DNA of 64,000 nucleotides from Archivesica marissinica (lineage: Eukaryota; Mollusca; Bivalvia; Venerida; Vesicomyidae). The notes under the pieces were generated by a model. It did not search any database. It saw nothing but the letters and a program-made list of their open reading frames with translations, and was not told the DNA's origin. Each line of letters starts with the position of its first letter. Position 1 is the stretch's first letter. Shown here in pieces: positions 1 to 64,000 of this stretch. The position numbers were made by a program, and so were the translations under genes. The stretch is taken from positions 51,329,450 through 51,393,449 of the forward strand of contig CM026401.1 in NCBI GenBank assembly GCA_014843695.1, given 5' to 3'.

Positions 1-91
1 TATGATGGAAGTAACAAAATTGCAATTTTTAGCATGGCCTCTAGCATTTATTCCTGTCCAAAATGAGATTAGTCATAAATTCCACGGATAG

Positions 92-680
92 ATGGGTGAG
101 GGGCCTACATGACTTCAAATCATGCTGCCGGTTCGAATCCAATTGGAGATGTCGGAATTCTTTCTGGTGAGGACTCTATGGGTGAGGGGCCTCTGTGATG
201 GCAGGTGATGTTGCAGGTTCAAATCATACTGGAGATGTCGAATTCTTTCCGGTGAGGAATCTATGGGTGAGGGGCCTCCGTGATGGCAGGTGATGTTGCA
301 GGTTCGAATCCCATTGGAGATGTCAGAATTCTTTCTGGTGAGGACTCTATGGGTGAGGGGCCTCTGTGATGGCAGGTGATGTTGCAGGTTCGAATCCCAT
401 TGGAGATGTCAGAATTCTTTCTGGTGAGGACTCTATGGGTGAGGGGCCTCTGTGATGTTGCAGGTTCGAATCCCATTGGAGATGTCAGAATTCTTTCTGG
501 TGAGGAATCTATGGGTGAGGGGCCTCTGTGATGGCAGGTGATGCTGCCGGTTCGAATCACACTGGAATGTCGAATTCTTTCTGGTGAGGACTCTATGGGT
601 GAGGGGCCTCTGTGATGGCAGGTGATGCTGCCGGTTCGAATCACACTGGAGATGTCGAATTCTTTCCGGTGAGGAATCTA
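92..680. repeat. 86-bp tandem array with tRNA-like B box
   Basis: About seven head-to-tail units of roughly 86 bp, some shortened. Each contains GGTTCGAATCC, which resembles the pol III B box of a tRNA-derived SINE, followed by a GAATTCTTTC stretch. It looks like a SINE head amplified in tandem. The open frame on the minus strand follows the repeat period and is not a gene. Confidence 0.8.
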
Positions 681-879
681 TCCGGCTGGCTTGGGGAAGG
701 TGGGTGATTCTACCCAGGTGCCTGTTCGTGTTTGAAATACTGCTCGGAGGGGCAATACTATGTTGTAATTATGTCTCCCCCTTCATGTGGGTGAGATATT
801 GTCCGTTTTGCATTGCCGTCCATCTGTATGTTCACGTTTGGCTTGACCTGGCATCATCTCTAAATTCCTTGCCGGATTT

Positions 880-1105
880 TAGTTTATACAAATTTATTTT
901 AGCTTGATTGCGAAACAAGTTCTTACAACTTATATTAATCACTCTCGAGACCTCTTTCCTGATGGAATCTATTACCATGAAGGAGAGAGAAGAGACAACA
1001 TGGAAATTAAATGCCTTGCCTAAGGGCACAATTGTAACGATTCCAGCGGGGCTCAAACTCTGGACCTTTCGCACCTGAAGTGAACGCGCAATCAAGCTAA
1101 AATAA
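880..1105 (-). mobile_element. SINE family C copy
   Basis: Minus-strand copy of a SINE found at least eight times here. In sense orientation it runs from a tRNA-like head (GTTCGCTTCAGGTGCGAAAG) through a body with GCAAGGCATTTAAATTCCA to a tail ending CTAAAATAAATTTGTATAA. It lies just upstream of an EXOSC10 exon. Confidence 0.75.
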
Positions 1106-1176
1106 ATTTGTGTTAACTAATGTGTACAATTTATCTTCTGCCCTGGGCTTTATATATGTATATATTGCGCTTTCAG

Positions 1177-4100
1177 CCAAAGAATAAGACAGCTCTGTCG
1201 GATGTCCAGAAAAAAGTGGAGGAAATAAAACTCAGCTTTGTCAGTCCATACATTCAGGTTTGCATTTTGTTTATTTCACATCAGAGAACTGAAAATAATA
1301 TTGTGTATAAAATAAACGTTTACGTCAGTTTCATCAAAATTGCTTGAAATTTGAACAAAAACCTCTATCCCCCTCAACACATATTGTATATTTCTGAACA
1401 GGATTGTGACTGTAACAGTAATTCTTTGTCTGACTACACTGAACGACTTTACACAGATGCCATTCGCGACAAACACTTCTGTTTTATTGTAATATGTTTG
1501 TGTAATTTAGTGTAATATATTTGTTTAATTACTGTAATATATTTGTGTAATTTATTATAATATATTTGTGTAATTTACTGTAATATAGTTGTGTAATTTA
1601 GTGTAATATATTTGTTTAATTACTGTAATATATTTGTGTATTTTACTGTAATATATTTTTGTAATTTATTATAATATATGTGTAATATGTTTGTGTAATT
1701 TAGTGTAATATATTTGTTTAATTACTGTAATATATTTGTGTATTTTACTGTAATATATTTGTGTAATTTAGTGTAATATATTAGTGTTGTGTAATTTACT
1801 GTAATATATTTGTGTAATTTACTGTAATATATGTGTGTAATTTATTGTAATATATATTTGTGTAATTTTGATGCTTTATTTATGGGCTCTGAGTGGTTAC
1901 GGTCGTTGGATTCAAATCACTGGCGCCTGACAGCTGTGGGTTCAAATTGTACTCTGGGTTGTCAAATTCTTTCATGCGAGGAAGCTGTCCAGCTGTGTTG
2001 CTGAAGGTCGGTGGTTCTAACAGGGTGCCTGTCCACACCCTGCGTCTTCCTCCACCAATAATAGCTAGAGAGTCGCTATTACACCTAAGCTGTCGCTGTG
2101 AATTTAAATCCCATAAACAAACAAGCATGATTTATTAATTTGTAGTACTTTCCGCAAGATATGGAGAAAGTCTCGTCAGCAATTAAGCCGGCCAAGAAAT
2201 CTGACGGCGGTGTAGGAATGGTGCTGAGCCCTCCTTGGAAACTATTACCGGCGTCGGTCAAGAGAAAACCAAGCGAGGATGGCGCAGAATCTAGTCCATT
2301 CGCATCTGGTAAATATAGTTTATACAAATTTATTTTAGCTCGATTGCGAAACAAGTTCTTTCAACTTATATTAGTCACTCTCGAGACCTCATTCATGATG
2401 GAATCCATCGCCATGAAGGAGAGAGAAGAGGCAATGTGGAATTTAAATGCCTTGCCTAAGTGCACAATCGTAACGGCTCCAGCGGGGCTCGTATTTATGC
2501 ATAGCCAACACACAATAGTTTCACAGGTAAATATAGGGTCATGTGGTTAGCGCTGTGGGCTGACAACCGCTCTCCCCACAAGTCACTATGTTAACTTTCC
2601 TATCGATCCTATTCAAAATCCTATAAGAACAGAAATCAGTATGAGATAATAACATGGCGTCTGTGGCCAAGTATGTTGTGGATTGACACATGGCATCTGT
2701 GGCCAAGTATGTTGTGGCTTGACACATGGTGTCTGTGGCCAAGTATGTTGTGGATTGACACATGGCGTCTGTGGCCAAGTGTGTTGTGGATTGACACATG
2801 GCGTCTGTGGCCAAGTATATTGTGGATTGACACATGGCGTCTGTCGCCAAGTATGTTGTGGATTGACACATGGCGTCTGTGGCCAAGTATATTGTGGATT
2901 GACACATGGTGTCTGTGGCCAAGTATGTTGTGGCTTGACACATGGTGTCTGTGGCCAAGTATGTTGTGGATTGACACATGGCGTCTGTGGCCAAGTATGT
3001 TGTGGATTGATACATGGCGTCTGTGGCCAAGTATTATTGTGGATTGACACATGGTGTCTGTGGCCAAGTATGTTGTGGCTTGACACATGGTGTCTGTGGC
3101 CAAGTATGTTGTGGATTGACACATGGCGTCTGTGGCCAAGTATGTTGTGGATTGATACATGGCGTCTGTGGCCAAGTATGTTGTGGATTGACACATGGCA
3201 TGTGTCTGTGGCCAAGTATGTTGTGGATTGACACATGGCGTCTGTGGCCAAGTGTGTTGTGGATTGACATATGGCGTCTGTGGCCAAGTATATTGTGGAT
3301 TGACACATGGCGTCTGTGGCCAAGTATGTTGTGGATTGACACATGGCGGCTGTGGCCAAGTATCTTGTGGATTGACACATGGCGTCTGTGGCCAAGTATG
3401 TTGTGGATTGACACATGGTGTCTGTGGCCAAGTATGTTGTGGATTGACACATGGCGTCTGTGGCCAAGTGTGTTGTGGATTGACATATGGCGTCTGTGGC
3501 CAAGTATATTGTGGATTGACACATGGCGTCTGTGGCCAAGTATGTTGTGGATTGACACATGGCGGCTGTGGCCAAGTATGTTGTGGATTGACACATGGCA
3601 TCTGTGGCCAAGTATGTTGTGGATTGACACATGGCGTCTGTGGCCAAGTATGTTGTGGATTGACACATGGCATCTGTGGCCAAGTATCTTGTGGATTGAC
3701 ACATGGCGTCTGTGGCCAAGTATCTTGTGGATTGATACATGGCGTCTGTGGCCAAGTATCTTGTGGATTGACACTCTACCTGCTCCCGGCATTCTGGGTT
3801 TGAGCCCATATGTGCGTCAGAGTCTTCCTACTTTAAAAGCTAACCAGCTGTCCAATTGTTAAACCCATGTGCTTGCCTATGCCGGACGTTATATCCAGTT
3901 TGTCATCTGGAGGGGGGGGGTAGTTCTCCGCCAGTAGAAGATTAAAGTCCCTATATGCTGTTGTGTGTTAGTGTGACTCTAAATTAAACATCAGCACATG
4001 ATTACGTTACGGACTGGCAATCACTTGCCCCTTTGCATTCCGGATCGGGTTCTAGTGTTTGCAAGTTCTTCTATCTTTGAAAGCTAACCAGCTAGCTTGT

Positions 4101-7100
4101 GGATGGTCAGTAGTTGTTCTTCAGTGACTGTTCATTCCTGCCGGTACAATTCTAACTCTCGTCGATTTAGAGTAAATGTGGTCAATCATGTGAGAAACCG
4201 GAGTACCACGGATAAAGCCAACCTGTCCGATCTGGCGACCATCGTACCATCTCGCATACATCCCGGTCCAAGGATCGAACCCAGGTTGCATTGGTATGAA
4301 GCGAGTGTACTAACCACTAATCGTACTCTATGGTCAAGTGGTTAACTGTGTGTCCTGACAATCACTTGCCCTTAGCACTCTACGTTCAAATCCTACCCAA
4401 GTGTAATTCTTCCAGCTGGATTGCTGATAGTCAGTGCTTCCACTTGCATATACAGTCAAACCTGTGTTAGTGGTCACCTCCATTAAGCAGCCAACCTGTA
4501 TTAAGCAGCCAGTTTCTAAATTTCCAATATGTTGTTTTATTATACATTTGACCTCTATTAAGCAGCCACCTGTGCTAAGCAGCCAATTTCTGTGATTCCC
4601 TTGGCTGGCTGCTTAAGACAGGTTTCACTGTAGCTGAAATAATAAGATGACGGTATATCGGGGTCTTTCAACACGACTACAAGCTAGAGAGCCAATGGAT
4701 GGAGTACACTAGCCCGTCCGTCGTCTCTACATGCATTATGTAATAAAATGTTGTGCTTAATTTGTCCCCTTCTTATGGGGCCACCGTTGCCAAGCGTGGA
4801 CTTCAGTTCACTTGCCTCTCACCACTGTAATTTCGATTCCCCACTGGTGTTGTCAAATTCTTTCATGCAAGAAAACTATCCAGATTGATCGAGGAAGAAG
4901 TCCGCCTCCGTGGTCGAGTGGTTACGGTCACTGACTTGTATACCACTGTAACCTATCATCACTGATGGTCACAGGTTCGAGCCCCGCTCAGGCCGTGTCT
5001 CATTTATATGAAAAAGTTGGCAGTTTCTTACGGAGGTTGGTGCACCCAAGTACTGGTTAACCGCTGGAGCCTGCCCCGGAAAGGTGTTGTTAGATAAACT
5101 GCCCGCCTGCGATATAGCCCGAAATGGTGCTGATGCAGGCGTAAAACCCGAAATATAACATAATTCTTATGGGCCCACCGTTGCCAAGCGTGGACTTCAG
5201 TTCACTTGCCTCTCGCCACTGTAGTTTCGATTCCCCACTGGTGTTGTCAAATTCTTTCATGCAAGAAAACTATCCAGATTGATCGAGGAAGGTCGGTGAT
5301 TCTACCTGGGTGTCCGACCGAAAATGCAGCTCGGGGGGGGGGGGGGGTCTTCCACCACCAATTATAGCTGGAGAGTCACCATACAACCTAAGCTGTTGAT
5401 GCGACTGTTAATTTTAACCCCCAATAACAAATTGATCCCTTACAGCTCCACAGAACAAGCGATCACGTACAGATTTAGGAGATAATTCAGGATCGGTGAA
5501 TCAGCATATTCGCTTTACCGACGAGAATACGGTTGTTGAAAAGACTGAAGATGATAAGAAAGCTTTGCCTCAAGATCTTGAGATACCGCTGCGGTTTCAG
5601 GTAAACTATTTACTGTAGTCTGGTACCATTGCCTTAGTATCTGGAGATACTGCTGTGGTTTCAGGTAAACTGTTTACTGTAGTCTGGTACCATTGCCTTG
5701 GGATCTGGAGATACCGCTGCGATTTCAGGTAAACTGTTTACTGTAGTCTGGTACCATTGCCTTGGGGTCTGGTGATACCGCTACGGTTTCAGGTGATACC
5801 GCTACGGTTTCAGGTAAACTATTTACTGTAGTCTGGTACCATTGCCTTAGGGTCTGGAGATACTGCTGCGGTTTCAGGTAAACTATTTACTGTAGTCTGG
5901 TACCATTGCCTTGTGATCTGGAGATACCGCTGCGGTTTCAGGTAAACTATTTACTGTAGTCTAGTACCATTGCCTTAGGGTCTGGAGATACCGCTGCGGT
6001 TTCAGGTAAACTGTTTACTGTAGTCTGGTACCATTGCCTTGGGATCTGGAGATACCGCTGTGGTTTCAGGTAAACTGTTTACTGTAGTCTGGTACCATTG
6101 CCTTGGGGTCTGGTGATACCACTACGGTTTCAGGTAAACTATTTACTGTAGTCTAGTACCATTGCCTTGGGATCTGGAGATACTGCTGCGGTTTCAGGTA
6201 AACTATTTACTGTAGTCTAGTACCATTGCCTTGGGATCTGGAGATACTGTTGCGGTTTCAGGTAAACTATTTACTGTAGTCTAGTACCATTGCCTTAGGA
6301 TCTGGAGATACCGCTACGGTTTCAGGTAAACTGTTTACTGTAGTCTGGTACCATTGCTTTGGGATCTGGAGATACTGCTGCGGTTTCAGGTAAACTATTT
6401 ACTGTAGTCTAGTACCATTGCCTTGGGATCTGGAGATACCGCTACGGTTTCAGGTAAACTGTTTACTGTAATCTGGTACCATTGCTTTGGGGTCTGGAGA
6501 TACTGCTGCGGTTTCAGGTAAACTATTTACTGTAGTCTGGTACCATTGCCTTGGGATCTGGAGATACTGCTGCAGTTTCAGGTAAACTATTTACTGTAGT
6601 CTAGTACCATTGCCTTGGGATCTGGAGATATTGCTACGGTTTCAGGTAAACTATTTACTGTAGTCTAGTACCATTGCCTTGGGATCTGGAGATACTGCTA
6701 CGGTTTCAGGTAAATTATTTACTGTAGTCTAGTACCATTGCCTTGGGATCTGGAGATACTGCTACGGTTTCAGGTAAACTATTTACTGTAGTCTAGTACC
6801 ATTGCCTTGGGATCTGGAGATACTGCTGCGGTTTCAGGTAAACTATTTACTGTAGTCTAGTACCATTGCCTTGGGATCTGGAGATACTGCTGCGGTTTCA
6901 GGTAAACTATTTACTGTAGTCTAGTACCATTGCCTTGGGATCTGGAGATACCGCTACGGTTTCAGGTAAACTGTTTACTGTAGTCTAGTACCATTGCCTT
7001 GGGATCTGGAGATACTGCTGCAGTTTCAGGTAAACTGTTTACTGTAGTCTAGTACCATTGCCTTAGGATCTGGAGATACTGCTGCAGTTTCAGGTAAACT

Positions 7101-10100
7101 GTTTACTGTAGTCTAGTACCATTGCCTTGGGATCTGGAGATACTGCTGCAGTTTCAGGTAAACAGTTTACTGTAGTCTAGTACCATTGCCTTGGGATCTG
7201 GAGATACCGCTGCGGTTTCAGGTAAACTATTTACTGTAGTCTGGTACCATTGCATTGGGATCTGGAGATACCACTGCGGTTTCAAGTAAACTATTTACTG
7301 TAGTCTGGTACCATTGTCTTGGGGTCTGGTGATACCGCTGCAGTTTCAGGTAAACTATTTACTGTAGTCTAGTACCATTGCCTTGGGGTCTGGAGATACC
7401 GCTACTGTTTCAGGTAAACTATTTACTGTAGTCTAGTACCATTGCCTTGGGGTCTGGAGATAGTGCTACGGTTTCAGGTAAACTATTTACTGTAGTCTAG
7501 TACCATTGCCTTGGGATCTGGAGATACTGCTACGGTTTCAGGCTTACTGTAGTCTGGTACCATTGCCTTGGGGTATCTGGGGATACCGCTGCGGTTTCAG
7601 GTAAACTGTTTATGGCAGCCATGCACCATTTGCACAAAAGTTTTCCTTCATGGTGTTTATCTGTAGAACACCTGATGGCACAGAAGAAACTGTGTTAGTA
7701 GTCACCTCTGGTATGAAGCAACAACAACATCAACAATATTTTATTGCTTAAAACATCTACAAGATGCTTAGGGCAAATACAACACCAGCAATTACTAATA
7801 AAATACCAGCAATTACAAATACAATACCAGCAAATACAATACCAGCAATTACAAATACAATACCAGCAATTAAAAATACAATAACAGTAACTACAATACC
7901 AGCCATTACAAATACTATACCAGCAATTACAAATACAACACCGGCAATTACAAATACAATTACAGTAATCACAAATAAAATACCAGTACGTACAAATACA
8001 ATACCAGCAATTACAAATATAACACCAGCAATTACAAATATAACACCAGCAATTACAAATAAACCACAAGCAATTACAAATACAACACCAGCAATTACAA
8101 ATACAATGCCAGCAATTACAAATACAATACTAGCAATTACAATACAACCCAGCAATTACAAATACAACACCAGCAATTACAAATACAATACCAACAATTA
8201 CAAATACAATACCAGCAATTACAAATACAACACCAGTACTTACAAATACAACACCAGCAATTACAAATACAATACCAACAATTACAAATACAACACCAGC
8301 AATTACAAATACAATACCAGCGATTACAAATACAAGACTAGTAATAACACAGCAGTCAGTTTCTAACACATTTACCTTTTGATAAATAGTTTATTATGAA
8401 TTCTTTTCCTTCTAAAAATAAAATTTGGAATTAATTGATATACGATATGTGGAACATTATTGCGGAAACGAAAGAGAAAAACTCGCTTAAATGTGAACCA
8501 CTCTTTAAATATGAACAGGTGCTTCTCACCAATGCAACCCGGGTTCGATCCTCGGACCGGGAAGTATGTGAGATGGTACGCTGGTCACCAGATCGGACAG
8601 GTGGGCTTTCTCCGGTTTCTTCCCACACGAATGACCACATTTACGCTTTCATCCGTGCCGTGTTAAAACTTGCTTTGCAATCGTTGTAAAATAACTAAAA
8701 TTTAAACATATTGTATCGTAGATCAATTGAAACGTAAATAATAAGAATGAAATATCTCTCGATTTTGAAGGTTCCGTCAAAGAAGAAAAAGAAGGAGAAA
8801 CCTCAAGACATTGATATCATTGAGAGTGTACAGAAACATTTGACGAATATCCGAAAACTTCAGGAGACTGATCAATCGGCACTCGGACAAAACACAGGCG
8901 ACGATAAACCGCTTAGCTTGAGTGAGAAGATAATGGAGAAATTACATCAGAAAAAGTTGAAAAAACAAATGAAAAAGAATATGAAAAAGCAAAATCAAGT
9001 TGGAACTGAACCAATCGAAAATAAAACTATTGAAATTATAGATACTAGTGATAGCAGTGGAAAGTTAAGACATGACACGACTATTGAAATATCTGACGGG
9101 GAGACTGATGTTAGTGCACAGAAAAGCGAAGAGTTTAGACCATACGACTATGCAGAAGGTTCTAAGAAATTGTTTCAGGGTATGTATTAGTATCATAATT
9201 ATCAGAATTGTTTGTAATTTTGAAAATATGTCTGATAATTTCTTGAGCAAGTTGAACAATATAACTGTATGACATGACCAACGTTACTGTACGAGTTTGG
9301 TGTGTGTAGCCAAACAATATTGTCTTGCCTAATTGAAATCTTCGACCTCCACTGAATCACGATCATGTGAGCTATAGACACTATAGCTCACATGATCGTG
9401 ATTCAGTGGAGGTCCATCATCGTCCGTTAACATTTTACAACGAACATTGGGTCTGTTGTCACCATTTATGGCCATGGTGGTACTTACATGTAGGTAGGAG
9501 TATTACGAAATCGTTAAAATGACATCGTTATGTAATCCAAGATGGCCGCCATCTAAAAATAGCACATTCTTAAAAAATATATTTGACCTAATAATGTCGT
9601 GTAATACAGCCAAACCTGTGTTAGTGGTCACCTCCATTAAGCAGCCAACCTGTATTAAGCAGTCAGTTTCCAGATTCCCAGTGTGATGTTTTATTATACA
9701 TTTGCCCTGTATTAAGCTGCCACCTGTGCTAAGCAGCCACTTTCTGTGATTCGCTCGGCTGGCTGCTTAAGACAGGTTTGACTGTATGATGATTACGTCA
9801 CACAAGATGGCTGCCAAAAGGTCAAACCGTCGTCCTTTTATGAGGTATTTCAACCGTCGCAAACCGATTAGCCAAGTCAAGAAACTCTTAAAGATCCTTG
9901 GGTGAAACCTTTGCAAAGTTGTTACAGTCTCTTTATTCGTTGACTTTCTTCAGTTGTTAAAATGGTGACCCCCCCCCCCCCATGGGTCAAAAAACATCAT
10001 CTGTATCCAGCAACCATGAATTCACAGAAGGAGTCAAATTGAGTATAATCTTAGAAGTTAGTCCAGCAACCGTGGATGCCCGTAGTCATTATTTCATTAT

Positions 10101-10758
10101 TTATAGATTAACCCATTCAACACCAAGTAACTCACATGGACTGGTCCATGATATTCATAAACCAATAAATGAATCAGAAAATCACATTTGGACAAGTTCA
10201 TTTATCAAAATGGGTAATTATGTCTAAAAATAGTCATATCACTGGCAAAAAGTGCAGATCCTGATGAGATGGCTCGTTACGAGCCGGCTCATCTGGATCT
10301 ACACTTTTTGTAAGCCTATTTAGAGGTCTGTGGTGTTGAAAGGGTTAATGGGGTTATAATTAAATGCTTATTATTTTATTTCAGGTAATTCTTCGAAAGA
10401 CCGAGACTACTTTGATCCGCAGATGAGAGGAGGCCTAAATAAGGTGATGCATTTTCCTGCAAATGTTCAAATCCCAATTGTGCCTTTTTACTTAGAATGT
10501 GCTGCACGCCAAGATTATACAGGATCTTACACTCGTGGTGATTTCATACCATATTTTAGAACTTTGCGGTTAAACGAGCCTTTTGGCGAGCCTAATAGGA
10601 AAATACCAAAACGAGGGACTTTAATTATGCACGAGATCCTTGGGGTGAGTAGCTTTAAAACTGTTCATTAACCCTTGCTGTATTTGTTGCAGGGACGAAG
10701 AAGCAAGGTTCATATGAAGAGGGGGCAGAAAAGCTTTTCATGGAAGTCGAAACAATAG
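1177..10758 (+). CDS. EXOSC10: EXOSC10 (Rrp6) C-terminal half, last six exons
   Basis: EXOSC10/Rrp6 is the nuclear-exosome 3'-5' exoribonuclease. Exons: 1177-1257, 2146-2308, 5446-5600, 8771-9179, 10385-10644 and 10693-10758 (stop TAG). All junctions are GT-AG and phases agree (0,1,0,1,0). No catalytic or HRDC part is present; those exons would lie before base 1. Recognition rests on exon 1 (VQKKVEEIKLSFVSPY, like the region after HRDC), on FRPYDY...GNSSKDRDYFDP in exons 4-5, and on the terminal RGQKSFSWK motif typical of Rrp6 C-termini. Exon 4 is rich in lysine (KKKKKEK, KKLKKQMKKNMKK), fitting the basic, nuclear-targeting tail of this family. The start of exon 4 at 8771 is set by phase and by an in-frame stop upstream. 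Exon 5 carries about 60 residues not expected from other animals. The last intron is only 48 bp. The 5' exons of an EXOSC10 gene lie at 50.6-61.3 kb, downstream, which is out of order. Confidence 0.85.
1490..1866. repeat. AT-rich tandem repeat, EXOSC10 intron
   Basis: Degenerate units of about 25-30 bp around TGTAATATATTTGTGTAATT. It is a simple intronic minisatellite with no coding signal. Confidence 0.85.
1893..2120 (+). mobile_element. SINE family D copy
   Basis: tRNA-like head (GTGGTTACGGTCG, then GTGGGTTCAAATTG), a TCAAATTCTTTCATGC block, then the CTAGAGAGTCGC...CCTAAGCTGT tail shared with copies near 5.2, 11.8 and 12.2 kb. It ends 25 bp before an EXOSC10 exon. Confidence 0.65.
2325..2492 (-). 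mobile_element. SINE family C copy
   Basis: Minus-strand, truncated copy of the family at 880-1105. It starts 17 bp after the EXOSC10 exon that ends at 2308. Confidence 0.75.
2650..3775. repeat. 36-bp minisatellite, about 31 copies
   Basis: Unit TGTGGCCAAGTATGTTGTGG plus ATTGACACATGGCGTC. The 36-bp period is a multiple of three, so several frames on both strands stay open for up to about 400 codons. These are repeat artefacts inside an EXOSC10 intron. Confidence 0.95.
4180..4330 (-). mobile_element. SINE family B fragment
   Basis: Minus-strand fragment with the family's CCTGTCCGATCTGGCGACCA and GGATCGAACCCAGGTTGCAT blocks. It lacks the 3' tail. Confidence 0.7.
4453..4630. mobile_element. 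TA-flanked MITE (CAGTCAAACC ends)
   Basis: A 178-bp element with inverted ends CAGTCAAACCTGTGTTAG and (in reverse) CAGTGAAACCTGTCTTAAG, flanked by TA on both sides. It has inner AAGCAGCC motifs and no ORF. The TA target fits the Tc1/mariner/pogo group. Another complete copy lies at 9607-9784. Confidence 0.8.
4770..5435 (+). mobile_element. SINE family D copy split by a SINE A
   Basis: A family D SINE whose first about 125 bases occur twice (4770-4901 and 5166-5288), on either side of a family A SINE. The remainder, with AGCTGGAGAGTCACC and CCTAAGCTGTTGATGCG, continues to about 5435. A run of 13 G occurs near 5335. Confidence 0.65.
4902..5165 (+). mobile_element. SINE family A copy
   Basis: Full-length copy of the commonest SINE here. 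It has a class II tRNA-like head (GTCCGCCTCCGTGGTCGAGT), B box GGTTCGAGCCCC, body AAAAGTTGGCAGTTTCTTAC, and a tail GCAGGCGTAAAACCCGAAAT followed by ATAACATA. Confidence 0.85.
5580..7615. repeat. 64-bp minisatellite made from an EXOSC10 exon-intron junction
   Basis: About 31 units of 64 bp. Each contains GAGATACCGCTGCGGTTTCAG followed by GTAAAC: the last bases of the EXOSC10 exon 5446-5600 joined to its own 5' splice site, then intron sequence ACTGTAGTCTGGTACCATTG. The first unit is the genuine exon end. Nearly all later units keep the CAG-GTAAAC donor. Confidence 0.92.
7764..8345. repeat. 21-bp minisatellite
   Basis: Degenerate 18-21-bp units around AATACAATACCAGCAATTAC. The 200-codon frame (I/T/N/P-rich) and its antisense hydrophobic frame follow the repeat period and are not genes. 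Confidence 0.92.
8505..8697 (+). mobile_element. SINE family B copy
   Basis: Contains CAACCCGGGTTCGATCCTCG (B box), AGATCGGACAGGTGGGC, and the tail CTTGCTTTGCAATCGTTGTA. The 5' head is truncated. It ends about 70 bp before the EXOSC10 exon at 8771. Confidence 0.8.
9344..9414. repeat. Perfect 34-bp inverted repeat with 3-nt loop
   Basis: Arms 9344-9377 and 9381-9414 are exact reverse complements (GACCTCCACTGAATCACGAT plus 14 more bases) around the loop ACA. It lies in an EXOSC10 intron. Confidence 0.95.
9607..9784. mobile_element. TA-flanked MITE (CAGTCAAACC family)
   Basis: Second complete copy of the element at 4453-4630. Ends CAGCCAAACCTGTG and CACAGGTTTGACTG-type inverted repeat, flanked by TA. 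It lies in the same EXOSC10 intron as the hairpin at 9344. Confidence 0.8.
10108..10348. mobile_element. TTAA-flanked MITE, family 1
   Basis: A 241-bp element bounded by TTAA with inverted ends TTAACCCATTCAACACCA and TTAACCCTTTCAACACCA. The interior has the palindrome GGCTCGTTACGAGCC and AGATCC/GGATCT pairs. TTAA targets are typical of piggyBac-type elements. Other copies lie at 17623, 18028 and 47248. Confidence 0.85.
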
Positions 10759-11455
10759 ACCAGACCCTGTTACAGATTACATGTGGGGTCAGAACAATAG
10801 ATCAGAACCTGTTACAGATTACATGTGGATGTCTGAACAATAGACCAGACCCTGTTACAGATTACATGTGGAAGTCGAAACAATAGACCAGACCCTGTTA
10901 CAGATTACATGTGGATGTCTGAACAATAGACCAGACCCTGTTACAGATTACATGTGGGTGTCTGAACAATAGACCAGACCCCTGTTACAGATTACATGTG
11001 GGGTCAAAACAATAGACCAGAACCCTGTTACAGATTACATGTGGATGTCTGAACAATAGACCAGACCCCGTTACAGATTACATGTGGATGTCTGAACAAT
11101 AGACCAGACCCTGTTACAGATTACATGTGGATGTCTGAACAATAGACCAGACCCCGTTACAGATTACATGTGGGTGTCTGAACAATAGACCAGACCCTGT
11201 TACAGATTACATGTGGATGTCTGAACAATAGACCAGACCCTGTTACAGATTACATGTGGATGTCTGAACAATAGACCAGACCCTGTTACAGATTACATGT
11301 GGATGTCTGAACAATAGACCAGACCTTACAGACTGCATGTGGATATCTGAACAATAGACCAGACCCTGTTACAGATTACATGTGGGGTCAAAACAATAGA
11401 CCAGACCTTACAGACTGCATGTGGAAGTCGGAACAATAGACCAGATCCCGTCAGA
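10740..11455. repeat. 43-bp minisatellite made from the EXOSC10 stop-codon region
   Basis: About 16 units of roughly 43 bp. The first unit is the end of the EXOSC10 coding sequence (TGGAAGTCGAAACAATAG) plus ACCAGACCCTGTTACAGATT. Later units keep the AACAATAG stop context with changes such as TGGATGTCTGAACAATAG. Confidence 0.88.
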
Positions 11456-11809
11456 CTTAAAATCAAGCCAACAGATGGAATCCAAATATATTTACCTATG
11501 ATATGAAAATAATTTGTTTCTTAGAACGTTATCACCGATCAAAGTTTGAAAGTCATAAACAAGAAACATACATTTTTTTATTTATCAAAATGGCTCCAGG
11601 TTATGTTTATCAATAAATATAAATTATGTTTCTGCGGAAGCAGTATGGAGTGGTATTATAGATATATTAAAACACACAATTCATGTACATTGTAAAACAA
11701 AGTGAAATTCATCCTCTATATTATCGCAAACAGTGCAATTTCTATTATGTGGCCGAATTTTATTAATCGTTGACTTCAAATTGCTTACATGTCCCCATAC
11801 ACACACACT
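11456..11809. other. No recognisable feature (3' flank of EXOSC10)
   Basis: AT-rich sequence after the minisatellite. It may include 3' untranslated sequence of EXOSC10, but no clear poly(A) signal arrangement, ORF or repeat family was recognised. Confidence 0.5.
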
Positions 11810-11956
11810 GTATGTTCGGATCCCACTTGGGACGTCAAATTCTTTCATGTGATTAAGCTATACAGCTGGCTTGCAGAAGGTCTGTGGTTCTATCTGTGTA
11901 GATTTCCTCGCCTAACATACAGCTGGAGAGTCGCCGTGTGACTTTAAACCCAAAAC
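11810..11956 (+). mobile_element. SINE family D fragment
   Basis: Contains TCAAATTCTTTCATGTG, a GAAGGTCTGTGGTTCTA block and AGCTGGAGAGTCGCC as in the copies near 1.9 and 5.2 kb. A second tail fragment lies at about 12180-12260. Confidence 0.6.
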
Positions 11957-12165
11957 CAATGCAACCCGGGTTCGATCCTCGGACCGGGAAGTATGTGAGA
12001 TGGTACGGTGGTCGCCAGATCAGACAGATGGGTTTTCTCTGGGTACTCCGGTTTCCTCGCACACGAATGACCGCATATACGATTTCATCCGCGCCAAAGA
12101 GAGTGAGTGATTAATATAAGTTGTTAGAACTTGCTACGCAATCGTAAAATAAATAACCTTTAAAT
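11957..12165 (+). mobile_element. SINE family B copy
   Basis: Contains CCAATGCAACCCGGGTTCGA, CCGGGAAGTATGTGAGATGG, the GGTACTCCGGTTTCCTCGC body, and a tail GTTGTTAGAACTTGCTACGC followed by AATCGTAAAATAAATAA. It sits directly against a family D fragment. Confidence 0.8.
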
Positions 12166-12259
12166 GTATGTATATGCTCCAAAGGTTGACTCCACAATAA
12201 TAGCTGGAGAGTCGCCGTATGACAAAGCTGTTTGTGCGACTTCAACCCTCGAAATCAAA

Positions 12260-13030
12260 CGAATGAACAAATATTCTGGAACAAGCCAGACAGAGATGAT
12301 GGGTTTCACACCATGCTACTGTTTGTTAAGGCCGCTTACATAGCAACAAATTTAACGCATCTATGGGTCGATTCTCCCATTCCTATGTTGTACCAGGATC
12401 GGACGGGTTCATAAAGACACAGAAAATAGTCCTTGTTGTGCCATGCTTTATTTTATACAATTGTACAATGAAACACTTCATACACAACAATTTGTAAAAC
12501 AGTACATAACAAATATTTGTTTAAACATTAATATATATGTCTATCCACCCCTGACAGGTCATCCCCCACCATGGTATAACCCAGCATCAGTAGTATGCAG
12601 TTATTGTTATATGGGCCGTTAACCCACTGACCCCAACATCAGCAGGGATCATCTACTGGTATTTAGAACATTGGATCAACCATTCTGTGGTTGTCGCCAA
12701 CATTTCCACATCCCATCCCCGTCTAAAATGCCCACAGTCTGAGATTTCTCCCAAGCCACTTATCAAGGTAGCCATACCCTCTTCTTTCCCCCTCCTCCAG
12801 TGTTTAATATACATGTATATACAACTTAAAATATATATAATTAACATATCGCATAAAAACACACGATTATAACAAAACAATACAACAATGTTGATTGAAT
12901 AACAGATCAGTAATGTCGGTAATAAATATTGTAGAAACATTATGAAAATGACTAGGAATACTTTTATCAAATGCGTAACACTGCATAATTACCTTCCGAA
13001 ATATCACTACGCCACACCAGGTGCGGAAGA
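12260..13030. other. Intergenic, no supported gene
   Basis: AT-rich, with a minus-strand AATAAA (near 12452) and small open frames on both strands. None resembles a known protein or has a convincing splice structure. A 3' untranslated region of an unseen minus-strand transcript is possible but not shown. Confidence 0.45.
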
Positions 13031-13200
13031 CCCCCGAGTTCTGGAGCCATTGCGATTGTGCCCTTATACAAGGCATTTAAATTGCCTCGTGTCGATGGAT
13101 TCCGTCAGGAATGAGGTCTCGTGGGGGGGGGGGGGGATTAATAAATGTTGTAAGAACTTGTTTCACAATCAAGCTAAACTAAAATTTGTATAAACTAATA
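13030..13200 (+). mobile_element. SINE family C copy
   Basis: Plus-strand, 5'-truncated copy with GGCATTTAAATTGCCTCG, AGGAATGAGGTCTCG interrupted by a G run, and the tail CAATCAAGCTAAACTAAAATT. Confidence 0.75.
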
Positions 13201-13424
13201 TAATTATCTTCCAAAATATCACAGAGATTTGGTATGTTGGGGGGTACTAGAAATTTAGGTACATGGATTCTACTTGATAGGATGCCAGATTTCATACTGA
13301 TCAACAAAATGACCCTACCTCAAACAGTTTTAAACATATCTGTCCAAATACAATGCCTAGCTTTATATTGTCCTTCAAACACAACTTTAATCTACATGCA
13401 TGTATACTTTCAAAACTGTTGTCA

Positions 13425-13805
13425 AATTCAACCAATCATATTTTGCGATTGATTTCATTGGCTGTATCCAAGTGCAATTGACAAAGTAACGATAACTATT
13501 CTGAGGTTTAGGTCATGCTCTGATTGATTTCATTGGCTGTATCCAAGTACAATTGACAAGGTAAAGATAACTATTCTGAGGTTTGGGTCACGCTCCGATT
13601 GATTTCATTGGCTGTATCCAAGTACAATTGACAAGGTAAAGATAACTATTCTGAGGTTTGGGTCACGCTCCGATTGATTTCATTGGCTGTATCCAAGTAC
13701 AATTGACAAGGTAAAGATAACTATTATGAGGTTTGGGTCACGCTCTGATTGATTTCATTGGCTGTATCCAAGTGCAATTGACAAGGTAACGATAACTATT
13801 CTGAG
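13425..13805. repeat. 73-bp tandem repeat, five copies
   Basis: Units around GATTGATTTCATTGGCTGTA, CAATTGACAAGGTAAAG and ATAACTATTCTGAGGTTTGG. Copies are highly similar, so expansion looks recent. No coding signal. Confidence 0.9.
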
Positions 13806-14074
13806 GCCTGTATTTGAGTGCAATTCATAAGTACGCAAACGAGTTGATGGAGTCAATCTTTCAGATTGGTTTCGGTGGAATGTAGTAAGATCCAACTTTA
13901 TCGTTTACCAAAAGTTTTACAAACAAAGTTAAACACTTAAATGTCAATTACATACATGCACTGGTCAGTATAACAAAGTAGGTAAATGGTATGAATGTTT
14001 GGAAGACGCACGAGTGAGCAAGTCACATAAATGCTGAATATATACAATAATTACCATTGAGTTCTACAGGCTAT

Positions 14075-15055
14075 ACGTCTGTAATGGACTATTTTATTGT
14101 GAAGAATCCATTACAGCAGGGTGAATGGGTATATCAACCCTGTATTTCTGTAATGGACTATTTTATTGTGAAGAATCCATTACAGGAGGGTGAATGGGTA
14201 TATCAACCCTGTATTTCAGTAATGGACTATTTTATTGTGAAGAATCCATTACAGCAGGGTGAATGGGTATATCAACCCTGTATTTCAGTAATGGACTATT
14301 TTATTGTGAAGAATCCATTACAGGAGGGTGAATGGGTATATCAACCCTGTATTTCTGTAATGGACTATTTTATTGTGAAGAATCCATTACAGCAGGGTGA
14401 ATGGGTATATCAACCCTGTATTTCTGTAATGGACTATTTTATTGTGAAGAATCCATTACAGCAGGGTGAATGGGTATATCAACCCTGTATTTCTGTAATG
14501 GACTATTTTATTGTGAAGAATCCATTACAGGAGGGTGAATGGGTATATCAACCCTGTATTTCAGTAATGGACTATTTTATTGTGAAGAATCCATTACAGC
14601 AGGGTGAATGGGTATATCAACCCTGTATTTCAGTAATGGACTATTTTATTGTGAAGAATCCATTACAGGAGGGTGAATGGGTATATCAACCCTGTATTTC
14701 AGTAATGGACTATTTTATTGTGAAGAATCCATTACAGCAGGGTGAATGGGTATATCAACCCTGTATTTCAGTAATGGACTATTTTATTGTGAAGAATCCA
14801 TTACAGGAGGGTGAATGGGTATATCAACCCTGTATTTCGTAATGGACTATTTTATTGTGAAGAATCCATTACAGCAGGGTGAATGGGTATATCAACCCTG
14901 TATTTCAGTAATGGACTATTTTATTGTGAAGAATCCATTACAGCAGGGTGAATGGGTATATCAACCCTGTATTTCTGTAATGGACTATTTTATTGTGAAG
15001 AATCCATTACAGGAGGGTGAATGGGTATATCAACCCTGTATTTCTGTAATGGACT
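14075..15055. repeat. 69-bp minisatellite of paired palindromes, about 14 copies
   Basis: Each 69-bp unit is two hairpins: CTGTAATGGA...TCCATTACAG and CAGGGT...ACCCTG. Units alternate between GCAGGG and GGAGGG variants, suggesting a two-unit higher-order repeat. The period is a multiple of three, so a 261-codon frame of a 23-residue repeat stays open from 14057. It lacks splice or family evidence and is probably not a gene. Confidence 0.93.
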
Positions 15056-15059
15056 CTTC

Positions 15060-16010
15060 CATGTTTAGTTTATTCTGTACCTCGATCACTACGACTAGAA
15101 TGTGGCAATAAAACAAATAATCACAACAAAAAACCAGATCATTGAAAATGCATCTGATGCCGCTCGTTGTAATCGCAAATATGTCAAAACAGTGAACAAA
15201 TTCATACCACCAAAACAACATAATATAGGCGACAGTGAGATAATCGGTACTATTATTTAACCTGCCGAATAAATTGGACGGAATGTTATGCAAACAACAT
15301 CGATAGATCCAGATCACGCCGCGTTCTGTGCTGTCTGTAAAAGCGACTATTTGTGATTGGCAGGTTACTGGTAAACATTCATAAACAAACATGCAAATAT
15401 TAAACATTTGAGCGATGTTGCGAGATTTCCAACGTCTTCTAAATATAGCAACATTTGGGGAAACTGCTATTACTGACATCGCTATGCGCAACAGGCACAA
15501 ACATGCCAAAATCAGTATTCAACTCGGTATTTTACGTTGAAATTGAACATTTTGTAGCATGGATAATTATTATAGATTTTCAAATTCATTTAACATTTTA
15601 AAAAAAATTTACATTATTTGTCTGCAGTGAAATATTATGTTGACGTCTGTAAGTTACACTATTTTGAAATTCATTTTAAAGAAATTATCATTACCGGTAT
15701 TTACAATTTGTCTGCAATGAAATATTACATCCACTTCTGTAAGTTACGCTCAGTTTTTCTTGAGATACAGAATCCATTACGTTAATTATATGTATATTAC
15801 ATGTTTCGATCATACCATTATGCGAAATAATCGTGCAACACAGACTACCTAATTAGCTTTTATTACGTCATAACTCTGCATATATGACGTCGTACCACTG
15901 TGACGTAATACATTCACAGATGCTATCGTGAATATTCAGTAATCTTTCCTCGGTAAAACATTTTTAACAGAAGATAGGATAGAATATTAGGTTACTGTGT
16001 TATACAGTCA
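15060..16010. other. Intergenic, no supported gene
   Basis: A 159-codon frame on the minus strand (15030-15509) starts in the minisatellite and resembles no family I know. The rest is AT-rich, with a short imperfect duplication around TGAAATATTA near 15628 and 15719. Confidence 0.45.
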
Positions 16011-16073
16011 AACTTGTATTAAGAGACCACCAAAGGGAAAGGCAAAAAGCGGTCTCTAAGCAGGAATGGTCTC

Positions 16074-16430
16074 TTAACCCTTTCCTTCATTGAGATTTAG
16101 GTTAATATACTATTATATCTCCATACAAACAATAGCCATTTAGCTATCATGCAGTGGATAAGTAGTCGCCATATCTATCCCACCTCCATAGATATTACTG
16201 GGACTACATAGATTTAGGTTAATATACTATTATATCTCCATACAAACAATAGCCATTTAGCTATCATGCAGTGGATAAGTAGTCGCCATATCTATCCCAC
16301 CTCCATATATATTACATGGGCTTCATGAGATTCTGGCCGTTATTATGAACATTGGTTTGGCTACTACATTTTCAATGTATGTCGTATGGGTAATGGCGTC
16401 AAGAGGTGCTTCTATGAGGGAAAGGGTTAA
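16074..16430. mobile_element. TTAA-flanked MITE with internal duplication
   Basis: Bounded by TTAA with inverted ends TTAACCCTTTCCTTCAT and (reverse) TTAACCCTTTCCCTCAT. The interior holds about 95 bp twice (about 16096-16190 and 16212-16306). It abuts a piece of the CAGTCAAAC MITE at 16012. Confidence 0.7.
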
Positions 16431-16487
16431 TACAAACTAATTTGTCCTTTAACAACAGAAACGGTTCACCCCTGTTTAAGTAATCAG

Positions 16488-16654
16488 TTAAAGCGACATT
16501 ACATCACAAAAAGCCATAAAAATGCAAACAAACCGCGTATACGACACTTGTTTATTAGTTGAAATACTCAGTTTTTTAGGGGGAAATTATACCATATAAT
16601 AGGAAAGTACATTCTGTATAAATTTGCATTTTCACTGATGTAGTGTCGCTTTAA
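16488..16654. mobile_element. Short TTAA-flanked MITE
   Basis: A 167-bp element with inverted ends TTAAAGCGACATTACATCA and (reverse) TTAAAGCGACACTACATCA. No ORF. Confidence 0.7.
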
Positions 16655-17535
16655 CACATAATGTTAATGTCGCCAAACTATCATCCAATCAAATTGTAAT
16701 ATTATATCATTTAGACATGAACCGAAACCACGTATATATACATGTAGGCTTTAGCACCTGGACATCATGGAATGTAACATATTTAACTACGCGTCAAGGC
16801 GCTATATATCTCGGTGCTTTCGTTGACTGCACACTAGTGGTGAAAATCTGTCGTGCAATTTCATGATAATTGTATCGTAACAACACTATTCTAATTAAAT
16901 ACCATTCATATTTTTCAGTTACAAATAAGAAAAACACATTCATGAATTGTTGTCTGCTACAATTATTTGAATTATTTATAGCCTTTATTTTACCCAGCAT
17001 GCAGAGTAGTTTTTTCAGGAATTTTTTAAAAATTCTTTTCAAATTTTCAGTATTTTTTTGCATAGACGAAGAACAAACTACCAATTTCAGTAAATTGTTC
17101 ATATTTAGGGTTTTCAGGGAGTAATTAAAGTCCAATTCATGTTAACGACAGTATAACATCAGTATACACAGGGTTCCCTCTGTCTGAATTTTTGTCTGTG
17201 CCATTTCTGTCACCAATTGAAAAAAACTAGAGCCAATTTGAAAAACTTGGAGCCAATTAAGAACCGTAAAGTTTGCAGATGAATATTTGAAGCCATATAT
17301 TTCACAAAACATGTGTGCCAAATATTGTTGCAAATTCATAAAATTTAGCACCAGTTTTTGTCGCCATTGGCAACCGACAGCAGGGAACCCTGAATTGCAA
17401 CCAGTATTTGTAATGTTTTATTTACGATCTACAGCACCTATCACAGAATATCAGCATTACACATGTACACAATATTTACATTTCGTATCTGTATACCACC
17501 AGTATTCCATCATATATGGTATACTAAATACCATT
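16655..17535. other. Intergenic, no supported gene
   Basis: AT-rich. Short open frames on both strands show no family resemblance. The GGAGCCAATT motif recurs near 17230-17260. Confidence 0.45.
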
Positions 17536-17944
17536 TTAACCCTTTACTCCACATAAACGCCGTGTACCATCTTCCCACTTGTAGCCCAGATTCATGCCGT
17601 TATCTATTCCCATAGATATTGGTTAACCCTTTCAACACCACAGACCTCTATATAGGCTTACAAAAAGTGTAGATCCAGATGAGCTGGCTCGTGACGAGCC
17701 GTCTCATCAGGATCTGCACTTTTTGCAAGTAGTATTACTAATTTTAGACAAAATTACCCATCTTGATAAATGAACTGGTCCGAATGTAATTTTCTTATTC
17801 ATTTATTGGTCTAAGAATATCATGGACCAGTCCATGTCAGTTACTTGTTACTAAGAGTTAATGAGTACCGGTATATCGTATAAGTGTACTTACGTAGGAG
17901 ATAAAATGAGTAATTGGCCTCTTCAGCTGTGGAGTAAAGGGTTA
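17536..17944. mobile_element. TTAA MITE with a second TTAA MITE nested inside
   Basis: Outer ends TTAACCCTTTACTCCACA and the inverted TGTGGAGTAAAGGGTTA. Inside, 17623-17861 is a family 1 TTAA MITE (TTAACCCTTTCAACACCA end) in the orientation opposite to the copy at 18028. Confidence 0.75.
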
Positions 17945-18027
17945 CTGCTATGTTTGCACACTGCATCGCCCATCACGAATATCAACAATACACATGGCTA
18001 ACACCACTGCACGTTCATTCACTAATT

Positions 18028-18268
18028 TTAACCCATTCAACACCAAGTAACTGACATGGACTGGTCCATGATATTCATAAACCAATAAATGAATCAGAAA
18101 ATCACATTTGGACAAGTTCATTTATCAAAATGGGTAATTATGTCTAAAAATAGTCATATCACTGGCAAAAAGTGCAGATCCTGATGAGACGGCTCGTCAC
18201 GAGCCGGCTCATCTGGATCTACACTTTTTGTAAGCCTATTTAGAGGTCTGTGGTGTTGAAAGGGTTAA
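18028..18268. mobile_element. TTAA-flanked MITE, family 1
   Basis: A 241-bp copy almost identical to 10108-10348, with the palindrome GGCTCGTCACGAGCC. It ends 208 bp beyond the TTC36 stop codon. Confidence 0.85.
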
Positions 18269-18475
18269 TAACCTTTCATTTATTATCGCCTCTGCTTGTT
18301 CGGGGTGATATCGCCAGAACTATTTTTGTCATTTTATTCTTTGGAGGATAGAACAATTTTTTTTTTACATCCTCCAAAATGGCTAATATACTTCAGGGGG
18401 CGACGATAAATGAAAGTATAAAAAAATATAAATAACGGGTTCTGAGTTGGCAAGAAACATATTTTTCAAGAATTT

Positions 18476-21400
18476 TTATTCAATAGGAAGTTCCCCTTCA
18501 CCACTTTTCAGCTTTCCGATGACCTCTGCAAGCATCTGGTTACACAGAGCAGCATACGGGTTCATGGTTACGAGAAGCTGTTTGGCAAACTGTCCGCCAA
18601 GGTTCGCAGCATTCCGAAGATCCTCTTTGCAGCCGTCGTCATCCTCTGCAAGAAAATAAATCTGTTTTAAAAATATCGGCGTATATATTTATTACAATGT
18701 ATATAGTTTATTATGAAACCAGAAGCTTGTTTTGGAAAAGAAATATAATCATGTCTTCCCTGCTTCCAGTTGGTGCTTGAACTTGAGTTTGAGCCCTGCT
18801 GGAGCCGTTATTGTGCCCTTCGGCAAGGCATTTAAATTCCATGTTGCCTCTTCTCTCTCCCTCGTGGCGATGGATTCCACCAGGAATGAGGTCTCGAGAG
18901 TGATTAATATAAGTTGAAATAACTTGTTTCGCAATCGTGCTAAAATAAATTTGTATAAACTAAACTTGGAAGCTGTATAATTGGCTCATGGGAAGTTTCG
19001 CAAACAACAGGCCAGGGGATTGAAGACCTTGTCCAGACATGATGCATTCTTAGGGCAGGCAGGAAGTGTATGAAAAATCAAGCGAACACAACTAGGTTTG
19101 GTACGGATCGTTCCGGTCTAGATATGTAAATATCTGGCAAGGGGTTTAGAAGATCCTGTGTGGACAAAGTGTACGCTTTAAAAATGTTCAAAGGTCCGTA
19201 ACTCCATAAATCGTGCGGAGAGGGCATGCACAGCTACAGTTGATAGCGATCACTCCTCTGTAAGCTTCGTTAAAATCTGGCAATGGGTTTTAGAGAAGAG
19301 GCCCAGACAGAATGCTCGTGAAAAAACATCAGCCAAGTGTAACATGAAGTATAAAAGATATCATTCTGAGTTGGCAAACAAATATTTTTTCAAGAATGAT
19401 CTATTCAATAGGAAGTTCCCCTTCACCACTTTTCAGCTTTCCGATGACCTCTGCAAGCATCTTGTGACCTCTGCAAGCATCTGGTTACACAAGAGCTGCA
19501 TAGAGGATCATGGTTACGAGATGCTGTCAACTAAATTTGATAAGTGATCACTCCTGTAAAGTTTCATCAAATCCAACAAGGGGTTTCAGTCAGAGATGAA
19601 ACTTGGACAAAACGTGTTCATTAAAACTCTCCAAAGTGCCATAACTCTGTATAGGGTCAGCCAAGACGGAATGCACAGCCTGATACTGATCACTACTGCA
19701 AAGTTAGGTGATTGCAGTAAATTGATTATCATGATGCTATTCTCGTAATATATTTCTACCAAAACAGATCATCCCTGTTCATTTACAATCTACAACAGCC
19801 ATGTACCATTTAGTCGTCTGATAAGGCCCCTCTGGGTGTAAGCCTGACACGCCACACTACCCTGTCCGCTACTCAGCTCTATCGCTTTATTCAAGTCCTG
19901 CACGGCACCTGTAGACGAAACGTGAAATTATTATGTTTGTTACTATTGAAGGTTATTTAGTATAAACTTTATTTTACAATGATTGCGGAACAAGTTTTTA
20001 AACTTTATTTTACGATTGCAAAGCAAGTTTTGACAACTGATATTAATCACTCTCGTTGACTAGGATTAAAGCGTATATGTGGGAGGAAACCGGAGTACCC
20101 GGATAAAACCCACCTGTCCGATCTGGCGACCATCTCGCATACTTCCAGGTCCGAGAATCGAATCCGGGTCGCATTGGTGAGAAGCGAGCTCGCTAAGCAC
20201 TGCGCTAATCGGTCAGCCTGATATTAATCACTCTTGTTGGCGTGGATGAAAGCGTTATTGTGGGAGGAGAGCAGAGAACCCAGAGAAAACCAACCTGGCG
20301 ATCACCGTACCATCTCAGACTTCCTGGCCCGAGGATCAAACCTATGTTGCATTGTTAAGAAGCGAGCATGTTACCAACTGTGCTAATCGGACAGCCGCGG
20401 TATTGAAGGTTAATTTTATTTATAACTATAGTTAGTGCATATTCACCTGTCCTTTTTAGAGAAATGTAATGCCGATCAGTTTCGTAAAGCAATCCATAAT
20501 CCTAATATGCATGTGTAATCGTGACGTACAATACCTAACATGTATGCAAATAATGAGCAACAAGGACAGTTGAATATGCACTACCTACACCGGTATTTGG
20601 AAACAAGATTCTGCAATATTTACCAACCAGCCACTCTATGACAATGATTCTATTTTGAAGTCCTCTGGCCTTTAATTACTAAAATCATACATTTTATGAT
20701 TGGATAAATAATTTGTTGGTAAACATCTGACATGCAGCATGCAACTATTAATGTATGACCCACAGTCCAAGAGCCAGATATATATAGCCTGGTTCAATGG
20801 GGTAGGGAGTGCAGCTCTAAAGCAAGGACATAGCCCACAAACCTAAAGCAAGTCCCTCAGCATCCAGTACTCACACCGAATGTTACTCCTACAGGGGTGC
20901 AGCACATAGCCCTCAAACCTGAAGCTAGTCCGGGAGGGGGGGCAGCACCCAGCCCTCAAAGCACATCCCTCAATGTCAGTATTCAGACCTCAAACAAACA
21001 GGGTCAACACCCAGTCTTCCAATTCTACCCAGTCGGATAAACTAAATCATACCTGCTACATCGCCCTGAAGTCGCAAAGCCTGAGCTCTGTTGTTGTACG
21101 ATGAGGCATACTCCGGCGCACAGGAAATAGCCTGGTTCAAGTACTCCAATGCTGTGTCTATATTCCCAGACTCTGCCTCTCGGACACCTAGTACCTCCAG
21201 TTGTTTAGCTTCCTTCAGCTCATCTGTCACAATCTCCTCTATATTAATAGAAATAATTAGCATCCTTCATTTTCATGGTGGAAAGGAACTGATCAGCAAC
21301 TACCAGACTACCACTGGAACTGATCATCATCTAATGCTACCAGGAATAGGTAACTACCGGTAACTGGAACAAAGACAGTATATAGTTTAAATAATGTGCA

Positions 21401-21835
21401 ATTAGCAAGAGGGTCTCACAATTAATCACCTGCATCCAGACTTGTGCATCTCAATCATAATTTTCATATCTTCATCATTATGTTTAGCAATTTCCTCACC
21501 ATGTCAGAGTATGCTGACAATATTCTATAAAGAACGTCTCCTTTGTAAGCCAATGGAGATGGCCCACAGTCGACGATAGCATCGCATGTGGACATTTAGA
21601 GCAGCACATGCTCTCTAACTTAATTGCGATGTAAGGTCAACAGGTCAATCCATCCGGATACTATGCCAATTTTGCCATTTTTAACTGTCTCAGAACATAA
21701 AATTAGTAATGTGTCATCACCAACAGTTACGTCAGTTGGAATTTCCTCATCAAGAGTATCTCCGTATGGCAGACTGGGGTTGAAAATCCTCGTCAACACG
21801 TCTTTATCGTGAGTTGAAAGCTGTGAATTTTCCAT
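18476..21835 (-). CDS. TTC36: TTC36, tetratricopeptide repeat protein 36, complete
   Basis: Four exons on the minus strand: 21835-21721 (ATG), 21238-21053, 19908-19807 and 18645-18476 (stop TAA). All introns are GT-AG with phase 1 junctions, giving about 190 residues, matching the family's usual length (about 189). Exon 1 has the family's N-terminal FNPSLPYGD motif. Exon 2 carries the first TPR with [20 protein letters not shown]. Exon 3 has [17 protein letters not shown] and [13 protein letters not shown]. Exon 4 has [11 protein letters not shown] near the C-terminus. These are family-diagnostic stretches, so confidence is high. TTC36 is a small cytosolic TPR protein, probably a protein-protein adaptor; its role here is inferred only. 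Exon 1 uses a weaker GTGATG donor, chosen because it alone keeps the frame. A large foldback transposon starts 268 bp upstream of the ATG, and a broken extra copy of exon 4 lies in intron 3. Confidence 0.93.
18780..18965 (+). mobile_element. SINE family C copy in TTC36 intron 3
   Basis: Copy with GCCCTGCTGGAGCCGTTATT, GGCAAGGCATTTAAATTCCA and the AAATAAATTTGTATAAACTA tail. It is antisense to TTC36. Confidence 0.75.
19345..19535 (-). pseudogene. Degenerate duplicate of TTC36 last exon
   Basis: About 190 bp resemble 18430-18605, spanning the TTC36 stop codon and the end of the last exon (shared TCAATAGGAAGTTCCCCTTC). It is broken by a 24-bp internal repeat of GTGACCTCTGCAAGCATCT and small indels, so it cannot encode the TTC36 C-terminus. 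It lies inside TTC36 intron 3. Confidence 0.85.
20008..20217 (-). mobile_element. SINE family B copy
   Basis: Minus-strand copy, full tail to tRNA-like head, ending with CACTGCGCTAATCGG. It lies upstream of TTC36 exon 3 in intron 2. Confidence 0.8.
20218..20397 (-). mobile_element. SINE family B copy, tandem to the previous
   Basis: A second, more diverged minus-strand copy placed directly after 20008-20217 (ends TGTGCTAATCGGACAGCC), so the two form a head-to-tail dimer. Confidence 0.75.
20398..21050. other. TTC36 intron 2, remaining sequence
   Basis: Contains a loose repeat of CTAAAGCAAGTCCCTCAGCA-type units at about 20815-20960. No other feature recognised. Confidence 0.5.
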
Positions 21836-22094
21836 TGTTTTTGATCAAGGTGAACTGTTAACAAGTAGAATGTTGTAAAAGTAAATAAATATTACTCATA
21901 TTTTAGTATGCTCTTATTATATTCTACTTGGAATGCATCTTAGCTTAAATTGGGGATGAGTAGGTTTTTCAGTTGTTTTTTATATAAAAAAATTAAACAA
22001 AAATGTCCACCTACAGTATCTAGGTGTCGCACCACCATTCTGTTTATCAAATTTCGCTCATTAATAAGTTACATAATCGAAAAGGTTTAACGTG

Positions 22095-22103
22095 CTTGAA
22101 ACA
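22095..22103. other. Left 9-bp target site duplication (CTTGAAACA)
   Basis: CTTGAAACA immediately before the left terminal inverted repeat, repeated exactly at 31328-31336 after the right one. Confidence 0.9.
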
Positions 22104-22450
22104 GGGTCAGACTAAAACGCAGACGCTTATGCAGACGATATGTAATGTATAGGAAAACGCAGACAACAAAGGTATATAGTGATATCAGAAAACGCAGACG
22201 AAAGCAACATATAGGGAAAACGCAGACCAGTTGAACATAGAGTAAATTTATCTGTTTTACTGCAGACACATTGAATATATATAGAAAACGCAGACGAGTT
22301 GAATATAGAGTAAACTTGTATTATTGCAGACGCATTGAATAAATAGAGAAAATGCAGACAAGTTGAATATATATTAAAATTGTTTTATTTATCTGTGTTA
22401 ATGCAGACACATTGAATATATAGTAAAATGGTTTTAATACGCAGACATAA
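22104..22450 (+). repeat. Left terminal inverted repeat
   Basis: Pairs with the last 270 or so bases before 31,327 with only scattered differences, then continues as ATTGAATATATAG/GCAGAC subrepeats. Confidence 0.88.
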
Positions 22451-22836
22451 AATGTATCCTTGTGTATGCACTTATTTTACTAATAATGACCTTATTAGTG
22501 GAAATTGTTTACGTGACAAAACATAATAAGAAATTATGTGTTAGTAATTAGTTAGACACAAACAGTTGAAATGATCAACGGTCGACATTTAAATATACAA
22601 ATCAAATAAGGATAATAATATCCGATCATTAGTATTGTCCTTTAATCATGTTATATCTATCGGATTATTTAAATATCTATTGATATATGTGAAAACAGCC
22701 AGTAATTAATCCCCTTTGATAGTACTCATCACTTCTTACTACTGTAATATATGAGTAAACTGGTAAGTATAAATAGTAAAAATGAATACTATGTTTTAAA
22801 TTTCTGAAGGTTTATATATTAGACATACATGATCTT

Positions 22837-23240
22837 GTGAAATATAAGTATTGCTCTGTGATACTGTGGAATATAATACTTTATATTTGTGTAATTTTGA
22901 TCTTGTGGAATATAATAATTGCTATTTGTGCAACTGTGATCTTGTGGAATATAATAATTTATAATTGTGATCTTGTGGAATATAATAATTGCTATTTGTG
23001 CAACTGTGATCTTGTGGAATATAATAATTTATAATTGTGTAATTGTGATCTTGTGGAATATAATAATTGCTATTTGTGCAACTGTGATCTTGTGGAATAT
23101 AATAATTTATATTTGTGTAACTGTGATCTTGTGGTGGAGTATAATAATTGCTATTTGTGCAACTGTGATCTTGTGGAATATAATCATTTATAATTGTGTA
23201 ATTGTGATATTGTGGAATATAATAAGTTATATCTGTGCAG
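22837..23240 (+). repeat. Tandem repeat inside the foldback element
   Basis: Alternating units of GATCTTGTGGAATATAATAA with TTGCTATTTGTGCAACTGT or TTTATAATTGTGTAATTGT. Open frames over it (CDLVEYNN repeats) are period artefacts. It lies just upstream of the first SGNH exon. Confidence 0.88.
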
Positions 23241-23294
23241 CGTCCTTACTTGTTAATATCGTTATTTCTGCGATATTCATAGCGATATTTTACA

Positions 23295-25740
23295 ATGCCG
23301 CTTGTTGTAGGACATAGCCAGACAAAGTTCTTGTCAGAACGTCTGAGTAAGGAGCGTTATAGTGTTTTTCCATATTCAGGATATCGCTTACGCCAGTTCT
23401 TACAAGAGGAAGTTATATTCGATGTTGTACCCTTCTTTTCGGTAAGTAAAACCAAAAATGATAAGTGTATTTATTTAATTATAGAACGCATGCATATATT
23501 CTCTTGTCTTTCCGTAATATCTTTATAATGAAAAATAAAACGAAATTCCCTCAATTTTTAATAAGATTCAACTATTTGTTGACACTATACAACAATCAAC
23601 ATTGTGACTTCCTGTGTATTCCAGGTGGCTTTATTGTGTGAAAGGTGTTAGTAGCCGCCACACTATCGTTATAAACTTATTAAAGCTTACTACATAGAGG
23701 AGAGTATACAACACGGGGGCTAAAACGCAGACGAGTTGAACATATAGTCAATTTATCTGTTTTTTTGCAGACGCATTGAATATATAGAGAAACGCAGACG
23801 AGTTGAACATATAGTAAAATTGTTTTATTGCAGACGCATTGAATATATAGCGAAAACGCCGACGAGTTAAACATATAGTAACATTGTTTTATTGCAGACG
23901 CATTGAATATATAGAGAAACGAAGACGAGTTGAACATATAGTAAAATTGTTTTATTGCAGACGCATTGAATATATAGAGAAACGCAGACAAGTTGAACAT
24001 AGAGTAAAATTGTATTATTGCAGACGCATTGAATATATAGTAACATTGTATTATACTTTTATGTAGGTTATTGTCGTCGTTGTTGGGACAAATGACATCG
24101 GTTATAGAACGCCATCTCAGATTGTCACAGACATAGATTGCCTATGTAATCGAATTCACAGCGAGTCACCCAAGTAGGTATCTTAATACGTATTGAGGTA
24201 TTAGGACATAATGTACAAGTGCACTTTTCTCTGTAAGGCATACTTTTTCCTAAGCAGTCTGTATCTGGTCAATGAATGTCTTCTAGTCAGTCTGTTTTAC
24301 GGCAAGTGGAATAATATTATTAAGTAAAATTAAAATTTCTGCATTTAATGCAATTGTCTAAACTAAATGATTTATATATATTCAGTGCAACAGTGCTGCT
24401 ATCAGAAATTATACCGCGTTCGCAGAACCTCTACCATGGAAGCCAGCACAGTCTTGACTTCCTTGATCGCTGGAACTGGGATGCGGGGGCTATAAATAGG
24501 CTTATTCACAAGCTCTCGCTTCGCGTCTCCTGGATTGACATCATAGAACATCCAGATTTTCACACATTGTTTGGTACGTAAGAAATAGTTTGAGCATGAT
24601 GATGATGATGATGATGATAATGATTTATTACAATATACGAATCTAAGGAGATATGGTATACACGCGTTTGCTTTCATGCTAAAATGTCGTCAGATATTGC
24701 AATTTAAACGGTGGAATCTTGTCTATGGATGTGTCCAGTCACTCCGTCTTTCTGTAGCCAAATACTTCCTGTTTCAGGTGCCAGGCGAAAGTTATTGAGC
24801 ACAGACGGACTACACCTCAGCTACGAAGGTGTCGAGATTGTTGCAACTAGCATTGAAGCTGCTGTCAGATCATCGACGACTGGGTAACGATCATCGACGA
24901 CAACGACACCAACTGCGACTGGGAAACGAGCATCGACGACAACGACACCAACTGCGACTGGGAAACGATCATCGACGACAACCACACCAACTGCGACTGG
25001 GAAACGAGCATCGACGACAACCACACCAACTGCGACTGGGAAACGATCATCGACGACAACCGACAGCAAGTTTTTTCTAAGTAATGACGATGTATCACTA
25101 GTTGGTGGCGGTAACGACACACCTATATTCTCACACACTGACAGGACAATTACACCATTTGAAGCGGTCCGCTCATTCACCGTCGTGCCAAATACATCAT
25201 AATCATAAAGACCATTGGATTTGTTCAATTTACCACGAAAACAAAATATATCTCATAGACAGTTTAGGGAATGAACGCGACAAAGACAGGCTAATTTCAG
25301 ATGGCCTTAAAATTCAACTGTCACAGATTTATGGGAGGGACCAAAATATTATTGACATTCAAATTCCCAGTGTCATGAAACAAGACAACAGTATTGATTG
25401 TGGATTATTTGCTCTGGCATTCGCAACTTCATATTGTTTGAGAACAAAATTATGCTATGAATTGATCTTTGATTCTACCAAATTAAGAACACATTTATTG
25501 CATTGCCTGGAAACTGGTATGATGAGTAAATTCCCGAGGACACATAAAACTATAAGTAATCGACGACAAACATGCTGGAAAATTGTTTCTATTGAAAATT
25601 ATTGCGTATGCCATTTACCAGACTGTGTTGGTGACATGGTGCAATGTGACGCGTGCTCTGCATGGTACCACAAACATTGCTTGAACGCACCTGCAGATAT
25701 TTCTTTGATAGATAAATACTTCAATTGTGGCTTTTGCTAA
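23295..25740 (+). pseudogene. SGNH hydrolase - Ulp1 protease - PHD finger gene, broken
   Basis: Reconstructed exons: 23295-23441, 24067-24173, 24386-24573 and 24778-25740, with GT-AG sites and matching phases (0,2,1). Exons 1-4 give an SGNH/GDSL-type hydrolase: VVGHSQTK (block I, serine), VVGTNDIG (block III) and DGLHLSYEG (block V Asp-His). A Thr/Pro-rich linker of 39-bp repeats (24,880-25,060, TTTPTATGKR) follows. Next is a C48 Ulp1-like protease with KDHWICSIY (His), LIDSLG (Asp), and MKQDNSIDCGLFALAFA (Gln and Cys), and last a PHD finger CVCHLPDC...VQCDACSAWYHKHCL...CGFC. The copy is broken by an in-frame TAA at 24885 and a frameshift near 25,195-25,205; either could also be a sequencing error. 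SGNH plus PHD is known from CR1-type ORF1 proteins, and Ulp1 proteases occur in several transposon groups. The order SGNH-Ulp1-PHD inside a foldback element is not one I can name. Confidence 0.75.
23720..24060 (+). repeat. Internal block of terminal-type repeats
   Basis: Five to six units with GCAGACGAGTTGAACATATA and TTTTATTGCAGACGCATTGA in the same orientation as the left end. It sits in intron 1 of the SGNH gene and ends right at the acceptor of exon 2 (TTATGTAG). Confidence 0.88.
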
Positions 25741-26168
25741 ATTAAGAAATTAAACAATAATATATTTTTATTTGGCACTAAACTATAACATGTTCATCGT
25801 CATAAATCAAATAACATGGCGGTTATAATAAAACTAACATACATCATTCTATAAATTGAGAAAAGTGTGTGTATTATTAATTACATGTAATTAGAATATA
25901 TTGTATTATTAAAACAAATATATATACATATATCCATACACACACACACACACACATATATATACATACATATATATATATAATTGTTTTTAACATAATA
26001 ACAATTATTTATCATTAAACTATGTAACAATAGATCAATACACCCTACTGTTGACAAGTGTGCTCTATACTATATACATACAGCTAACATAATCATGTAT
26101 TATCACGTTTACTATTTGCTAAAAATATATATCTGGACAATTAATTTAATACACTTTTTTGGTTCGAT
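25741..26168. other. Junction between the convergent genes of the foldback element
   Basis: AT-rich, with a CA/TA microsatellite at about 25,937-25,985. No long poly(A) tract is seen that would mark the 3' end of a separate LINE insertion on the minus strand. Confidence 0.6.
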
Positions 26169-26169
26169 A

Positions 26170-29100
26170 TCATAATAGTTTTAAATTTCTGTAAAGTAGG
26201 CCAAGAACAATAATAATTCGGTAAGCAGTTGCACCTAATTTCTCTATAAAAATTAATGGACAAACGAGTAGAAAATGGTACTCTTTCCCTACTGCTTTCA
26301 TGTTACATTTTGTACAAATTCTATTTTCCCTTTCAATATGTCTATGTCTACCTTCTTCTATTAACAATTTATGCGCCGAACATCTAAATCTAGTTAGAGT
26401 TGTGCGATGATTAATGCTATTGATACAGCTTAAATATTTCTCCTGTTGGAAAACGCTTTTAAATGTACAATATGTTTCTAATTTAGGCAAATGGCTTATT
26501 TCAGAAAACCATTGTTGTAAATATTGATCTTTGAATCGCTGTATAACACTATGTATCTGTATATTAGTTACATGAACAATGTCACATAAATAAGCAAATC
26601 CTAAGTTGTTTAGCAACGATTTGACATCACTATACCATTTGTTCAAATTATTACCATGCCTATCTTTCATATGAAGCAATTTATACAATAGAGAATCAGG
26701 CTGTTTCAATAATTTATACCAATATTTTATTATTCTTATCTTTATATGCACAATTAAATGAATTCGACCTAGTTCTCCATAAACAGCAGCATTTGTTGTC
26801 TGTTGTCGAACATTAATCAATTGTTTCATAAATTTCATATGAACATGTTCAATATCCGGGGCCTTATGTAAACCCCATATTTCAGAACCATAATTTAAAA
26901 TAGGTAAAACCATAGAATCAAACAACTGTACTTTTTCAGATATATCTAAGGACACAACATCAAATAAAGAACTTAGTGAAAAAAGAGCCTTTAAAGCTTG
27001 GTTTGATAATGCTTTTGGCGACTGAAAAATAAACGTCTATTAGACGAAATAGTAACTCCTAAATAAATAAAAGTTTTAACAAACTGAAGTTTTCGACTGT
27101 CATAAAACACATCAAACGATTCTATTACCCTGTTTACATAGCATAACAACTGTTTTTTCTGTATTTACTGTTATGCCCCACTTCATACAGTAACAATGCA
27201 ACTTATTTAACAATTTATGCAATCCTTCTTTCGTATACGAAAAAAGCGCTGTGTCATCAGCAAATAATAAAAGGTACAGTTGCAATTCCTATACAGTGAA
27301 AACATCAGTCGATTCAGCATTTACATATGCATGCATGCCATTAATAAAAAACAATAACAATAAGGGGGATAATGGTTCACCATGTTTCACACCCATATAG
27401 CTTTCGAAATAATCGGAAGTTGTACCACTGACTCTAACACATGATTTTTTTCATACATAACTGTTAGCATTCTAACAATTTTTGTTGAGGCTCCATATTT
27501 TAACAATTTAAACCAGATGCCATGTCTGTATATCATATCGAATGCTTTTTGAAAGTCTACAAAAGCTAAATATAACTTTTTCCTTTTCAAAATTTAAAAG
27601 TTTGTTTATGACCTATTTAATACAAATAAACAATCAGTTGTACTTGTTCCTTTTCGAAAACCAAATTGGTTGTCAGATAATAAATTATTGCTTTCTGCCC
27701 ATTTTCTTAATCTGTTATCTAATAATATTGTGTGATGCCTCTGTAATTATTAACATTATTTAAGTCACCCTTTTATGGTACAGGCACAATTATTCCCGTA
27801 GTCCAACATTCAGGATAAATACAATTAAATTAAATAGTTTACAAAGTACCGGTGACAGTAATTCGTTACCTTCTAAATATATTTCAGGAATCAGTGAGTC
27901 ACTTCCTCCGCGTTTGCCTCTTTTCAGTGAAGAAATGGCTTGTTCAACTTCATTTACATTAAAGTTCATGTCTAAATCGTTGACAGTATTTTGGTTATAA
28001 TCATCATTCCTTAGTTGCTCTTCAACAATAGAATCTGACATTATATTGTCACTAGAAATAAGTCTTTAAAATGTTCATAGAAATCTTGCTTACTAATATT
28101 ACCGCGTTTGGATTTCTTTGATTTCAGCCGTTTTAACTCAGACCAAAATGTGCGTGGCTGATTATTAGCTAGACTGTGTAATTCACTCTTTTGTTTATTC
28201 TTATGTTCTGCAATAGCTCTCCTTTTAACTTGTTTATACCGCCGGCGTCTTATTATTAATAGTTCATTCTTTTCAACTGATCGACATTTTCTATAATTTC
28301 TAGTTGCTAGTTTAAATTCTCGTCGTGCATATTCACAATCATTGTTAAACCGAGGGCTTTTAAGCTTACGCTTGCTGCTTCTGCTAAATGTTCGTTTTTA
28401 TCCAAAAACAGAAAAGGCTTTTTCGTAAAACCATGTTGACATGGTGTCAATACCAATATTTAAATCAACATTTCTTGATACTATGTCATTAACAATTGTA
28501 TCAATATTTTGAAATTCAGAAAACATTACATCTCTATAACGTTATATGTTTTCAACGTTAAATCTAAGTTTATCATAAGTACAATTATCTTTAATAGTAT
28601 TCGTCTCATGTGTGTTATTCACAGCAACAGTTATTTGTATCGGTGCATGTGTTGAGCAAGTATATATATCGTGTACGATAAAATCATTAATAAGTGGAAA
28701 CACATCGCCAGAACATAAAGCATAATCAATGAGGCTATTTCCTTGAACAGTCATATTTATATAATTACCAACACCAGCGTCGTCGCCATATCGACCGTTT
28801 ACAATATTTAATTTACTACTGAAACAAATTTCTAGCAGCTTAATACCAGATGTATTTACAATATCATCCATTGAAAATCGATGCGGAATATTATATTCAT
28901 ATTCAATAGATTCGTCTCTGTTCATAACATATATATATTTATTAACGTATGTGCTATTTTGTAAAACATCAGATCTATGTCCACACCTTGCGCTTAAATC
29001 CCCCATCACGAACACATCGCCCAGTTCTGAATATGTCCGTATATTTTGTTTTAATACTTCGAAATAACCAATTTCGTGCATTGCATAATAAACAGAATTA

Positions 29101-29460
29101 CTAGGAGGGATATATAAAAAGCAAATATAAAGGTCATCCTCTAATCCGAAAAATCGTTTACAGCATTAAATCCAGTATAGTCTATTTCAGAAATTGTGAT
29201 CGCACTTTTGAATTTCTTTGTAATAAGACAAATCCCCCCCATGACCTATTTTAGACTTTACACTTAGGCTTTCCTTTCTGGGTACATACACGGAATCATA
29301 ACCTTCAATTTCGAATGTATCACTGTTTCGTTGCCAGGTTTCCGAAAGAACAACACATCAAAATTAGAAACGAAATTTACAAAATCATCGTCAAACAAAC
29401 AATTTTTTAAACCTTCAACATTCCAAGAGATAATATTTAAATTACACTTTTCTCGGGAAT
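26170..29460 (-). pseudogene. Non-LTR endonuclease/reverse transcriptase, multiply frameshifted
   Basis: Minus-strand remnants in order: an APE-type endonuclease (IISWNVEGLKN near 29,430, then a shifted ETW motif, GHGGICLITK near 29,230, and FVMGDLSARCGH near 29,010); RT start with ISSLKRGKRGGSDSLIPEIY near 27,900; RT motif A (AFVDFQKAFD, 27,560); GVKHGEPLSPLL near 27,370; catalytic FADD near 27,260; and an uninterrupted C-terminal part 26,955-26,170 with a CTKCNMKAVGKEYHFLLVCP zinc-binding-like motif. Stops and frameshifts separate the blocks, so no intact protein is made. The clade is not certain. It runs toward the SGNH-Ulp1-PHD gene and lies wholly inside the foldback element. Confidence 0.85.
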
Positions 29461-29694
29461 CCTATCTTGAACCGTCGTACTGTCGGCCGGGTTTGAATAG
29501 TTGATTGTTTATAACAGTTTATCCCGGACCAGCACAGCACGGTGTCCGTCTTTCCGGGGTAGTGACGTTATAAACTTTAATACCCTTCAATAAACAATAT
29601 TTAATTGATTATCTTAATTGCAATATACAGTGTCCCGCGTGTCAAAGGGATAATACAGTAGTTGTATATATGTGAATTCAATATTAATCCACTA

Positions 29695-31327
29695 AAACCA
29701 ATCAACTCGTCTGCGTTTTCGCTGTATATTCAATGTGTCTGCAATAAAACAGATAAATTTACTCTATGTTCAACTCGTCTGCGTTTTCGCTATATATTCA
29801 ATGCGTCTGCAATAATACAATTTTACTCTATGTTCAACTGGTCTGCGTTTCTCTATATATTCAATGCGTCTGCAATAAAACAATTTTACTCTATGTTCAA
29901 CTCGTCTGCGTTTCTCTATATATTCAATGTGTCTGCAATAATACAATTGTACTCTATGTTCAACTCGTCTGCGTTTCTCTATATATTAAATATATCTGCA
30001 ATAAAACAATTTACTATATGTTCAACTCGTCTGCGTTTTCGCTATATATTCAATGCGTCTGCAATAAAACAGATAAATTTACTCTATGTTCAACTCGTCT
30101 GCGTTTTCGCTATATATTCAATGCGTCTGCAATAAAACAGATAAATTCACTCTATGTTCAACTCGTCTGCGTTTTCGCTATATATTCAATGCGTCTGCAA
30201 TAAAACAATTTTACTCTATGTACAACTCGTCTGCGTTTCTCTATATATTCAACGTGTCTGCAATAAAACAGATAAATTTACTATATGTTCAACTCGTCTG
30301 CGTTTTCGCTATATATTCAATGTGTCTGCATTAACACAGATAAATAAAACAATTTTAATATATATTCAACTTGTCTGCATTTTCTCTATATATTCAATGC
30401 GTCTGCAATAAAACAATTTTACTCTATGTTCAACTCGTCTGCGTTTTCGCTATATATTCAATGCGTCTGCAATAAAACAATTTTACTCTATGTACAACTC
30501 GTCTGCGTTTCTCTATATATTCAACGTGTCTGCAATAAAACAGATAAATTTACTATATGTTCAACTCGTCTGCGTTTTCGCTATATATTCAATGTGTCTG
30601 CATTAACACAGATAAATAAAACAATTTTAATATATATTCAACTTGTCTGCATTTTCTCTATATATTCAATGCGTCTGCAATAAAACAATTTTACTCTATG
30701 TTCAACTCGTCTGCGTTTCTCTATATATTCAACGTGTCTGCAATAAAACAGATAAATTTACTATATGTTCAACTCGTCTGCGTGTTCGCTATATATTCAA
30801 TGTGTCTGCATTAACACAGATAAATAAAACAATTTTAATATATATTCAACTTGTCTGCATTTTCTCTATATATTCAATGCGTCTGCAATAATACAAGTTT
30901 ACTCTATGTTCAACTCGTCTGCATTTGCTCTATATATTCAACTCGTCTACAATAAAACAATGTTACTATATGCGCAATTTGTCTGCTTAAAACAAATGAA
31001 ACAACAAACAATAAAACAATTATAGTATATTTTCAACTTGTCAAAAACAATTTTACTATATATTCAACTTGTCTGCATTTTCTCTATATATTCAATGCGT
31101 CTGCATTAATACAAGTTTACTCTATATTCAACTCGTCTGCGTTTTCTATAATATATTCAATGTGTCTGCAGTAAAACAGATAAATTGACTCTATGTTCAA
31201 CTGGTCTGCGTTTTCCCTATGTGTTGCTTTCGTCTGCGTTTTCCGATATCACTATATACCTTTGTTGTCTGCGTTTTCCTATACATTACATATCGTCTGC
31301 ATAAGCGTCTGCGTTTTAGCCCGACCC
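29695..31327 (-). repeat. Right terminal inverted repeat with about 24 subrepeats
   Basis: Units of about 65-68 bp: TTCAACTCGTCTGCGTTTTC, CTATATATTCAATGCGTCTG and CAATAAAACAGATAAATTTA. Higher-order copies of about 270 bp repeat at 30,150-30,900. The outermost 270 bp match the left end in reverse complement. Open frames over it are artefacts. Confidence 0.9.
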
Positions 31328-31336
31328 CTTGAAACA
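31328..31336. other. Right 9-bp target site duplication (CTTGAAACA)
   Basis: Exact match to 22095-22103. Confidence 0.9.
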
Positions 31337-31349
31337 TATGTATGTTCAG

Positions 31350-31465
31350 TGAAACGTCTGTAGTCTAGTGGTAGTGTCGGATTTGGGTTCGATGCTCGGT
31401 CACGGAACGAATATATTGTTCTTGGGCAATGCACATCACATACATGGACATCATTAAATCTGAGG
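31350..31465 (+). mobile_element. tRNA-like SINE head fragment
   Basis: GTCTGTAGTCTAGTGGTAGT and GGGTTCGATGCTC give A- and B-box-like motifs. The body TTGGGCAATGCACATCAC resembles, in reverse, the SINE at 49,925. Confidence 0.5.
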
Positions 31466-32015
31466 GGGAAATTTCAACCTTTTTCCTGTTTGACAAATTT
31501 TAATCAATCGGCAATGTAGTGCACAAATGCCTACAAACAAAGTCGGCTAATCTACAAGTATAATTTCTTATATCTGGACAACTTTAATACAACAGTGTTA
31601 TGAAACTATGAAAACGTTTTTCAGACGCAACTGATTCAATCGATCGAGTGTATGTACCTAAATAAAATATGCCAATTGTTGAGCGAAAATGGTATAAATG
31701 TTGAAAATAGACACTATATACACTTCTTCTAACACTGCATCTTGAATGATGGCTCTTTATAAAGCATGTACATGATCGTCCCACAAATGCGACTATAGTT
31801 TCCATACAGAAGCATTACGTTTTAATTATTGTCTATTTCTAGTTCAAATATTTAGACTTGATACATGTGACATTTTACTATCAATGTTTTTTTCAAATAA
31901 CAAACACATTGTTTATGTAGAGGTCTTATATATAGGACTAGTCTATTTCGTACTCCAAGAATACAATTATTTACTATCTATCTTCCTTTAATGTCGAACC
32001 CCTCGCGGGGACGTA

Positions 32016-32625
32016 GAGTGGTGGAACCTATGCTCGGCGTAAAGCCTACATATCATGGCCTATAAAAAATGTTAAATGCACTTGCCGTATATTATTATTT
32101 TCTTAAGTCGTGAACACAACATTTTTGTTGAAAATGTTAGCTTCATTACGTAACCATGCGCCTAAATACAGCTATCGCAACGGCATCTGTTTCCATAGGG
32201 AACTAGATACTTTAGGGCACCTATGCAAGGCGTACATGAATTTTTTATTTATGCATGGGTAAATGTTGAATATATTATTTTGACTTAGTAACATCAATAA
32301 CTAACAATATTACAACTCATAAGAAACTTTTTTCTGGTTATTTGTACATTTCCCCCCCAATCCGGATAGCCACCTGAAAAGCTCATAAACTGCACATTTC
32401 GGTGGAAACAAATTTCCCAAACAAGTTGTCTGTTTATATTCGGCTACTGAACCAGTTAGGTGACAGTTGCATTAGGCTACCGGTACGCACAACGGAATGT
32501 TATTGAACCATGCTTCACCTCTGTCAGCGAAAATAGGTTAAAACTATTTAAATATTTTAAATACGGATGTAAATGGAAAAAATACGCCGAGCATAGGAAT
32601 ACGCCGAGCATAGGTTCCACCACTC
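32016..32625. mobile_element. 610-bp MITE with exact 26-bp inverted ends and TA target
   Basis: GAGTGGTGGAACCTATGCTC plus GGCGTA at the left is exactly reversed at 32,600-32,625; TA flanks both sides. The right tip has a second partial copy (AATACGCCGAGCATAGG). No transposase frame. Confidence 0.8.
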
Positions 32626-32842
32626 TATGCATGTTATTTACAGCAACCATTACACGTATATCATCCTCTGAGCACAAATATATTACTCAGGGCGTTCACT
32701 AGACTTTGAAACTCAAGAGTCAATGACCCTTGAGGTCAAAATCTCAAGAGTCAAACAGGAATTTTCAAGAGTCAAGCTGGAATTTTCAAGAGTCAAATAT
32801 ATGCATGTTGGTACTTTACGTATATGTATTTTTTTTTCTCGA

Positions 32843-33280
32843 TCATACAATGCACTCTAGACCAATGTGTGAGCTGACCAAGATGTTGTCAATGATAGTA
32901 TCAATGTATTTATCAGCACTGTTTTGAAATCCCATGCGTAGTTGAGGAGTATCGTTAAGTTTCACTCCCTTGTATTTCCCAGTAGTGACTTCACTATACA
33001 CCGCTTGAAGTGTTGTTCCACTTTTGATCTTGTAAGCTTCAAGTGTTTCTTTCGTAGCGAGAACATTCATGCTGACAATATCAATATCAAGTTCATCCTT
33101 CTGAAAGACTTTGCACAGTTTGTTCACAGGTAATAATATATCCACCAAGAATGCTGTTTTCAGTAGGAATGACACACTTTTGACACGCTTCAATATACCT
33201 TTGGCCTCACTTACACCGTTTGCAGCCTCATTTTCAAGTGCCATCAAGAGGGCGGGGTAACTATGGTATATGGCTTTCAC
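32843..33280 (-). pseudogene. hAT-related transposase fragment (ZNF862-like)
   Basis: A 145-codon frame with ALENEAANGVSEAKGILKRV, FLVDILLPVNKLCKVFQ and DIVSMNVLATKETLEAYK, which resembles the region between DUF4371-like and dimerisation parts of hAT-derived proteins such as ZNF862-type genes in many animals. It starts and ends abruptly, without matching exons on either side, so I read it as an isolated transposon remnant. Confidence 0.6.
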
Positions 33281-33289
33281 TGCACTTTC

Positions 33290-34200
33290 AGAGATAAGAG
33301 TAATACTATATGGTAAGGATAACTATTCGACAGATGAAAACAGATTACTATTTTCAGAAATTCAATCATTCATATGTAACACCCAAACAGATTCACATAG
33401 AAAGTAATTTGTATTTTTGTAAACTTTATATACGATACAGTATGCCCACAGCGGCGGTCAACTTACAACTAGTAATCGAACGAAAAAGAAAATTCTGTTC
33501 GCATACGAAAATATTCACAAAACTCCACTTATTGGAACAATCAACATACTAATACGCAATACATAGTTCCCGTGTGACGTCATCATTCCTACTGTGGCTG
33601 CCATTTTGATTGGCAAAGTTGATCAGATATTACATATAATATATAGAATAATATAGTAGCGTAATTTTGTTTTCTTCATAAAATATTTATTTTTCATCCC
33701 ATGGTTCATACATCGTTGGAAAGCTCTCAATGGACATAGTGTTTGTATCATTTCACAAATTTCGTATTTATAACGAATACATAATAATTTACCTGTGTAT
33801 TAATATTTCAACTGTGAAAATAGACTTTCAAAAATAGGTGCAAGTTAAGTTGTTATAATTTATAATCCATACATCATTGTCAAAAAATAAATTAATATTT
33901 AAAAAAGTGCATTTCAATATCTTTAAAATCATACAAAATTTGATATTAAGAAACCAAAATTAATTAGGATATTGCAATTAAAGAATTACTAGTAAAAGCA
34001 TGAAATTGCCGTTAATAAAACTTGCCAGTCAAAATGGCTGGCAAGATAAGATCTTATCAGTGTTTTTGACTATTTTCACAGGCCGTGGGAACTATGAATA
34101 AATGCTAATAAACTCAGTGGAGAATTTCAAATGTTAGTGGTGTTTTACCTGGATTTTCTTTTTAAAGTTTACGACATTTGTCGAAGGTGGCCGGTGACAT
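33290..34200. other. Upstream region of SZRD1
   Basis: AT-rich intergenic sequence with no repeat family recognised. It should contain the SZRD1 promoter and 5' UTR; no specific element could be assigned. Confidence 0.45.
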
Positions 34201-34203
34201 AAA

Positions 34204-36820
34204 ATGGCTGAAGAAAGTGATATTTTGGAAAGTTGGGAAGAATTAGACGATAAAGAGGTATATCGCAGTAAATTTCCATAGGAAATATGTCTGTTTTAAC
34301 TATATACGATTATGTCTCATAATATTCTACAACCATTGTTCCGATATATTTTGAATTGGATACGAATTCAAAACGAAAATAACAGGAGTTGTGATTTTAC
34401 TTTTGTTTGTATTCGGCTATTGGGAATAGTAATAGTTTCCTCATTGATGTTACTTCTGGAAGAAAGCTATTAGACCTCACCTTCATAGTGAACTGACTTC
34501 TCCAAAATACACCACATGAACGATCTGGGATGTGTATAGATTGTATTTTATTTATGTATCGACTGTTTTCGATACAGATTTCGGGAGTTTTATCTGGGCT
34601 GCTTCATGATCAGAAATTCACATGATCATGACAATGTAGTTGAAAACATTTATAGTGAGCGAGTTTTACTGTAACGCGAGTTGAGATGAAAGTGTCGATA
34701 TGTTATCTAATTTAAAATCTTCGTACAGAGGTTGAATTGTTGGAGAACAGGAAAGTTGAATTGTGGGAGAACGGAAAGTTGAATTGTGGGAGAACGGAAA
34801 GTTGAATTGTGGGAGAATAGTAAAGAGCCTCTTAATTATTCTCCCACAATTCATTTTCCGATACGGCTCGAGCGCTTTCATAACATTTGAAAGCGTTCTT
34901 ATGAGCCAGATTAACATTCAGTACTAACACTGTAATAAAATCAACAAACGCACCTGATATTATATAATTATATATAAAAAATTAACATGTGCTTCTATCC
35001 AATGCCTTCGTGGCATAGTGGTTAGAGCAGTGGCCTACAATCCAGAGGCCCAAGGTTCGAAGCTGCAGGAATTTTTTTTCTCTCAATATTTTTTTATATT
35101 CTTCATAATTCTAATATTTTTATGGAAATACAATTACATGAATATATATATAGTGACATATTTTAGTACATGTATATTGGTGTCATTGCAGGTCCTCGAT
35201 AAGAGACTACAAGACATCAAGATAACACAAACCGTGAACAATGGGTATGTATTTCACCTCATAATTCAGGTGCCCGCCTGGATCAGTGTTTTTCAACCAA
35301 TAAAATATGAAAGCTAACCTAAACTTTTTTTCTCCTCTATCTATAATGCTTTTATTAGCTCATTAAATGGTACATAGCCAACAAAAAAACAGATTTAACA
35401 TCATAGTTTCAGGGATCATTCTAGAGGGTGATGTGGTCGATATTGTCGCCCTAGGGACCCTGACTTTGCCCTATTTATTTTTTTGGTTTTTACGATTTTC
35501 AAACAAAATTTTGTCTAGTAAGATACACTGGCCCATTATAAAGCACTCCTTCTATTAAAATGTTGTATTTAATGGTTGTACTGTGCATTTTAACCCTATT
35601 TTGCAGAAGTATATCAAAGAACACCATTTAAGGAAGCGATCACGCGCTTTCTCACTTCTCCCAAAAATTCTGACCTAGAATGAACCCTGAGTTTACATGT
35701 AATCAATTTACAGAAAGGATGACATTTACTGTTCTTTAAATGCAAAAAATGTAAAATATTTCATTTTTGATATATGTTTGGTTTAAGCATAGGTTATTCG
35801 ACATTATACAACAAATAATTATGTACACAATAAATACAAGTGAGTGAATTGAAAGCTAACAGCTTATTGGATTTCTATCCACTGCATACTAGAATTCTGT
35901 ACAGGGTATGGTGATATTTATGTATATATACTTGACATGTTTTTAAATAATAGTTTGTTGTCATTCCCAATAATGACATCATGCACGTGCAGTTCTATCA
36001 TGTTCTCATAAACCAAACAAAATATATATGATCGCCGGTTCCCTGACCATGGTAATAAAAAGTTAACTTTTTAATTGATAAAAGAAGATTTTCAGACTGT
36101 CCATGTAACTGTCATATACATGTACTGTAACTGTGGTGCCAATGTTTTTCAAGGAGTTTTGTATTGGCGATGTCTTGTATTGGTGTATTTCTTTCCCCCG
36201 CCAAAATTAAACCCACAATCAGCTCGGCAAGAGAACGCCAATAATTTGTACGACTATGGGATAGAAATATTAATCAGTGACACATTTTAAGTTAAAACGT
36301 TATTTATTTTACAACGATTCCGAAGCAAGTTCTAACAACTTATATTAATCACTCCCGATGGCGCAGATGAAAGCGTAAATGTGGTCATTTGTGTGGGAGG
36401 AAACCGGAGTACCCGGGGAAAACCCACCTGTCCGATCTGGCGACCACCGTACCATCTCACATACTTCCCAGTCTGAGGATCGAACCCGGGTTGCATTGGT
36501 GAGAAGCGAGCACGCTAACCACTGCGCTAATCGGACAGTGACACGTTTAAATCAAATTGCATTGTAATTGTTTTTTTATTGCAAACGTGATTTTATTTTC
36601 ACACTTTTACGAATGTGAGTAAAACAAATCAGAGATTATTACCAAATCTTTTCTGATAGCAGGACTGTAGGAACATGCACTACAGTACCTTTTTTTTCAG
36701 TACTAACGATCCAGTGTCACAAATGAAGGAAGAAGGCAGTAGAACACAGTATACACCGGGGATACGAATACTGAAACGTGCGACGGAGAACACCGATAGT
36801 GCCAAAAATAATGCATCAAA
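34204..36820 (+). CDS. SZRD1: SZRD1 (SUZ domain protein 1), first three exons
   Basis: Exons 34204-34257 (ATG), 35192-35244 and 36701-36820; GT-AG sites, phases 0 and 2 agree, and the last donor leaves phase 2. Residues 1-18 read MAEESDILESWEELDDKE, matching the acidic SWEE start of SZRD1. Exon 2 gives VLDKRLQDIKITQTVNN (family RLEKKLKITQ). Exon 3 ends the SUZ core with GIRILKRATENTDS (family QIRILKRPTSN). SUZ domains bind RNA. The rest of the protein, including the SUZ-C motif, is absent: a 25-bp satellite begins about 40 bp after exon 3 and runs into a gap. The missing exons are probably beyond the satellite, perhaps after 64,000. Confidence 0.9.
34735..34862. repeat. 22-bp tandem repeat with inverted copy
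   Basis: Four units of GGAAAGTTGAATTGTGGGAGA, then an inverted unit TTCTCCCACAATTCATTTTCC at about 34,838-34,858, so the block can fold back. It lies in SZRD1 intron 1. Confidence 0.8.
35006..35080 (+). other. tRNA-like sequence followed by T run
   Basis: CTTCGTGGCATAGTGGTTAG (A-box-like), AAGGTTCGAAGCTGC (B-box-like), and an 8-T stretch as in pol III terminators. The acceptor stem does not pair properly, so it is a tRNA-derived pseudogene or SINE head. Confidence 0.45.
35409..35689. mobile_element. MITE with CAGGG(A/T)TCATTCTAG ends
   Basis: Inverted ends CAGGGATCATTCTAGAGGG and (reverse) CAGGGTTCATTCTAGGTCAG; about 281 bp. Copies also at 47,933 and 52,393. The CAGGG tips suggest an hAT-type relative, without proof. 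Confidence 0.75.
35690..36300. other. SZRD1 intron 2, no recognised feature
   Basis: AT-rich intron sequence without recognisable repeat family or ORF. Confidence 0.5.
36302..36540 (-). mobile_element. SINE family B, nearly full length
   Basis: Best complete copy. In sense orientation: TGTCCGATTAGCGCAGTGGT head, CGGGTTCGATCC B box, GGGAAGTATGTGAGATGGTA, GGAAACCGGAGTACCC (as read here), and the tail GTTGTTAGAACTTGCTTCGG followed by AATCGTTGTAAAATAAATAA. Confidence 0.85.
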
Positions 36821-36860
36821 GTAAGTATAAACTATAATCATATTTTATTACATTCTAAAT

Positions 36861-38020
36861 AGTCAATGCACAATACCAAACAAATAGTCAATGCACAATA
36901 CCAAACAAATAGTCAATGCACAATACCAAACAAATAGTCAATGCACAATACCAAACAAATAGTCAATGCACAATACCAAACAAATAGTCAATGCACAATA
37001 CCAAACAAATAGTCAATGCACAATACCAAACAAATAGTCAATGCACAATACCAAACAAATAGTCAATGCACAATACCAAACAAATAGTCAATGCACAATA
37101 CCAAACAAATAGTCAATGCACAATACCAAACAAATAGTCAATGCACAATACCAAACAAATAGTCAATGCACAATACCAAACAAATAGTCAATGCACAATA
37201 CCAAACAAATAGTCAATGCACAATACCAAACAAATAGTCAATGCACAATACCAAACAAATAGTCAATGCACAATACCAAACAAATAGTCAATGCACAATA
37301 CCAAACAATAGTCAATGCACAATACCAAACAAATAGTCAATGCACAATACCAAACAAATAGTCAATGCACAATACCAAACAAATAGTCAATGCACAATAC
37401 CAAACAAATAGTCAATGCACAATACCAAACAAATAGTCAATGCACAATACCAAACAAATAGTCAATGCACAATACCAAACAAATAGTCAATGCACAATAC
37501 CAAACAAATAGTCAATGCACAATACCAAACAAATAGTCAATGCACAATACCAAACAAATAGTCAATGCACAATACCAAACAAATAGTCAATGCACAATAC
37601 CAAACAAATAGTCAATGCACAATACCAAACAAATAGTCAATGCACAATACCAAACAAATAGTCAATGCACAATACCAAACAAATAGTCAATGCACAATAC
37701 CAAACAAATAGTCAATGCACAATACCAAACAAATAGTCAATGCACAATACCAAACAAATAGTCAATGCACAATACCAAACAAATAGTCAATGCACAATAC
37801 CAAACAAATAGTCAATGCACAATACCAAACAAATAGTCAATGCACAATACCAAACAAATAGTCAATGCACAATGCACCAAACAAATAGTCAATGCACAAT
37901 ACCAAACAAATAGTCAATGCACAATACCAAACAAATAGTCAATGCACAATACCAAACAAATAGTCAATGCACAATACCAAACAAATAGTCAATGCACAAT
38001 ACCAAACAAATAGTCAATGC
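36861..38020. repeat. 25-bp satellite, about 46 copies, ends at a gap
   Basis: Unit CAAACAAATAGTCAATGCAC followed by AATAC, almost without variation. The same satellite begins after the second gap at 63,405. Confidence 0.97.
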
Positions 38021-39020
38021 NNNNNNNNNNNNNNNNNNNNNNNNNNNNNNNNNNNNNNNNNNNNNNNNNNNNNNNNNNNNNNNNNNNNNNNNNNNNNNNN
38101 NNNNNNNNNNNNNNNNNNNNNNNNNNNNNNNNNNNNNNNNNNNNNNNNNNNNNNNNNNNNNNNNNNNNNNNNNNNNNNNNNNNNNNNNNNNNNNNNNNNN
38201 NNNNNNNNNNNNNNNNNNNNNNNNNNNNNNNNNNNNNNNNNNNNNNNNNNNNNNNNNNNNNNNNNNNNNNNNNNNNNNNNNNNNNNNNNNNNNNNNNNNN
38301 NNNNNNNNNNNNNNNNNNNNNNNNNNNNNNNNNNNNNNNNNNNNNNNNNNNNNNNNNNNNNNNNNNNNNNNNNNNNNNNNNNNNNNNNNNNNNNNNNNNN
38401 NNNNNNNNNNNNNNNNNNNNNNNNNNNNNNNNNNNNNNNNNNNNNNNNNNNNNNNNNNNNNNNNNNNNNNNNNNNNNNNNNNNNNNNNNNNNNNNNNNNN
38501 NNNNNNNNNNNNNNNNNNNNNNNNNNNNNNNNNNNNNNNNNNNNNNNNNNNNNNNNNNNNNNNNNNNNNNNNNNNNNNNNNNNNNNNNNNNNNNNNNNNN
38601 NNNNNNNNNNNNNNNNNNNNNNNNNNNNNNNNNNNNNNNNNNNNNNNNNNNNNNNNNNNNNNNNNNNNNNNNNNNNNNNNNNNNNNNNNNNNNNNNNNNN
38701 NNNNNNNNNNNNNNNNNNNNNNNNNNNNNNNNNNNNNNNNNNNNNNNNNNNNNNNNNNNNNNNNNNNNNNNNNNNNNNNNNNNNNNNNNNNNNNNNNNNN
38801 NNNNNNNNNNNNNNNNNNNNNNNNNNNNNNNNNNNNNNNNNNNNNNNNNNNNNNNNNNNNNNNNNNNNNNNNNNNNNNNNNNNNNNNNNNNNNNNNNNNN
38901 NNNNNNNNNNNNNNNNNNNNNNNNNNNNNNNNNNNNNNNNNNNNNNNNNNNNNNNNNNNNNNNNNNNNNNNNNNNNNNNNNNNNNNNNNNNNNNNNNNNN
39001 NNNNNNNNNNNNNNNNNNNN
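38021..39020. other. Assembly gap, exactly 1,000 N
   Basis: Fixed length indicates a scaffolding gap of unknown true size. Satellite on the left; the right edge falls inside an SDHB exon. Confidence 1.
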
Positions 39021-41188
39021 GGGTCCTGCCGTCCTGATGCAAGCTTACAGGTACACCTTTCTCCGAGGATAGTAATGGTTCTATGTGTTCCATTGATAGT
39101 AGCAAATTATGTTACATTTGTAAGAGTGAATCCCGCACCCCCCCCAAGTCCACCTCAGTGGTCGAGTGGTTACGGTCGCCGACTTGTACACCACTGTAAC
39201 CTATCATTACTGATGGTCAATGGTTCGAACCCCGCTCAGTCTGTGTCTCATTATGGTCGAGCGGTTATGGTCGCTGACTTGTTCACCACTGTAACCTATC
39301 ATTACTGATGGTCAATGGTTCGAACCCTGCTCAGTCTGTGTCTCTTTATGGTCGAGTGGTTACAGTCGCCGACTTGTCATCACTATTGGTCTCTTTTTAT
39401 GAAAAAGATGCCAGTTTCTGGTGGAGGTTGAAGCACCAAGTACTGGTTAACCGCTGGAGCCTGCCCAGGAAAGGTGGTGTTAGATAAACTGCCGTCACCT
39501 CTAAAAATCTATAATGACTAATATCTTATGGAGATACGCCATACATTTTCATATTGGAGTAAACTTTATTTATTTTACAACGATTGCAAAGCAAGTTTTA
39601 GTAACTATCCAGCCGGTTGAAGGTCCATGCCTGAAAATGTGTTGTTAAGATCCGGCATTGCTATTAAGTTTCTACTTACGTATTTTTTATCGGAATGCTT
39701 GCAGGTGGATGGTTGATTCTCGCGATGACTATACGGATGAACGACTAGCGTTGATGGAAGATAAGTACTCTGTATACAGATGCCATACCATCATGAACTG
39801 CACTAAAACCTGTCCGAAGGTGAGAACTAGATTCTTGTACCATCATGAACTGCACTAAAACCTGTCCGAAGGCGAGAACTCGATTCTTGTACCATCATGA
39901 ACTGCACTAAAACCTGTCCGAAGGCGAGAACTAGATTCTTGTACCATCATGAACTGCACTAAAACCTGTCCGAAGGCGAGAACTCGGTTCTTGTACCATC
40001 ATGAACTGCACTAAATCCTGTCCGAAGGCGAGAACTAGATTCTTGTACCATCATGAACTGCACTAAAACCTGTCCGAAGGCGAGAACTAGATTCTTGTAC
40101 CATCATGAGCTGCACTAAAACCTGTCCGAAGGTGAGAACTTGATTCTTGTACCATCATGAACTGCACTAAAACCTGTCCGAAGGCGAGAACTAGATTCTT
40201 GTACCATCATGAACTGCACTAAAACCTGTCCGAAGGCGAGAACTAGATTCTTGTACCATCATGAACTGCACTAAAACCTGTCCGAAGGCGAGAACTAGAT
40301 TCTTGTACCATCATGAGCTGCACTAAAACCTGTCCGAAGATGAGAACTAGATTCTTTTACAATAATTACATGACTTGATATTTTGTTCCTATAAACAAAG
40401 AACAAATTTACCGTTGTTAAATCTGCAATAAGCAACGGCTACAGCCACTCTATTTTATGACTGCACATTATTTGTTCGTAGCATTATATCAGATCATGTT
40501 AGAATGGAAATAATATTAGTCTTACTGTTGTTTATCGGCGAATAAAACACGGTTTCACCGGTTTGTCGTTCTGAATAAAACACGGTTTCACCGGTTTGTC
40601 GTTCTAATATGTAGGAATTAACCATTTATGCATACCGTTATACCTGTGTGGTTAATTCCTACGTAAACACTTAGTTGCTAATCACCGGATATGCTGCCTT
40701 CCTAAAATGACATGTACACGAGTGTGAATTATCCGCCTCCGTGGTCGAGTGATTAAGGTCGCTGACTTGTATACCACTGTAACCTATCATCTCTGATGGT
40801 CACTGGTTCGAGCCGCCCCGCTCAGACCGTGTCTCATTTATATGAAAAAGTTGGCAGTTTCTTACGGAGGTTGGAGCACCCAAGTACTGGTTAACCGCTG
40901 GAGCCTGCCCAGGAAAGGTGTTGTTAGGTAAACTGCCCGCCGGCGATATAGCCCAAAATGGTGCTGATGCAGGCATAAAACCAGAAATATAACATATAAA
41001 TATAACATATAACGAGTGTGAATTACATATATTAATATTATTGCATATTCTGTTTATTGTTATAAAGGTATAACGCCTTCATAATCTGATTTCAGGGCTT
41101 GAACCCAGGTCTGGCTATCGGAGAAATGAAGAAAATGCTGGCATTGTACGATGCCAACAAGGCTGAGGGAAAGATGTCGGTTGCTTAG
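39021..41188 (+). CDS. SDHB: SDHB, succinate dehydrogenase iron-sulfur subunit, last three exons
   Basis: SDHB is the iron-sulfur subunit of mitochondrial complex II, carrying electrons from SDHA to ubiquinone. Exons: 39021-39050 (cut by the gap), 39705-39819 and 41096-41188 (stop TAG). They read (L)[10 protein letters not shown], then [13 protein letters not shown]...[15 protein letters not shown], then [19 protein letters not shown] to the end. The C-x5-C-x3-C-P cluster in exon 2 supplies iron-sulfur ligands of the C-terminal ferredoxin domain. Junction phases agree (AG|G for Arg, then 0). The upstream exons, with the mitochondrial transit peptide and the 2Fe-2S domain, are not found anywhere in 1-38,020. 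The donor of exon 39705-39819 is embedded in an 11-copy repeat. Confidence 0.95.
39150..39495 (+). mobile_element. SINE family A, three partial heads in tandem
   Basis: TGGTCGAGTGGTTACGGTCG-type heads begin near 39,157, 39,253 and 39,350; only the last continues into the AAGTACTGGTTAACCGCTGG body. Tandem head duplication within SDHB intron. Confidence 0.75.
39780..40355. repeat. 52-bp minisatellite made from the SDHB exon-intron junction
   Basis: Eleven units of 52 bp. Each has CATCATGAACTGCACTAAAA and CCTGTCCGAAG (the coding end of the exon 39705-39819) followed by the donor position and AGAACTAGATTCTTGTAC. The donor is GTGAGA in the genuine copy and in the copy near 40,131, GCGAGA in eight copies, and ATGAGA in the last. 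Confidence 0.95.
40540..40670. repeat. Direct repeat and inverted repeat cluster in SDHB intron
   Basis: GAATAAAACACGGTTTCACC occurs twice in a row, followed by the inverted pair GTAGGAATTAACCA / TGGTTAATTCCTAC. A related, diverged block lies at about 56,105-56,240 in an EXOSC10 intron. Confidence 0.65.
40732..41011 (+). mobile_element. SINE family A with 14-bp target duplication
   Basis: Full-length copy with tail GCATAAAACCAGAAATATAA. Flanked by exact ACGAGTGTGAATTA at 40718-40731 and 41012-41025, so retroposition is clear. Confidence 0.92.
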
Positions 41189-41479
41189 ACACACGCAAAC
41201 AAAGCGCCAACAAATTTTCATTCTATATTTCTTATGTTTTGTAGACACTAAGCTAAGAAAAAGAGATTTATATATTGAAGTGATGAAATCAAATCACATT
41301 TAACAAACTGGTTTTTAACGTGAAATATATTTATAAAGTCCTTCGGAAGAGCTAGTGAATGTGTTGTTCAGTTTGTCTTTGTTGAAAGGTGGTCACTCGA
41401 AGCACGTTAAAATGCATCGATAATTAGACACGAGATCAAAATGCTGGTCATTAGAGAAATATTTTTAACTGGGGTCCTT

Positions 41480-41620
41480 GTTCGAAGATGCACAAGATTG
41501 GCTGTAGTTGATAGACTGGTAATCAGTCGGCACAAGATTGGCTGTATTTTATAGACTGGTAATCAATCGGCACAAGATGGGCTGTATTTGCTAGACTGGT
41601 AATCAGTCTGTGTTTGATTA
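41480..41620. repeat. 50-bp tandem repeat, three copies
   Basis: Units of about 50 bp with CACAAGATTGGCTGTA and TAGACTGGTAATCAGTCGG, downstream of SDHB. Confidence 0.85.
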
Positions 41621-41742
41621 TTTGGAGTGCCACACTTGAGAAATGCTTCGACGAATTGGAAAGATGAAATGAACGGCAATGTGGATACAAACACTATTTC
41701 TGTATAGCCGTACTTTCTGCACGTGACATTAGTAATTCTTGT

Positions 41743-41963
41743 TTAACCTATTGCACGCTAGCGGCAGATAAAATCACTTTTTCAAACGGCATAGAGCCAG
41801 ATCAGGCTCTATGTTGTTTGCTATTTGGATAGTGGAGCTAAACACTTGGCTGAATAGCAAACAACATAGATACTGATCCTGACCGCTATAACGCCGCGGC
41901 TGATCTGGATCTATGTTGTTTGCAAATGTGATTTTATTGACTCAGCAGGTGGCAAAGGGTTAC
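41743..41963. mobile_element. TTAA-type MITE with internal hairpins
   Basis: Ends TTAACCTATTGCACGC and (reverse) GTAACCCTTTGCCACC. The interior has inverted copies of GCAAACAACATAGA. A related piece lies at about 57,880-58,020. The right TTAA is mutated to TTAC. Confidence 0.6.
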
Positions 41964-42429
41964 GTTTTTACTATGCATTATACTACTACTACTATTAATG
42001 GCTTCCATCTTTCATTTAGGCTTCTGAAATACGGAAATGAAAGTGCCACCTTCAATGGTTATGCATGTAAGACGAACATGTATACATGACTGTATTGTTG
42101 GGGGCCTTCCATGTAATTACCCATGTATACTATTTGGGTTTTTGTTACTTGTCTTTCGCCATATGTTCCATCATGGCCTCCAATGCCATTCACCACATGT
42201 GCCGAAATAAGTTCGAAATTGGCTACAAAAGTAATCAAATAAATATTTCAAACGATTTTCATAACCCGCAGTGAGGCCCAGACCATATTTAACAATAGTA
42301 TTTAGAAATAATAATGTAAAATTCGTATGATGCCGAATAAAATATTTCCAGGATTGATGACTGGCTTTATTCATTTGATTAAACACATGACATGTCATGT
42401 GGTCAACGGGTTCCTGGTACTAGTAAATG

Positions 42430-42575
42430 CATGCTAAGAGATTTTGCTCTTACGAGGGAGCCGTTGCTCTCTTACGAGGGAGTTTTGCTCTCTTACGAGG
42501 GAGTTTTTGCTCTCTTATGAGGGAGTTTTGCTCTCTTACGAGGAAGTTTTGCTCTCTTATGAGGGAGTTATTGCT
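42430..42575. repeat. 23-bp tandem repeat
   Basis: Six units of TTGCTCTCTTACGAGGGAGT with short length changes. Confidence 0.88.
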
Positions 42576-43360
42576 CTCTAATATTAAAGGTGAATTGTGC
42601 TTACCCTAGCAGGAGGTCTTAGTGTTACATAGAAAAAGAGGAAAGAAAAAATTAAATCAACACGCTGAGGGACCTTGCTGGCTTTCTATTACTTCCCTTG
42701 GCAGATAAAGTCTGATTTATCTATAAAAATGTATAGCGGTCCTTTCATTTGTATTTACAGTTGTTCCCTAACCGGATGTTGCGTTATGATAAAGGTGATT
42801 TTATCCAAATCATGTTCGTTAATTGATAAACCCATTGGATATACTGTAGGATATATGTCGAGATGTAGTAACATAATAATTATAAGATGAGAAAGTGGAA
42901 ACAAATTGACAGCATGTTGTGCAAAGGAAACAACGATAAAAACAGAGGAAACAACTTGAGATGACCTACATACTTTTAGGGAGTATTCAGGGGCAGTAAC
43001 TGACCGAGGTCTCTCATTATAAATTTATATAATTCTATGTCAAATGTACAAATAAACAATTACAAGAACATAGTCCCATCAGTTAGGACATTTCTATCTT
43101 CCGCTATAGAATCTAAAATGGCTCAATTAACACCTACTGCATGCACTCTTTGTAAATTTATATAATTTTGTGTTTTATATGTTTATTTATCATCGCTACC
43201 GGTTGCCCATATTAGCGACGCCTCCTAAAGAGATGCTAATTATACACAAACAAGATATATCGATTAAAAGTATCGTGCCGCTTACTTGCATGGATGCGTG
43301 TGATTATCCGGGACTATTATATGGATGCACCATACTGATTTCCTTGAGATGTTTAAAAAG
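42576..43360. other. Intergenic, no supported gene
   Basis: Between the 3' ends of SDHB and SIGMAR1. Short frames without family resemblance. GTTTATTTATCATCGCTACC near 43,180 is a fragment of SINE family E. Confidence 0.45.
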
Positions 43361-43361
43361 T

Positions 43362-43572
43362 TTAAGCAAGTTCTAACAACTTATATTAATCACTCTTGTT
43401 GGCACAGATGAAAGCGTATATGTGGTCATTCGTGTGCGAGGAAACCGGAGTACTCGGAGAAAACCCACCTGTCTGTTCTGGCGACCATCGTACCATCTCA
43501 CATACTTCTCGGTCCGAGGATCAAACCCGGGTTGCATTGGTGAGAAGCGAGAGCGCTAACCATTGCGCCAAG
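43362..43572 (-). mobile_element. SINE family B copy
   Basis: Minus-strand copy with AAACCCACCTGTCTGTTCTG, GGTCCGAGGATCAAACCCGG and a tRNA-like head at the right end. Confidence 0.8.
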
Positions 43573-43734
43573 ATGTAATAAGGCTCAAAAGTATACTGGC
43601 AACAATTTAACTACTTTTTCAAATTTGTGGTTGTTGTTACTGTGGTAATGTGATAAAAAGGACTTTACACTCGTGGAGATGTGCATACTATATATATTCT
43701 GAAAAGGCTCACGTATTTTGCGGATTTAGTGTTT

Positions 43735-44014
43735 TACGTTTATTTATCGTTGCTACCAGTTGCCCATATGAGCGACACCTCCTGAAGAGATTAGTCATTT
43801 TAGATTTTGGAGGATAGTGCAATGATACAGACAGAGACCCATTCCAGAGTCTCCTCTGGTTCTTTTACGTGCACAGTGTAAAGCACCGACACGAGACCTC
43901 GGTTTAACGTCCCATCTGAAAGACTGTTAATTTTATTAGGGTCAGACGGGGGATCGAACCTGCGATCCCTGGATTACCAGTCCAGCGTGTTACCACTGGA
44001 CTACAGATCCGTCT
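43735..44014 (-). mobile_element. SINE family E (tRNA-Thr-like head)
   Basis: Minus-strand copy of the element at 51,179-51,460. The head at the right end reads, in sense, ACGGATCTGTAGTCCAGTGG; the body contains GACGTTAAACCGAGGTC, a block shared by a widespread invertebrate SINE group. Confidence 0.85.
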
Positions 44015-44426
44015 GTTATATAATTCTAGGTCGGAATATACAAATAAACAATTACAGAAACATAACGTCGCATCTGTTACGACGCAAATTTTAATGTGAC
44101 AAAACTAAGAGATCAGGATCAGGTCCAATAGACACATTATATAGTTCTGATCAATTGAGTATTTGAAAAATATGCTAGTTTTCATCGACTAATGACCTAG
44201 TCCTCTATTTCACTGATATCTGATCACACTTTCATAGTCGCCTACTAACTGGAACCTGCGTTGAAGGTATTAAAACTTTTCTCAAACCCGAGAGTGATAT
44301 GATTGGGTGAGTCATAGATTTGCTCTTGGCCAAAGCTTGAGAATGGAGAACAATTGAATAACCTCCAAGCCTGGCCCAGTATCTGTTCTCATTTAAGTTG
44401 TGTCAAACTCGCACCGGAACTGAGTC

Positions 44427-44667
44427 CGCCTCCGTGGTCGAGTGGTTACGGTTGCTGACTTCTATACCACTAACCTATCGTCACTGATGATCACATGACG
44501 GATTCGAGCCCCACTCAGACTGTATATCTTTATACGTAAATGTTGGCAGTTTCTTACGGAGGTTGCTGCACCAAGTATTGGTTAACCTCTCGTGCCTGCC
44601 CAGAAAGGTGTTGGGTAAACTGCCCGTCGCTCATATGAGCAACAGTTAGCAACGTTAAATAAACTTA
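44427..44667 (+). mobile_element. SINE family A copy, diverged
   Basis: Head TCCGCCTCCGTGGTCGAGTG, body GTTGGCAGTTTCTTACGGAG; it lacks the usual tail and ends in GTTAAATAAAC. It ends 27 bp from the SIGMAR1 stop codon. Confidence 0.75.
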
Positions 44668-44693
44668 GAAGTAAAAATCCTGTATCGGCTCAT

Positions 44694-47600
44694 TTAAGTT
44701 GGATCAAACTCGCACAGAAACGTTGTGGCTTCCAGCATCAAAGCCTTTGCATAAACATTCAAAATATAAAACAGAGTCACAAAGTCTTGAGTGGAGAATA
44801 GCGTGTCGGCAATAGCAAATCCGAGGGTGGACGGTATAAACCCTCGACCATATTCCACCATCCACGTTCCTGCAGTCCACTCCACCGCCGCAACTTCTCC
44901 CCAGTAATGGTACACAGTTTCACCTGAAGAATACAATATAACCACTGTGGATGTCGTAGTAGCGCGTTCGCTTCAGGTGCGAAAGGCCTGGAATTCGAGC
45001 CACGATTGTGCCGTCAGGCAAGGTATTTAAATTCCACATTGCCTCGTCTCTCTCCCTGGTGGCGATGGATGCCATCAGGAATGAGGTCTCCAGAGTGATT
45101 AATATAAGTTGTAAGAACGTTTTTCACAATCGAGCTAAAATAAATTTGTATAAACTAAACTATAACCACTGGTACAAACTGAATAGAATAATACTTCTCC
45201 GCAGTGGTGGTACAGTTTCACCTGGAGCATACAATATAACAACTGGTACAAACTGAATAGAATAATACTTCTCAGTAGTGGTACACAGTTTCACCTGAAG
45301 AATATAACAACTGGTACAAACTGAATAGAATAATACTTCTCCACAGTTTCACCTGAAGAATATAACAACTGGTACAAACTGAATAGAATAATACTTCTCC
45401 ACAGTTTCACCTGAAGAATATAACAACTGGTACAAACTGAATAGAATAATACTTCTCAGTAGTGGTGGTACAGTTTCACCTGAAGAATATAACAACTGGT
45501 ACAAACTGAATAGAATAATACTTCTCAGTAGTGGTGGTACAGTTTCACCTGGAGCATACAATATAACAACTGGTACAAACTGAATAGAATAATACTTCTC
45601 CGCAGCAGTGGTACACAGTTTCACCTGGAGCATACAATATAACAACTGGTACAAACTGAATAGAATAATACTTCTCCACAGTGGTGGTACAGTTTCACCT
45701 GAAGCATATAACAACTGGTACAAACTGAATAGAATAATACTTCTCACTAATGCAACCCTGGTTCCATCGTCGGACTGGGAAGTATACGAGATGGTACGGT
45801 GGTCGTTAGATCGGATAGGTTGGTTTTCTGCAGGTATTTCGGTCTCCTCCCACGCAAATGACCACATATATGATACGTGCTTTCATGAGAGCCAATGAGA
45901 GTGATATTAAAAGGTGGTAAAGCTTGTCTCTTGCAATTGTTGTAAACTAAATAAAGTATATTATAATAATATTCAATTCCCAGCCTGTATACAGTCCTAA
46001 ACACAGTGGCCCAGTGGCTAGGACTTCTTCCGGATCGTGAGTTTGTATCCCAACGATGTCAAATAAATTATGGTGTGTATTTTAGCAGAGTTACAGTAAT
46101 TACATGGCATTGCTTGTTATAATACTAATATAGGTAATACAGCCGTTAGGCTTATTTTATTTTTCTTAAAGCCCCATATCATATTTATTTACATTGTGCT
46201 GCACATGCATATATTACGAGTGTTGGATTAGTGTCTTATACATTTTGTATCACCATTTTTCAATAATAATTTGTGCAGATTTTAGCCTGTAGGTTTAATC
46301 TGGTTTTAATGCCATTAATATTAATAATTATGTAAATTATCTTTTATTTATTCTATTGTAAATTATCTTTCCTCCTTTACATAATTAATGATAATATTTA
46401 ATAACTTTGTAAATGGCCTTTGCTAACCTAAAACTAGCACTTTTTCATTTGAAGAAAAAGGCAGGGACTTTAAAAAAGCTGGATTCATCATTTATTTACA
46501 ATAAAGTCAGCCTCCGTGGTCGAGTGGTTAGGTCGCTGACTTGTATAACCTGTAACCTATCATCACTGATGGTCACGGGTTCGAGCCCCGCTCAGGCCGT
46601 GTCTCATTTATATGAAAAAGTTGGCAGTTTCTTACAGAGGTTGGTGTACCCAAGTACCCAGGAAAGGTGTTGTTAATTAAACTGCCCGTCGGCGATATAG
46701 CCCAAAATGGTGCTGATGCAGGCGTAAAACCCGAAATATAACATGACCTTATTTACAATAAAAAGGTTTATTATTTTTGATACCGGGTTTGAACATTGTT
46801 GAATGCATGTCTCCTTCTGTCCACTGCCTGAACGACCCGGTCAATATGGTATCAGAAATGTTAGCCCAGTATCGACCTGTAAGGAACATGGATTAGAGGA
46901 GAAGAATTATATAGCGCATTGTCTTTGGTTTAACCCATTAACAAAAAGTATTACATACTTGCCCATCAGCTGAACTCAAACGTAAGTTGCAGTTTTTTTA
47001 TTGGTTAAATAAATTGTCTGAATGTTTGGTGTCGTATATCAACGTGTATGGTTAGTAGCAAGTGCATTTTCGAGGTCACATATTCTATTTTGTTGGTTAC
47101 GTTATTTTCAATGTCAACTAATTTCCGAAAACCTTATATTCAAGGTCAAATTATTTTCGAGGTTACTTGGTTTCAAGTCCAACTAATTTTCAAGGTCACT
47201 TTTTTTGAGGTCAACTTGTTTTCAAGGGCATCTTATTTTCGAGGTATTATAAATTTTCAACACCAAGTAACTGACATGGACTGGTCCATGATATTCTTAA
47301 ACCAATAAATGAATCAGAAAATCACATTTGGACAAGTTCATTTATCAAAATGGGTAATTATGTCTAAAAATAGTAATATTACTGGCAAAAAGTGCAGATC
47401 CTGATGAGACGGCTCGTCATGAGCCGGCTCATCTGGATCTACACTTTTTGTAAGCCTATTTAGAGGTCTGTGGTGTTGAAAGGGTTAAACATATTTTATT
47501 TATCAAGATAAACATGACATATAACATCTGTACATATAACATCCATACAATACAACTATCAAGACAAGTGGATTGAATTGAAAGCTACAGGACCTTATGG

Positions 47601-50384
47601 TAATTCTCTCCGCCTTGTCTTTTATTATAATCCCTTTTCTGTATTCTGTATTTTGATATAACTATGTGATATGTGTAATGTATGCACTGTTTAAACTATA
47701 TAATATTGAGAAATAAGATATGTGTAAACTAAGGAAACAAGTCATATATATATATATTACATAATTTATATTAATATATAATGTCACCACAGTTCAAAAC
47801 CAAGCTAAGTGTTATATAATCTGCTGTTTTATTATACGTTTCACCTCTATTAAGCAGCCACTTTCTGTGATTGCCTTGGCTGACTGCTTAAGACAGATTT
47901 GACTGTACTCTATGACGGTAATCAGGGTTCATTCTAGGTCAGAATTTTTGGGAGATGTGAGAAAGCGCATGATCGCTTCTTTAAATGGTGTTCTTTAATA
48001 TACTTCTGCAAAATAGGGTTAAAATGCACAGTACAACCATTAAATACAACATTTGAATAGAAGGAGTGCTTTATAATGGGCCAGTGTATCTTACTAGACA
48101 AAATTTTGTTTGAAAATACTATAAAAACCACAAAGGGAGAAGTGGGGCCCCCAGAGGGCGATGTCAGGGTCCCTAGGGCGACAATTTCGCCCACATCGCC
48201 CTCTAGAATGATCCCAGGGTAATACATGTACAAGTCTTGAAGGCTGTGGCAGACTGATGGATGTGGCAAAATTCAATATGCTTGCCCTCAAACATTGGGG
48301 AAGACAAAATAACATGGTCATATTTATAGGCAAAGTACCTGAATTTCCGGACGTGTGTATACCCGTACCAAAGAATAACACGTACTCCGTCAATGAAGCG
48401 TGAAGAATTCTCATGCTACCCATCCAGCCCCCTGCGTTCATGAAAATCCACTGCTGATGTTCTGTCGGCAGTATATGACCAGCATATTTCTCGTTAAATT
48501 CCTTGTTTATTTCCTCATAGGCAATTGCGATGTCAATGTCCTTTCCTGCAATAAGTTTACAACAGAATGATTTGGAAAGTCGTGATAGCAGTGGTAGCGC
48601 GTTCAACTATAGGTGCCAAAGGCCTGGAGTCGAGTCCCGCTGGAGCCATTACGAGTCCTTAGGCAAGGTATTTAAATTCTCTCTCCCTCGTGGTGGTGGA
48701 TTCCATCAGAAATGAGGTCTCCAGAGCGATTAATATAAGTTGTAAGAACTTGTTTCGCATTTGAGCTAAAATAAATTTGTATAAGCTAAGGCCATGAGGG
48801 ACAAGTATGATATGTGAGAGAGTAGTTGCGGATCAGTGTTTAATAAGCTGGGCTTGTAATCCAGGTGTTGCAGGTTTGATCCCCCACTATGCCATACTAA
48901 AATGAGCCATGGTCTCCCGTTAGTTATACGTTATATTTTGGGTTTTACGCCTGCATCAGCAGCATTTTGGGCTATATTGCCAGCGGGCAGTTTACCTAAC
49001 AACACCTTTCCTGGGCAGGCTCCAGTAGTTAACCAGTACTTGGGTGCACCAACCTCCGTAAGAAACTGCCAACTTTTTCATATAAATGAGACACAGCTGA
49101 GCGGGGCTCGAACCCGTGACCATCAGTGATGATAAGTTACAGTGGTATACAAGTCAGCGACCGTAACCACTCGACCACGGAGGCGGACTCTCCCGTTAGA
49201 ACTTTACAATGTGCGCATCAAATAATCGAAGGAGACTCTGGAATGGGCCTCTGTCTGTATCATTGCACTATATCCTCCAAAATCTAAAATGACTTGAGGG
49301 AGGCGTCGCTCATGGGCAACCTGTAAACAAATGTAAACACACACAAGTAGTTGACAGTCGCTTGCAGAGGTTGGAAAGTTTAGTACCGACTACTGGTTGT
49401 TAATCAGGAAATGTAAGTCTTCTTAGCTCATAGTTATTGTTGGGTAGTAATATGTATGCAGGGCCGTCGCTGGAGCTATTTTGATGATACGCACGGCCAA
49501 ATATGATTGTTGTCGAGTGAGCATAGCGAGCCAGTACGCTAGGGGGGTCCGGGGGCATGCCCCCCCAGAGATTTTTTGAAATGAGGAAGCAATTTCCTGC
49601 ATTTCAATGCATTTTGTAACATACAATTGCAGGACTAAAGTTCTTACGACAATCCGTATATATTTAGGCTAGATGTATAATATACATGATCTATCGCCTT
49701 ATCAATTAAACAAGCACGTAAAATAGCACAAACTAAATTTTGAGATGCACCATATTTGCAATAGGCTCAATTATTCCACCACGCCACACACCATGGCGCC
49801 TATGTATCCCTACTATCCCCCCCCCCACTGAGGTTTTAATGCATTTTTGGAGTTTTCATTTTTTTTCTGAGACCAATGATACGCACGTGCGTATGCCCAG
49901 TGACGGGCCTGGTATTATGTATGTATGTATGTTCCATTAATGTCAAACCCCTCTCGGGGACATAGACATTTTTCCTGGGCAGGCTTAGCCGCCCTAAGCG
50001 ATTAACCAGTACTAAGCAATGTGTGTGAGGTGCCTTGCTCAATGACTACATACGTGGCCTTTCCCAGAGTATCAAACCCGGGACCGTTCGATTCCAAATC
50101 CGACGCTCTACCACTGGACCACGGACGCCACTATATAGAAGAAGAAAATAGTAGTTTCACATTATAATGAATCCCGATTTATTGACAAATTGCAATTTCT
50201 ATTTTCACTTTTATTAGTTTTAAATTAACTCACCAACATAATTTAAGGCAATGGCTTCTACAGATTTGTCATTGAATATGTATGATTTGTTGACTAGCCA
50301 TGTTCTTATTACAAACAATATAATTATGACAAGCACGAACAGTTTGAACATAAAGTGCAACAGAGAAAATAACATCGCTTTCAT
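44694..50384 (-). CDS. SIGMAR1: SIGMAR1, sigma-1 receptor (ERG2 family), complete
   Basis: Exons on the minus strand: 50384-50234 (ATG), 48545-48339, 46876-46784 and 44923-44694 (stop TAA). All are GT-AG with phase 1 junctions, giving about 226 residues against 223 in human. Exon 1 encodes one hydrophobic helix ([22 protein letters not shown], residues about 11-29), the single membrane anchor of this ER protein. Exon 2 has [20 protein letters not shown] and [13 protein letters not shown]. Exon 3 has [18 protein letters not shown]. Exon 4 has [36 protein letters not shown] and [16 protein letters not shown], the cupin-fold ligand pocket and C-terminal helices. The family binds diverse small amphiphiles and acts as an ER/mitochondria-contact chaperone in vertebrates; ERG2 members are sterol isomerases, and which activity applies here is not shown. 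It is head to head with EXOSC10. The acceptor of exon 4 is crowded by a SINE. Confidence 0.95.
44948..45160 (+). mobile_element. SINE family C with 11-bp target duplication at a splice site
   Basis: Flanked by exact TATAACCACTG at 44937-44947 and 45161-45171. It is nearly complete, from the GTTCGCTTCAGGTGCGAAAG head to the ATTTGTATAAACTAAAC tail. It starts 24 bp upstream (in SIGMAR1 sense) of the exon 4 acceptor. Confidence 0.92.
45172..45740. repeat. Minisatellite made from the SIGMAR1 exon 4 acceptor
   Basis: Eight units of about 53-72 bp. In SIGMAR1 sense each contains TTATATTCTTCAG then GTGAAACTGTG (intron end and exon 4 start), then GAGAAGTATTATTCTATTCA and GTTTGTACCAGTTG. The genuine acceptor at 44,924 lies beyond the SINE. 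Open frames over it are artefacts. Confidence 0.9.
45735..45958 (+). mobile_element. SINE family B copy
   Basis: Contains ACTAATGCAACCCTGGTTCC, GGGAAGTATACGAGATGGTA and the tail TTGCAATTGTTGTAAACTAA. It starts directly at the end of the minisatellite. Confidence 0.75.
45960..46505. other. SIGMAR1 intron 3, no recognised feature
   Basis: AT-rich intron sequence without a recognised repeat. Confidence 0.5.
46507..46744 (+). mobile_element. SINE family A with target duplication
   Basis: Flanked by TTATTTACAATAAA on both sides (left about 46,491-46,504; right about 46,748-46,761). Full head, slightly deleted body, tail GCAGGCGTAAAACCCGAAAT. Confidence 0.88.
47248..47488. mobile_element. TTAA MITE, family 1, left end damaged
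   Basis: About 240 bp nearly identical to the copies at 10,108 and 18,028, ending GTGTTGAAAGGGTTAA. The left TTAACCC tip is missing. Confidence 0.8.
47933..48215. mobile_element. MITE with CAGGGTTCATTCTAG ends
   Basis: Inverted relative to the copy at 35,409. It lies next to a partial CAGTCAAACC-type MITE (47,820-47,908) in SIGMAR1 intron 2. Confidence 0.75.
48578..48790 (+). mobile_element. SINE family C copy
   Basis: Starts 33 bp from SIGMAR1 exon 2 (in the upstream intron) with GTGGTAGCGCGTTCAACTAT and ends with ATAAATTTGTATAAGCTAAG. Confidence 0.78.
48928..49193 (-). mobile_element. SINE family A copy
   Basis: Minus-strand, full-length, ending at the right with CTCGACCACGGAGGCGGAC (head). 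Confidence 0.85.
49196..49340 (-). mobile_element. SINE family E fragment
   Basis: GGAGACTCTGGAATGGGCCT, CTGTATCATTGCACTA and GGAGGCGTCGCTCATGGGCA match the 3' half of 51,179-51,460; the tRNA-like head is absent. Confidence 0.65.
49459..49911. mobile_element. 453-bp non-autonomous DNA transposon
   Basis: Inverted ends CAGGGCCGTCGCTGG and (reverse) CAGGCCCGTCACTGG. The interior has CGTACTGGC-type and GGGGGCATGCCCCCC blocks. The target duplication is unclear. No transposase frame. Confidence 0.7.
49925..50132 (-). mobile_element. SINE family F (tRNA-derived) in SIGMAR1 intron 1
   Basis: The right end reads, in sense, GTCCAGTGGTAGAGCGTCGG (A box) and AACGGTCCCGGGTTTGAT (B box). The left end carries ATGTCAAACCCCTCTCGGGG, a motif also present near 31,992 and 55,065. 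Confidence 0.7.
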
Positions 50385-50614
50385 TTTATGCCAGTGGTGG
50401 GTTGCTCACTTTTTTCTCAACCACCCAACTGAATAATGACATCAACCCCGCGTTTTGACCCTAACCCTAACCCTGGGCGGAGCAAGTGATGAAGGCGTTC
50501 TTTATGCGTGGTTGATACTATATTCTGATCGGCTGGTTGAGATAAAGATTTTACGTGGGTGGGTTGCTCTGTGTTGAGAGTAATTTTCACAATGTGTGGG
50601 TATTACAAAGCACC
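50385..50614. promoter_or_regulatory. Bidirectional promoter between SIGMAR1 and EXOSC10
   Basis: Only 230 bp separate the two divergent start codons. The interval has TGACATCA (CRE-like) near 50,437, telomere-like ACCCTAACCCTAACCCT at 50,458-50,474, the adjoining GC box GGGCGG, and ACGTGGG near 50,554. GTGGTGGGTTGCTCAC and GTGGGTGGGTTGCTCT lie near either end. No TATA box is evident. Function is inferred from geometry. Confidence 0.75.
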
Positions 50615-53600
50615 ATGTCGGACACAGAAGCATGTGGATCGACGACAAAATCGCAATTCCTTCCAGAACGCGAAAATGTCAATCAATTTGTACAGGTAAA
50701 TGTAGAGAATAATTAAGTCAATTCTTTTTTCATCAATTTCAAAATAAATTGTTGATATCATTTACCCATATTCTAATATTTTCTAGTGATGAGTATCCGG
50801 ATACATGAATGGTTTCGGATAAACAATAATATTTATTTCATTATAGGCTTTGAACATCGACTAAAACACTGTCCATCAGTGGAACAATCGTATCAACGCT
50901 GAATATATTGCGGTCATTTCAAAACATCGTTGTCGGAACTCTGCACATAGGCTCTCCACTCGTACCAGCTGTGTAGGCTACGCTATGCATCATCTGGTTT
51001 GGGTTAGGTCAAGGGTTAGTGTTACGGAGATTATGTCTGCTTGGTCCAGTGGATTATTGTGCATACGTTAATAAAGAGCGAGACGATGTTAAATCAGTTG
51101 CAATTACTGAATTAGATGATAAGTATCGCATTTGAATATACAGGAACCAATGCTGCACATGTTATAATTGCTATCTACAGACGGATCTGTAGTCCAGTGG
51201 TAACACGCTGGACTGGTAATCCAGGGATCGCAGGTTCGATCCCAGCCTGACCCAATAAAATTAACAGTCTTCAGATGGGACGTTAAACCGAGGTCTGTGT
51301 CGGTGCTTTACACTGTGCCGTAAAAGAACCAGAGGAGACTCTGGAAGGGTCTCTGTCTGTATCATTGCACTATCCTCCAAAAATCTAAAATGTCTAATCT
51401 CTTCAGGAGGCGTTGCTCATATGGGCAACCGGTAGCGACGATAAATAAACGTAAAACACACACACAAAATTGCTATCTTATTTCAAGCCTTGTTATTGGT
51501 TTATTTCATTGAAAAGGTCTTTTTATATTCGTTGTTAATTCTTTATGGAAAAGTGCACAGCACTGACCTACAATAACCAAAATACTGTAGTTGACATTTT
51601 TATCTGTGGAAATAAACTAAATAGACTATCGAAATTACTGTATATTCATGGCCATAAGTCGAGGCTCAAACATTTGGCTTGAAAATGCTGATTTTATGCT
51701 GGATCCTTCCTTAAGTCGAGGAAACTTTGGTGTATGTGTGGACATTCGTTCTGACAATTGTTTTGATCTCATTGACACTTAGTTTTTTCTCTCATTTTTG
51801 AATGAAACCGAGCTCAATTTGAGATATCTTGTTGACTTTAGTCCAATACAAATCATTAAAAAATGCACTGATGTACTTCTATAACAATAATTTATGAAGT
51901 TTGTTTGTCAAATTCTCTATGGTTTATCATATAAATAATTGTATGACTGTTTATTTAGTGAGCAGGATGGGCTGTACTGCAGCCAGTGTTGTAACAAGAT
52001 GATTTGATTGCTTTATTTCCAGCATACCTTGAAGGCTGTACTGCAGGCCAGTGTTTTAACAAGATGATTTGATTGCTTTATTTCCAGCATACCTTGAAGG
52101 CGGTACTACAAGCCACAAAGTGTTCTAACGAGATGCCGGCTGCCGGCGATGACTTTGATTACTATTCAAGTTTCCAGGGATTTCAAGATATGATGAACAT
52201 TGAAGGAAAACGAATTCTGCATGCGTAAGTAAAACATGTTATTGCTGCTTTCCAACTAACTTCTGCAATACTCAAAAACTATAAAATGAAGAGAAACCAC
52301 ACGTCGAACACCGGGGGTACAGTTGACCATATATTTGTTGACCGATTTCGATCTAATATGGACCGTCATTTGAATAATGAATATACATAACACAGGATCA
52401 TTCTAGAGGGCTATGTGGGCGAAATTGTCGCCCTAGGGACCCTGACTTCACCCTCTGGGGGCCCCACTTCTCCCTAAAAAAAATATTTTTTGGTTTTTAC
52501 GATTTTCAAACAAAATTGTGTCCATTATAAAGCACTCCTATTCAAATGTTGTATTTAATAGTTGTACTGTGCATTTTAACCCTATTTTGCAGAAGTTTAT
52601 TAAAGAACACCATTTAAGGAAGCGATCACGCGCTTTCTCACTTCTCCCAAAAATTCTGACCTAGAATGAACCCTGATAAAGAATTTACTGTATCTATACG
52701 GTTCTGAAACAGTGGAGCCAATCTGTGACCTACTGCTGTTTGATTGGGAAAAGTTCTGATTTGATGTGAAATATTCATTGGATATTCGAATGCCATTTTA
52801 CTATCTGGTCCTGTTCCTACTAAATCCTTTAAATATTTCATAATTAGTGATGGCAACGAATACCGGTAGTGAATTAACTATTTGAATATTCAGTTGGGGA
52901 AGTAATCAATAATTTGTTAATATCAAATCACTCAGAATTTTATTTTTAAAACAAACAGCCTTCAAATTAACCTCCTTTAAATGTAATATTTCAACGAATT
53001 GTTCTTGTCTAAACGTTTTTAAACCCATATTACCAATATTTGCCAAGCAGTGCAACAATTTTGCAAAGAAAGTAGTTTGTAACTTTGACGTTGAATCGAG
53101 TTTTCAGTGTACAACATGTAGAAAAATGTGTATATGTAGTAGTTTACACTGACGTCCTACTTTGGGAAATCGGTCAGATAATCACCTCATGTCGAACGAT
53201 ATCGTCTGTTTTGACAAAACCTCCATTTTCACGTGCACGCACGGGGTGAACATATCTGGTTTACATGTGTTAACTTTTTTCACTGCAAGTTATTGCACTT
53301 GACGACTACAGTCATAAAAATACCTAAACAGCTTTATATCGATACAATTTGGGCAAAATTTCGATGCCTCAAATTGCGAAACATTTAAGAGAGAGAGCAG
53401 TTGGGATGCTGGAGGCAGGAGCTTCAACGGAAGAGGTTGCTGCGCACGTTGGATCATCTGTGCAGGCAGTTAGAAGTCTGAGACGGCGGTTTGTGCAGAC
53501 CGGAGGCACGGAAGATCTTCCACGTAGCGGTAGACCACGTGTAACCACGCCGGCGCAAGACCGCTATATTTTGAACCAACATTTACGAAATCGTTTTTTA

Positions 53601-56600
53601 ACTGCGACAGCTACAGCGTCTGTCACCCCAGGTACTTATAACCCCAGGATTTCCGCTCAAACCGTACGAAATCGTTTGGCTGAGAACTGAGAACAATTTA
53701 CGTGCACGTCGTCCCTACGTCGGAACAGTATTAACGGATCGTCATCGCCGTGACAGGCTTCAATGGGCTGATAGACACATCAACTGGACAAGGCAAGACT
53801 GGCGGACGATTCTTTTTTCAGATGAATCCAGGTTTGCATTGTCCAATAGTGATGGTCGGATCAGGGTCTACCGACGTAGGAATGAACGTTACGCTGACTG
53901 TTGCGTTCTTCAGCGGGATCGTTTTGGCGGTGGGGGTTCCGTGATGGTCTGGGCCGGAATAAGTTATGGGTATCGTACCCAATTAGTGGTCATTGATGGC
54001 AATTTGAATGCTCAAAAGTATAGAGACCTTGCCCCACACGTTGTTCCTCTCTTACAAAATCACGGCGTTATTTCTGTGTTTCAGCAAGACAACGCCAGAC
54101 CTCACGTCGCCCGTGACAATATCCAGTTCTTGCGAAACAACAATATTGATTTCATAGACGACTGGCCCTCAAAAAGCCCGGATCTAAATCCCATCGAGCA
54201 CCTTTGGGATAATCTTGACACACGTGTACGGCAACGTCAAAATCCGCCTGGTAACGTCAATGAGCTCCGTGACGCTTTGCTAGAAGAGTGGAATAATATA
54301 CCCCAGGCTCAAATTAATAATCTCATCCACTCAATGCGTCGTCGCTGCCAAGCTGTTAGCAATGCTCGCGGTGGGCATAATCGTTACTAAAGCAAAAAAA
54401 AATTGAATCGACACCTACCTCCAATGAAATTGATAATTTTCAGACTGTAAATGAACTTTGATGAATTGATTTTAAATTATTGTGCAATAACAAATACGAA
54501 TAAAAACTGTTAATATACACATATGTGGAAACAGTCCCATTGAAGTCTCGCGAAAGTTTCTTTTTTGGTTCAGTATATGATGTTTATTTCATTTTTGCAA
54601 AAGAATTTCAAATATTCGTATACTTTAATAATATTCAGATATTCTGACGTATAAACGAATATTGGTTGCCATCACTATTGAAAATATATTTGTGTGGCCA
54701 GAAAATAGTTGTATTAAAGCAGCATTACATCGTATGAAATAAAAGATATTTGAAAAATTCAATTTTTGCATATAGGTAGCAATGCTGCTACACAATCTAA
54801 CATTATACTTTGTATGCGTATGTTCATTTTGGTAAACAGTGTTTTTTGGCGATAAAACAAACTCGAAACCGAAAGTAGGACTTTCCGAGTCGATCGGTCA
54901 CGCACTTGTTTACAACTGGAACACATCGTCCGCACTTGTTTACATTCGGAATGCATCGTCCCCATTTGTCTCACGTTGTCTTTTTTAATTAAATTACTTG
55001 ATATGTTGATTCATACCTCTGTTAGCTTAGTCTTTTAGGGAAAGCTCTACATCCCCGCGAGGGGTTCGACATTAGAGGAAGATTGATAGATAGTCTTTCA
55101 TGTTCAAAATATATACGTTGTTTTCTACATCCTCTGTTGTTTCACGCATGTGCGCTGTGCATGTTTACATTTTTCCTGCTTTGTTTATGTTTAGGATCCA
55201 GAATATTCTTAAACACCAGAATGTGAAGGTTAATCTGGGGTCTGCCAGCGGGGCTGCCGACATAGAGGACAAACTGGACATGCTGATGGACGCTAACGAC
55301 CAGATACTGGAGCGAGTGGTGAGCACGTTATAAAATGGTGGTATTAAATTCTTGTCGAACTAAGATTGATCTATTTTTCAAGTACATTTAAATATGTTTT
55401 AGATTGGTTTTATTTAGTTTAGTTTATTTTTATACAACTTTATTTTAGCTCAATTGCGAAACAAGTTCTTACAACTTATATTAATCCCTCTCGAGACCTC
55501 ATTCCTGATGGAATCCATCGCCATGAGGGAGAGTAGAGGCAATGTGTAATATAAATGCCTTCCTTGCCTAAGGGCATAATCGTAATTGGTCAAGCGGGGT
55601 GCAAGCTCTGGGCCTTTCGCACCTGAAGTGAACATGGTAGCACTGTGCTATCACGACTTTCACTTTAATGCAAGGATAAGCTTAAACTATTTATTCATTG
55701 GAAAAAAACTAGCATATTGTGTATTACTTGACCGTACAAAGGCATTTGACAGTTTGTCATTGTAGACTTGAAGCACACAATATTTCGCTAAGCTGTAAAA
55801 TAAATCGACATGTGACTATTCAGGGCTGCTGGTTGGATGAAGCATCTGGGATCAAGAAGGATGACAGCTCATTGGTCATTGCTACGGCGACACCCAAACA
55901 GCAGACGTCAGCTAGCTGGAACAAAAAGGTATGCACACATGAGAATTTGGTCTTTGTTTGTCAACATCTACTGTAATACAGCGAAGACATTCTAGTTTTG
56001 CGACGTCATTTACGCTTCCTAAAAACTAGCACCAACTATTTTTGTGATTTTTAGATATTTCGGACATGTTAGAATCGAAATAACTTATGTATTTGCATTA
56101 TTTATAGTCAAATAAAACATGGTTTGTCGTTCTGACCGTCGGAATAAAACATGGTTGACTGTCGGAATTAACCACTTAGGCATATGGCCGGCGTGGTTTT
56201 AAATTCATATGGATAAGAACTGCAAACCATGTTTTATTCACCAATAAATAACTAAAAGACAATATATTACTTCTTTAATAAATCACTAACTGCACTAAAC
56301 ATACACCTTTTTGTCACATATAATTAATATGTGTATGTACACATCTGTATGTATAGATCCGCCAACGTGATCGAGTGGTTATGGTCGCTGACTTGAATAC
56401 CACTGTAACCTACCATCACTGATGGTCACGGGTTCGAGCCCTGCTCAGATTGTGTCTCATTTATATGAAAAAGTTGGCAGTTTCTTATGGATGTTGGTGC
56501 ACCAAGTACTGGTTAACTGATTAACTGCTGGAGGATAGGTGTTGTTAGGTAAACTGCCCGCCGGCGATATAGCCCAAAGCGGTGCTGATGCAGACGTAAA

Positions 56601-59600
56601 ATCCGGGGAAAAACAAACAAACTGTATATATAGAGAATATATATTATATGAAACTTTCCGAATGGAAATTAATATGTTTATCATGAAGGTTTGTTAGTTT
56701 ATACAAATTTATTTTAGCTCGATTGCGAAACAAGTTTTTTCAACTTGTATAAATCACTCTCGAGACCTCATTCCTGATGGAATCCATCGCCACGAGGGAG
56801 AGAGAAGAGGCAACGTGGAATTTAAATGCCTTGCCTAAGGGCACAATCGTAACGGCTCCAGTGGGGCTCGAAGGTTTGTTAATAGGAATAACCTTTTGGC
56901 ATCAATTACTCTGGTGAGCGGTTATGTGCCATCTCTTTCAGAAATTAGTTGTACGATATGGTTTCTTAGTAAAACTTACCAAATTAATTGTTCATCATAT
57001 CTGATCAAATTTTTATAGAGTCCCGGGTCATCGTCCACGTCAAGTTTCCGACTTTTGTCAGCCAGAAATATCCAGAGACCGCAACTGAAATTCAAGGACA
57101 AAGTTGACAACCGCCGGCTGCCTTTCATACCAATAATCAAAGAGAAACCAAATGCTCTAAGATCGTTGGAAGGTAATGTAGTAAAAATTAGGGATGGCAA
57201 CGAATGTTCGAATATTCGTTCAAACGTCCGAATATTCTAATATTAAAACAATATTCGAATATTTAAAAAAAATTCAAATCAAATTTTAATCAATTGCAGT
57301 TAAATCATAACTTAAAAGGATATATATGTTTGTTTAAATTTCAATCAATTAAGTTTCGAAAACAAAGAATGACCCAATGCGTGCCCGAAGGTGCGAAATG
57401 TCATCGCGATTTGGCTCCAAATAACAAAGGAGGGTGATGGCATGTTGTTCACACCTTACCACTAATTGATTAATGCAGTGACGGGACACAAACTGAGAAG
57501 CATTTGTTTTACTGGTACTAACTGTAGTGGAAATCGAATATTCGGATGATCTTCCGAACGAATATCACAATCACCATTCGTTGCCATCCCTAGTAAAAAT
57601 GAATATTGTATTATAAATGTGACGTTATAACGCTGTTCAAATTACTTACCCTTCACTGCATTTCGATTGAATCCCACCGTGTGTGATGTATTCCGTCATT
57701 CGAGGAAGTTATCGATCTGACCGTATTTTTCCCTGTATCTACCAGAAGTATATTATATTTTGTAGGATAGTTCAACATTCAGAAGACGCTGAATCTCCAG
57801 AAGTGTCCCTAGTTCTTTTACATGTCCGGTGTATAGCACTTTGGTTAACCGAGAACCTGTCGTATAAATTGGACGGAATGTGCAAACAACATGGATCTAT
57901 GTTGTTTGCTGTTCGACAACTGTTTTAGATCCACTATCTGAATAGCATAATGCTTGATCAGACAACATGCCGTCTGATCTGGCTCTATGCTGTATGCAAA
58001 AGTGACTAGTTGTATATGAACTTGCAATCTATGGTTTCGCAGCCCAGCGTATTAACCACTGACCAGTGAGTGTATTCATACTGTCTTAATCAAAATTGGA
58101 TGTAGTTGTTTAATTTTAAAAATAATTTTTATATGTGTCGTTTCAGAGAGTATGACACTATCCGAAGGTGTGACACCAGAAATGGCAGAGAAACCAGATT
58201 TCAAGTGAGTACAGTGATCAATCATTATACCTCGGCAAGCCCGGCCTTGAAAACATTGCTGTATTGGAATCTGTACCATACTTTGTCTTCCATTTGAAGC
58301 TGTATTGGAGTCTGTACCATACTTTGTCTTCCATTTGAAGCTGTATTGGAGTCCGTACCATACTTTGTCTTCCATTTGAAGCTGTATTGGAATATGTACC
58401 ATACTTTGTCTTCCATTTGAAGCTGTATTGGAATATGTACCATACTTTGTCTTCCATTTGAAGCTGTATTGGAATCCGTACTGTGCTTTGTCTTCCATTT
58501 ATCCCATCTCCATCTTTAATCTCCAAAATTCTGTGTCGAAATTTTCACGGAACTTTGCAAGAGGCATAATTATGTAGTCAAGGTGGGCATATCGTTGTCG
58601 TGTTCCGCATTGTTAATGTTGTTTTTATGACAGAGTTATTGCCCTTTGAAGAATGAGCAGAGTTTGTCTACACGGATACTACTATAGCTCTGTGCTGATT
58701 TCCGCGACACTTTGCTACGTTGTAGAGGCTGATCTGAACCAAACTTACTTGTGCATATCATTTTCCGCTTGGTTGATTTTTTTGACTGGACCGCCTCCGT
58801 GGTCGAGTGATTACGGTTGCGGACTTGAATACCACTGTAACCTATTATCACTTATGGTCACTTGTTCGAGCCTCGCTCGAGGCATGTCTGTTTATATGAA
58901 AAAGTTGGCAGTTTCTTACTGAGGTTAGTGCACTAAGTACTGGTTGACTGTTGGAGTCTGCCCAGGAAGGTGTTGTTAGGTAAACTGCCCGCCGACGATA
59001 TAGCCCAAAATGGTGCTGATGAAGGAGTAAAACTCGAACTAACAAATTGATTTTTGACAGAGTTATCGGCCCTTGAACATGTTTAAGATCAATGTATGTC
59101 CACATTAGTGTTGTCAGACATGTGTCCTGATTACAACAATAGATCCAGATCTCGTCTCACATTCCACTATGTTTATCTGAGGGTGAAGTTGTTATATATA
59201 GAACATAAAGAACAGACCAATTATCTTCAAAGGGTGGTTGTTATATATAGAACATAAAGAACAGACCAATTATCTTCAAAGGGTGGTTGTTATATATAGA
59301 ACATAAAGAACAGACCAATTATCTTCAACGGGTTGTTGTTATATATAGAACATAAAGAACAGACCAATTATCTTCAACGGGTGGTTGTTATATATAGAAC
59401 ATAAAGAACAGACCAATTATCTTCAACGGGTGGTTGTTACATAAAGAACAGAACAGACCAATTATCTTCAACGGGTGTTGTTATATATAGAACATAAAGA
59501 ACAGACCAATTATCTTCAAAAATAAAGAACAGACCAATTATCTTCAACGGGTGGTTGTTATATATAGAACATAAAGAACATACCAATTATCTTCAAAGGG

Positions 59601-61348
59601 TTGTTGTTATATATAGAACATAAAGAACAGACCAATTATCTTCAAAGGGTGGTTGTTATATATAGAACAAAGAACATACCAATTATCTTCAAATGGTGGT
59701 TGTTATATATAGAACATAACAAACAGACCAATTATCTTCAACGGGTGGTTGTTATATATAGAACATAAAGAACAGACCAATTATCTTCAACGGGTTGTTG
59801 TTATATATAGAACATAAAGAACATACCAATTATCTTCAAAGGGTGGTTGTTATATATAGAACATAAAGAACATACCAATTATCTTCAAAGGGTTGTTGTT
59901 ATATATAGAACATAAAGAACATACCAATTATCTTCAAAGGGTGGTTGTTATATATAGAACAGACCAATTATCTTCAACGGGTGGTTGTTATATATAGAAC
60001 ATAAAGAACAGACCAATTATCTTCAAAGGGTGGTTGTTATATATAGAACATAAAGAACAGACCAATTATCTTCAAAGGGTGGTTGTTATATATAGAACAT
60101 AAAGAACATACCAATTATCTTCAAAGGGTGGTTGTTATATATAGAACATAACAAACAGACCAATTATCTTCAAAGGGTGGTTGTTATATATAGAACATAA
60201 GGAACAGACCAATTATCTTCAAAGGGTGGTTGTTATATATAGAACATAAAGAACAGACCAATTATCTTCAAAGGGTGGTTGTTATATATAGAACATAAAG
60301 AACAGACCAATTATCTTCAAAGGGTGGTTGTTATATATAGAACATAAGGAACAGACCAATTATCTTCAAAGGGTGGTTGTTATATATAGAACATAAAGAA
60401 CAGACCAATTATCTTCAGAGGGTGGTTGTTATATATAGAACATAAGGAACAGACCAATTATCTTCAACGGGTGGTTGTTATATATAGAACATAAAGAACA
60501 GACCAATTATCTTCAAAGGGTGGTTGTTATATATAGAACATAAAGAACAGACCAATTATCTTCAAAGGGTGGTTGTTATATATAGAACATAAAGAACATA
60601 CCAATTATCTTCAAAGGGTGGTTGTTATATATAGAACATAACAAACAGACCAATTATCCAAAAAAAACAAAAACAACCAAATTCAAAGGGTGGTTGTTAT
60701 ATATAGACATAAAGAACAGACCAATTATCTTCAAAGGGTGGTTGTTATATATAGAACATAAGAACAGACCAATTATCTTCAGAGGGTGGTTGTTATATAT
60801 AGAACATAAGGAACAGACCAATTATCTTCAGAGGGTGGTTGTTATATATAGAACATAAGGAACAGACCAATTATCTTCAAAGGGTGGTTGTTATATATAG
60901 AACATAAAGAACAGACCAATTATCTTCAAAGGGTGGTTGTTATATATAGAACATAAAGAACAGACCAATTATCTTCAACGGGTTGTTGTTATATATAGAA
61001 CAGACCAATTATCTTCAAAGGGTGGTTGTTATATATAGAACATAAAGAACAGACCAATTATCTTCAAAGGGTGGTTGTTGTGCACAGGTCTGTACTATAA
61101 TTTTTAAAACGCTGTTTACTGTATACGCTATATATATATATATACACTACTAATTTCATAGATACCCACATCCGTATCAGTTTGAACTCAACACCCTGAC
61201 ATACTCCCAGGATCAGTTGAAACTGACAACCCTTCAGAAGCCCCGAAACCTTGAAGAGACCCCGTGTACAGTGATAGACAATGTTGAACAGCTCAAAGTT
61301 GTACATGAAGAATTAAAGAAGCAAACAACAATAGCTGTTGATTTAGAG
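50615..61348 (+). CDS. EXOSC10: EXOSC10 (Rrp6) N-terminal half, first seven exons
   Basis: Exons: 50615-50695 (ATG), 52088-52224, 55195-55318, 55824-55928, 57019-57172, 58147-58204 and 61162-61348; phases 0,2,0,0,1,2,0 all agree and every site is GT-AG. The first about 280 residues are covered. Exons 1-4 encode the PMC2NT domain that binds the C1D/Rrp47 cofactor (DDFDYYSSFQGFQ, DIEDKLDMLMDANDQILERV, LDEASGIKKDD). Exon 5 has NIQRPQLKFKDKVDN and PNALRSLE, exon 7 YPHPYQFEL, LEETPCTVIDNVEQL and finally IAVDLE, the first two acidic residues of the DEDD exonuclease site. Translation stops being traceable at that donor; the next exon (HHSYRSFLG in relatives) must lie past the gap at 62,405. The segment is intact. 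Combined with the 3' half at 1-10.8 kb it would make one complete gene if contigs were reordered; tandem copies are the alternative. Confidence 0.95.
50700..51178. other. EXOSC10 intron 1, first part, no recognised feature
   Basis: No repeat family or ORF recognised. Confidence 0.5.
51179..51460 (+). mobile_element. SINE family E, full length, tRNA-Thr-like head
   Basis: The first 72 bases fold like a tRNA, with anticodon loop CTGGTAA (anticodon GGT, Thr), A box TAGTCCAGTGG and B box GGTTCGATCCC; the acceptor stem is mismatched, so it is not a functional tRNA gene. The body contains GATGGGACGTTAAACCGAGG and GGAGACTCTGGAAGGGTCTC, and the tail GCGACGATAAATAAACGTAA. Confidence 0.88.
51461..51955. 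other. EXOSC10 intron 1, remaining sequence
   Basis: No recognised feature. Confidence 0.5.
51958..52136. repeat. Three copies of the EXOSC10 exon 2 acceptor region
   Basis: A roughly 66-bp segment occurs three times; the last is genuine. Each has TTGATTGCTTTATTTCCAG (intron end) and the start of exon 2 (CATACCTTGAAGGC...GTACT...CCAGTGTT). The upstream copy has a complete acceptor at 52021-52022, but its reading frame hits TGA after 14 codons. Confidence 0.92.
52393..52675. mobile_element. MITE with CAGG(G)ATCATTCTAG ends
   Basis: Same orientation and family as 35,409-35,689, in EXOSC10 intron 2. Confidence 0.75.
52845..54677. mobile_element. hAT-like element (TAGTGATGGCAAC ends) split by a Tc1
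   Basis: Inverted ends TAGTGATGGCAACGAAT and (reverse) TAGTGATGGCAACCAAT, with degenerate 8-bp flanks TTCATAAT / TTGAAAAT. The ends match the MITE at 57,189. A Tc1-type transposon occupies the middle. Confidence 0.65.
53364..54390 (+). pseudogene. Tc1/mariner transposase broken by a 7-bp duplication
   Basis: From 53364 the frame gives a paired-like DNA-binding region (RERAVGMLEAGASTEEVAAH, VGSSVQAVRSLRRRF, a GRPR hook at about 53,530). It is cut at 53,690 by a stop produced by the tandem TGAGAAC-TGAGAAC. In the shifted frame the catalytic core follows: ILFSDESRF (first Asp), VFQQDNARPH (second Asp), and SPDLNPIEHLWD with Glu, a DD34E-type core. It ends at 54,390 (TAA) after NARGGHNRY. About 340 residues is normal for Tc1. 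Only this one lesion was seen, so the copy is young. It lies in EXOSC10 intron 2. Clear terminal inverted repeats were not found. Confidence 0.9.
54678..55190. other. EXOSC10 intron 2, 3' part
   Basis: Contains a short repeat of CGCACTTGTTTAC / CATCGTCC at about 54,900-54,965 and a fragment CCCCGCGAGGGGTTCGACAT near 55,055. Nothing else recognised. Confidence 0.5.
55425..55660 (-). mobile_element. SINE family C copy
   Basis: Minus-strand copy, tail first (ACAACTTTATTTTAGCTCAA), head at about 55,650 (CGCACCTGAAGTGAAC). EXOSC10 intron 3. Confidence 0.8.
56352..56612 (+). mobile_element. SINE family A copy
   Basis: Head TCGAGTGGTTATGGTCGCTG, tail GCAGACGTAAAATCCGG. EXOSC10 intron 4. Confidence 0.82.
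56693..56875 (-). mobile_element. SINE family C copy
   Basis: Minus-strand copy with AAATTTATTTTAGCTCGATT at the left and CGGCTCCAGTGGGGCTCGAA at the right; the tRNA-like head is missing. EXOSC10 intron 4. Confidence 0.8.
57189..57592. mobile_element. hAT-type MITE with exact 8-bp target duplication
   Basis: A 404-bp element with ends TAGGGATGGCAACGAAT and the exact inverted ATTCGTTGCCATCCCTA, flanked by GTAAAAAT at 57181-57188 and 57593-57600. It is rich in GAATATTCG near both ends. It starts 16 bp into EXOSC10 intron 5. Confidence 0.93.
57601..58140. other. EXOSC10 intron 5, remainder
   Basis: Holds a diverged piece (about 57,880-58,020) of the MITE at 41,743, with inverted CAAACAACATGGATC / GTTGTTTGC and CTCTATGCTGTATGC. 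No gene. Confidence 0.5.
58245..58500. repeat. 41-bp minisatellite
   Basis: Six to seven units with CCATACTTTGTCTTCCATTT and GAAGCTGTATTGGAATCTGT, about 40 bp after EXOSC10 exon 6. Confidence 0.92.
58790..59040 (+). mobile_element. SINE family A copy
   Basis: Head CCGCCTCCGTGGTCGAGTGA, B-box region TTGTTCGAGCCTCG, body AAAAAGTTGGCAGTTTCTTA. EXOSC10 intron 6. Confidence 0.82.
59180..61085. repeat. 49-bp minisatellite, about 38 copies
   Basis: Unit GGTGGTTGTTATATATAGAA, CATAAAGAACAGACC, AATTATCTTCAAAG. It fills most of EXOSC10 intron 6 and stops about 75 bp before exon 7. Confidence 0.96.
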
Positions 61349-61574
61349 GTACGGAAACATTACGAAATTTTGTTCGCTGCCCAGTCCCTGTTGCCGAGTG
61401 GTAACGGTTGTTTACTTCAAATCACTTGCCCATCACCACTATAGGATCGAACCCCACCGGATGTGTAAAACTATTTCATGTTTGTAAGCTGTCCAGTAGG
61501 TTTGCATTATTTATCTGTTCTGTTACATATATATGCAACATTGTAAGACAAATATAGGATTTAAAAACAAGCTT

Positions 61575-61853
61575 GTCCGCCTCCGTGGTCGAGTGGTTAC
61601 GGTCGCTGACTTGTATACAACTGTAACCTATCATCACTGATGGTCACTGACGGGTTCGAGCCCCGCTCTCATTTATATGAAAAAGTTGGCAGTTTCTTAC
61701 GGAGGTTGGTGCACCCAAGTACTGGTTAACCGCTGGAGCCTGCCCAGGAAAGGTGTTGTTAGGTAAACTGCCCACCGGCAATATAGCCCGAAATGGTGCT
61801 GATGCACGCAGCAGGCGTAAAACCCGAAATATAAATAAAAAATATAAATAAAT
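61575..61853 (+). mobile_element. SINE family A with target duplication
   Basis: Full-length copy flanked by AAAAACAAGCTT (about 61,563-61,574 and 61,854-61,865). EXOSC10 intron 7. Confidence 0.88.
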
Positions 61854-61914
61854 AAAAACAAGCTTAAAAGAAAGTTTATGTAAATTCATCTCCATAGATG
61901 TTTGGTTGTTCTAC

Positions 61915-62404
61915 CTGGGTGCCCGCTCATACCTGACACAATACTGAGACAAGCAACTGCCCGCTCATACCTGACACAATACTGAGACAAGCAACTGCCC
62001 GCTCATACCTGACACAATACTGAGACAAGCAACTGCCCGCTCATACCTGACACAATACTGAGACAAGCAACTGCCCGCTCATACCTGACACAATACTGAG
62101 ACAAGCAACTGCCCGCTCATACCTGACAAATATGAGACGAGCAACTGCCCGCTCATACCTGACACAATACTGAGACAAGCAACTGCCCGCTCATACCTGA
62201 CACAATACTGAGACAAGCAACTGCCCGCTCATACCTGACACAATACTGAGACAAGCAACTGCCCGCTCATACCTGACACAATACTGAGACAAGCAACTGC
62301 CCGCTCATACCTGACACAATACTGAGACGAGCAACTGCCCGCTCATACCTGACACAATACTGAGACGAGCAACTGCCCGCTCATACCTGACACAATACTG
62401 AGAC
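61915..62404. repeat. 38-bp minisatellite, 13 copies, ends at a gap
   Basis: Unit GCAACTGCCCGCTCATACCT plus GACACAATACTGAGACAA, nearly invariant. Confidence 0.96.
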
Positions 62405-63404
62405 NNNNNNNNNNNNNNNNNNNNNNNNNNNNNNNNNNNNNNNNNNNNNNNNNNNNNNNNNNNNNNNNNNNNNNNNNNNNNNNNNNNNNNNNNNNNNNNN
62501 NNNNNNNNNNNNNNNNNNNNNNNNNNNNNNNNNNNNNNNNNNNNNNNNNNNNNNNNNNNNNNNNNNNNNNNNNNNNNNNNNNNNNNNNNNNNNNNNNNNN
62601 NNNNNNNNNNNNNNNNNNNNNNNNNNNNNNNNNNNNNNNNNNNNNNNNNNNNNNNNNNNNNNNNNNNNNNNNNNNNNNNNNNNNNNNNNNNNNNNNNNNN
62701 NNNNNNNNNNNNNNNNNNNNNNNNNNNNNNNNNNNNNNNNNNNNNNNNNNNNNNNNNNNNNNNNNNNNNNNNNNNNNNNNNNNNNNNNNNNNNNNNNNNN
62801 NNNNNNNNNNNNNNNNNNNNNNNNNNNNNNNNNNNNNNNNNNNNNNNNNNNNNNNNNNNNNNNNNNNNNNNNNNNNNNNNNNNNNNNNNNNNNNNNNNNN
62901 NNNNNNNNNNNNNNNNNNNNNNNNNNNNNNNNNNNNNNNNNNNNNNNNNNNNNNNNNNNNNNNNNNNNNNNNNNNNNNNNNNNNNNNNNNNNNNNNNNNN
63001 NNNNNNNNNNNNNNNNNNNNNNNNNNNNNNNNNNNNNNNNNNNNNNNNNNNNNNNNNNNNNNNNNNNNNNNNNNNNNNNNNNNNNNNNNNNNNNNNNNNN
63101 NNNNNNNNNNNNNNNNNNNNNNNNNNNNNNNNNNNNNNNNNNNNNNNNNNNNNNNNNNNNNNNNNNNNNNNNNNNNNNNNNNNNNNNNNNNNNNNNNNNN
63201 NNNNNNNNNNNNNNNNNNNNNNNNNNNNNNNNNNNNNNNNNNNNNNNNNNNNNNNNNNNNNNNNNNNNNNNNNNNNNNNNNNNNNNNNNNNNNNNNNNNN
63301 NNNNNNNNNNNNNNNNNNNNNNNNNNNNNNNNNNNNNNNNNNNNNNNNNNNNNNNNNNNNNNNNNNNNNNNNNNNNNNNNNNNNNNNNNNNNNNNNNNNN
63401 NNNN
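62405..63404. other. Assembly gap, exactly 1,000 N
   Basis: Second fixed-length gap. The 38-bp repeat on its left and the 25-bp satellite on its right are unrelated, so the gap does not simply span one array. Confidence 1.
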
Positions 63405-64000
63405 GCACAATACCAAACAAATAGTCAATGCACAATTCACCAAACAAATAGTCAATGCACAATACCAAACAAATAGTCAATGCACAATACCAAACAAATA
63501 GTCAATGCACAATACCAAACAAATAGTCAATGCACAATACCAAACAAATAGTCAATGCACAATACCAAACAAATAGTCAATGCACAATACCAAACAAATA
63601 GTCAATGCCCAATACCAACATAGTCAATGCACAATACCAAACAAATAGTCAATGCACAATACCAACAAATAGTCAATGCACAATACCAAACAAATAGTCC
63701 ATGCACCATACAAACAAATAGTCAATGCACAATACCAAACAAATAGTCAATGCACATACAAACAAATAGTCAATGCCAATACCAAACAAATAGTCAATAT
63801 GCACAATAACAACCACAATAGTCAATGCACAATACCAAACAAATAGTCAATGCACAATACCAAACAAATAGTCAATGCACAATACCAAACAAATAGTCAA
63901 TGCACAATACCAAACAAATAGTCAATGCACAATACCAAACAAATAGTCAATGCACAATACCAAACAAATAGTCAATGCACAATACCAAACAAATAGTCAA
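63405..64000. repeat. 25-bp satellite, same as before gap 1
   Basis: Unit AATACCAAACAAATAGTCAA plus TGCAC, same orientation as 36,861-38,020. Copies between about 63,600 and 63,830 carry many single-base deletions; the rest are uniform. It runs off the window. Confidence 0.96.

Follow-up and report, generated by a model that had tools for sequence, protein, structure and literature searches.

A foldback-ended Mutator-like element of the bivalve Archivesica marissinica is an internally deleted copy carrying a separate LINE, and its fuller relatives probably encode a single multidomain transposase

Kaonashi elements are plant Mutator-like elements (MULEs) with Ulp1-like genes. Tm1, a Mutator/Foldback element of root-knot nematodes, encodes a 496-aa FLYWCH-MULE (Phantom-like) protein according to the relevant passages of its report (PMC3169594). 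The passages on Rehavkus describe terminal inverted repeats (TIRs) of up to 400 bp and report the family from arthropods and annelids only (PMC6446971). As for proteases, the Ginger paper treats Mutator elements of Hydra and the lancelet that encode Ulp1, and it aligns Ulp1 and PHD domains of Mutator transposases (PMC2836005). Going by these passages, Mutator/foldback elements with 9-bp duplications, the occurrence of a PHD finger together with a minisatellite, and Ulp1 in Mutator elements are already in print.

The window, by which we mean the whole 64,000-nucleotide stretch of A. marissinica DNA analyzed here (C16:51329450-51393449, including 2,000 N, from a genome of 1.54 Gb in 2,808 contigs), contains a foldback element with the following features.

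22095..22103, no strand: left 9-bp target-site duplication, CTTGAAACA, exact
22104..22450, plus strand: left foldback arm, built from tandem subrepeats (AAAACGCAGAC...), the same ends occurring at many places in the genome
22817..23276, plus strand: 39-bp minisatellite, about 10 copies, 5' of the gene, common to other copies
23295..23441, plus strand: SGNH exon 1, limits inferred from GT/AG sites
23715..24060, plus strand: internal array of arm subrepeats, in the first intron
24067..24173, plus strand: SGNH exon 2, limits inferred from GT/AG sites
24386..24573, plus strand: SGNH exon 3, limits inferred from GT/AG sites
24778..25166, plus strand: first part of the last exon, with SGNH block V, a 39-bp coding tandem repeat and the pre-CG-1 segment
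24877..25071, within the last exon: the 39-bp coding tandem repeat, SSTTTTPTATGKR
25166..25167, no strand: internal deletion junction, the CG-1, MULE DDE and SWIM parts being gone
25167..25600, plus strand: Ulp1-like cysteine protease part (Peptidase_C48), 19.4 bits, below the cut-off of 20.7
25603..25737, plus strand: PHD finger that closes the transposase gene, 26.5 bits against a cut-off of 24
25757..29557, minus strand: separate LINE (reverse transcriptase, RT, in broken frames), an insertion private to the window copy among those fetched
29558..29690, plus strand: unique 3' segment belonging to the foldback element, which in eight other copies directly adjoins 25756
29702..31327, minus strand: right foldback arm, made of tandem subrepeats over about 1.6 kb
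31328..31336, no strand: right 9-bp target-site duplication, CTTGAAACA, exact

Much of the original prediction is borne out; it had described a non-autonomous, Mutator-related foldback DNA transposon with an Ulp1-bearing gene, near-identical inverted ends and a perfect 9-bp duplication. Reverse-complementing the 290 bases that lead up to 31327 and aligning them with 22104-22390 gives 276 identical positions out of 287, with 3 gap positions, and the arms 22104-22280 and 31151-31327 pair at 97% in a repeat search that returned 275 inverted pairs. The subrepeats, which include AAAACGCAGAC and AAAACGCGGACG, contain GCAGAC/GTCTGC units (11 in the left arm, 46 in the right arm and 8 in the array at 23715-24060), with 11 more in the 54,758 bases of the window outside the element. 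The ends are of the foldback type, long inverted repeats of tandem subrepeats that vary from copy to copy. Just 5' of the SGNH start, at 22817-23276, lies the 39-bp minisatellite (GTGATCTTGTGGAATATAATAATT...), which is present in many gene-bearing copies. Two tRNA matches in the window, at 43938-44010 and 51183-51254, score above the Rfam gathering score.

Searching the genome with the left end gave at least 138 matches, several per copy, from the 40 of 312 first-look candidates that were scored, and 20 other foldback stretches fetched from the genome form our comparison set. Both ends were located in 9 of these 20; one (L013) was left out of the duplication count because its flank consists of N. 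Among the eight testable copies, five have exact 9-bp duplications like that of the window copy (L011, L012, L014, L015 and L017), L009 has a 10-bp duplication displaced by 2 bases, and no target duplication was detected at L010 and L016, each with both ends present. L014 and L026 represent one shared insertion site. A further copy, L049, has related ends, a 9-bp duplication (GTTAAAACA) and pieces of SGNH, MULE C-terminal sequence, SWIM, Ulp1 and PHD. For the copy at C10:26.19 Mb, no right end was found within 17.8 kb. Five of the 20 stretches (L012, L016, L017, L019 and L028) show an end and no gene module at E<=0.001, and in L012, L016 and L017 both ends were seen. What looked like a larger element of 24.5 kb at C6:102.03 Mb was rejected: its outer flanks mirror one another as well, which makes it an inverted duplication. 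In this 24.5-kb duplication (L030-L032, C6:102028082-102053651), a foldback end and its flank seem to be doubled head to head, and similar ends occur at C6:69.22 and 69.32 Mb. Four near-identical SGNH exon copies at C10:10.47-10.64 Mb, all on the same strand and separated by about 40-80 kb, suggest segmental tandem amplification.

As for the minus-strand RT, it is split in the window into many short frame pieces, one of four scanned giving a weak RVT_1 match (15.8 bits against a cut-off of 29.6). We name the block a LINE on the basis of this weak match, the reading of its frames and its nature as a high-copy repeat with fixed limits. A query of window positions 28700-29690 gives 41 other rows, of which 29 stop at 29558 and none extends past it (40 of 124 candidates scored). 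A query of 25640-26700 gives 49 other rows, of which 30 begin at 25759, a single one at 25753 and another at 25740 (40 of 781 candidates scored). The LINE therefore recurs in dozens of independent copies elsewhere, bounded as it is in the window, and its roughly 3.8 kb fill the empty-site gap to within two bases. No part of it was found in any of the 20 other foldback stretches. In eight of them (L009, L010, L011, L013, L014, L015, L026 and L027) the site is uninterrupted, the equivalent of 25756 being joined gaplessly to that of 29558; the 12 stretches that do not show the site weigh less on this question. When the listed matches were compared by eye, LINE places and foldback places coincided nowhere else. 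The RT block is a separate LINE inserted into the foldback element. Comparison with the eight empty sites revealed no target-site duplication of the LINE at 25756/29558, so that, of the findings that the original prediction had said would count against it, gene-free ends and a separate LINE were observed and a duplication of the LINE's own was not. One stretch, L010, has a different RT frame on its minus strand (1117-3342, 742 aa, RVT_1 E 3e-23), which adjoins a repeat array, is not matched by the window LINE query and lies on the same strand as the L010 gene. These foldback elements seem to collect retrotransposon insertions.

The plus-strand gene of the window is split into exons. Splicing its SGNH part at inferred GT/AG sites gives a score of 42.1 bits for PF13472 (Lipase_GDSL_2, cut-off 32.9), and we take GHSQ in exon 1 to be the nucleophile block, GTND in exon 2 to be another SGNH motif block and DGLHLSYEG in the last exon to be block V. 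The PDB matches of the spliced SGNH part are solved esterases and, about equally good, the ORF1-encoded protein 4c1b, presumably a LINE product. A search for full-length SGNH proteins gave one homologue, which matches exon 1 only (P0032). Of the three domains originally assigned to this strand, SGNH and PHD hold at Pfam cut-offs and Ulp1 falls slightly short; the PDB matches listed for the Ulp1 part are mostly PHD chains, with no Ulp1 chain among them. The gene has an in-frame stop near 24885 and shifts frame at 25166/25167. This position is a clean deletion junction, because the window matches L052 as far as 25166 and, from 25167 on, L011, L014, L026, L027 and L057; the match to L053 runs as far as 25164 and that to L010 begins at 25175. 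Independently of this, the window match to L046 in a genome search stops at residue 84, near the start of CG-1 at residue 77. The window gene is a gutted MULE transposase whose two ends are SGNH and PHD, which had been read as functions of a LINE ORF1. Taken alone, the window copy is an unremarkable dead derivative, and it is the relatives that deserve attention.

Between SGNH exon 2 and Ulp1, L011 has two long frames with a ITNNVSESLNAKLKRL stretch and a CxC...CxH finger, neither frame being recognized in a Pfam scan. A genome search with PF10551 matched other MULE places and, by eye, none in the foldback copies (150 of 640 candidates scored), and a search was therefore run with L011's own sequence. 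With the first L011 frame as the query, 27 rows were obtained, and five places hold relatives with long frames and 65-70% identity, two of these places resembling each other in sequence. CG-1, MULE, Peptidase_C48 (29.9 bits in L045) and PHD pass their cut-offs in these relatives. SWIM stays below its own (at best 15.8 bits against 19.6, in P0005), with the CxC...CxH pattern visible by eye. For MULE (PF10551, cut-off 27.6), L042 reaches 28.3 bits and L046 24.3, below the cut-off; among proteins, P0011 scores 34.0, P0012 35.2 and P0020 30.7. MULEs have a SWIM zinc finger after the DDE domain and target duplications of 8 to 11 bp, most often 9, with which the exact 9-bp duplications of the window copy and of five of the eight testable copies agree. 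The MULE DDE fold, best matched by ISCth4, is present in the element family and missing from the window copy. Many PF10551 matches elsewhere in the genome have equal scores, with frames as long as 468 aa; they apparently belong to another MULE family, with a likely recent burst.

Close to the window copy are L052 and L053, with a CG-1 domain of 32.6 bits; exon 4 of L053 is 92.5% identical to the window over 27 residues. At C17:43.91 Mb (L058), an uninterrupted 552-aa frame runs through SGNH exons 3-4, a PSPTIV repeat linker, CG-1 (22.8 bits, just below the cut-off) and the start of MULE, followed by a foldback end on one side; no second end was found within the 8 kb fetched, and the frame has no informative match in the PDB. 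The bivalves named among the protein matches are Mercenaria, Mactra and Mya, and in P0020, P0021 (a Mercenaria gene model) and P0026 an SGNH-like end is joined to CG-1, as judged by alignment with no GDSL hit. Several domains share one reading frame in relatives. Since no copy examined has all of them intact, the six-part protein is pieced together from overlaps.

CAMTA proteins are calcium-responsive transcription factors, and a transposase origin has been proposed for the WRKY and FLYWCH domains. Other members of the WRKY/GCM1 clan were reportedly linked to MULE transposases by Babu et al. in 2006. CG-1 (PF03859) exceeds the Pfam cut-off in 9 of the 16 sequences that reach the region (L043, L046, L052, L053, P0019, P0020, P0022, P0026 and P0027), the remaining seven (P0011, P0017, P0021, P0023, P0024, P0028 and L058) being below it or without a hit; WRKY exceeds its cut-off in P0023 and P0026. 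The predicted fold has a helix (H91-99) followed by five strands, and D137 and W141 of the DxxxW motif are invariant in 13 sequences. The relevant passages of PMC9252788 give such a fold and motif as features of the CG-1/WRKY-GCM1 clan, in which CG-1 was placed in 2022 on structural grounds. No FLYWCH match was reported in the proteins scanned, CG-1 or WRKY matches standing in its place before MULE. The transposon profile also matches L051 (E 6e-4), a presumed host CAMTA exon with a CG-1 score of 79.2 bits.

Three other readings of these data have to be weighed. The original prediction, in which the SGNH-Ulp1-PHD gene and a convergent RT are both working parts of one composite element, is now extremely improbable. 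In the window the two genes are indeed enclosed by a single pair of ends, and L010 also has an RT frame, but the window RT is a LINE with the same limits elsewhere, and the LINE-free copies refute a composite for this genome. The genome search with the ends did return copies with 9-bp duplications; among the 20 stretches fetched the convergent order did not recur, and since the L010 RT differs and shares the strand of its gene, no conserved convergent pair was seen. A second reading, in which a foldback element took up the SGNH-Ulp1-PHD gene from the host, is also very unlikely. No transposase is visible in the window gene alone, and Mutator elements often pick up host gene fragments, as passages of PMC6446971 state. 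Against capture, however, MULE C-terminal sequence (L011) and SWIM (L011, L014, L026 and part of L027) lie between SGNH and Ulp1, and SGNH adjoins CG-1/MULE on the same strand at C17:43.91, C12:29.77, C5:76.79 and C15:47.56 Mb and on C1868, a junction that recurs in P0021 and in the predicted proteins P0020 and P0026.

The identity of the DNA-binding domain leaves more room for doubt. It could be an ordinary WRKY/FLYWCH-type domain whose likeness to CG-1 arose by convergence within the clan, which we regard as rather unlikely. WRKY chains make up seven of nine PDB profile hits (E 0.009 to 0.23), in a database where a sequence search found no solved CG-1 domain to compete, and WRKY passes in two sequences. 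CG-1, however, passes in nine; the helix before the sheet and the order of the five strands fit the CG-1/NAM/Gti1 subgroup; alignments of the predicted fold span 101-118 residues for Ssr4, NAC and Gti1/Pac2, compared with 57-79 for WRKY; and a reading of the alignment shows no conserved zinc ligand set.

We therefore consider it very probable that the window holds a non-autonomous, internally deleted foldback-ended MULE into which an unrelated LINE was later inserted, and that full relatives are likely to encode a single multidomain transposase. From N to C terminus, this protein would consist of SGNH, a repeat linker, a CG-1-type domain, the MULE DDE domain, a SWIM-like finger, Ulp1 and PHD. 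The CG-1-type domain would bind the end subrepeats, and the DDE domain would cut and insert with a 9-bp stagger; the window copy may have been mobilized by an enzyme borrowed from a fuller relative. The Ulp1 part may strip SUMO or a similar tag, and the PHD finger may read target chromatin. The SGNH part is a predicted esterase, perhaps taken from a LINE ORF1, since it matches the solved ORF1-encoded protein about as well as it does esterases.

That a CAMTA-type box is the binding site of the CG-1-type domain is no more than a lead. The 1,341 bp of arms and intron array in L049 contain 10 VCGCGB boxes, compared with none in 3.2 kb of the coding part and one in 3.8 kb of flanks; out of 200 shuffles, the observed count was reached by 9 for the left arm, by 0 for the intron array and by 45 for the right arm. 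The three arrays of the window contain no VCGCGB and 29 copies of ACGCAG/CTGCGT in 2,321 bp, compared with 4 in the remaining 52.8 kb, this variant having been picked post hoc and left unshuffled, in repeats that are not independent. CAMTA regulators may share ancestry with jumping genes. A bolder scenario is possible though doubtful: a living Mutator-type transposase would carry CG-1, so the CG-1 of CAMTA would descend from a transposase domain, with the bivalve family having added SGNH, Ulp1 and PHD to one enzyme that would recognize tandem CGCG-like boxes in the foldback ends.

Among the titles and abstracts listed in searches of an open-licence library, none reports CG-1 or SGNH in a MULE transposase, which is not proof of absence, and the passages searched in PMC10027918, PMC13359780 and PMC6446971 do not mention CG-1. 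A transposase family that passes the CG-1 cut-off, with two members above that of WRKY, is a candidate link between CAMTA and transposons, so that phylogenetic trees and binding assays can put a transposon origin of CAMTA to the test. The same family indicates where the foldback elements of this genome could obtain transposase. The window illustrates how a nested LINE insertion and an internal deletion can mimic a new composite element.

Compared with known systems, the family resembles Kaonashi in being a Mutator element with an Ulp1-like protease, Kaonashi being a plant family. With Tm1, as described in the relevant passages of PMC3169594, it shares composite foldback ends of variable length, 9-bp duplications, a MULE transposase and non-autonomous copies; SGNH, CG-1, Ulp1 and PHD, however, are not reported there, and the FLYWCH domain that precedes MULE in Phantom and Tm1 was not seen in the proteins scanned here. 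The 9-bp duplication, the minisatellite near the TIR and the PHD finger of Rehavkus are all found here, while CG-1, SGNH and Ulp1 are not listed in the corresponding passages of PMC6446971, a comparison made by description only. Like the Mutator elements of Hydra and the lancelet, the family encodes Ulp1, but foldback ends, CG-1 and SGNH go unmentioned in those parts of PMC2836005. Internal tandem repeats in the foldback ends are shared with Tetris of Drosophila virilis, which in the passages of PMC4079207 is apparently non-autonomous and has no comparable gene. Finally, the CG-1-type DNA-binding domain (PF03859) is shared with CAMTA as portrayed in passages of PMC4770041, but no TIG, ankyrin or IQ was reported in the transposon proteins scanned, where the domain is followed instead by a DDE transposase.
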